Below, one piece after another: positions 1 through 38,498 of a stretch of DNA of 38,498 nt. The stretch is from positions 1 through 38,498 of the forward strand of contig JASGUU010000010.1 of NCBI GenBank assembly GCA_030057555.1, given 5' to 3'. This DNA is from Bacillota bacterium (lineage in GTDB: Bacteria > Bacillota > Clostridia > Saccharofermentanales > Fastidiosipilaceae). The notes beneath the pieces were generated by a model. That model saw only the letters and a program-made list of their open reading frames with translations, did not search any database and was not told the DNA's origin. Position 1 is the first letter of the stretch. Every line of letters begins with the position of its first letter. A program made the translations under genes and the position numbers.

Positions 1-167
1 TTCACTGGGATTCCAGGCAGTGGAATATCAGCCCTGGCGCTTTGCTTCATGCGCTGCTCCTTTCGGCCACTACAGAGAACAGCAGGAGGCACACCCGGAC
101 GGGAAGCGGGGGTGCATGCCAGGAAGACGGCTGGCAGGGGGGGAAAAAGCAGCCTGTGGACTTCTGG

Positions 168-254
168 TGGTCAAAACGAAGAGTTTTCCAAAAAAAGATT
201 TGGATTACTCGCCATCTTGACCACGAAGGGGCCGTTTCTGGTCAAAACGAAGAG
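168..254. repeat. Short imperfect direct repeat
   Basis: The 16-base string TGGTCAAAACGAAGAG occurs at 168-183 and again at 239-254, 71 bases apart. Each copy is followed by an A-run and then ATTTGGAT (about 190-207 and 262-276), so the repeating unit seems to be roughly 70 bases and degenerate. It lies in the gene-free first 334 bases, downstream of the minus-strand gene that ends at 335. I see no coding signal in this stretch. The function is unknown; a duplicated terminator region is one possibility. Confidence 0.6.
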
Positions 255-260
255 TAATAC

Positions 261-295
261 AAAAAACCATTTGGATATGACATACCCCCAAATGG
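261..295 (-). terminator. Intrinsic terminator downstream of the 335-1933 gene
   Basis: Reading the minus strand, CCATTTGG (295-288) pairs with CCAAATGG (274-267) across a 14-base loop. TTTTTT follows at 266-261. The eight-base stem plus U-run lies about 40 bases past the stop codon of the minus-strand gene at 335, where a terminator is expected. The stem is only half GC, so it may be of moderate strength. Confidence 0.65.
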
Positions 296-334
296 AGCCT
301 AAGTGAACTACAGGGTGCCGGACGTGTATTGCGA

Positions 335-1933
335 CTACCACGGCCAGTCATCATCATCGTCATCGTCACCCAGGAATTCGTCCAGCAGGTCATCCAACTG
401 CTCTTTCAGCCAGTCATCTTCGTATGTGTCAGCGAGATTCTCGCCTTTGATGAGAGCAAGCATCTGCCTGTACAGCGTGTGATTCGTCTCCTGCTCAGCA
501 ATGGCAGTCAGGTAGTCATGCATCTCCGGGGCCATGTCAAACAGTGGTTTTCCGCTCTTTTCAACCCATTTCTCGAGCGCCAGCAGCGACTGGTACCTCA
601 GGCTCTCTCTCCAGGAAACGAGGCCGGTACGAATAAGGGCCCCGCCCTTCCCGACATGATGTCCGAGTCCGCGCAGACAGTCGTGATAGAGATCCTGATA
701 GAACAGACCGTCTTCCTGTCCTGCCGGTCTTTCGGGGCCATAGGCATCCATGTCGAGGGAGCGTTCAATGTGGTCCAGCAGCTCATCAACCCGGTACCCC
801 TCTCCGAGCAGAACGCCGGCCCAGTAACTGTTTTTCTCAGGATCAGCGAGCACCGCCTGAAAGATCTGGGGCTGAGAGGAGATGCCCAGGCGCCGGGCCA
901 CATCGAAGCTTTCGCCCGCCTCGTTCTCCGCCTGCACCACGCGTCTCGCATCATCGTTCAGTATGCTTCTGGCCCGGGCCTCGAGCTTCGGCATATGGAC
1001 ATCATCGCTCTCGAAATACTCCACCAGATCGAGTATGACGCGGTAGTCGGCTCCGGTGAGGTCATCCCGTTCAGAGGTGGCTTTGAGATAGCGTTCCAGC
1101 AGTTTGCCGCGCTCCTTGATGGCTGTCATCCCTTTCCCATCTTCATCGAGCACGAGCGCTTCGATAATCTCTGCGGCACCACGGTACTCCTCGTAGTCCA
1201 TGGGCTTGAGCAGGCGTTCGAAAAGCCCCGTCTTCCGATAGCAGAGCAGGGCCAGATACATGGACAGGTCAGCCGTCGGGACACAGTCTCTGAGCAGCCA
1301 GGCTCTTATTTCATCCGTCCGGGGCTCCAGACTGCGGACGAGATGAATCCGTCCCCAGCCAGTCACGCGCCTGGCTGCCTCGAAGATCTCTTCATTGCCG
1401 TCATCCCAGGACTCCATAATGCTCCCGCAGTACAGCGAGAACTCGTCATACGCGGCGAGTGTCCGGACCAGGTCCTTCAGTTCGTCGAGGCTGTTGGTAT
1501 TAAAGAGATACAGCAGGCCGAGGCCTGTCTTCACGGCTTCAACCTGATGTGCCTGCCTGGTCGCAATGATGGCGAAGAGGAAGAGGTCTTTGTTGTAGCA
1601 GTCCTTTGTTTCGATGACATGAGCCAGCAGTTTGTCCCGATAAAAGAGAAAGCTCTCTTCCGCGGCAAAATCCTCCAGAAGTGTCTGGGCAGCGTCGAAA
1701 TCGCCAGCTGCCGCCTTCCGAACCATCTCGAGCAGTCTGAGATAATCCTCGTCGTCATCCTCAACCGCTTCAAAATTTGCCAGCCCGATCTGGTAGATCG
1801 CCATGCCGTCCCAGCCTCCCGGGACAGAGGCCCAGTCATCCTCGGGACGACCGGTCGGAATGTAGAAATCTTCTGCGAGCGTGCCCTCATCACTCAAGGC
1901 TTCACAGATCTGATCAAAGATCGACGTATACAT
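335..1933 (-). CDS. Uncharacterised acidic, mostly helical protein
   Basis: The protein is about 532 residues and I do not recognise it. It is rich in Leu, Glu, Asp and Ala with long amphipathic helical stretches, which suggests an all-alpha repeat fold (HEAT/TPR-like); that is inference only. It ends in a run of seven Asp followed by WPW. No signal peptide or membrane segment is visible, so it is probably cytosolic. Two ATGs are available, at 1939 and 1933. The AGGGGG ribosome binding site lies only 1 base from the first and 7 from the second, so 1933 is preferred. It stands alone, with a minus-strand terminator just beyond its end and the decayed restriction locus upstream. GC content and codon use resemble the core genes rather than the AT-rich HNH block. 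Confidence 0.75.
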   Translation of the reverse strand: MYTSIFDQICEALSDEGTLAEDFYIPTGRPEDDWASVPGGWDGMAIYQIGLANFEAVEDDDEDYLRLLEMVRKAAAGDFDAAQTLLEDFAAEESFLFYRDKLLAHVIETKDCYNKDLFLFAIIATRQAHQVEAVKTGLGLLYLFNTNSLDELKDLVRTLAAYDEFSLYCGSIMESWDDGNEEIFEAARRVTGWGRIHLVRSLEPRTDEIRAWLLRDCVPTADLSMYLALLCYRKTGLFERLLKPMDYEEYRGAAEIIEALVLDEDGKGMTAIKERGKLLERYLKATSERDDLTGADYRVILDLVEYFESDDVHMPKLEARARSILNDDARRVVQAENEAGESFDVARRLGISSQPQIFQAVLADPEKNSYWAGVLLGEGYRVDELLDHIERSLDMDAYGPERPAGQEDGLFYQDLYHDCLRGLGHHVGKGGALIRTGLVSWRESLRYQSLLALEKWVEKSGKPLFDMAPEMHDYLTAIAEQETNHTLYRQMLALIKGENLADTYEDDWLKEQLDDLLDEFLGDDDDDDDWPW

Positions 1934-2023
1934 GAACATGCCCCCTGCTGTTCCCGTGCGATATTACGGCATTCATTGTAGGCAAAAATCGCTCTGCCCG
2001 CCGACACTCCGCTTCAGAGGCAG

Positions 2024-2305
2024 TCAGACGAGACCGAAGAAGCGCTCGAAGAAGAGCAGCAGCTTTTCGATGACTGTCGCCTTCCGTTCACTGCGGTTAT
2101 CACTTCCGAAGCGTGACAACGGCAGCATGATCTGATCTATGTCTGTTCCGGTTGTCTTCAGCACACCATCGCGGAAGGCTCCGCTGACGAAGCGCCTGGT
2201 CGGCTCCCCGCGGAGATTCTCCTCATGAATGATCTGATCCAGCTCGTCGTCCCTGCGCTTCCGGATGTAGCTGCGCCAGGCCTCGTTCACTTTGATATTT
2301 TTGTA
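2024..2305 (-). pseudogene. hsdR: Remnant of type I restriction subunit R (HsdR C-terminus)
   Basis: The open stretch encodes about 88 residues matching the extreme C-terminal helical domain of HsdR: an NEAW start, the KRRDDELDQIIHEE helix, AFRDGVLKTTGTDID, LPLSRFG, and a FFERFFGL end. All upstream domains (nuclease, helicase motor) are missing. The frame stays open upstream for only a few codons before a TAG at 2306-2308, which is where the AT-rich block begins. A GTG at 2290 could start translation but there is no convincing ribosome binding site. This is the 3' end of a former hsdR whose 5' part was removed, not a small independent gene. In a working system HsdR is the ATP-dependent translocase and nuclease that cuts unmodified DNA. 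Confidence 0.85.
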
Positions 2306-2316
2306 CTAAGACAAAC

Positions 2317-3315
2317 TTACTCCACCCCATATAATCGAAGTAGATCCTGCTCAGTAATATTTATCCCGATCTCATTTAGAATTGGCTGACGCTTTGAGAA
2401 TAAATTTGTCAATACTCGTCTTTTTTCATCGCGGTTTCCCAGATGAATAGCTCTGTGACATATCGGACAAAGAGAAACAATGTTTTCTTTGCAATCAATA
2501 TTTCTCCTGAACTGTTCCTCGATCTCCCTGGCATTTTTCACCGTACAAGGGATCAGATGATGTCCTTCCATATAGGGCTTTCCATGTTTGTTTAAAAAAG
2601 TTTGATGCTCAGAGTCGACTTCACATTGGTAATCCGCTGCGATAATAGCTGATTTTGCTAATTGAGGATTTCTCAAAACCTTTTTGCCAGATATCTGATT
2701 CTCAAATACTACTTTTCTATTCGGTGCATTCCGAACAGCCTGAGCGCTCGCTCCGGAAATCTCCTGCAATTCCTGCTGTGCAATGATGTCATCCTCCAGC
2801 TTTTCCCCGTCTATCAAACGCTCAATGTAATCATCTATAATTGAATCCAGTTCCGGATACTTTCCAGCATAGACCCTTTGCTTTCTGAACATATAAGAAT
2901 TGTATTTTTTTGTTTCTATAACGAGAGCGAACTCTGATGAAACCGGATAGTATTCTTCACTTTCCATCGAATAAGAAGCAGTCTTGATCGAGCCGTCTTT
3001 ATCTCTAAACTTTCTTGCTGACTCTTCTCCGCCTTTCTTTTCTTTATAAACCAGAGCACTTGGATAAAAACCAATAACCCTTCTATCAATAGACGTATTA
3101 GCGGTTTTTCGTACAAATACAACCAGGATATCATCGATAAAACCATCTGCACTTGAAGCACCAAGTTCGAGGATATTGGGATTGTCGTGAGGTGGTAAAT
3201 ATCCATAATACTTTCCCGTTATGGGATTCTTTTGATCATTCAGCAGCTCATATCCTATGTTTTCTTCATTGTAAGAACCGGAAAACAAATCTACCAACAT
3301 GTATTTTTTACGCAT
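2317..3315 (-). CDS. HNH endonuclease, restriction type
   Basis: The protein has 332 residues. The C-terminal third carries an HNH nuclease: E250-G-H-H-L-I-P (metal-binding His252/His253), N278 in the NIVSL stretch, and C283-P-I-C286-H287 with H291. C231 may complete a structural zinc site with the CxxC. This arrangement is typical of McrA-like and other stand-alone restriction HNH enzymes. Residues 1-150 form a separate domain with a GFYPSALVYKEK stretch resembling the VVGWYxxAxVYR signature of some modified-base reader modules, so the enzyme could recognise modified or foreign DNA; that is inference. The start is ATG with AGAGGA seven bases upstream. The gene is AT-rich, intact, and sits between fragments of a type I RM system, which points to horizontal acquisition. 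A gene replaced with its own regulatory region is plausible. Confidence 0.85.
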   Translation of the reverse strand: MRKKYMLVDLFSGSYNEENIGYELLNDQKNPITGKYYGYLPPHDNPNILELGASSADGFIDDILVVFVRKTANTSIDRRVIGFYPSALVYKEKKGGEESARKFRDKDGSIKTASYSMESEEYYPVSSEFALVIETKKYNSYMFRKQRVYAGKYPELDSIIDDYIERLIDGEKLEDDIIAQQELQEISGASAQAVRNAPNRKVVFENQISGKKVLRNPQLAKSAIIAADYQCEVDSEHQTFLNKHGKPYMEGHHLIPCTVKNAREIEEQFRRNIDCKENIVSLCPICHRAIHLGNRDEKRRVLTNLFSKRQPILNEIGINITEQDLLRLYGVE

Positions 3316-3627
3316 ATCTTCGTCCTCTTTCTTCTAAATTGAAAAATGCACAACATTTAAGGACATGGCAGCTTCTTTAAACCGCTGACAAGATAATAAT
3401 AAATGTGCCAGGCACACTATTCTATTTCCATAACTTATGTCTCAGCTTAACAATGGTCAAACCATAATCAACAAAGAAGTCTCTTTGTTCCTCCGAACAA
3501 GTATTTTTTCAGCTGTTGCCTCAACTGTAGCATGCCGAAAGCACTGCATTTTTTTGACAGCTTGTAACTATGTCATTAGAAATGTATTCAAAATTGTCCT
3601 TGACCTGGGGTACAGACCAGCATACCT
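3316..3627. other. Gene-free AT-rich stretch upstream of the HNH gene
   Basis: About 310 bases without a convincing gene. A 64-codon plus-strand frame (3437-3631) has no ribosome binding site or recognisable sequence. The stretch presumably holds the HNH promoter on the minus strand, but I cannot point to a clear -35/-10 pair. A short perfect palindrome is at 3404-3416. Confidence 0.5.
3404..3416. repeat. REP-like palindrome
   Basis: TGTGCC-A-GGCACA is a perfect 13-base palindrome in AT-rich surroundings. GTGCC(A/T)GGCAC palindromes occur dispersed in many bacterial genomes and are often linked to REP-associated Y1 transposases; that link is from general knowledge. Only this one copy was noticed in the window. 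Confidence 0.4.
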
Positions 3628-4208
3628 CTAAACAGCAGCTTCTTTGTAATCGTTTAATTGTCTCAATTTTGGCATTGCCATTTCGTAGACCTTGTTGACC
3701 TCTGTTTCCCCAACGAGAGTGATCTGGGCGAGAAGCTCGCTGATTTCCTGTGGCGTGAAGTATTCGCCGCCGCTCTTTCCCGCGTTCGCTGCATACATGC
3801 TCATCAGATATTCGCAGGCGTCACCGAAGGCATCTATCGTGTTGTCATAGAAGTCGCCGAGCTGCATGTCGCCGATACCGTCGAGCACTTCACCAGCTTC
3901 TCATTGCGTTTCTGACCGTGCTTCCGAGTCTGTTACTGTTGACGTTCACGTCATCAAAGAGGCCCTTGAAATCATCCTCGCTGATCGCACCCTGGGCGAG
4001 CGCTCGATGTTCAAAATGCCCGCTGCAGAGTCACGTTCAGGTTCTCGTCGCAGGCTGCCCGTCTGCGCACATTGACCATGTAGCGATAGAAGAGAAAGCC
4101 GAGAACATACTGCTTGAAGTCCCAACCGTCAACATTACCGCGCAGATCGTTCGCGATAGCCCATATCGTGCGGTGCATCTCGGCACGCTGTTGTTCTTTT
4201 GCCAGCAT
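3628..4208 (-). pseudogene. hsdM: Decayed type I methyltransferase subunit (HsdM)
   Basis: HsdM homology is spread over three frames. From the ATG at 4208: KEQQRAEMHRTIWAIANDLRG and WDFKQYVLGFLFYRYM, the HsdM N-terminal domain. A second frame around 4008-3925 gives SEDDFKGLFDDVNVNSNRL. A third frame at 3888-3680 gives DNTIDAFGDACEYLMSMYA, AGKSGGEYFTPQEISELL and TEVNKVY. Frameshifts are visible near 4005, 3920 and 3885; near the last one KLVK and the following VLDG are separated by a missing base. Homology ends just before the SAM-binding motif I (normally DPACGSG) and the catalytic NPPY, both absent, and 20 unrelated codons follow before a stop. It cannot encode a working methyltransferase. 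An SD (GAGGG, nine bases upstream) survives at the original start. Confidence 0.88.
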
Positions 4209-4276
4209 CACAGATGACCCTCTCCAGAGAAGAATGATGCCTTGACTATGGTAAAGTCCGTGCAGCGCTCCTCCGC

Positions 4277-5524
4277 TCAGTCCCCCCTGCCGTCGGCGAG
4301 GTCATGGAGCCAGCTGATCTCAATCGCCCCGCGCGTGGCAAACCAGCCGGCGAGGTCGGCGATACCGTCCCGCGCTGTGGCCAGGCGGCGCCAGGCAACG
4401 GTCCTCCCGGCCCCGTCTGCCAGGGGCTCGAGGTCGAGGCCGTCCGTCTCGACCAGCTCCGCGATCCGTTCGTAGGTTTCGCTGTCCCGGGGACGCAGGA
4501 CGCCGCTGAAGGCCTCTTCCACCAGCCCGGAAGCTTCCGCTGCCTGCCAGCTCAGGGCGACAGCCGGAGACCATGGGGTTCGCATGCAGGCGGTGATGTC
4601 GGCGAGCACGGCGGAAGCCGTCGGAGCGGCTCCGGCTCCCTGGCCGTAGAGCAGGCTGTCGCCAACTTCGGAACCATGGATCAGGATGGCGTTATAGACG
4701 CCGCGAGCCACGGCGAGAGGATGCCTGCGCGGCACCAGCGTCGGCGCTACACGCAGAAGCATGTTGCCGTCCTCCGTCGCCACCATGCCGGCTATGAGAC
4801 GGAGATAGCAGCCGAGCCTCCTGGCGAGTTCGAGATCGTCCGGTTCAATTTCGCGGATGCCGGTGATGGGAATCTGTTCCCAGTCGACCAGGCGGCCGCT
4901 CGCGAGGGCTGCGAGAATGGCGAGTTTCCGTCCGCTGTCGAGGCCGTCAATATCAGACGCCGGATTGCGCTCGGCATAGCCGAGGCGCTGCGCCTCGGCG
5001 AGGCTCTCGGCGAAGTTCTGGCTGTCCGTCTCCATGCGGTCGAGGATGTAGTTCGTCGTGCCGTTGACAATCCCGTGAATGGACAGGATCCGGTTGGCGG
5101 CGAGATCCTCGGCGAGTGTAGCAATGACGGGAATGCCGCCACCTACGGCGGCCTCAAATAGATAGCGCACCTTCATGCTGTTTGCGAGCTCGAGCAGCTC
5201 GACGCCGTGGGCGGCCACGAGATCCTTGTTCGATGTCACCACATGCCTGCCGGCGAGGAGGCAGCGACGCGTGTAGTCGTAGGCCACGCGGGTGCCGCCG
5301 ATGGTCTCAACGACGAGGTCAATTGTGGGATCCTCGAGAACCGTCTCGATCCCGCTGCTGCGCAGGGCCTCGAGCCGCGGATCCCCGAGCTCCGCGATGT
5401 CGACGATGTGGCGCAGCACCGGCGACGTGCCCAGCCTGTCGGCGATCAGTTCGCCATGGTCAAGCAGCAGATGGGCCACGCCGGCGCCGATCGTCCCACA
5501 ACCCAGAATTGCTATGTTCATCAT
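4277..5524 (-). CDS. hom: Homoserine dehydrogenase
   Basis: About 415 residues. It reduces aspartate semialdehyde to homoserine with NAD(P)H, the branch point to threonine and methionine, in the cytosol. Evidence: an N-terminal Rossmann motif GCGTIGAG (residues 8-15), the NKDL stretch after the nucleotide domain, AAVGGGIP, the NGTTNYIL signature, and the GLDSGRKLAILA segment of the catalytic domain. The C-terminal part is ACT-like but weakly conserved. The start is one of two tandem ATGs (5524 or 5521) behind AGGGGG. It lies 20 bases downstream of the ACT-domain gene and is the last intact gene of the minus-strand cluster that begins with argS. thrB and thrC are not in the window. The neighbouring ACT protein suggests amino-acid-responsive control, which is inference. 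Confidence 0.95.
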   Translation of the reverse strand: MMNIAILGCGTIGAGVAHLLLDHGELIADRLGTSPVLRHIVDIAELGDPRLEALRSSGIETVLEDPTIDLVVETIGGTRVAYDYTRRCLLAGRHVVTSNKDLVAAHGVELLELANSMKVRYLFEAAVGGGIPVIATLAEDLAANRILSIHGIVNGTTNYILDRMETDSQNFAESLAEAQRLGYAERNPASDIDGLDSGRKLAILAALASGRLVDWEQIPITGIREIEPDDLELARRLGCYLRLIAGMVATEDGNMLLRVAPTLVPRRHPLAVARGVYNAILIHGSEVGDSLLYGQGAGAAPTASAVLADITACMRTPWSPAVALSWQAAEASGLVEEAFSGVLRPRDSETYERIAELVETDGLDLEPLADGAGRTVAWRRLATARDGIADLAGWFATRGAIEISWLHDLADGRGD

Positions 5525-5544
5525 GCTTTTTGCTTCCCCCTGGA

Positions 5545-6030
5545 TTACTTTCCCTGTAACTGCTCGGGCGGCAGCATACGTGCCAGCACCCGGCAGCTGT
5601 GTACACCCGTGACACGGTCGAGGGCAGCGAGCAGCTGGCCAACCTCCATGGTCAGTCCCTCGGTCTCAATGACGACACTGACATCTGCGAGCCCATGCAC
5701 CGGCAGGCCCTGATGGATGGTGAGCACATTGGCCCCGCCGGCCGCGATCTGCGCCGTAATGGCCGCCAGCACGCCGGGCAGATTCTCGATGGCCAGAACC
5801 AGCGTGATGACCGAGCCACGGCTCGATTCGTAGAAAGGCAGTATGGCATCGCGATATTTGTAGTAGGCGCTGCGTGAAATCCCGACACGCTGGACTGCCT
5901 CGTTCACCGAACGGCAATCACCGGAGGCGATGAGTTCCTTCGCCTCCATCACCCGCAGAAAGACATCCGGCAGGGCCCTGGCTTCCACCAGATAGTACGT
6001 GGAGCCTGCCGGCCGCTCCGGCTCCGCCAT
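5545..6030 (-). CDS. pheB: ACT domain protein, UPF0735 (PheB-like)
   Basis: About 161 residues. The N-terminal half contains a short helical module with SVNEAVQRVGISRSAYYKYRD, which resembles a helix-turn-helix and is diagnostic of UPF0735. The C-terminal half is an ACT domain beginning at VITLVLAIENLPGVLAAI and ending VTGVHSCRVL, the kind that binds amino acids. Such proteins are usually found directly upstream of hom in Firmicutes, as here (20 bases). The biochemical role is not established; an amino-acid sensor or regulator is likely. The frame is open to 6126 but the family starts near the ATG at 6030, preceded by AAGGAG only three bases away, which is tight. A promoter for this pair probably overlaps the rdgB stop codon. 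Confidence 0.88.
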   Translation of the reverse strand: MAEPERPAGSTYYLVEARALPDVFLRVMEAKELIASGDCRSVNEAVQRVGISRSAYYKYRDAILPFYESSRGSVITLVLAIENLPGVLAAITAQIAAGGANVLTIHQGLPVHGLADVSVVIETEGLTMEVGQLLAALDRVTGVHSCRVLARMLPPEQLQGK

Positions 6031-6124
6031 GGTCTCCTTGACGCCGCTTTTGTCATTCGTCACGTTCGCGCTCTTCCCCGTCCATTCTGTCCATATCAGG
6101 TGAACACTCGTCCACCGAGCAGAC

Positions 6125-6133
6125 ACTATAGCA
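6125..6133 (-). promoter_or_regulatory. Extended -10 promoter for the ACT gene and hom
   Basis: On the minus strand TGC-TATAGT forms an extended -10 element with -10 hexamer TATAGT at 6130-6125. It overlaps the TAG stop of rdgB. No good -35 is present, as expected for extended -10 promoters. Predicted transcription would start near 6118, leaving an approximately 88-base leader before the ACT gene. The same TGCTA-type signature recurs upstream of four other genes in the window. Confidence 0.45.
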
Positions 6134-6758
6134 CAGGATGCGGCTGCCCGGGCAGACCGTTCCCGTCCAGCATTCTGTCGAGGAGCACACGAACTTTCTG
6201 ATTTGCCCTGCCTCTATGGGAAATGCGGTTCTTGTACACAGGGTCGAGCTCGCCGGAACTCATCGCAATCTCCGGCAGCCAGAAGATCGGATCATAGCCG
6301 AAGCCTTCCGTCCCGCGCGGACTGTGGCCGATCTCGCCCTCGAGTTCGCCGTCCACCGTCCACTCACGGCCGTCGGGGGCGATCAGGGCAATCACGCAGA
6401 CGAAGCGGGCAGCACGGCTGGGGCTGGCCGCGTCAGCGAGCTCTGCCAGCAGATGCCCGATTTTCACCTCATAGGAGCTCGTCTCGCCGGCATAGCGGGA
6501 GGAGTGGATACCGGGCCTGCCCCCGAGCGCATCGACGACGAGTCCCGAATCATCGGCGAGTGCCCAGTCCTGAGGAAAAAGGCGGTGGGCATGGCGGGCC
6601 TTTTGCAGAGCATTCTCGGCAAACGAGCTCCCATCCTCCGGCGGCACCTCGTCCGAACCGCAGTCGGCGAGCGAGACGACCTCCAGCGGCAGTCCGGCCA
6701 GCAGGGCGCGGTATTCACGCAGTTTGCCACTGTTGTGGGTGGCGAGGATGAGTCGCAT
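6126..6758 (-). CDS. rdgB: XTP/dITP diphosphatase (RdgB/HAM1)
   Basis: About 210 residues. It hydrolyses non-canonical purine triphosphates (dITP, XTP, ITP) to monophosphates and pyrophosphate, keeping them out of DNA and RNA. Evidence: the N-terminal nucleotide-binding motif ATHNSGK (residues 6-12), SFAENALQKA, the metal-binding ADDSGLVVDALGG, GIHSSRYAG, the GFGYDPIF signature, and C-terminal SHRGRA. The frame is open 12 codons further, but the ATG at 6758 aligns with the family and has AGAGG seven bases upstream. It lies 25 bases after the M3-like gene in the argS cluster. Confidence 0.95.
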   Translation of the reverse strand: MRLILATHNSGKLREYRALLAGLPLEVVSLADCGSDEVPPEDGSSFAENALQKARHAHRLFPQDWALADDSGLVVDALGGRPGIHSSRYAGETSSYEVKIGHLLAELADAASPSRAARFVCVIALIAPDGREWTVDGELEGEIGHSPRGTEGFGYDPIFWLPEIAMSSGELDPVYKNRISHRGRANQKVRVLLDRMLDGNGLPGQPHPVL

Positions 6759-6783
6759 GCTTTGCCTCTTTCTGCTTATGCTC

Positions 6784-8580
6784 TCAGTAGCCAAACCAGT
6801 AGGCCAGCCGATAGGCGAGGCGTTTCAGAGTCGCCTCGGCGAAGGGATCGTAGAGCCCGCTGCGGCCAAGCAGCTCGCGGAAATGCGCCGTCTGCCCGGA
6901 GGCTGCGAGGTTCATCCATGCCTGTGAGATGCCCTCGCCCCTGTCACTCAGGCTGTGCTCCAGTGCCGCCAGAGCGGCGAGCTGGGCAGCCAGCAGCGGG
7001 GTCGCACGAAAGCTGTCGCTGAAGAAGAACGAATCCTCCAGCCAGTCGGAGGGATCAAAGGGCTCGATGCCCTCGCCGTTGAGGCGCGGGAAAAGTTCGT
7101 CCGTCAGTCCGCTCCAGGCGGCATCCGGGTCCAGCGACCAGAGCGCGCCCCCCGCCGCACCCGCCTCCTCTTCCGACCGCGTGGCGGCGGCCAGGCTGCT
7201 CTCGAAGCGATCACGACGGGCATGGAGGAGAACCTCGTGCAGGACGGCAGTCACCGATGCCCGGGTCAGCTTGACGGCATCGGCTTCGCCACGCGCGAGC
7301 AGGGGGCCGGCATGGGGCAGCAGGAGATGGCGCAGGGTCTGTTCGAGCGTCACCCGTGTGTCGATAGTCCAGTGGCGCTCCAGCACCAGAGCCGCCTCAT
7401 CGGCGATGCCGACATAGGCCAGCTGCGCTCCGATGAGATCGAGGATCGCCGGCAGGTCGGCGGCCTCCTCCGGTGCCTCCAGCAGCAGAATCGCCGCCCG
7501 GGTCAGGGGCAGCGGCAGCAGCTGCGGCCCGGACTCCGACGCGGAGGGCAGAACGCGGACATAGCCACCGCGGCGCAGCTCCCGCCAGGTCTGATGCAGC
7601 GGCGCCGGCAGGGCGGCGAGGACGAGGTCCAGGGTGGCGAGCAGGTCGTGGCGGCAGGCCTCCGAGAGCTCGACCGTCGGCTCAAGCCAGACGGCGGGAT
7701 CCGCCAGTGCCGTGAGCGGGAGCGGTTCCGGAGGCATGGCGGCCACAGCCGCTCTGGACTTCTCGTCATCCTCCCCGGGAGGATAAAGGAAGCTCTGACG
7801 ATCGATGCGCAGACGCAGTGCCAGCGGCACCAGCCAGCGGGCGATGAGGAGGTGGGCGTAGGCGAGTTCGACGCCGTCATAGCCCCAGGCGGAGAGGCGG
7901 CCGAGAGCGAGGGCGCGGTAGTGATGAAAGCCCTGCTGGCGGGCCTGACTGTGACGCAGCCGGGTCAGCTGCCGATAGATATCACGCTGCCGCTCTCTGC
8001 GCTCCGGATCTCCGTCGGCCTTTCCGGCTTCTTCATCCCCGTCGGCCCCGGGCTCCCGCAGACGTTCCCAGGCCGCACAGAGCGCTGCCTCTTCCTCCCT
8101 GTCCTCACGGAGGTGATCCGGGTGAAAGAAGTGGAAGTTCTGGGCCCGCAGAAAGATCATGTTACCCAGTTTTGTCGCCAGCTCCGGCTTGTTTTTATAG
8201 GTCAGCAGGGGCTGCATCGTATCGCGCAGGCACTCGTTGAGCCAGGCTTCGCTGTCCGCGAGCTCCGCGTGCTGCTGGGCAATCGCCTGATCGCCGGGCT
8301 CGAGCGCGTACAGATAGGCTGTCAGTGAGACATTCTCGGCGAAGCCGGCCAGCCGCCGGTCAAATTTCTCGACGGCGGCAACCGCTGCATCTTCGTCGCC
8401 CGCAGCCGGCAGCTGCCGGCGCAGGCGTCGCGCCAGAGACTCGAGATTCGCCCGCTTAGGACGCTTATAGGGCAGGCTGTCGACATCCGGCAGCTCCTGG
8501 CATGCGCGGAAGACCGCCGGACTGCGCCGCATGGCGGAGCTGTCGCTGCGCCGCCTGTCTCCGAACCCGGAGCCTGACAT
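6784..8580 (-). CDS. M3-family oligopeptidase homologue lacking the HExxH zinc motif
   Basis: About 598 residues. The overall pattern matches PepF/M3B oligoendopeptidases: a helical N-terminal half (AYLYALEPGD, NMIFLRAQNF), the RHSQARQQGFHHYRALALGRL segment equivalent to the RxxxAxxxGYxNYxD region, RRGGYVRVL, and a helical C-terminus with AALAALEHSL, NLAASGQTAHFRELLGRSGL. Where the family has HExGH, this protein reads IGAQLAY (residues about 383-389), and the later Glu ligand segment is also not conserved. It should therefore be unable to bind catalytic zinc. It is probably a pseudo-peptidase with a structural or regulatory role; that is inference, as is the family assignment, which rests on scattered similarity. 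Start: ATG at 8580 overlaps the argS TGA by one base (TGATG), so it is translationally coupled; a GTG at 8583 is the alternative. Confidence 0.65.
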   Translation of the reverse strand: MSGSGFGDRRRSDSSAMRRSPAVFRACQELPDVDSLPYKRPKRANLESLARRLRRQLPAAGDEDAAVAAVEKFDRRLAGFAENVSLTAYLYALEPGDQAIAQQHAELADSEAWLNECLRDTMQPLLTYKNKPELATKLGNMIFLRAQNFHFFHPDHLREDREEEAALCAAWERLREPGADGDEEAGKADGDPERRERQRDIYRQLTRLRHSQARQQGFHHYRALALGRLSAWGYDGVELAYAHLLIARWLVPLALRLRIDRQSFLYPPGEDDEKSRAAVAAMPPEPLPLTALADPAVWLEPTVELSEACRHDLLATLDLVLAALPAPLHQTWRELRRGGYVRVLPSASESGPQLLPLPLTRAAILLLEAPEEAADLPAILDLIGAQLAYVGIADEAALVLERHWTIDTRVTLEQTLRHLLLPHAGPLLARGEADAVKLTRASVTAVLHEVLLHARRDRFESSLAAATRSEEEAGAAGGALWSLDPDAAWSGLTDELFPRLNGEGIEPFDPSDWLEDSFFFSDSFRATPLLAAQLAALAALEHSLSDRGEGISQAWMNLAASGQTAHFRELLGRSGLYDPFAEATLKRLAYRLAYWFGY

Positions 8581-10340
8581 CACATGCGCTCCACCGTCTC
8601 GATACCGAGCAGCCCGAGGCCGAGACCGAGCCGGGCCGCGACGGCCTGGCAGAGAGCGAGACGGGCACGCCGCAGTCCCGGCTCTGCGGTCGCCAGAATC
8701 GGCGTGGCAGCGTAGTAGCGGTTATAGGAGCGGGCCAGCTGCAGCAGCCAGCGGGCCAGAACCGAGGGTTCGGAGAGGCGTGCCACCTGTTCGACGATGT
8801 CATCGAAGCAGGCGAGCAGAGTGGCGAGCTCGCGCTCGCTCTCGGACACAAGCAGGCGCAGGTCTGCGGGATCCGCGGCATCTGCCCCATCTCCGCCCGC
8901 GCGGCGCAGGATCGAGGCAATGCGCGTGTTGGTATAGAGCAGGTAGGGTGCCGTGTCACCTTCGAAGTCGAGCATCTCCTCCCAGGAGAAGAGAATGTCA
9001 CGCTCACGGCCGTTCTTAAGATAGAGGAACTGCACCGCGGCGCGTCCGACCAGCTCCGAGGCTGCGGCGATCTCCTCCTCCGTCATGCCGTCGTCGCGTC
9101 CGGCCTGATTCAGCTCCATGATCGAGCGGGTCTTCGCCACCGTTTCGTTCAGCAGATCCTCGAGCTTGACGATGTTGCCGGCACGGGTCGAAAAGTTGCT
9201 GATCTGGGCGCCCTCCCCACTGTTGACGTCGCCTGTTTGGAAGCGGATCGTGCCGAAGCCCACATGCTGGCAGCGATCGGCCCAGTCGCAGCCCATTTTG
9301 TCGAGAACGGCGAAGACCTGACGGAAGTGCAGCGTCTGCGGGATGCCGACCACATAGAGATTGCGGGAGAAGTGATGCTGCTCCCAGCGCCAGATGGCGG
9401 CGGCGACATCACGGGAGGCATAGATGGTGGTCCCGTCGGACTTCAGCAGCAGAGCCGGCGGCAGGTCGAGATCGTCGAGGCGCACAACCTCCGCCCCCTC
9501 ACTGTGCTCGAGCAGGCCGGCAGCACGCAGTCTCTCGATGACAGCGGGGATAAAGGGGCTGTAGAAGCTCTCCCCGTTCCAGTTGTCGAATGCGATGCCC
9601 AGGCGCCGGTAAATGCGCGAGAAGCTCTCGAGACTCAAATTACGGAAGCGCTGCCAGAGAGCGACGGCCTCCGCATCGCCGTTCTCCAGGGCACGAAAGC
9701 GCTCCCGGGCTTCGTCGTCGAGCGTCGGATCGTTTTCGACCTCGTCATGGAAGCGGACATAGATACGCGTCAGCTCGGCGATCGGATCCTCCTCCAGAGC
9801 CCGGTCGTCACGCCAGCGCTCCCAGGCGACGATCAGGCGGCCAAACTGGGTGCCGTAGTCGCCGAGGTGATTGAAGCGCAGGACCCGGGCCCCGCGATAG
9901 CTGTGGATACGGGCGAGCGACTCGCCCAGAATGGTTGAGAAGCCGTGTCCGACATGGAAGGGCTTCGCGATGTTGGGCGAGGAAAACTCGATCAGGACGG
10001 GTCCGGCCTCTGTGTCGACGGGCTCCCTGCGACCGCCCGACTCCCGGATGGCCGTGATCACCGCCGCGGCAAAGGCGCCGGGATCGAAGCGGACGTTGAC
10101 GTAGGCCCCCGTCGCCTCAATGGACAGGAAGAAATCAGGCCATTGGAGTTCCGAGGCGGCAATCTCGGCAGCGATCTGCTGCGGGGCACGGCGGAACCGG
10201 GCGGCGAGGCGGAAGCAGGGCAGGGCCAGATCGCCCAGGGCCGGATCCGGCGGCTGCTCCAGCAGGGCGGCGATATGCCCGCGTTCGAGCCCGGCGGCGG
10301 TGGCCAGCCAGTCGATGGTCTGTTCTCTAAAATCAGGCAT
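8580..10340 (-). CDS. argS: Arginyl-tRNA synthetase
   Basis: 586 residues. It charges tRNA-Arg with arginine using ATP. Domains in order: the N-terminal Add-1 domain that binds the tRNA D-loop (about 1-110), the class I catalytic core starting at EFSSPNIAKPFHVGH with the HIGH-type motif at 129-132, the FNHLGDYGTQFGRL stretch, QTGDVNSGEGAQ, the degenerate KMSKS equivalent STRAGNIVKL (384-393), and the helical anticodon-binding (DALR) domain ending GLLGIETVERM. The Ala in STRAG occurs in other bacterial ArgRS and is not a defect. The start ATG at 10340 has GAGGG eight bases upstream. It is the first gene of a minus-strand cluster with the M3-like gene, rdgB, ACT and hom. Confidence 0.97.
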   Translation of the reverse strand: MPDFREQTIDWLATAAGLERGHIAALLEQPPDPALGDLALPCFRLAARFRRAPQQIAAEIAASELQWPDFFLSIEATGAYVNVRFDPGAFAAAVITAIRESGGRREPVDTEAGPVLIEFSSPNIAKPFHVGHGFSTILGESLARIHSYRGARVLRFNHLGDYGTQFGRLIVAWERWRDDRALEEDPIAELTRIYVRFHDEVENDPTLDDEARERFRALENGDAEAVALWQRFRNLSLESFSRIYRRLGIAFDNWNGESFYSPFIPAVIERLRAAGLLEHSEGAEVVRLDDLDLPPALLLKSDGTTIYASRDVAAAIWRWEQHHFSRNLYVVGIPQTLHFRQVFAVLDKMGCDWADRCQHVGFGTIRFQTGDVNSGEGAQISNFSTRAGNIVKLEDLLNETVAKTRSIMELNQAGRDDGMTEEEIAAASELVGRAAVQFLYLKNGRERDILFSWEEMLDFEGDTAPYLLYTNTRIASILRRAGGDGADAADPADLRLLVSESERELATLLACFDDIVEQVARLSEPSVLARWLLQLARSYNRYYAATPILATAEPGLRRARLALCQAVAARLGLGLGLLGIETVERM

Positions 10341-10377
10341 GTGAATACCCTCGTTTCATCTCTCAAAGGTCCCGAAA

Positions 10378-10386
10378 ATTCTAGCA
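10378..10386 (-). promoter_or_regulatory. Extended -10 promoter of argS
   Basis: On the minus strand TGC (10386-10384) is followed by TAGAAT (10383-10378), an extended -10 element. Predicted start is near 10371, giving an approximately 30-base leader that contains the argS ribosome binding site. No -35 consensus is seen. It shares TGTGCTA with the promoter proposed for the ACT gene. Confidence 0.5.
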
Positions 10387-10514
10387 CAGACGCCAACGGC
10401 GGTCCGGTCTGTGCCACGACAGGCGCCGGGCCTGGCTTTATGTCCATGATGACAAGGTGAACCGTCTGCAGGCCGGATGGCAGGCCGCTGCACTGCCGTT
10501 GGGGTCCTTCTTTA

Positions 10515-10523
10515 TGCTATAGT
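10515..10523 (+). promoter_or_regulatory. Extended -10 promoter, possibly leaderless
   Basis: TGC-TATAGT at 10515-10523 is an extended -10. Its spacing predicts a transcription start at or beside the A of the ATG at 10530, and no Shine-Dalgarno sequence precedes that ATG. The small zinc-ribbon gene may therefore be translated from a leaderless mRNA. There is no -35 consensus. Confidence 0.4.
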
Positions 10524-10529
10524 TGCCGC

Positions 10530-10934
10530 ATGAAATGCAAAACCTGCGGAACGGAAAACGACAACCGAAATGTCTGCATCAAATGCGGGGCCTTCATACA
10601 GGGGCGACGCCTCAACCGCTACGAACGCAGCCCGAGCGAGAAGCGTCGCGATACCGCACGGAAGGTCGGCCGCACCGCGCGCTCCTGTGTGGTGACATCC
10701 CTGCTGATGGTGGCGGCCCTCACCCTGATTACGGTCATCTTTCTGCTGCTTTTCCGCCTCTTCGCCAACTTCCTCGACTTCAGCGATCTCCCACCCGCGC
10801 CGCTGACCGACGCCTCCGGTAACTTTGTCACCGACGCCTCCGGTAACCCGGTCTATCCCAGCACAGCGGAGTCAGAGGAAATCTCGAGCGACGTGAGCGA
10901 CATCACCAGCGACTCCGTCTCGCCCACGAGCTGA
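10530..10934 (+). CDS. Small zinc-ribbon membrane protein
   Basis: 134 residues. The N-terminus is a zinc ribbon with two CxxC pairs (C3, C6, C16, C19). A basic linker follows (about 25-50), then one hydrophobic segment (about 53-82) that should span the membrane with the ribbon inside. The C-terminal tail is polar and rich in Ser, Thr, Asp and Glu, and contains a duplicated TDASGN(F/P)V octapeptide. The function is unknown; zinc-ribbon plus single-helix proteins are common small Firmicute membrane proteins. It has no SD before the ATG and lies directly after an extended -10 element. Its last 82 bases overlap the 3' end of the convergent GH13 gene. Confidence 0.75.
   Translation: MKCKTCGTENDNRNVCIKCGAFIQGRRLNRYERSPSEKRRDTARKVGRTARSCVVTSLLMVAALTLITVIFLLLFRLFANFLDFSDLPPAPLTDASGNFVTDASGNPVYPSTAESEEISSDVSDITSDSVSPTS
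10806..10847 (+). repeat. Tandem repeat inside the zinc-ribbon gene
   Basis: An 18-base sequence beginning ACCGACGCC occurs identically at 10806-10823 and 10830-10847, separated by six bases (24-base period). It encodes the duplicated TDASGN segment of the extracytoplasmic tail. Exact nucleotide identity indicates a recent duplication. Confidence 0.85.
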
Positions 10935-12865
10935 AGCGTCTCGGGAGGAATCTGGAAGCCGCGCCTGTCCACCGACAGGTGGGCGGGTGTTTTCTGCAGG
11001 TTCAAAAGCAGATAGTAGCTGCCGGGGTCGGGGATCTCGCGGCCGAGCAGATCACGGCCATCCTCCAGTGAGCGCTTGATGCAAAGCACGCGCCCGCTCG
11101 CCACCAGCCAGCGGATGCCGGCCGTGCCAAAGAAGGGGCGTTCACGGCGCCAGCGGCCGAGCCGCGCAATATCCTGCGCCAGCCCGCACCCGGTCTTCTC
11201 CCAGTCAAAGGTGCGGCGGTTGAAGGGGTCGCGATAGCCCTCCATGCCGATCTCATCGCCGTAGTACAGCGAGGGCGTACCCGGCATCAGATACTGAAAG
11301 GCCGTCGCCAGACGCATAAGGCCCTCGCCTCGACGGCGCTCCTCCTCCGAGAGCGCAAGCTGCTGCTGGATGCGGCGGTCGCCGGGGTCCGGAGCCCCCG
11401 CCACCGCTGTGATAAAGCGGCTGATGTCGTGACTGGACAGCAGATTCATGCTGCCGACATAGGCTGTCGGCGGATAGTTTTCGCGCAGGCCCTCGAGGCA
11501 CTTCATCAGCTGATCGGCGGCGATGTCTGCGCGGAAAAAGGCGGTTACGGCACTTTGGAAGACATAGCCCATGACGCTGTCGTGGCTGCGTCCGAGCAGA
11601 AAGTCGCGATAGTGGCCGTAACTGACCTTCGCCGACGCGTCCTCCCAGACCTCGCCGAGAATGACGGCATCGGGCTTTTCGTCCTTCGCCACGAAATACA
11701 GTTCGCGCAGAAAGTCGTCCGGGAGCTCGTCGGAAACATCGATGCGAAAACCCGAGGCGCCGAGGCGCAGCCAGCGCCGCACGATGCCATCCGGACCCAG
11801 AATGTAATGGCGGAACGCGAGGTCCTGCTCACGCACGGCAGGCAGCTCCGGGAAGTTCCACCAGCAGTCGTAGCGGATCTGTCCCTGTTCGCGGTGGATC
11901 TGGTACCAGGAGGCCCAGGGCGAATAGGAGCCCGTTTCGGCGGCCTGCCAGGCACCCGGCTCCGGGAAACGGCCGTAGCGGTTGAAATAGCGCGAGTCTG
12001 CACCGGTATGACTGAAAACCCCATCCAGCAGAATGCGGATGCCCCGCTTCCGGGCTTCACGGCAGAGCATTTGAAACTCGGCCTCATCCCCCAGCATGGG
12101 GTCAATTCTCTCGTAATCGGCGACATCATAGCGATGGTTTGAGCGGGCCATGAAAACCGGGTTGAGGTAGAGAATTTCCACACCCAGCCCGGCAATGTAG
12201 TCGAGCTTCTCCCGGATTCCGGCCAGCGTGCCGCCGAAAAAATCAGCCGCCAGATAGCCGGTCTCGCGTCCGTTGATATCAACATCCTCGTTCCAGTCGC
12301 GGTGGTAGATGCGCTCGGGCGCCGGACGGGCCGCCCGCATCCGCTCCTCGCTGAAGCCGGAGCCACGATGGAAGCGATCGGGAAAAACCTGATACATCAG
12401 CCGCCCCAGATACCATTCAGGCAGAGTCTGAACCGGCTCATAGACGGTCACCTGCCAGGGTCTGAGCAGCCCTGCTGCCTCGGCTTCATACTGCGGCGGC
12501 CTCGAACTCAGAAAGCCGTGGCCATCTCCCGCATGACTCTGCACACAAAAAAAGACGCGACCATTGGCGAGGCGCAGCTCAAACCAGTAGAAAAGCAGGC
12601 AGCCCGTTGACGGTAAATGCAGACGGCTCTCCCAGACTTCGGCTCCGGGTTTCCCGGGCCAGACGAGGGCGGGATCATGCAGCCGCTGCAGCTGACAGCT
12701 GCTGGCAACGAAGAAATCCAGGCCATAGGCGTAATGCAGCCGGACTTCACGCAGCTCTTCCTGTCCCCTGACAATGGCGAGCCGCAGCCGCAGGCAGTCT
12801 CTAACGGGCCTGGCTCCATACGGCGTACGGAACCAGGCCTCGCGTGAATGATGATAAATATGCAT
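10853..12865 (-). CDS. GH13 alpha-glycosidase (neopullulanase/maltodextrin glucosidase type)
   Basis: 670 residues. It hydrolyses alpha-glucosidic bonds in maltodextrin or glycogen-derived oligosaccharides. The N-terminal domain (about 1-145, IYHHSREAWFRTPYGA start) is the beta-rich module of CDase/neopullulanase-like GH13 enzymes. The catalytic barrel follows with YQVFPDRF, region I DGVFSHTG, nucleophile D376 in GFRIDV, acid/base E405 in ILGEVWE, and D480 in SSHDISR. TPSLYYGDEIGMEG is also present. There is no signal peptide, so it should act in the cytosol. It starts nine bases after the glgA stop without a clear SD, suggesting coupling, and is the last gene of the glg operon. Exact specificity cannot be read from sequence. 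Its 3' end overlaps the convergent zinc-ribbon gene. Confidence 0.9.
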   Translation of the reverse strand: MHIYHHSREAWFRTPYGARPVRDCLRLRLAIVRGQEELREVRLHYAYGLDFFVASSCQLQRLHDPALVWPGKPGAEVWESRLHLPSTGCLLFYWFELRLANGRVFFCVQSHAGDGHGFLSSRPPQYEAEAAGLLRPWQVTVYEPVQTLPEWYLGRLMYQVFPDRFHRGSGFSEERMRAARPAPERIYHRDWNEDVDINGRETGYLAADFFGGTLAGIREKLDYIAGLGVEILYLNPVFMARSNHRYDVADYERIDPMLGDEAEFQMLCREARKRGIRILLDGVFSHTGADSRYFNRYGRFPEPGAWQAAETGSYSPWASWYQIHREQGQIRYDCWWNFPELPAVREQDLAFRHYILGPDGIVRRWLRLGASGFRIDVSDELPDDFLRELYFVAKDEKPDAVILGEVWEDASAKVSYGHYRDFLLGRSHDSVMGYVFQSAVTAFFRADIAADQLMKCLEGLRENYPPTAYVGSMNLLSSHDISRFITAVAGAPDPGDRRIQQQLALSEEERRRGEGLMRLATAFQYLMPGTPSLYYGDEIGMEGYRDPFNRRTFDWEKTGCGLAQDIARLGRWRRERPFFGTAGIRWLVASGRVLCIKRSLEDGRDLLGREIPDPGSYYLLLNLQKTPAHLSVDRRGFQIPPETLQLVGETESLVMSLTSLEISSDSAVLG

Positions 12866-12874
12866 TGGCCGTAT

Positions 12875-14344
12875 TTAGTTGTCTGCGTCACTCTCGTCGA
12901 GCAGCGAGCGGTAGAGTTCAAGGTACTGCGCGGCCGAACGTGACCAGTCAAAAGACTGGGCCATCGCCGACTGCACCAGAGCGTCCCAGGAGCCGTCTTC
13001 ACGGCGGAAGATGTCAGCTGCATATTTGGTGGTGTAAAGCAGCTCGTGGGCGTTGATGTTGGCGAACGAGAAGCCGTTTCCTTCGCCCGTGTACTGATTG
13101 TAGGCGATGACCGTATCGCTGAGGCCGCCAGTCTCGCGGACGATCGGAATGGTGCCGTAGCGCATCGAGATCATCTGGGAGAGGCCGCAGGGCTCGAACA
13201 GCGAGGGCATCAGGAAGAAATCCGCCCCGGCATACATGCGCCGGGCCAGGGCGTCATCAAACATGATGCAGGCGCGGAAGCGGTCCGGGCGGCGCATCTC
13301 GAAGCCACGCATCTCCTGCTCGTAGAAGGGATCTCCGGTGCCGAGGACAGCGACGTTGATGTCATCGTCGAGAATTTCATCGAGCACACGGATCAGGAGG
13401 TCCAGACCCTTCTGGTCCACGAGGCGGGTGATCATGACAGCGAGGGGGCGTTTCGGATCCTCGGGGAGACCCAGCTCCTCATGCAGCTTCGTACGGCAGA
13501 CGGCCTTCCCCTTCTTCACCGTTTTGGCGTCGTAGTTCTGCGCGAGTGCCTTGTCCATCGCGGGATTCCAGTCCTCGTTCGATATGCCGTTGAGAATGCC
13601 GGAAAGCTTGTGACGATAGGCTCCCAGAACACCGTCGAGTCCCTCGCCATAGAAGCTGCTCAGGATTTCGTTGGCGTAGGTGGGAGAAACGGTGGTGACG
13701 GCGTTGGAATAGACGATGCCGGCCTTCAGGAAATTGGGCACTCCGTCCATCTGGACGCCGTAGTCGTTGAGATACTGCGAAGAGAGATCACAGAGATCGG
13801 CAATCCGCTCGCGGCTGTGAATGCCCTGATACTTCAGGTTGTGAATGGTGTAGACGATCTTGATGTCATTGAAATAGCCCGCCGGCCAGTAGTGGGCCTG
13901 CAGCAGGGCAGGCATCAGGCCCGTCTGCCAGTCGTTCAGATGCAGAATTTCGGGAGTGAAATCCATCGGCTGTCCAAGCGCCTCGAGCACGGCCCGCTGG
14001 AAGAAGCAGAAACGCTCGATATCAAAGGCATAGTCCAGATAGATGGCTTCCTGACCAAAATAGTACTCGTTGTCGATGAAATAGTAGGTCATGCCATCCT
14101 GCTCGAGACTGAGCAGGCCGGAGTACATGGAACGCCAGCCCATCTTCAGCATGGACCAGCGCAGGAACTTCAGATCCTGGCCATAGCGCTGGCGTATGCG
14201 GCGGTACAGGGGCATGATAATGCGGCAGTCGACGCCCTGTTTAACCAGCTCGAGCGGCAGTGTTCCGGCGACGTCCGCCAGCCCGCCGACCTTGGCAAAG
14301 GGAGTGACTTCGGAGGAGACAAAGAGGACGCGCGGCGAGCTCAT
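12875..14344 (-). CDS. glgA: Glycogen synthase
   Basis: 489 residues, GT5 family. It transfers glucose from ADP-glucose to the growing alpha-1,4-glucan. Evidence: the N-terminal KVGGLADV motif (K18, the ADP-glucose binding loop), HLNDWQTGLMPALL, YTIHNLKYQG, the middle ITRLVDQKGLDLL marking the GT-B C-terminal domain, and the MPSLFEPCGLSQM signature with the catalytic Glu region, followed by TGGLSDTV. The length is standard. The start ATG overlaps the glgD stop in an ATGA arrangement, so the two are translationally coupled. It acts with GlgC/GlgD, which supply ADP-glucose. A branching enzyme (glgB) and phosphorylase (glgP) are not in the window. Confidence 0.96.
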   Translation of the reverse strand: MSSPRVLFVSSEVTPFAKVGGLADVAGTLPLELVKQGVDCRIIMPLYRRIRQRYGQDLKFLRWSMLKMGWRSMYSGLLSLEQDGMTYYFIDNEYYFGQEAIYLDYAFDIERFCFFQRAVLEALGQPMDFTPEILHLNDWQTGLMPALLQAHYWPAGYFNDIKIVYTIHNLKYQGIHSRERIADLCDLSSQYLNDYGVQMDGVPNFLKAGIVYSNAVTTVSPTYANEILSSFYGEGLDGVLGAYRHKLSGILNGISNEDWNPAMDKALAQNYDAKTVKKGKAVCRTKLHEELGLPEDPKRPLAVMITRLVDQKGLDLLIRVLDEILDDDINVAVLGTGDPFYEQEMRGFEMRRPDRFRACIMFDDALARRMYAGADFFLMPSLFEPCGLSQMISMRYGTIPIVRETGGLSDTVIAYNQYTGEGNGFSFANINAHELLYTTKYAADIFRREDGSWDALVQSAMAQSFDWSRSAAQYLELYRSLLDESDADN

Positions 14345-15453
14345 ACGACGGATCCCTTTCCAATAACCACAGGATACGCAGCCTGGCCGATCAGCTTGAT
14401 GCCGGGACGGATGATGCAGTCCTTGTCAATAATGACATTCTCAAGCTCGCAGCCTTCGGAGATATGCGAATCCTGGAAGACGACGCAGTTGGTGAGCCTG
14501 GCCTGACCTGAAACAGTGACACCGCGGAAGAGCATCGAGTGATGCACCGCACCCTGAATCAGGCAGCCGTCGGAAATCAGGCTGTCCTCGACAACACAGG
14601 AATCCGAATAGATCGCCGGAGCCTCGTCCTTGACCTTTGTAAAGACCGGTCTCTCGGGCCAGAAGATGTCAGAGCGCTCGGGCTCCGAGAGCACGCGCAT
14701 GGTTTCCTTGAAATAGTCCTGTGTCGAATTGATGCGCAGAACCGTGCCCTTGAACTCGAAGCCATAAACCCTGAGGCGATCATACTGCTTGAGCAGGTAA
14801 TCGATGTCGATGTTGCTCTCGCCGCGGCTGATCGCATCGCCCAGAATCTGGACAAAGAGCTCGCGCTCCATGAAGACGACACCCATGCTGGAGCGGTTGG
14901 AAACCGGATTCAGCGGGTTCTCATAGACACCCTTGATCCTGCCCAGACGTGTCATGTCGAGGATGGTATTGGGCGGTCCGCCCTTCGCTCCGTCGCGGTT
15001 GTACATCACGGTGATATCGGCGTTGCGGTCATGATGGAAGGTGTCGAGTTCAGTGAAATCGGCATTCATCAGAACGTTGGAGCTCAAGATGACAATGTAC
15101 TTCTGCTTCAGATCACGGAAGAGATTGATCACGCCCGAGAGGTCGTCCGTGGGACCGGTCATCCCGTAGGACTCGGAGTTGATAAAGGGCGGCAGCAGGT
15201 AGAGGCCCTGGGTCTTCCGGTCGAGGTCCCAGTCTGAACCCGTGCCGATGTGGTCCATCAGCGACTGGTATTTGTTGTAGGTGGAAACCCCGATCGTGCG
15301 GATGCCGGAGTTAACCATGTTGGAAAGCGCGAAGTCAATGATGCGGTAGCGGCCGCCAAAGGGCATGGCGGACAGGGCACGCGGACGGCTTAGTTCACCG
15401 AGCTGAATGCGGCGGTCGTCGGCCACAATCAGGCCACAGCAGTTACGAAGCAT
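14341..15453 (-). CDS. glgD: ADP-glucose pyrophosphorylase regulatory subunit
   Basis: About 370 residues. GlgD is the GlgC paralogue found in Firmicutes, forming a heteromer with GlgC to make ADP-glucose from ATP and glucose-1-phosphate. Evidence: the start LRNCCGLIVADD, in which the canonical GGxGxRL nucleotide loop has been replaced; MPFGGRYRIIDFALSN; LSSNVLMNADF; and a C-terminal left-handed beta-helix from about residue 280 (hexapeptide repeats such as CVVEDSLISDGCLIQG). The loss of the Gly-rich loop indicates a non-catalytic, regulatory role, as is usual for GlgD. Start: ATG at 15453 with a perfect AGGAGG seven bases upstream; the open frame continues upstream but without support. It is 14 bases downstream of glgC. 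Confidence 0.93.
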   Translation of the reverse strand: MLRNCCGLIVADDRRIQLGELSRPRALSAMPFGGRYRIIDFALSNMVNSGIRTIGVSTYNKYQSLMDHIGTGSDWDLDRKTQGLYLLPPFINSESYGMTGPTDDLSGVINLFRDLKQKYIVILSSNVLMNADFTELDTFHHDRNADITVMYNRDGAKGGPPNTILDMTRLGRIKGVYENPLNPVSNRSSMGVVFMERELFVQILGDAISRGESNIDIDYLLKQYDRLRVYGFEFKGTVLRINSTQDYFKETMRVLSEPERSDIFWPERPVFTKVKDEAPAIYSDSCVVEDSLISDGCLIQGAVHHSMLFRGVTVSGQARLTNCVVFQDSHISEGCELENVIIDKDCIIRPGIKLIGQAAYPVVIGKGSVV

Positions 15454-15467
15454 GGATGAGCCTCCTC

Positions 15468-16733
15468 TCACAGGGCCGGAACCGGCTCGGTATCGACGAT
15501 AACGCTTTCGGCGCCCTTTACGTCGACATCGTTATGAACCATGGCGTTGCCGGGTACGACACTGCCATCGCGCAGCGTCAGACCGCCGTCGATGAGTGTG
15601 ATGTTGTCCGCACACAGCCGGGATTCATGGTAGGGATTCGAAGTGTCGGAACGGCCGCCGATGACGGCGTCACGGCCGATGACGGTACCCATGCCGACAA
15701 TCACCTTCTCAAGGCGGGCACCCTCGCGGACGATGACTCCGGGCATCAGAACCGAGTCGCGTACCGTCGCCCCCTTCTCCACGATGACCGAATGGGAGAG
15801 AACGGAGTGTTCCACGTCGCCGAAGATCTGGCAGCCGTCGGTCAGCGCCGAACCGCGCACACGGGCGCCGGGCGCGATGTAATGTGCCGGCTTCACAGGG
15901 TTGCGGGAGTAGATGCGCCAGCTTTTGTCACGCAGATCAATGTCGTCGGGGCGGTCCAGAATATCCATGTTGGACTCCCAGAGCGAGCGGATCGTGCCGA
16001 CATCCTTCCAGTAGCCGGAGAAGCGGTAGGTCATGAGCTTATGGCCCTCGCCCAGCAGCTTCGGAATGATGTTTTTGCCAAAGTCATGATCGCTCGTCTC
16101 GTCGGCCTCATCCTCGATCAGGGCGCGGCGCAGCAGCGGCCAGTTGAAGAGGTAAATGCCCATCGAAGCGAGATTGGACTTCGGCTTCGCCGGCTTCTCC
16201 TCGAACTCGACGATGCGGCCGTCCTCATCGGCATTCATGATGCCAAAGCGCGAGGCCTCGTCCCAGGGCACCTCATAAACAGCAATGGTGGTATCGGCGC
16301 CGGAACTCAGGTGCTCCTCGAGCATGCTCGAGTAGCGCATCTTATATACATGGTCGCCGGAGAGCACCAGCACATATGACGGGTTAAAGTTGTCGATAAA
16401 GCGAATGTTCTGGTAAATGGCATTGGCCGTATTCGTGTACCAGTCCGATCCAGCCATGTGCTGATAGGGCGGCAGGATAAAGGCACCGCCATTCGAGCGA
16501 TCGAGATCCCAGGGATGCCCGTTGCCCACATAGGTATTAAGTGCAAGCGGCTGATACTGGGTCAATACGCCGACGGTATCGATACCGGAGTTGGTGCAGT
16601 TGCTGAGCGTGAAATCAATGATACGGTAACGACTACCGAAGGGTACTGCAGGCTTCGCCACTTCTCTGGTCAAACAGCCCAGACGCGAACCCTGCCCCCC
16701 CGCGAGAATCATAGCCAGTAGCTCTTTCTTCAC
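15468..16733 (-). CDS. glgC: Glucose-1-phosphate adenylyltransferase
   Basis: About 421 residues from a GTG start. It makes ADP-glucose, the committed step of glycogen synthesis. Evidence: the nucleotide loop [10 protein letters not shown] (9-18), [15 protein letters not shown], the glucose-1-phosphate site region, LSGDHVYKM with the catalytic Asp, [12 protein letters not shown], the YWKDVGTI signature, and a C-terminal beta-helix. The frame is open to 16922, but a GGGAGG seven bases before the GTG at 16733 fits best, and the protein then begins [13 protein letters not shown] as in the family. An ATG at 16754 is the alternative. It is first gene of the operon glgC-glgD-glgA-GH13. The divergent 190-base gap to the OadG-like gene must contain its promoter. 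Confidence 0.95.
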
Positions 16734-16846
16734 GGACGATCCCTCCCGAGACATCTTATTACCCGCCAAGGTGTACCGGCCGAGGGACGCGGCGGGTTCG
16801 TCCGCTGACGACCTGAGTTCTATTTTAGAGTGTATCACAGCAGCTA

Positions 16847-16855
16847 TGCTAGAAT
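16847..16855 (+). promoter_or_regulatory. Extended -10 promoter of the OadG-like gene
   Basis: TGC-TAGAAT at 16847-16855 is an extended -10 with no -35 consensus. Predicted start is near 16862. A GC-rich hairpin lies right at the predicted 5' end: GCCCCG at 16858-16863 pairs with CGGGGC at 16870-16875, and could protect or sequester the leader. The leader would be about 60 bases. Confidence 0.5.
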
Positions 16856-16924
16856 AAGCCCCGTTGACCCGGGGCCAGATCTCACGGGTCACCAACCTGA
16901 AATCACTTTTGATCGGAGGCACCC

Positions 16925-17338
16925 ATGAACCTTCCCTTCCCGCAGGCTCTGCCGCTTGCGCTCGCCATCCCCTATGAGGCCTACATGCTGGGTCTGGTTA
17001 TCGGCATCGCGGTCCTCCTCCTGATCGTCATCATCCTGCTCGTGCAGACCAAACAGGCGCTGATCGCGAAGCCCGGGACAGCCACTTCGGAGACCTCCCC
17101 CGCCCCGGCCGCAGCGGCCGCTCCCGGCGCCGCTCCCGCAGCCCTGAGCGGCGAGCTCATCGCCGTCATCGCCGCCGCCATCGCCGCCGCCGATGAGGAA
17201 CTCTACGCCTCCGCCGATGATGTCGTCATCACCGGCATTACGCCGCTCGAGCCCGTCATGGCCGGCGCTGCCGCGGCCACGAACTGGGACGCTCCCAGCA
17301 CGGCCGGCTTCCGCATCCGTCCGCGCCGCCGCGTCTAG
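16925..17338 (+). CDS. OadG-like sodium-pump decarboxylase gamma subunit (orphan)
   Basis: 137 residues. The architecture matches the gamma/delta subunit of Na+-pumping decarboxylases: one N-terminal membrane helix (about 18-42), a long Ala/Pro linker (about 48-72), the [16 protein letters not shown] segment and a basic FRIRPRRRV end. In the known complexes this subunit anchors the carboxyltransferase and biotin subunits to the membrane sodium channel. None of those partners (alpha, beta, biotin carrier) is in the window, so it is either an orphan acting with a distant complex or a look-alike. Start: ATG with GGAGG five bases upstream. It is monocistronic, divergent from glgC, and followed by a strong hairpin. 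The small size and low complexity limit certainty. Confidence 0.65.
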
Positions 17339-17359
17339 CCTCCGACTGCAGCCGCACAG

Positions 17360-17390
17360 AATAACGACCGGCTGGAAGCCGGTCGTTATT
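17360..17390 (+). terminator. Hairpin terminator after the OadG-like gene
   Basis: AATAACGACCGGCT (17360-17373) pairs perfectly with AGCCGGTCGTTATT (17377-17390) across a GGA loop, a 14-base stem ending in an A/T-rich base. It starts 21 bases after the stop codon. The U-run is short (TTATTTGT), so it terminates or stabilises the transcript end. As a perfect inverted repeat it could act on both strands. Confidence 0.75.
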
Positions 17391-17454
17391 TGTGCCCGGA
17401 AAGGCAGCGCCCACCAGTCCGGGCCAGCCTCCCAGGCACTGCACAAAGGAAGTC

Positions 17455-17483
17455 AAAAAGCGTTGCGAAAAGAGCCGCTTTTT
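17455..17483. terminator. Probable bidirectional terminator
   Basis: AAAAAGCG (17455-17462) pairs with CGCTTTTT (17476-17483) with a 13-base loop. Read from either strand the stem is followed by its own T-run. It lies between the convergent OadG-like and prmA genes, so it could end both transcripts, although it is about 350 bases past the prmA stop. Confidence 0.45.
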
Positions 17484-17730
17484 CACCCGGTGAAAGTGAG
17501 ACCCGGATCGGACTTTCAGCCCCTCGCGTCTCCCTTATCCCGGTCAGAAGTGTTCCGCTCTCCCTGCGGCGCTCAACGGCAGGCACGACTCCCCGCGTCC
17601 GGCAGATCCCAGGCCATTGAGCCGTGCACGACGGGCAATTGTAAAAGAGGACGGGAGGCCGGGCGCCAGCTGACGTTGTCGGCCGGTGCTGGCCGACTGC
17701 ATGGACGGGTCAAGCAATAAATCGGCTTAT

Positions 17731-17776
17731 GCTCACTGCATACTCTACCCAGGTGAAAAAACGCTGCTTCTCCTGC
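17731..17776 (+). repeat. Dispersed repeat, copy 1
   Basis: This segment matches the reverse complement of 38331-38377. A 19-base core, CTGCATACTCTACCCAGGT, is identical (17736-17754 and 38352-38370), and the next ~22 bases are similar with scattered, mostly transitional, changes, up to a shared TCCTGC. Both copies lie in gene-free DNA. No terminal repeats or transposase accompany it. Confidence 0.7.
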
Positions 17777-17834
17777 TGCGGGCCGTCTCCGGTGAGCAAC
17801 CGCACCCCCGCGCAGCAGCGCCTGCGCCGGCCGT

Positions 17835-18866
17835 TCAGGTTTCCGGACACGTCGCCCTGATGCCCTCCCAGGCGTGGGCGAGAATAAGCGCCACCCAGTC
17901 GTTGCGCTCGAGCTCATCGTGGAGCACCAGTCCCACTTCGGCGAAGCGCTCCAGCACCTCGTCGCGCCGCTCCGTGATCAGACCGGAGGCAACGAGGAGA
18001 CCGAGAGGCGCGAGCTGTTTCTTCAGCCCTTCGGCCTCGGCGATCAGGATGTCGGCGAGCAGATTGGCCAGAATCAGGTCATAGGGACCGCGTGCAGACT
18101 CGAGCGACCCCACCCAGGAGTCCACCCTGTCGGCGACACAGTTGAGGGTGAAATTTTCACGCGCGACCTTGAGCGCATGTGGATCGATATCGCAGGCGTC
18201 GACATGGCGGGCGCCGAGACCGGCAGCCGCAATGGTCAGAATGCCAGAACCCGTTCCGACATCGAGGACACGTGATGAGGGAGCCATGCGCGTGTCGATC
18301 GCCTCGATGCAGAGCGCGGTTGTCTCGTGACTGCCGGTGCCAAAAGCCATGCCCGGGTCGAGGCGGATCAGCAGCCCGTTCTCCGGAGCCCGGGCCTCTT
18401 CGTCCCAGGTCGGCGCCACGGTCACCCGGGCCGAAATCTCCATGGCCCGATAGTGGCGTTTCCAGGTTTCGAACCAGTCTTCGGCGGCTATCTCCCGTGT
18501 CTCAATGCGGCAGCTGCCGACAGGCAGAAAGCAGGCCACATGTCCGAGCATGTCCCGTATGGCGGCTACGGTCCGCTCCTTCCCGCTGTCGCAGCAGGCG
18601 GCCGCGCCCGCGGGTTCGAACCAGCTGCGCACCAGGGTCTCGGAGCCGAGCCCGGCGAGCGTTTCGGGATCGATGAACACGCTGGTGTCACGTGCGATGG
18701 CGATGAGATCGGCCGGATCCTCAACCGCCACGCCGAGGGCGCCGAGGCCCTCCAGCTGATCGGCGATGGCGTCGGCCGCCTCCGAGCTCGTGTGGATCAG
18801 GACTTCGAGCCACGAGCCGCTCGTCCGGACCTCAGGCATGGATATTCCGTCGCTTCCTGCGGCCAT
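17835..18866 (-). CDS. prmA: Ribosomal protein L11 methyltransferase
   Basis: About 343 residues. It uses S-adenosylmethionine to methylate ribosomal protein L11. Evidence: the N-terminal substrate-recognition domain (WLEVLIHTSSEAADA start), the DWFETWKRHYRAMEIS segment, RLDPGMAFGTGSHETT, SAM motif I VLDVGTGSGILTIAAA (D202 to G208), VDACDIDPHAL, and the catalytic-loop ILANLLADIL. Start: ATG at 18866 with AGGT ten bases upstream, or ATG at 18839 (ten residues shorter), where homology begins; I cannot decide. It follows dnaJ by eight bases and is the last gene of the heat-shock operon, a common arrangement in Firmicutes. Confidence 0.94.
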   Translation of the reverse strand: MAAGSDGISMPEVRTSGSWLEVLIHTSSEAADAIADQLEGLGALGVAVEDPADLIAIARDTSVFIDPETLAGLGSETLVRSWFEPAGAAACCDSGKERTVAAIRDMLGHVACFLPVGSCRIETREIAAEDWFETWKRHYRAMEISARVTVAPTWDEEARAPENGLLIRLDPGMAFGTGSHETTALCIEAIDTRMAPSSRVLDVGTGSGILTIAAAGLGARHVDACDIDPHALKVARENFTLNCVADRVDSWVGSLESARGPYDLILANLLADILIAEAEGLKKQLAPLGLLVASGLITERRDEVLERFAEVGLVLHDELERNDWVALILAHAWEGIRATCPET

Positions 18867-18874
18867 ACGGCCGT

Positions 18875-20023
18875 CTACCTGTTGAAAAGATTGCGCAGCT
18901 TGTCGAAGAAGCTCTCGCGCTTCTGGTAGTTATGCTCCTGCAGAGTGCCTTCAAAGGCCTCCAGCAGGGATTTCTGCCGCTCGTTCAGGTTGCGCGGCAC
19001 CTCGAGAACCAGCGTCACAATCTGATCGCCCCGCTGATGCTCGCGATTGAGAACCGGAATGCCCCGGCCGCGCATCGTGATCTGGTCGCCCGGCTGACTG
19101 CCCTCGCGGATCATCTGGGAGACGGGGCCATCGATGGTGGGAATGTCGATCGTGGCACCGAGAGCCGCCTGCGCATAGGTAATCGGCAGCTCACAGTAGA
19201 CGTTGTAGCCCTGACGTCTGAACAGCGGGTGGGGCCGGATCGACATTTCGACATAGAGATCGCCGTAGCCGCCCCCGTTCACACCGGGTTCGCCCTCGCC
19301 GCGCACGGTCAGCATCTCCCCGTGGTTGATGCCGGCCGGCACGCGGACATGCAGCTGCTTGCGCTTCTGTCTGCGGCCGCGGCCTTGACAGCTCGTACAG
19401 GGATGATCGATCTTCTTCCCCGAACCACGGCAGGCGTCACAGGGCTGCGAGGTCAGCACAGTGCCAAAAAGCGACTGCTGGCGCGCCTGAACCTGGCCCG
19501 TACCGTGACAGATCGGACAGCTGTCGACCGCGGTGCCCTTCTCGGCTCCGGTCCCCTCGCAGCTGTCGCAGAGATCTTCCTTTGTAATGGTGATGTCCCG
19601 CTCCGTACCGAAGGCGGCCTCGAGAAAGTCGAGTGTCATGCGATAGCGCAGGTCCGCGCCGCGCACCGCACGGCTGCGCGTGCTCCGGCCGCCGGTGAAG
19701 CCACCGCCAAAACCGCCGCCAAAACCGCCGCCGAAAAACTGGTTCAGAATCTCGTCGAAATTGAAGTCGAAGCCGGCCTGGGCGAAGCCCTGGCCGTCGA
19801 CACCGGCGTGTCCGAACTGGTCATACTGACTGCGCTTTTCGGCGTCGCTCAGGACCGCGTAGGCCTCGTTGGCTTCCTTGAAGCGGGCCTCCGCCTCCGG
19901 ATTGTCCGGATTCATGTCGGGGTGGTATTTTTTGGCGAGACGGCGGTAGGCCCGTTTCAGCTCTTCATCACTGGCTGTCCGGGATACGCCGAGCACCTCG
20001 TAATAGTCGCGCTTTTCCGCCAC
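18875..20023 (-). CDS. dnaJ: Chaperone protein DnaJ
   Basis: 382 residues. Hsp40 co-chaperone that delivers substrates to DnaK and stimulates its ATPase. Domains in order: J-domain (about 5-70) with the HPD tripeptide in [11 protein letters not shown]; a Gly/Phe-rich stretch (about 75-115, [13 protein letters not shown]); a zinc-finger region with four CxxCxGxG motifs ([32 protein letters not shown]); then the C-terminal substrate-binding domains. All elements are intact. The start ATG is at 20023. It lies 117 bases after dnaK, a gap containing a stable hairpin, and eight bases before prmA. Confidence 0.97.
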
Positions 20024-20059
20024 CTGTTCCTCTCCTCGTTTGCCCTTTGACCGGTAAAC

Positions 20060-20088
20060 GCCGGTGCACCTGTTCCAGGCGCACCGGC
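20060..20088 (-). other. Hairpin between dnaK and dnaJ
   Basis: GCCGGTGC (20060-20067) pairs perfectly with GCACCGGC (20081-20088) around a 13-base loop. There is no U-run on the minus strand, so a simple terminator is unlikely. It may be an mRNA processing or stability element, or an attenuator lowering dnaJ relative to dnaK; that is inference. Confidence 0.5.
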
Positions 20089-20140
20089 ATTCCGGTGTCC
20101 GGGGTCTATCTTAACCTCCAGGCCTGTATCCTGCCAGCTG

Positions 20141-21973
<1,833 letters not shown>

Positions 21974-22087
21974 ATTGGTATTCCTCCTGATTTGTTGAGC
22001 GCCGGCCACCTCACGGGGCGGCACATCCGGTATTCTATCTTGAATCGCCTTTTTTGCGTTCAGGCTGCATCAGCGATAACAAGCCAC

Positions 22088-22738
22088 TTAGTTCGCCACC
22101 TTCACCGTTGCGAAACGGATGATGCGCTCGCCACGGCGGTAGCCCTCCTGCAGGACCTCAACGACTTCGCCGGGTCCCGCCTCCTCGTCCTCCACGTGGA
22201 GGACCGCCTCGTGCCGCTCCGGGTCGAAGGTCTCGCCGAGAGCCGCGATCGGCTCCACGCCGAGACGACCCAGCACCTCGCCGATCTGGCGCTCGACGAG
22301 GGCCAGACCGCTGACGACGGACTCCACATCGGTCCCGCCGACGGTCTCGCAGGCACTGCGGGCGCGGCCCAGATTGTCCAGCACCGGCAGCCAGAGGGTG
22401 ACGACATCGGCCACCGACTGCTCGTAGAGGGCTTCCTTCTCGCTGCGGCTGCGCTTCCGGAAATTCTCGTATTCGGCCATCAGACGCAGATAGGAGTCCT
22501 TCATCTGGGCGAGCTGCCGGCCCTGTTCCTCGAGCTGTTTCTCGAGCTCGCAGGTCTTATCCTCCGGTGCTGCCTCCGGTTCGACGTCCTCTTCCGTCTC
22601 CGCCCGGGCTGCGGCCTCTTCCGCCCGGGCTGCGGTCTCTTCCGTCCGGGCGGCTGTCTCTTCCGCCTGGGCGGCGGCCTGCTGCCCGTCCGTCTGCGGC
22701 TGGTCCGCGGTCATGTTCTGCTCTTTGCGTTTACGCAT
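22088..22738 (-). CDS. grpE: Nucleotide exchange factor GrpE
   Basis: 216 residues. It releases ADP from DnaK. The conserved core begins near residue 65 (KQLEEQGRQLAQMKDSYLRL coiled coil, then AEYENFRKRSRSEK) and continues with the beta-wing region (LGVEPIAALGETFDPERHEAVLHVEDEE, ILRFATVKV-like end: RIIRFATVKVAN). The first about 60 residues are a low-complexity Ala/Glu tail encoded partly by a 21-base tandem repeat. The start ATG at 22738 has AGAGG eight bases upstream; an ATG at 22714 is the alternative. It is 31 bases after hrcA. Confidence 0.95.
   Translation of the reverse strand: MRKRKEQNMTADQPQTDGQQAAAQAEETAARTEETAARAEEAAARAETEEDVEPEAAPEDKTCELEKQLEEQGRQLAQMKDSYLRLMAEYENFRKRSRSEKEALYEQSVADVVTLWLPVLDNLGRARSACETVGGTDVESVVSGLALVERQIGEVLGRLGVEPIAALGETFDPERHEAVLHVEDEEAGPGEVVEVLQEGYRRGERIIRFATVKVAN
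22597..22680 (-). repeat. 21-base tandem repeat within grpE
   Basis: Four copies of an imperfect 21-base unit (for example 22618-22638, 22639-22659, 22660-22680) encode AAQAEET, AARTEET, AARAEEA and AARAETE in the N-terminal tail of GrpE. The unit is a multiple of three, so changes in copy number keep the frame. Copy number could vary between strains. Confidence 0.8.
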
Positions 22739-22769
22739 CCTGTCGTCCTCTGTTTCTGTTATTTCTTAT

Positions 22770-23885
22770 TCAGGATCGACTGCTGCGCCAGGTCAGCAGA
22801 TGATCGATCGTCTGGCGTACGAAGCTGATATGCGAGATCACACGGCTGTAGGCCATGCGTCTGGGGCCCACCACGCCGATGCTGCCCACCAGCTGTTCCG
22901 GCAGGTGATAGGTCGTGGTGACGAAGCTGCAGTCCTCGAGCCCCTCCTGCTGCAGTTCCTGGCCGATGCGGACCATCCAGGGGACCGCAGCGCTCCGTTC
23001 CGCGAGCGCACCCGCGTCGGCGCCGCCATGGCCGGAGCTCCCGACAGCGGGACGCAGCGGCTCCATCAGGCCGGTCAGCAGACCGTCGGAGGAGAGGGCG
23101 CTGACCACATCGCGGGCCCGGGATATGCTGTGAAACTCGCGGTGGCGCAGGAGATTCGGCATGCCGTCGACATAGGCCGCCAGCTGGTCCGCCTGCTGAA
23201 TGGCCGTCCAGGTCTCGAAGAGAACCTGATTCAAAAGACTCTCGGGCACCTGGCTGTCCGCCGCGGCCAGCTGCATCATGATGAAGCTGATGTCGCGCAG
23301 CTGGCAGCCGGCGAGCTGCTGCTCGATCGCGGCGGCGATGCGCTGCAGCTGGTGCTGGTCCAGAACGTCGGGGATGCGCACGATGCGGTCACGGACGACA
23401 CCGGCCGAGAGAACCAGAACCACGAGCACTCGGCCCGGCTCGATCATCAGCAGCTTGATCTGACGCAGGACACTCGAGGCGACGCGCGGCTGCAGCGCGA
23501 GCGAGACATAGCCGGTCTCCTGCGAGAGCAGGCCGGAGGCCTGCCGCAGCAGCTCGGGAATTTCATCGATGCTCTCCCGCAGCTGTTCCCGGATATGCTC
23601 CTTCGTCTCCTCCGGCAGCGGCTCGAGCTCCATCAGCTCGTCGATATAGATGCGGTAGCCGCGATCTGTCGGCACCCGGCCGGCAGAGGTATGGGGCTGT
23701 TCGAGGTAGCCGAGCTGCTCGAGTTCGGCGAGCGTGCTGCGTACCGAGGCCGAGCTGAGATTGAGGCTGTAGCGCTCGACGAGGCTGCGCGAACCCACGG
23801 GTTCGGCGTGCTCCACGTATTCGTCCACAACGGCGCGCAAAATCGTGCGTTTGCGTTCATCCAGACGGCTCGGCTCTTTGGGCAT
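22770..23885 (-). CDS. hrcA: Heat-inducible transcription repressor HrcA
   Basis: About 371 residues. It binds CIRCE and represses the heat-shock operon when the chaperone supply is sufficient. Evidence: an N-terminal winged helix starting LDERKRTILRAVVDEYVEHAEPVGSRSL, the SASVRSTLAELEQLGYLEQPHTSAGRVPTDRGYR recognition segment (split here by function, residues about 35-70), YRIYIDELM, and a C-terminal GAF-like region ending VGPRRMAYSRVISHI with TIDHLL. The open frame runs 39 codons further, but the ATG at 23885 has AAGGAG six bases upstream and aligns with the family. First gene of hrcA-grpE-dnaK-dnaJ-prmA. Confidence 0.96.
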   Translation of the reverse strand: MPKEPSRLDERKRTILRAVVDEYVEHAEPVGSRSLVERYSLNLSSASVRSTLAELEQLGYLEQPHTSAGRVPTDRGYRIYIDELMELEPLPEETKEHIREQLRESIDEIPELLRQASGLLSQETGYVSLALQPRVASSVLRQIKLLMIEPGRVLVVLVLSAGVVRDRIVRIPDVLDQHQLQRIAAAIEQQLAGCQLRDISFIMMQLAAADSQVPESLLNQVLFETWTAIQQADQLAAYVDGMPNLLRHREFHSISRARDVVSALSSDGLLTGLMEPLRPAVGSSGHGGADAGALAERSAAVPWMVRIGQELQQEGLEDCSFVTTTYHLPEQLVGSIGVVGPRRMAYSRVISHISFVRQTIDHLLTWRSSRS

Positions 23886-23942
23886 GCCCGACTCCTTTCC
23901 CAGATCACCGGCGGGCGGCAGGATCGGTGCCCGCGCAGGAAA

Positions 23943-23969
23943 TTGGCACTCTTTGAACTCGAGTGCCAG
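23943..23969. promoter_or_regulatory. CIRCE operator
   Basis: TTGGCACTC (23943-23951), nine bases, then GAGTGCCAG (23961-23969). This is the CIRCE inverted repeat (consensus arms TTAGCACTC and GAGTGCTAA). Only the outermost pair does not match between the arms. It lies 57 bases upstream of the hrcA start and overlaps the predicted transcription start, so bound HrcA would block initiation. No second CIRCE precedes dnaK, so control is through this single site. Confidence 0.95.
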
Positions 23970-23973
23970 AGGC

Positions 23974-24002
23974 AGGATACCACCCTCGGAAACGAATGTC
24001 AA
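23974..24002 (-). promoter_or_regulatory. Sigma-A promoter of the heat-shock operon
   Basis: On the minus strand -35 TTGACA (24002-23997) and -10 TATCCT (23979-23974) are separated by exactly 17 bases. Transcription would begin near 23968, inside CIRCE. The -35 overlaps the hemW stop codon (CAT TGA). This is the only canonical -35/-10 pair I found in the window. Confidence 0.85.
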
Positions 24003-25210
24003 TGAATATCAAATTCAGTCAGCAGAAAGCGCCGAAAGACGACATTGGCGATGTCCAGAGCCGGCCGGGTGAGACGCCAGCCGTCCGTCCCCGCGCTTTC
24101 GAGCAGGCCTTCCGCCACGAGTCCTGCCGCACTGCGCTCGAGTGCCACCGGCAGTGGCTGCCCGAAGAGCCGGCGGAAGCGCTCTCTCCCGACACCCTCG
24201 GCGAGGCGCAGGCCAAGCCAGAAAAACTCCCGCATCGCGTCGGCGAGATCCACTGCCTCCTCCTCTTCCCAGAGTTCTGTCGTCCAGTCCGCCCCGGGGC
24301 TGAGCCAGTGTTCCATCCAGTGCCGGATCCCGGATATCGTCCGCCGCCTCACGCCGCCCAGATAGGAAGAGGCGCCCGCACCCGCAGCCCAGTAGGGTTC
24401 ACCGCGCCAGTAGACCAGATTATGGCGACCCTCGTGCCCCGGCAGCGCGGCGTTCGAGAGCTCATAGCGGCGCAGGCCGGCCGCCCGGGCGAGGTCCAGA
24501 CAGACGGCGTACATCTCACGTTCCGTGTCCTCATCCGGCAGCGCGGCGAGTCTCCCCGCCCGCTCGAGGCGCTCAAAGGCCGTGCCGGGATCGATGGTCA
24601 GCGAATAAAAGGACAGGTGCGTGCTGCCCGCGGCGAGAGCGAGTTCAACTGTCGCCGCGACCTCCTCCGGCGTCTGCTGCGGCAGGCCATAGAGGATGTC
24701 GCTGCTGAGCGAGGCAAAGCCGGCCCTGCCCGCCGCCTCCATGACACGGTGGTAATCGGCGACCGTGTGGTCCCTGCCGGCATAGGCGAGATGCCGGTCC
24801 TGAGCCGCCTGCAGGCCGACGCTGAGACGGGTGACGCCGACCCGGGCAAAGTCCCGAATCTTCTCTGCCGCCGTGTCGCCGGGATTGACCTCCAGAGTGA
24901 TCTCGGCGCCGGGATCGAGGCCGAACACCTCCTCCACCGTCGCGATAATCTGCGCTGCTTCGTCCGCTGTCATCAGGCTCGGCGTGCCGCCGCCGAAATA
25001 GAGTGTCACCAGCGGCAGGACGGCGGGGACGAGCCGCTCGAGCGCACGGATTTCGCTGCAGAGGGCGGTGACATAGGCATGCCGTTCCGCCGGATCCATA
25101 ACGCGGCTCAGAAAGGAGCAGTAACGGCAGCGATGGCGGCAGAAGGCGAGGTGCAGGTAGAGGGAGCACGGCACGCGGTCGCGGTAGGGATTTGCGGCGC
25201 AGGCGCTCAC
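23999..25210 (-). CDS. hemW: Radical SAM heme chaperone / oxygen-independent coproporphyrinogen oxidase-like protein (HemW)
   Basis: About 403 residues. HemW-family radical SAM protein. The three [4Fe-4S]-binding Cys are in HLAFCRHRCRYCSF (C24, C28, C31 from the GTG), with the CxxxCxxC spacing. Further signatures: YFGGGTPSLM, ITLEVNPGD, RLSVGLQAAQDRHL, DILYGLPQQT, and the C-terminal HemW domain (FFWLGLRLAEGV). In the HemN/HemW superfamily the paralogues are easily confused; the N-terminal motif and size favour HemW, a heme-trafficking protein, rather than CPO. The start GTG at 25210 overlaps the upstream TGA (GTGA); no clear SD. It is last in the nfeD-SPFH-AAA-DUF4276-hemW run, and its stop codon doubles as the hrcA -35. 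Confidence 0.88.
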   Translation of the reverse strand: MSACAANPYRDRVPCSLYLHLAFCRHRCRYCSFLSRVMDPAERHAYVTALCSEIRALERLVPAVLPLVTLYFGGGTPSLMTADEAAQIIATVEEVFGLDPGAEITLEVNPGDTAAEKIRDFARVGVTRLSVGLQAAQDRHLAYAGRDHTVADYHRVMEAAGRAGFASLSSDILYGLPQQTPEEVAATVELALAAGSTHLSFYSLTIDPGTAFERLERAGRLAALPDEDTEREMYAVCLDLARAAGLRRYELSNAALPGHEGRHNLVYWRGEPYWAAGAGASSYLGGVRRRTISGIRHWMEHWLSPGADWTTELWEEEEAVDLADAMREFFWLGLRLAEGVGRERFRRLFGQPLPVALERSAAGLVAEGLLESAGTDGWRLTRPALDIANVVFRRFLLTEFDIH

Positions 25211-25890
25211 CGGGACTGAATACCGGCTTCCAGCTCGTCCATGCGCCTGAGCAGACTGCGGTAGAAGCGGCGGAACGAGGGCGAGCGGTTGCGGCCGGGA
25301 TCGAGATAGGGCGCCACCGTCTCGGCCCACTCCCCCTTCATCGCCCCGACGGCCGGGTAGCCGACCCGGATCAGGCGTTCGGCCGTGCTGCCCAGAATGG
25401 CCCGGGCCAGCAGTTCCCAGGTGCCGCAGACGCTGTCCTGCTCATAGGAGGCGAGCAGCCGGCGATCGGCATGGGGCCAGGCGGCTAGCAGGGCCTCCGG
25501 ATCACCCAGGATCCAGGCCTCCATCTCCTCGACCGCGATGGCGACGACCGAGCTCAGGCGCTCGGTGCAGTGGTGCACGAGTGTCTGCAGTTCGCGGAAG
25601 CGCTCTTCCGGCGGCTCGCGGTCGGCGTCGAGGACGATAAGCAGGATAAAGTCCGGCCGGCGGGCCGCCTGCCGTTCATAGACGCGCAGCTTCGCAGGCA
25701 GGAGATCGAGCAGACCGGCAGCTAGCGGTGCCGGCCGCTGCCGCCAGTCCCGCGGCAGCCGTCCGATCCCGCGATGGGGCCGCAGGGCCCAGGTCCAGGG
25801 CAGAGGACGTTCTGAGAGAACGGGCTCCAGCAGGCCCTCCAGCAGTTTCGCGCCGGAGCGGTCCTCGATCAGGATTTCAAGATGTGGCAT
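25207..25890 (-). CDS. DUF4276 (TOPRIM-like) protein paired with AAA ATPase
   Basis: 227 residues. The N-terminus HLEILIEDRSGAKLLEGLL carries a conserved Glu (E9), and ILLIVLDADREP provides an acidic DxD pair (D88, D90), the pattern of a TOPRIM nuclease/primase-like fold. Later VVAIAVEEMEAWILGDPEALLAAWP (residues 115-139, about E121-E124) is the DUF4276 signature. The C-terminus is basic. Predicted role: a nuclease or nucleic-acid-binding effector working with the ATPase just upstream; that is inference from fold pattern and pairing. Start: ATG at 25890 with GAGGGGAG a few bases upstream, overlapping the ATPase gene by 14 bases; the open frame further upstream is the ATPase in another frame. 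The stop overlaps the hemW GTG. Confidence 0.75.
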   Translation of the reverse strand: MPHLEILIEDRSGAKLLEGLLEPVLSERPLPWTWALRPHRGIGRLPRDWRQRPAPLAAGLLDLLPAKLRVYERQAARRPDFILLIVLDADREPPEERFRELQTLVHHCTERLSSVVAIAVEEMEAWILGDPEALLAAWPHADRRLLASYEQDSVCGTWELLARAILGSTAERLIRVGYPAVGAMKGEWAETVAPYLDPGRNRSPSFRRFYRSLLRRMDELEAGIQSR

Positions 25891-27106
25891 CCGGCTCCCC
25901 TCGGGTATCCGTCGCCGGATCCTCGAGATGGCCGGCATACCAGATGGCGGCCATTCCGATGCCCTCTTCGTAGAGCTCCGCCACCAGCGGCAGCGCCGAT
26001 GCCTGCAGGGCACGGTCGCCCGCCCCGCGGCTGAGCACCCAGACCTCCCGGGGCGCAAAGCTCTCGAGCAGCACGGGATTGTGCGTGCTCATGATGATCT
26101 GGCTCTGCTCATGACGCAGCCCATAGCGGCGCAGCTCGTCGCCGAGGCTGGTCACACTGTCGTGGTAGAGGCCGCTGTCCGGGTTTTCGATCAGCAGGAG
26201 AGGCCGCGGGTCGGGATCCTCGAGCAGGAGCAGCAGAGCGAGAAAGCGCTCCTCGGCCGCGCTGAGCGAACCCTTCAGCCAGTCCTCGCGCAGACGTCGC
26301 CCGGCCGGGTGCACAGCGGCAATGCGCTCCTGAATTTTGCGCCACAGCGCCGGGCTGCGGCGCTCGTACCAGGCGATGACGTTGGGGATGTTGCTCGCCG
26401 TCTCGTTCAGACGGTGATGCGGACCCTGTCTCTCGTGACGGGAAGCGTCGAGGCGCATTCCGGCTCCGGGAGCATCCTCGAGAAAGCGACAGAAATACCA
26501 TGAGGACAGTTCCGCGAGCACGGCCCGCGGCAGACCCTCGCCCGTCAGCCGGCCGACCAGCGGCAGCAGAGCGCGCTTGCGGTCGCCGGCGTCGAGGCTT
26601 TGCCTCGCCTCTCCCGAAAGTTCGCAGAAGCCGCCGTCTTCTCCCATCTCCAGCACCGTCCGCCCGGACCCGTCAGTCCGGGCGCCAGGCAGAAGCGCGA
26701 GGTTTTCGCTCGCCAGCCGCGGCCGGCCCTCCGCGTCCGCCCGGATCGCGATCCGATAGCAGACGGGCCGGGACAGACCGGGCAGGCTCAGAAGGACTTC
26801 GATCTCCAGCGGCTCGCGGCTGCCATGCCGCAGCAGGCCGGCGAAGCCGTCGGGATCGCAGGCATTCGTGGCATAGGGCAGATCATGGCGCATCAGCGCG
26901 GAGAGCAGGCCCAGCGAACCGAGCACCGAGGATTTGCCGCTGGCGTTGCGGCCGATGAGGACGGTCAGCTCCTGCAGCCGTGACAGGGAGTCCAGCTCCG
27001 CCGCCGAGGCGCCCGCAGCCAGGGCCCGCTCCCAGACAGCACGGGTCAGGCCGAGCTCAAGGTGTTCGAGGCTCTGATAATTCCTCAGACACAGACCGAG
27101 AAGCAT
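25877..27106 (-). CDS. AAA ATPase of the RecF/OLD-like (AAA_21) type
   Basis: 409 residues. ABC-type ATPase fold: N-terminal LCLRNYQSLEHLEL beta segment, Walker A GRNASGKSS (G52-S60), a long insertion of about 200 residues, a degenerate signature LSAAEERFLALLLLL (281-295), Walker B LLLIENPDSGL (303-313) with E307 as the Glu next to Asn, and the H-loop STHNPVLL (H342). No signal or membrane segment. Such ATPases are partners of TOPRIM nucleases in OLD/Septu/PARIS-like defence modules and also in DNA-repair proteins; here the partner is DUF4276. The start ATG at 27106 lacks a strong SD but lies 16 bases after the SPFH gene stop, so coupling is likely. The signature loop is weakened (no Gly), a point to check. 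Confidence 0.82.
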   Translation of the reverse strand: MLLGLCLRNYQSLEHLELGLTRAVWERALAAGASAAELDSLSRLQELTVLIGRNASGKSSVLGSLGLLSALMRHDLPYATNACDPDGFAGLLRHGSREPLEIEVLLSLPGLSRPVCYRIAIRADAEGRPRLASENLALLPGARTDGSGRTVLEMGEDGGFCELSGEARQSLDAGDRKRALLPLVGRLTGEGLPRAVLAELSSWYFCRFLEDAPGAGMRLDASRHERQGPHHRLNETASNIPNVIAWYERRSPALWRKIQERIAAVHPAGRRLREDWLKGSLSAAEERFLALLLLLEDPDPRPLLLIENPDSGLYHDSVTSLGDELRRYGLRHEQSQIIMSTHNPVLLESFAPREVWVLSRGAGDRALQASALPLVAELYEEGIGMAAIWYAGHLEDPATDTRGEPDATS

Positions 27107-27122
27107 GACGGGATGCGGCCGT

Positions 27123-28067
27123 TCAGGCGCCGGGGCCGGCGGCTGCGGGATCCGTCGCCATTTCCTTCAGCGTCGTGCCGAGCACGGCGAGGTTCTGGAT
27201 CTCCGAAGGGATGATGATCTTCGTCGCCTGGCCGCGGCTGACGGTCTCGAGCGCCTCCAGGCTGCGCAGGGCGATAACAGCTTTGTCCGCGCCGGCTGCA
27301 CGGATCATTTCGAGGCCGCGGGCGGTGGCCTCCTGCACCTTCAGGATGGCTTCCGCCTCGCCCTCGGCCTCGCGGATCCGGGCTTCGCGGCGGGCGTCGG
27401 CACGCAGAATGACCGCCGTCTTTTCGCCCTCGGCGACCAGAATCGCCGATTCCTTCTCGCCCTCGGCACGCAGGATGTTCTCGCGCTTCTCGCGCTCGGC
27501 CTTCATCTGGCGTTCCATCGCCGACTGGATGTCCTGCGGCGGCAGAATGTTCTTCAGTTCGACGCGGTTGACCTTGATCCCCCAGGGATCGGTTGCCTCG
27601 TCGAGAATGACGCGCATCCGGGTGTTGATCAGGTCACGCGAGGTCAGCGTCTCGTCGAGTTCGAGGTCGCCGATGATGTTGCGCAGCGTGGTCGCCGAGA
27701 GGTTCTCGATCGCCTGATCCGGGTCCTCGATGCCGTAGGCGTAGAGCTTCGGGTCGGTAATCTGATAGAAAAGAACCGTGTCGATCTGCATCGTCACATT
27801 GTCCTTCGTGATGACCGCCTGGGGCTGAAAGTCGAAGACGCGTTCCTTGATCGAAACGACCTTCGCAACCCGGTCGATGAAGGGGACCTTGATATGGATG
27901 CCGGTGTGCCAGGTGTCGAGATAGGTGCCGAGGCGCTCGATGACAAAGGTCGAGGCCTGGGGCACAACCCTGACGTTGCGGATCAGGATGATGAGGACCA
28001 GGACGAGGATGACAACCAGAGTGATCTGGCCTCCGATCGAAAGCAGAAGGGGAAGTGGATGGCTCAT
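27123..28067 (-). CDS. SPFH/band-7 membrane protease regulator (QmcA/paraslipin type)
   Basis: 314 residues. One N-terminal membrane helix (about 12-35), then the SPFH domain beginning VRVVPQASTFVIERLGTYLDTWHTGIHIKVPFIDRV, with DETLTSRDLINTRMRVILDEAT and GIKVNRVELKNILPP, followed by a long coiled coil of Glu/Arg/Lys-rich repeats (AMERQMKAEREKRENIL to GEAEAILKVQ). Such proteins form multimeric rafts that modulate membrane proteases. The ATG overlaps the nfeD stop in an ATGA, with GGAGG six bases upstream. The nfeD-SPFH pairing is a standard operon and supports the call. Confidence 0.93.
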   Translation of the reverse strand: MSHPLPLLLSIGGQITLVVILVLVLIILIRNVRVVPQASTFVIERLGTYLDTWHTGIHIKVPFIDRVAKVVSIKERVFDFQPQAVITKDNVTMQIDTVLFYQITDPKLYAYGIEDPDQAIENLSATTLRNIIGDLELDETLTSRDLINTRMRVILDEATDPWGIKVNRVELKNILPPQDIQSAMERQMKAEREKRENILRAEGEKESAILVAEGEKTAVILRADARREARIREAEGEAEAILKVQEATARGLEMIRAAGADKAVIALRSLEALETVSRGQATKIIIPSEIQNLAVLGTTLKEMATDPAAAGPGA

Positions 28068-28588
28068 GCGTGACCTCCGTGTTCAACAGTCTGTGCGGCG
28101 GATGCGGGAGCGGCTTCGACGATGGCCTTTACCCCGCGGATGGCGGTGACACGGACCTGGCTGCCCTCCGGCAGAGGCGTGGCATCCGTGGTTTCGGCAC
28201 TCCAGGTCTGGCCGCGGACACGAATCAGGCCGGTGCCCTCGATGGGATCAAGTGCGACAATCACCTCGGCCGTCTGTCCGATGATGCGGTCGGCATTCGT
28301 CGGCGTGCGGCGCCGCGGGCCGATGAAGATGCGGTCCCGGAAGTGCCAGCCGATGGCAAAGGTCAGCGCTGACAGGAGCACGAAAACCAGCACCTGTACC
28401 GCTGTCGATGCTCCGAGCATGGCGGCGACCATGGCACCCAGGGCTCCGACAGCGAACCAGAGCGAAATCAGCATCACGGTAAGCGCCTCGACCACCAGCA
28501 GCAGGATGGCGAGCAGCAGCCAGAAAATCCAGGGTTCAAGAGAAGAAAACAGGCTCGCGAGCTGCAGTGCAGCGGGACTGGGACACAT
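28064..28588 (-). CDS. NfeD family membrane protein
   Basis: 174 residues. Three hydrophobic segments in the first ~100 residues (about 17-40, 43-60, 64-82) and then a C-terminal OB-fold (residues about 98-160: IGQTAEVIVALDPIEGTGLIRVRGQTWSAET, GSQVRVTAIRGVKAIVE, read as separate stretches). This is the NfeD arrangement. It pairs with the downstream SPFH protein. Start: ATG at 28588 with AAGGAG seven bases upstream. A TATAAT at 28628-28633 on the minus strand is a likely -10. It appears to be the first gene of the operon that runs through to hemW. Confidence 0.9.
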   Translation of the reverse strand: MCPSPAALQLASLFSSLEPWIFWLLLAILLLVVEALTVMLISLWFAVGALGAMVAAMLGASTAVQVLVFVLLSALTFAIGWHFRDRIFIGPRRRTPTNADRIIGQTAEVIVALDPIEGTGLIRVRGQTWSAETTDATPLPEGSQVRVTAIRGVKAIVEAAPASAAQTVEHGGHA

Positions 28589-28627
28589 GTGGCGGCTCCT
28601 TTCAGACTGCTCGGGTGCTCTGAGTCA

Positions 28628-28633
28628 ATTATA
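28628..28633 (-). promoter_or_regulatory. -10 element for the nfeD operon
   Basis: A perfect TATAAT on the minus strand, preceded by GTG, lies 40 bases upstream of the nfeD start. No good -35 is seen 17 bases further up. It probably drives nfeD-SPFH-AAA-DUF4276-hemW. Confidence 0.45.
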
Positions 28634-28656
28634 CACGCCGGCAGGCTGTCCTCTGT

Positions 28657-29895
28657 TCAGCGGAGATGATCCGTGCCTTCACTTTCGGCATCCGCGACGT
28701 CGGCCGCCAGATAGCCCGACGAGCCCTTCGCGATCGCTCCGAGCAGGAGTTCGGCCACCGCATTGATGCGCAGCCGCAGGCGGGAGGTCTCGACCTGCGG
28801 CTCAATCAGGCGCAGCGAATCGTAATTCGAGCCCGCCAGCATGCCGCCGTTGTTCGAGAAGGCCGGATGTCGGGACTCGATGACCGCCTCCGCCGCCGTC
28901 ACGTTGTAGTCGGCCGACTCGAAAAAGACAATCGGGATGCCGGCCTCATCGAAGGGGCGGTAATCCGAGTCGCGCAGCGTAAATTCGCGATAGATGTGAT
29001 TCTCCGCAAAGCCCTCCACCGCCACCGGATAGCCCCCCTGGTTGGTCAGCAGATCCATGCCCGTATAGGTTTTCAGGCGCCGCTCTATCGCCACGTCGGT
29101 GGCTTCATAGAGCTTTCGCCGCATGCGGTATTTGCTGTCGGGAAGGAGCGAGCTGCGCCCCGCATGAGCGTAGAGCTTGTCGCCGGCATAGATGCGCTCG
29201 GCCACATAGACACAGTCGATGCGCTCGCGCCGCCTGGCATCGAGGCTCGCGAGCAGAGTGCGGGCGCCCAGATAGTCATCATTTCCGGCAGCGAGAAAAC
29301 CTACCGTTACGTCATAGGCCGTCTCGGTCTTTGCGAGTTCGCGCAGCAGGACGAGAAGGACCGCGGTCGAGGCCGCGCTCTCGTGAATGCCGTCATAGTC
29401 CGGTACCTGTGCCGCCTCTGAGGGCGCAAAGCAGTCGTCGTAATGGGCGAGTACGAGAACCTCGCGGTGTTCGGGCGCGGCTCGGGCCGTCGTGGCCGTC
29501 TCCAGCGTCGGCGCCCGGCGCTCGAGGACCGCCGGATCATGGCCGGGCTCAGGTGTCTCATCGGCATGAAAGCCGCTTCCGGGCAGCGTCACGATGAGAT
29601 TCGCCGTCTGCCGCCGGCTGCCGTCCTCGCCGCTCCGGATCACCGGCTGCTCCTGCACGGCGGTGCAGCCCAGCCGGGCCAGCTCCTCGCGCAGCAGTTC
29701 CCGCGTCCTCGCCTCACCCTCGCTGTAGGGCGCACGATAGGGCGCCTCGGCCGCGATACGGCGCGCCAGACGCATGCCGTAGTAGCCGTAGTCGGCGGCC
29801 ACGGCCGTCTCACGTCTGCCGGAGCAGCCCGCCGCCGGCGGCAGCAGCAGGAGCAGGCAGAGGCAGAACAGGGGCAACCGGCGGCGGCAGGTCAT
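28657..29895 (-). CDS. M28-like peptidase lipoprotein with altered metal ligands
   Basis: About 412 residues. The N-terminus is a lipoprotein signal: basic start, hydrophobic LFCLCLLLLLPP, lipobox AAG-C with Cys24. The mature part matches M28 (Zn aminopeptidase) folds: LVLAHYDDCF (H151, D153), then GIHESAASTAVLLVL where M28 has GxxDNASG (Asp replaced by E172), then AAGNDDYLGA where the family has the two catalytic/ligand Glu (here N205/D206/D207), and a His near the C-terminus (ESRHPAFSNNG). Three expected positions are changed, so activity is uncertain. It is likely anchored on the outer face of the membrane. ATG at 29895 overlaps the galT TGA (ATGA). Function of the galT pairing is unknown. 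Confidence 0.75.
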   Translation of the reverse strand: MTCRRRLPLFCLCLLLLLPPAAGCSGRRETAVAADYGYYGMRLARRIAAEAPYRAPYSEGEARTRELLREELARLGCTAVQEQPVIRSGEDGSRRQTANLIVTLPGSGFHADETPEPGHDPAVLERRAPTLETATTARAAPEHREVLVLAHYDDCFAPSEAAQVPDYDGIHESAASTAVLLVLLRELAKTETAYDVTVGFLAAGNDDYLGARTLLASLDARRRERIDCVYVAERIYAGDKLYAHAGRSSLLPDSKYRMRRKLYEATDVAIERRLKTYTGMDLLTNQGGYPVAVEGFAENHIYREFTLRDSDYRPFDEAGIPIVFFESADYNVTAAEAVIESRHPAFSNNGGMLAGSNYDSLRLIEPQVETSRLRLRINAVAELLLGAIAKGSSGYLAADVADAESEGTDHLR

Positions 29896-30917
29896 TTGAC
29901 GCTGTCGCGGTAGCCGGGTCCCTCCGCGCGGAAGCGGGCCAGGGCATCGCGCAGTTCGACGGCCACAGCCTCCGGCGCCGTCGTGTTGCAGTGCGCCCAG
30001 ACGCCCGTTTCGCTGGAGGCGTTGTACTTGATCTTGTCTGCCGAGCGCATGGGCGGGAAGAACTCGATATGAAAGTGAAAGTCCGGCTGGCCCTGCTTCA
30101 CTTCGAGGTCGGGCCAGTCGGCAGGGTTCTGATTCACCGGGGCGTTGTGCATGCACATCATGTAGGGGAAGCGAATATGAAAGAGGGCATCGAGCATGCC
30201 GGCGGCGTCACGGATGAGGATGGCGAGCGAGGCTGCCTCCTCCTCCGTCAGTTCACAGAGGCTGCCGACATGGCGCCGCGCCATGATCTGGACACCGTAG
30301 GGATACTCCGACCAGAAGGGCAGGTAGAGGACAAAGTGCTCGTTTTCGTCGATGATGCGGCGGCCGTCCCCGCGTTCATCGGCCAGGATACGGCAGAAGA
30401 GGCAGTCTCCGGTCTCGCGCCGCGAACGGCTCTGGGCGCCAAGCTCGAGCTCCATCTTCTTCGGCAGGAAGGGATAGGCATAGATCTGGCCGTGCGGATG
30501 GGGCATCGTGACGCCGACGGCATCGCCGCGGTTCTCAAAGATGAAGACATAGCGGACCAGAGGATCCTGGCGCAGGCAGGCGAAGCGCTCCCGCCACAGA
30601 TCCATCAGTTTCACCATGTGCTCATCACCGAGCTCGGGCACGGTGCGGCGGTGCTCCGGCGAATAGAGGATGACCTCGCACTTCCCATAGGCGGGTGCGA
30701 CGGCAAAGAGCCCGGTTGCCACATCGTCGGGCTCGGGCGGTGTCGCGGAGAGGGCGGGAAAGTCGTTGTCGTAGCAGTACACATCATAGTCGTCCGGGAC
30801 ACGTCCCGAACCGGGGCAGAAGGGGCACCAGTCGCGCGGCATCTGCGGCCTGTTCTGTCTATGGGAGGCGATCATCACCCAGTCTTCGGTCATCGGGTTC
30901 CAGCGAATTTCGGCCAT
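29892..30917 (-). CDS. galT: Galactose-1-phosphate uridylyltransferase
   Basis: 341 residues, GalT class I (HIT superfamily). It exchanges UDP-glucose and galactose-1-phosphate in the Leloir pathway. Evidence: the start IRWNPMTEDWVMIASHRQNRP, a zinc-type CPFCPGSG, the ENRGDAVGVTMPHPHGQIYAYPF segment with catalytic H140-P-H142-G-Q144, CLFCRI, and C-terminal HFHIEFFPP. Start: ATG at 30917 with AGGAGG about nine bases upstream. A perfect -10 TATAAT at 30955-30950 on the minus strand lies upstream. galK and galE are not in the window. Product feeds glucose-1-phosphate, the substrate of the nearby glgC/D. Confidence 0.95.
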   Translation of the reverse strand: MAEIRWNPMTEDWVMIASHRQNRPQMPRDWCPFCPGSGRVPDDYDVYCYDNDFPALSATPPEPDDVATGLFAVAPAYGKCEVILYSPEHRRTVPELGDEHMVKLMDLWRERFACLRQDPLVRYVFIFENRGDAVGVTMPHPHGQIYAYPFLPKKMELELGAQSRSRRETGDCLFCRILADERGDGRRIIDENEHFVLYLPFWSEYPYGVQIMARRHVGSLCELTEEEAASLAILIRDAAGMLDALFHIRFPYMMCMHNAPVNQNPADWPDLEVKQGQPDFHFHIEFFPPMRSADKIKYNASSETGVWAHCNTTAPEAVAVELRDALARFRAEGPGYRDSVK

Positions 30918-30949
30918 TACTGCCTACCTCCTATAATCGGATGAGAGGA

Positions 30950-30955
30950 ATTATA
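30950..30955 (-). promoter_or_regulatory. -10 element of galT
   Basis: A perfect TATAAT on the minus strand 33 bases before the galT start. A weak -35 (TTTGAG, 16-base spacing) may accompany it. It should drive galT and the M28-like gene. Confidence 0.5.
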
Positions 30956-31014
30956 CCTTAGTCATATGAGCCTCAAATGTGGTAGCGTACGTGAATGAGG
31001 TGAAAGGTCGGAAG

Positions 31015-32784
31015 ATGGAGCGGATTGGGCAGAAAAGGAAACAGTGCCGGCACGGGGCAGCCGCGAAAGCGCCGGGCCTTCCGGGGCTGCGCTTTTGTCT
31101 GCCGCTGCTGCTCGGCCTGCTTCTCCTGCTGCCGCCTCTCCCTGTCCGCGGACAGGAGGTGCCGGTGCGTCCGCTGAGCCCCATGGCCGAACTGCCCGCA
31201 GCACTCTCGGGCGATCCGGGTGCTGACAGCTTCCTCGTTCGTGAGAACAAGCTCGATTCGGTTCTGTTCGCCCATAACAGCGAAGAGGTCTACCATTCGA
31301 CACTTGTCCTCTATCTGACGACAGCCGTGCTCGCCGTGGAGCAGCTTTCGCCTGACAGCCGCATCACCATCTCGCAGACTGCCTATGAACTGCATGAAGA
31401 CCCGACGCTGCTGCGGGCCGGACAGCGCTACCCCCTCTCCTATCTCCTGCGCGCCCTCCTCCTCGAAGGCGAGCCAACCGCCGTGCACGCGCTGGCGGAA
31501 CAGCTCGCGCTGACCCGCGACCGTTACGTCGAACTGCTGGCGGCCAGAGCCCGCCTGCTCAACATGGCTGCAACCAGCTTCTACCTCGAAAGCGAAATTC
31601 CGGCCGCGGCAGGCAGCGCAGCACCGGTTTCGAGGCTGCGTGCGCGCACCTCGACCTCGGACCTCTCACGTCTGATCAACGCGGTACTGGATAATGCCAG
31701 GCTCTCCGACCTCCTTCGTCTGCGCGATGAAACCTGGTTTGACAGCAGCGGAGTCAACCGCTACTTCCGCAATCAGCTCTCCTTCGTCTGGAACTTCATC
31801 GAAGGGGTTGACGGGGGCATGATGGCACGCACCGGAACACGCCGGGAACACGTCGTTCTCCTGACGAGCCGCGTTAAAAACTTTTCCTATGTCGTCTATC
31901 TGCGCCGGGATCTGCCGCCCACGCCGGCCGTGGCCGAGACGAGCAGCGAGCGCTCTCTCGTTGCCAGCCTGCGCCGCATCATTCAGGCTGTCGAGGCAAC
32001 ATTTGAGCTCTCGACACTGGCACGCCGCGGCGAGACCTATCGCGAGAACGTCCCTTACATAGGCGAGCCGGTCAACCTGCTGTTCCTGAACACCGTCTCC
32101 TATGTGCATCCGGTGGAGGATGCAGCGATACTCGAGTCCCGGCTGGTGCTCCCCGAACAGACTCCGCCCCTGCCCATCTACAGCAGCGACAGCATCGGCG
32201 AGGTGCGCTTCACCCTCAGCGACGGCTCCGTACTCGCGGTCACCGTGGGCACAGACCGTGACATCCACGCCCGCAACAATCAGATTGACAGTCTGCTCGC
32301 GGTCCTCGACAACAACCGCGACCTCGTCCGCCTCATCGGCCTGCTGACCGCCGTTCTCGCCATGTTCATCCTGGAACGCCTGATCCGCTTCCTGATTCGT
32401 CTCGGCTATCGCCTGCGCCTGAAGCGCGTCGACAGCGTCCGCGAACGCATGGCTGAGAAGCCCGTCAAAGATATTCTGGCCTCTGAACAGGCAGAGGGCA
32501 GGCGTCGGGTTCTGGTACCCGAGCGGCTGCCACGACAGGCCAGGCGGCGCCTCGAGCGCTATCGCGGGCGCTCCGAAGAGGCCGGGACGGCGTCAGGAGC
32601 GCAGGCCGAGCAGGCGGAGAAGCTCGGCGAGCGGCGTCTGAGCGCGGTCCAGGAGCAGATCGTAGACGTAGAAGGCAGCGAGCAGAACCGGGACCGCGAG
32701 CCAGGGCCAGGGCAGCCCGGGCCAGCGCCGGACGGCAGCGGCCAGGGGATCGGCCAGGCCCACGAGGCGGGCCGCGACATATAG
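31015..32784 (+). CDS. S11 (D-Ala-D-Ala carboxypeptidase)-like protein with lost active site
   Basis: About 589 residues. A signal-type hydrophobic segment (LPLLLGLLLLLPPLPVRGQE) precedes a PBP5/DacF-like domain: SVLFAHNSEEVYHSTLVLYLTTAVLAVEQL, GQRYPLSYLLRALLLEGEPTAVHALAEQL, STSDLSRLINAVLDN, GVDGGMMARTGTRREHVVLL (each read as a stretch). Against the family motifs SxxK, SxN and KTG, it has S-T-L-V (residues 107-110 of the open frame from 30979), GEP and RTG. The nucleophile Ser may survive, but the general-base Lys, the SxN and the KTG Lys are gone, so it should lack carboxypeptidase activity. A membrane helix follows near residue 450 (LIGLLTAVLAMFILERL) and a low-complexity hydrophilic tail. 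Start: ATG 31015 with AAGG upstream; GTG 30979 is the alternative. The last 192 bases overlap the convergent membrane-protein gene. Confidence 0.68.
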   Translation: MERIGQKRKQCRHGAAAKAPGLPGLRFCLPLLLGLLLLLPPLPVRGQEVPVRPLSPMAELPAALSGDPGADSFLVRENKLDSVLFAHNSEEVYHSTLVLYLTTAVLAVEQLSPDSRITISQTAYELHEDPTLLRAGQRYPLSYLLRALLLEGEPTAVHALAEQLALTRDRYVELLAARARLLNMAATSFYLESEIPAAAGSAAPVSRLRARTSTSDLSRLINAVLDNARLSDLLRLRDETWFDSSGVNRYFRNQLSFVWNFIEGVDGGMMARTGTRREHVVLLTSRVKNFSYVVYLRRDLPPTPAVAETSSERSLVASLRRIIQAVEATFELSTLARRGETYRENVPYIGEPVNLLFLNTVSYVHPVEDAAILESRLVLPEQTPPLPIYSSDSIGEVRFTLSDGSVLAVTVGTDRDIHARNNQIDSLLAVLDNNRDLVRLIGLLTAVLAMFILERLIRFLIRLGYRLRLKRVDSVRERMAEKPVKDILASEQAEGRRRVLVPERLPRQARRRLERYRGRSEEAGTASGAQAEQAEKLGERRLSAVQEQIVDVEGSEQNRDREPGPGQPGPAPDGSGQGIGQAHEAGRDI

Positions 32785-33141
32785 CAGAGCGGCCAGCAGG
32801 GCCGCAACGGGTGCTTTCAGAACGAGGCGCAAAGCGCGCCCTTTCACACGACTTTCGAGCACTCGCTTCAGCAGCGGATAGGAACCCGAAACAAAGGCAT
32901 AGACCAGGCTGACCGGCGGGCCCGCCAGCAGCTGGGCGAGCACGGCGGTCGCGAGCCAGACGGCCGCAGCTCCGGCCGTCCCGAGGAGCTGGATCGCGGC
33001 CAGCATGACAAACGAGAGCAGGAGATGGACAAACAGTGTCCCCACCGGCAGCAGCCGCTCCGCCAGCATGATGAGGATGGATAACGCCGTCAGGAGACCG
33101 CCCGTTGCCACCAGACGACCCGGGCTGCGCGAAGTGGACAT
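32593..33141 (-). CDS. Uncharacterised integral membrane protein
   Basis: About 182 residues. It is almost entirely hydrophobic, with about five predicted membrane helices (roughly 10-32, 37-50, 55-74, 105-125, 140-165) and a KRVLESRVKGRALRLVLK basic loop. The pattern resembles a family of small clostridial membrane proteins often found beside a Cys-tailed J-protein, but I cannot name a function. Start: ATG at 33141 lies four bases after the J-protein stop, so the two are coupled; the open frame runs further only into the J-protein gene. Its last 192 bases are antisense to the 3' end of the S11-like gene. Confidence 0.75.
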   Translation of the reverse strand: MSTSRSPGRLVATGGLLTALSILIMLAERLLPVGTLFVHLLLSFVMLAAIQLLGTAGAAAVWLATAVLAQLLAGPPVSLVYAFVSGSYPLLKRVLESRVKGRALRLVLKAPVAALLAALLYVAARLVGLADPLAAAVRRWPGLPWPWLAVPVLLAAFYVYDLLLDRAQTPLAELLRLLGLRS

Positions 33142-33145
33142 GCAG

Positions 33146-33655
33146 CTAGCAGCAGGTGCAGAGATCGCCGCCGAGGCACTCGCAGCAGCTGTCCGCACAG
33201 CACAGACAGGTCAGCTGATCACAGCAGCCGCCGAACTGGCCGCCATAATATGTTCCGCCCCAGGGGTTCTGCTGTCGTCCCGGTCCGTAGGGATTATGCC
33301 GATAGGAGCCCTGTGCATCCGGTCCGGCCTGGCCTCCCTGCGACTGTCCCTGCTGGCCGAAGGGGCCAAAGGGGCCGAAGGGACCGTAGGGATTGGATCC
33401 ATATGGTCCCCCGGCCCGCCCCTGCTGCCAGGGTCCCCGCAGGTCATAGGCACGACGTTTCTCGGGGTCGCCGATGAGATCATTCGCCTGATTGATCTCA
33501 ACCAGCTTCTCCTGTGCCAGGCCCTTCATCGTCGGATCGGCATACTGGTCGGGATGGTACTTCTTCACCAGGGAACGATAGGCCTGACGGATCTCCTGAT
33601 CCGTCGCCTGACGGCTGACGCCGAGCACCTGATATGGGTCCTTTTGACTGGTCAA
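33146..33655 (-). CDS. J-domain protein with Cys-rich tail
   Basis: About 169 residues. N-terminal J-domain (about 5-68: PYQVLGVSRQATDQEIRQAYRSLVKKYHPDQ, HPD intact) followed by a Gly/Pro/Gln/Asn-rich middle with PFGPFGPFG repeats and a C-terminal Cys cluster (about 11 Cys: CCDQLTC, LCCADSCCEC, GGDLCTCC). It lacks DnaJ zinc fingers and substrate domains, so it is a specialised J-protein that would recruit DnaK. The Cys tail resembles metal-binding or lipid-modified clusters, an inference. Start: TTG at 33655 with GGAGG eight bases upstream; the two GTGs further up (33673) have no ribosome binding site. Extended -10 TGCTATAAT at 33692-33700 drives it. It is followed by the membrane-protein gene four bases on. 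Confidence 0.88.
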   Translation of the reverse strand: MTSQKDPYQVLGVSRQATDQEIRQAYRSLVKKYHPDQYADPTMKGLAQEKLVEINQANDLIGDPEKRRAYDLRGPWQQGRAGGPYGSNPYGPFGPFGPFGQQGQSQGGQAGPDAQGSYRHNPYGPGRQQNPWGGTYYGGQFGGCCDQLTCLCCADSCCECLGGDLCTCC

Positions 33656-33691
33656 GAAGCTCTCCTCCACCACGATCTGCTGACGGCGACG

Positions 33692-33700
33692 ATTATAGCA
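33692..33700 (-). promoter_or_regulatory. Extended -10 promoter of the J-protein gene
   Basis: On the minus strand TGC (33700-33698) then TATAAT (33697-33692), a perfect extended -10. Predicted start is near 33685, with a leader of about 30 bases. The -35 region is poor (TCGGAA at 17-base spacing). Confidence 0.65.
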
Positions 33701-33786
33701 CGGCTGGCGGGTGTTTCCGAGTCATGGCCTGGAAGCGGCCGGGCACGCTGGCAGCAGGCGTTTCAGACGTTCTGCACAGCAGTGAA

Positions 33787-33809
33787 GGGCAGACTTCCAT
33801 GCTCTGCCC
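33787..33809 (-). terminator. Possible terminator after the DUF5685 gene
   Basis: GGGCAGA (33787-33793) pairs with TCTGCCC (33803-33809) around a 9-base loop. Reading the minus strand it lies about 85 bases past the DUF5685 stop. The following sequence has only a short T-run, so termination is uncertain. Confidence 0.3.
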
Positions 33810-33893
33810 GATCCGTCTGATGTCTGTGCGACGCTTTTCGTGTATAAGTCAAAACAGCTGGATTCTCTCAGGCGAACCACCCGGAGCGACACG

Positions 33894-34856
33894 CTAGAGG
33901 CGCTCCAGCCTTTGATCCGCCATGACCCTCTCGCGGACTGAGCCGAGACCCAGCTGCACGGTGTTGGCCAGCAGTTCGCCGTGGCGGCGGATGGGAAGCG
34001 GAGCCAGCAGGCGGTCCATCTCGGTCTCCAGCGCGGCGAGCGTCAGGTAGCCCGCGACGGCGGCGGCGTCGCGCCGGGGCCAGCGTTCGGCACCCAGCCC
34101 GCGGTACTCCTGAAACAGCGCAGGAAAGCGGCTGCGTTCGGGCGGGGCGTGCAGGCTTTCCGGATCGAGATGGTCGAGTGCGTTGTAGCGCCCGGCTGCG
34201 AGGTCGTCCGCGCGGTCATCGAGGGCATCGATGAGGTAGACCCAGGCGCCGAGCAGCTCCATGAAGCGCTCGAGGCCCGTGAGCCAGGGGGCCTCAAGCA
34301 CGGCGGGCGCAGCGCTTCCGAGCCCGTGACGGAGGCAGAAGGCGAGCAGCGAGCCGAAGGCGGCGGCGGCCTGGTTGGCCGTTGCGTCGCCGGGCTTTGC
34401 CTGCTGCTCCAGAGTTGTCATCGCTTCCAGTGCCTCCCGGATCGCGCGGTCCAGCTGCGGCGACCGGCGCCGGGCCCTGCGGATCGCCCGCCGGCCGACG
34501 AGCAGGCCGAGGCGCGAGCGCCACAGATCCTCGCGGTCATGGAGATTGTCCCCGAGCTTGGCAGCGGCAAAGAGCACGCTGAGGACGGCAGCTTCTTCCA
34601 GGGCCGCCGAAGAGCGGCCGATGGGCTTCCTGCGTACGGGATTCAGGATGCAGATGCCCGGCTCATGGATGGGATCCCCGTCGGCGAAGGCCTCGAGCAG
34701 CAGGGTGAAGAAGGTCATGTCATAGCCCGTTGTCAGGCGAGAAAACTGGCCGTAGCCGCGCTTGAGCTCCATACACAGGCCGCAGTAGACGGCGCGGTAG
34801 TGGCTGAAGCTGCGCATGCGCAGTTCGGGCTTCTCCGGTCGGACATATCCAAACAA
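33894..34856 (-). CDS. DUF5685 family protein
   Basis: 320 residues, mostly helical. The N-terminus FGYVRPEKPELRMRSFSHYRAVYCGLC (C25, C28) is the diagnostic start of DUF5685. Two Asp-rich motifs, LGDNLHDRED (D103, D107) and YLIDALDDRADDLAAGRYN (D210, D213, D214, D217), resemble the metal-binding helices of all-alpha isoprenoid-synthase-like enzymes; whether it binds Mg2+ is unknown. The start is a TTG at 34856, chosen because it gives the conserved MFGYV start; the SD (AGGT) is weak. It is upstream of the J-protein and membrane-protein genes but separated by about 240 bases, and divergent from gltX. Confidence 0.8.
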   Translation of the reverse strand: MFGYVRPEKPELRMRSFSHYRAVYCGLCMELKRGYGQFSRLTTGYDMTFFTLLLEAFADGDPIHEPGICILNPVRRKPIGRSSAALEEAAVLSVLFAAAKLGDNLHDREDLWRSRLGLLVGRRAIRRARRRSPQLDRAIREALEAMTTLEQQAKPGDATANQAAAAFGSLLAFCLRHGLGSAAPAVLEAPWLTGLERFMELLGAWVYLIDALDDRADDLAAGRYNALDHLDPESLHAPPERSRFPALFQEYRGLGAERWPRRDAAAVAGYLTLAALETEMDRLLAPLPIRRHGELLANTVQLGLGSVRERVMADQRLERL

Positions 34857-34961
34857 AGGCGGTACCTGCTTCCTTGTTCCGCTCGGGGCGAAAGGGTATC
34901 ATGGATGGCTGATTTACACAGTATACCGGCGTTTTACCGCCCGCGTCAGGAGGTCGTTTCG

Positions 34962-36431
34962 ATGTCAGGAACCGTTCGCACACGCTTCGCACCCAGCCCC
35001 ACCGGCTTCATGCATGTCGGCAATCTGCGCTCGGCTCTCTACGAATACCTGATTGCCCGCGTGTCGGGCGGGCAGTTTGTGCTGCGCATCGAGGACACGG
35101 ATCAGAAGCGTCAGGTGCCCGGCGCTCTGGAGGCCATCTATGCGACACTCGAACAATGTGGGCTGCAACATGACGAAGGGCCGGACATAGGGGGCCCCTA
35201 CGGTCCCTATGTGCAGAGCGAGCGGCTCGAACACTATCGCGACGAGGCCGAAAAGCTCATCGCCGGCGGCCATGCCTATCGCTGCTTCTGCACGGCTGAG
35301 CGCCTCGAGTATCTCAGGTGGCAGCAGGAGGGCCAGTCCTTTCAGGGCTACGACCGCCACTGCCGCGATCTCGATCCGGATGAGGCGGCGGCGCGGGCGG
35401 CTGCCGGCGAGCCCTGTGTCATCCGCCAGCGCATGCCGCTCGAGGGACAGACGGAGTTCGTCGATGCCGTCTACGGCCGCATCACGGTCGACAACAGCGA
35501 GCTTGAGGACCAGATTCTGCTTAAGAGCGATGGCTTCCCGACCTACAATTTCGCGAATGTCGTCGACGACCATGACATGCATATCACCCATGTCGTGCGC
35601 GGCTCCGAGTATCTCTCCTCGACACCGAAGTACAACCTGCTCTACGAGGCCTTTGGCTATGAGATCCCGACCTATGTCCATCTCCCCCTGATTCTGGGCA
35701 AGGACGGCCAGAAGCTCTCCAAGCGCCACGGAGCCACCGGCTTCACCGAGCTGGTCGAGGCGGGCTATCTGCCCGAGGCCATCCTGAACTACCTCCTCCT
35801 CCTCGGCTGGTCGCCCGGCGATACCGAGGAGATCTTCAGCCTGGCGGAGATGGAGCAGGCCTTTACGATCTCCGGACTCAGCCGTTCGCCGGCGACTTTC
35901 GACTACGGCAAGCTGCTCTGGTTCAACCAGTCCTGGCTGCGCGGCGAGGAGCCGGAACAGTTCGCCCGGCGCTGCCGCGGGGCACTTGAGGACGCATTGG
36001 GCCGCGAAGCGACGGACGCCGAGCTGGAACTTGCCGGCCGCATGCTGCAGCCGCGCCTCGAGCGCCTGACGGATATCCCGGCGCAGCTCGAATGGCTGCA
36101 GGAACTGCCTGAGGACTATGACCTGGGACTGTTCACGCATAAAAAGATGAAAACTGACGCCGCCTCCTCCCGCCTGATGCTGGAGCGGCTGCGGGCGGGG
36201 CTCGCCGCGCTCGAGAGCTGGACGGAGGAAGAGATCCATGCATTTCTGCTGGCTGCGGCAAAGGAGCAGGGTGTGAAGAACGGCCAGGTCATGTGGCCGC
36301 TGCGCATCGCGATCTCCGGGCGGTCGGTGACCCCCGGCGGCGCCGTCGAACTGGCCACACTGCTCGGCCGGAAGGAGACGCTGCGGCGCATCGACCTGTC
36401 GCTTGACAGACTCGCCGGACTGCGGTCCTGA
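34962..36431 (+). CDS. gltX: Glutamyl-tRNA synthetase
   Basis: 489 residues. Class I synthetase charging tRNA-Glu. Evidence: the start TVRTRFAPSPTGFMHVGNLRSALY (HIGH-type motif HVGN, 18-21), LRIEDTDQKR, the YRCFCTAERL stretch, the KLSKRHGATGF KMSKS motif (K251-R255), and the C-terminal helical anticodon-binding domain. Start: ATG at 34962 with AGGAGG eight bases upstream; the frame is open far upstream antisense to the DUF5685 gene but is not used. glnS follows 34 bases later. Because glnS is present, this enzyme may be discriminating, which cannot be decided from sequence alone. Confidence 0.97.
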   Translation: MSGTVRTRFAPSPTGFMHVGNLRSALYEYLIARVSGGQFVLRIEDTDQKRQVPGALEAIYATLEQCGLQHDEGPDIGGPYGPYVQSERLEHYRDEAEKLIAGGHAYRCFCTAERLEYLRWQQEGQSFQGYDRHCRDLDPDEAAARAAAGEPCVIRQRMPLEGQTEFVDAVYGRITVDNSELEDQILLKSDGFPTYNFANVVDDHDMHITHVVRGSEYLSSTPKYNLLYEAFGYEIPTYVHLPLILGKDGQKLSKRHGATGFTELVEAGYLPEAILNYLLLLGWSPGDTEEIFSLAEMEQAFTISGLSRSPATFDYGKLLWFNQSWLRGEEPEQFARRCRGALEDALGREATDAELELAGRMLQPRLERLTDIPAQLEWLQELPEDYDLGLFTHKKMKTDAASSRLMLERLRAGLAALESWTEEEIHAFLLAAAKEQGVKNGQVMWPLRIAISGRSVTPGGAVELATLLGRKETLRRIDLSLDRLAGLRS

Positions 36432-36465
36432 AATACGGGGAATGAAGAGAGAGGACTTTGCCTGC

Positions 36466-38151
<1,686 letters not shown>

Positions 38152-38192
38152 CGGGATGCGCGGCGGTAGCTGCCGCAAACGGACGCTTCAAG

Positions 38193-38226
38193 AGAGCCTG
38201 CAGGCCAAAAGCTGCGGGCTCTTTGT
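38193..38226 (+). terminator. Intrinsic terminator of glnS
   Basis: AGAGCCTGCAG (38193-38203) pairs with CTGCGGGCTCT (38212-38222), an 11-base stem with one G-T wobble and an 8-base loop, followed by a short T-rich stretch. It lies about 40 bases past the glnS stop and should end the gltX-glnS transcript. Confidence 0.7.
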
Positions 38227-38330
38227 ATTCAGGGAGCCGGGATAGCTGTAACGGATGCCTGCTTTGCCTGTTTGGTCGCTGTGTCACAAGCTGGCGGCAG
38301 CTCAGCGGGATCTGGTTGACCTCGTTGAAG

Positions 38331-38377
38331 CAGGAAAAACAGTGTTTTTCGACCTGGGTAGAGTATGCAGAGTAAGC
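38331..38377 (-). repeat. Dispersed repeat, copy 2
   Basis: Inverted relative to copy 1 at 17731-17776, with the 19-base identical core at 38352-38370. It sits between the glnS terminator and a second strong hairpin. Confidence 0.7.
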
Positions 38378-38397
38378 GCTCAAAGAGCCGCACCTCA

Positions 38398-38440
38398 AAA
38401 GACCCCGTTCGAGCCTGTTCAGGTTCCGTGCGGGGTCTTT
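38398..38440. terminator. Strong hairpin terminator, possibly bidirectional
   Basis: AAAGACCCCG (38398-38407) pairs perfectly with CGGGGTCTTT (38431-38440). Inside, GAGCCTG (38411-38417) pairs with CAGGTTC (38420-38426), extending the stem. The A- and T-ends make it usable from either strand. It could end read-through from glnS or a minus-strand gene entering from beyond the window. Confidence 0.7.
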
Positions 38441-38498
38441 GTCATTCGCGTTCTGTGTGGGTGGTTTTCGTCCTGCGTTTCGGTCGGCCCTGTCGTTT

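Follow-up and report, generated by a model that had tools for sequence, protein, structure and literature searches.

The locus considered here raises a simple question: why should a bacterium keep, directly behind the gene for its arginyl-tRNA synthetase, a full-length peptidase homologue from which the catalytic site has gone? It lies in a window of 38,498 nucleotides – the whole stretch of DNA analysed – taken from contig JASGUU010000010.1 of a Bacillota bacterium of the family Fastidiosipilaceae, order Saccharofermentanales. The answer that we prefer, and which sequence comparison makes probable, is that the gene encodes a non-catalytic M3 pseudo-peptidase retained for a second job, most likely the binding of a peptide or of a partner. 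Of greater value than this single finding is the order-wide picture of argS-linked M3 genes to which it belongs.

A probable pseudo-peptidase gene overlapping argS

The gene occupies positions 6784 to 8583 of the minus strand: 599 codons, read from a GTG start at 8583 down to a stop codon at 6784–6786 without an internal stop. The initial annotation had placed it at 6784–8580 and called it intact; a gene is indeed there and its frame is whole, but no strand had been given and the open reading frame extends to 8583. Its start codon overlaps the stop codon of argS in the tetranucleotide GTGA (8580–8583, minus strand). On the same strand argS itself lies upstream (8580–10340; Pfam PF00750 at 5e-79, PF05746 and PF03485), preceded by an alpha-amylase-type gene; downstream follow an rdgB/Ham1-type nucleotide pyrophosphatase gene (6126–6758; PF01725 at 1e-59), a conserved gene whose product matches nothing in Pfam (5545–6126) and hom, encoding homoserine dehydrogenase (4277–5524; PF00742 at 1e-58). 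A sister species (record JASGUW010000029.1) shows an identical gene order, and its pseudo-peptidase shares 75–76% identity with that of the window across the protein. Neither copy contains a stop or a frameshift, so the locus is not a pseudogene produced by frameshift.

Evidence that the product is an M3 homologue, as had been supposed from the letters alone, came from profile searches. As a single sequence the window protein gave no match to Pfam, a match to NCBIfam TIGR02289 of 8.8e-9 that falls below the curated cut-off (34.5 against 442.35 bits), and phmmer matches in the PDB to 3ahm (3.3e-5) and 3sks (1.9e-4). A four-sequence profile – the window protein, its counterpart in the sister species and two further proteins (G008 and G011) of the window's family, coded f1 among the families f1 to f4 of the order – matched the PDB oligopeptidases 3ahm at 1.2e-19 (in two stretches), 3sks at 1.7e-17 and 2h1j at 5.5e-16. 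When hhalign was used to align the window profile with one built from 16 active relatives linked to argS, the match extended over 530 columns, with a probability of 99.6 and an E-value of 9e-25. Among the 32 proteins with an erased site in our first set of genomes, 31 matched TIGR02289 individually at E up to 0.001 and six matched Pfam M3. This calls for caution in annotation: 31 of 32 match an M3 oligoendopeptidase model and none has a complete site. The hhalign result, the PDB profile matches and the TIGR02289 matches of the erased relatives together rule out chance similarity and a protein from outside the M3 family: by sequence family the window protein is an M3 peptidase, with a relationship detectable over its full length. 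The link is weak for individual members (G005 and G018 score 12.3 and 16.2 bits against the active-member profile), and for the three-dimensional fold AlphaFold2, run on just two sequences (the window protein and L035), returned a pLDDT of 38 and a pTM of 0.30.

The nearest relatives of solved structure are oligopeptidases of the TIGR02289 type (M3_not_pepF): 3ahm, which we take to be Pz-peptidase, 2h1j and 3sks. The active argS-linked profile scores about 600 bits against each of the three, and the window protein aligns with them nearly end to end in length and scaffold residues. Unlike them, it has no HExxH, no third ligand and no C-terminal His/Tyr set, and its 34.5 bits compare with the 442 of the cut-off.

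The extent of the loss is best seen against an active argS-linked relative (G020), in which the motif reads H363-E-G-G-H367. Glu392 of that protein, some 29 residues after the first His, is presumably the third zinc ligand, judging from the spacing in M3 structures; the C-terminal set (H487, Y494, Y495, Y498) corresponds to the His and Tyr residues that serve the transition state and the substrate in M3 structures. In the window the place of HExGH is taken by DLIGA (codons 382–386; 7426–7440, minus strand), the glycine preceding the second His being the sole survivor. QLAY comes straight after, so the IGAQLAY reported in the initial annotation was read correctly. Val411 (7351–7353, minus) stands in the place of the third ligand, and in the C-terminal loop, WLEDSFFFSDSFRATPL (codons 514–530; 6994–7044, minus), all four residues are replaced, by F, R, A and L. 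The sister species has D, Q, V, G and A in the motif, V for Glu392, and F, Q, A and L in the His/Tyr set. No HExxH occurs elsewhere in the 599 residues. The one stretch that comes near to it, H449-E-V-L-L-H, has the wrong spacing and reads HSVLLH in the sister species. Since both His residues, the general base and the third ligand are gone, as is the His/Tyr set of the C-terminus, this protein is expected neither to hold zinc as M3 enzymes do nor to cut peptides.

Site states across the order and the number of losses

In order to place the window gene we drew on two sets of genomes, of 58 (55 informative) and 40 (37 informative); G004, G010 and G041 of the first and G079, G091 and G097 of the second were dropped, with argS or the sequence 3′ of it absent or of insufficient length. 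A gene was counted as directly 3′ of argS if its frame opens no more than about 60 bases past the argS stop. By this measure an M3-related gene directly follows argS in 85 of the 92 informative genomes (49/55 and 36/37). Seven have none beside argS (G003, G027, G038, G044, G047, G053 and G065), and whatever job the gene performs is therefore dispensable. Adjacency of argS and TIGR02289 matches outside the order was looked for by eye among the matches listed for a 157-genome sample of the class, five of whose genomes belong to the order, and none was found; the model would miss eroded copies in that sample.

The state of the site follows family lines. Among the 83 linked proteins of the site alignment – the fragments G062 and G089 stop short of the site and count only as gene present – HExGH is kept in 30/30 of f2, 5/15 of f4 (G033, G050, G056, G074 and G077), 0/9 of f1 and 0/29 of f3: 35 intact and 48 erased. 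A check and a refuting condition set out with the initial annotation are thus answered. Relatives do retain HExxH beside argS, 35 of them, and none of the 48 erased orthologues carries an HExxH elsewhere in the protein. The other refuting condition, a profile search without an M3 match, is contradicted by the profile matches given above. One protein counted as erased, that of G019 (f4; L137:109-1599), is about 500 residues long and is missing the whole active-site stretch.

Between the extremes lie partly stripped sites. Two proteins, with HTAGH (G025) and HNVGH (G017), keep both His residues, Glu392 and H487, and have lost the general base and Y494/Y495. A third (G056, L080) keeps HESGH and Glu392 and has lost H487 and the Tyr set: possibly a separate route to inactivity, to judge from these residues. 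Two further genomes that share a genus code with it (G074, L226; G077, L229) have the complete M3 catalytic set. One fixed gene position thus offers a series from intact, through partly stripped with either the zinc ligands or HExxH kept, to fully erased.

The ancestral state can be approached through M3 proteins that are not linked to argS. Twenty such proteins match TIGR02289 over its cut-off; leaving out three with an in-frame stop and one that is partial gave an outgroup of 16, all of which keep H363, E364, H367, E392, H487, Y494, Y495 and Y498. Four more, below the cut-off and outside the tree (L207–L210), have HExGH in their longest frames. Given 16 intact outgroup proteins activity is probably ancestral, and the common ancestor was probably intact at its catalytic site.

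How often the site was lost is a matter on which the two trees differ in clarity, the M3 gene tree being the less clear. The ArgS tree, built from 56 proteins, makes G033 and G050, both intact members of f4, sisters of the erased G014, G019, G022 and G036 (96/93), and G056 sister of G030, G017 and G025 (97/92). A single clade of all HExxH genomes is rejected (p-AU 1.35e-9), which favours repeated loss. G017 and G025 being sisters of the erased G030 on this tree, one loss could cover all three. The M3 tree with the outgroup, from which G019 was left out and into which nine of 34 new rows were taken, unites fast-evolving erased proteins, those of f1 and f3 together with most from f4 (36 rows, SH-aLRT 99); the M3 tree also weakly rejects a single f4 clade (p 0.029).

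Such a grouping is what would be seen if erasure had happened a single time and the erased lineage had then spread, through transfer or through replacement of copies beside argS, instead of arising repeatedly in place. We consider that unlikely. The branches that unite the erased copies belong to the longest of the M3 tree, and the phylogenetic program itself cautions that joins of this kind may be false; in the different families all copies occupy one and the same place behind argS; the partial losses of G017/G025 (among or next to intact copies) and of G056 fall outside the big erased group even on the M3 tree; and there is the rejection of one active clade by argS. Simple parsimony with regain allowed gives three changes on the ArgS tree and two on the M3 tree. 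If loss is irreversible the ArgS tree would call for three or four in total: two within f4 and, depending on where the root lies, one or two more to account for f1 and f3. Two is the floor of either tree, and several losses of the zinc site are likely on this phylogenetic reading.

Selection on the erased copies

A gene that has lost its chemistry might simply be on its way out. Erosion of this kind would mean that catalysis had become redundant, that constraint had relaxed, and that the remaining copies – held by the operon or by the recency of the event – were heading to loss. The absence of the linked gene from seven of 92 genomes is in accord with such a process, as is the redundancy afforded by other M3 genes; so too is a linked frame (L241, in G089) that ends after 140 residues, about 500 bases before the contig end, and may be a true pseudogene or an assembly error. 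Furthermore, erased copies evolve faster than active ones: the median ratio of M3 to ArgS distance is 3.03 in f1, 2.39 in f3 and 3.60 in erased f4, compared with 0.89 in f2 and 1.96 in three intact f4 pairs. This acceleration also fits partial relaxation.

Substitution patterns nevertheless point the other way. For the window and its sister species dS is about 0.75, dN 0.16 and dN/dS 0.22, near the values of the neighbouring genes (argS 0.12, rdgB 0.16, hom 0.15, amylase-type gene 0.11). From 14 erased pairs above 50% identity 11 finite estimates were obtained, of which the window pair is the highest; the ten others range from 0.08 to 0.15. Under neutral simulation a distance of 0.75 brought in 9.7 stops on average, and not one of 2000 replicates stayed free of stops (2/2000 did at 0.5; 6/2000 at 0.3); long intact frames persist in three families. 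The erased copies are under purifying selection by these codon-based measures, as had been suspected in the initial annotation from the intact window gene and its setting. A homologue without catalytic residues that is kept by selection is a pseudoenzyme, and on the evidence of its sequence the window protein is one; the proposal of a pseudo-enzyme in the initial annotation is thus supported as to lost residues and retained selection, and the non-catalytic job is what we infer. We regard erosion towards loss as improbable.

What selection has kept is telling. In the 32 erased proteins Gly366, Arg210, Pro253 and Pro547 are each retained in 30, as against three for H363, six for E364, two for H367 and four for E392. 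The first set's 17 intact proteins agree completely at eighty residues. Those within cleft blocks that we chose ourselves (323–443 and 485–498) are retained, on average, in 26% of 30 erased proteins (G017 and G025 left out), and those elsewhere in 50% (p 1e-4, or p 0.001 once the four columns of the zinc site are taken out). With Gly366 kept and retention lower in the cleft blocks, scaffold is better preserved than the old chemistry. Just five columns are near-invariant across all 32 erased proteins, and by our reading these are scaffold positions.

In f3 the old active-site helix has acquired a new consensus, FYxxGxxLAD, which is not expected of decaying genes: among 16 proteins Val362 has become Phe in 15, Gly366 is kept in 16 and Ala371 has become Asp in 13. 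The same pattern would be expected had the fold been turned, within its old cleft, to another activity that does without zinc, and in one f3 genus (g13, five rows) the blocks spanning 323–443 are among the best conserved. The block 323–400 is, however, not specially conserved in f3 as a whole (mean identity 0.24) or in genus g18 (six rows), nor in f1 (0.16); no new catalytic-looking set is common to f1, f3 and f4; and the five near-invariant columns read as scaffold. A repurposed enzyme is thus very unlikely. The poor conservation of block 323–400 in f1 and f3 also weakens the part of our preferred reading that places binding in the cleft.

Candidate roles for a retained, probably non-catalytic protein

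Of the 32 genomes whose linked copy is erased, 30 (all except G002 and G009) hold a further M3 gene over the Pfam cut-off, as against four (G033, G050, G056 and G057) of the 17 whose copy has HExxH, in a count made by hand. The contrast (Fisher p 8e-7) is uncorrected for kinship, and f2 being one clade makes the association with a backup just a hint. The genome of the window has three such paralogues (L002, L003 and L107), all with HExxH. These numbers bear on the possibility that the erased protein serves an active M3 paralogue as its regulatory or structural partner subunit, in the manner of the inactive alpha subunit of the mitochondrial processing peptidase. It is suited by the near-constant company of another M3 gene and by the paralogues of the window genome; yet the latter are distant and lie on other contigs, and in G002 and G009 an erased copy persists with no other Pfam M3 gene above the cut-off. 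We think this arrangement distinctly unlikely. G009 and G038 have no Pfam M3 match at all, and the latter also has no argS-linked gene; some members of the order may thus do without any M3 peptidase.

Our preferred reading, a protein retained for binding, allows the history of the locus to be sketched as follows. The window gene would represent, at this locus, a long-standing branch of M3 oligopeptidases linked to argS, whose nearest solved relatives by sequence are 3ahm, 2h1j and 3sks. The ancestor, to judge from 16 intact outgroup and 35 intact linked proteins, would have been a catalytically active zinc oligopeptidase with its gene immediately behind argS, and from the outset or shortly afterwards it would have had a second role, one requiring the folded protein and not hydrolysis. 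The zinc site would then have been lost, probably several times, where other M3 peptidases cover peptide cutting, and the protein retained. Today's window protein would most likely be a clamshell that no longer cleaves and that binds, in the cytosol, either a peptide or a protein partner; the overlapping start presumably keeps its synthesis in step with that of ArgRS.

The start overlapping argS and the apparent RsmF-like neighbour in several relatives provide a setting of translation genes, from which a role in translation is our guess. Carried further, the linked M3 protein may have been bifunctional from early on and have served translation, for instance through binding of ArgRS or of peptides, whether nascent or released; catalysis would then have been dropped in parallel in several families and the role in translation kept. 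This extension is doubtful, and we put it forward tentatively. It likens the protein to the pseudo-peptidases Tma108 and Ebp1, which act at the ribosome.

Pseudoenzymes are known from several metallopeptidase families: a review (PMC11266112) describes Tma108 (M1), Ebp1 (M24), alpha-MPP (M16), ADAM proteins (M12) and FtsHi (M41), some of which bind peptides or act at the ribosome. As in these cases, the window protein would combine a peptidase fold with lost catalytic residues and, on our reading, another role, which for some of the known proteins lies in translation. It differs in family, no M3 member appearing in the tables of that review, and in being bacterial, with both active and erased orthologues in a single place within the operon. 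A closer parallel in history is offered by the fungal Ssd1/Dis3L2 pseudonucleases, for which the source (PMC8097288) reports that activity was lost at least four times, that a second function stayed, and that a bifunctional ancestor is proposed; repeated loss of activity with the protein kept is what we propose for the linked M3 gene. Those proteins are nucleases whose second function has been described, whereas that of the linked M3 protein is a matter of inference. Among the matches listed in our search of the open-licence PMC literature there were neither M3 pseudoenzymes nor argS-linked oligopeptidases.

The series of site states at one position makes it testable, by comparison of active and erased orthologues, whether a second function precedes the loss of activity. 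If early bifunctionality is true, the order would provide a natural series for an enzyme turning into a binding protein.

Several features of the neighbourhood may be recorded in their own right. In G020, G008 and G033 the gene after the M3 gene reads as an RsmF-like RNA methyltransferase, with rdgB coming next in G020, and in five genomes that have no linked M3 gene (G027, G038, G044, G047 and G053) the RsmF-like gene appears to follow argS directly. In the window (junction at 6758–6784) and in the f3 genome G016, rdgB takes the place of the RsmF-like gene. The conserved protein encoded at 5545–6126 has a dN/dS of 0.11 relative to the sister species (165 codons), and a similar-looking protein stands at the corresponding place in G016. 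Finally, a small frame on the plus strand at 10530–10934, adjoining argS, opens with a zinc-ribbon-like CxxC...CxxC start and contains a hydrophobic stretch.
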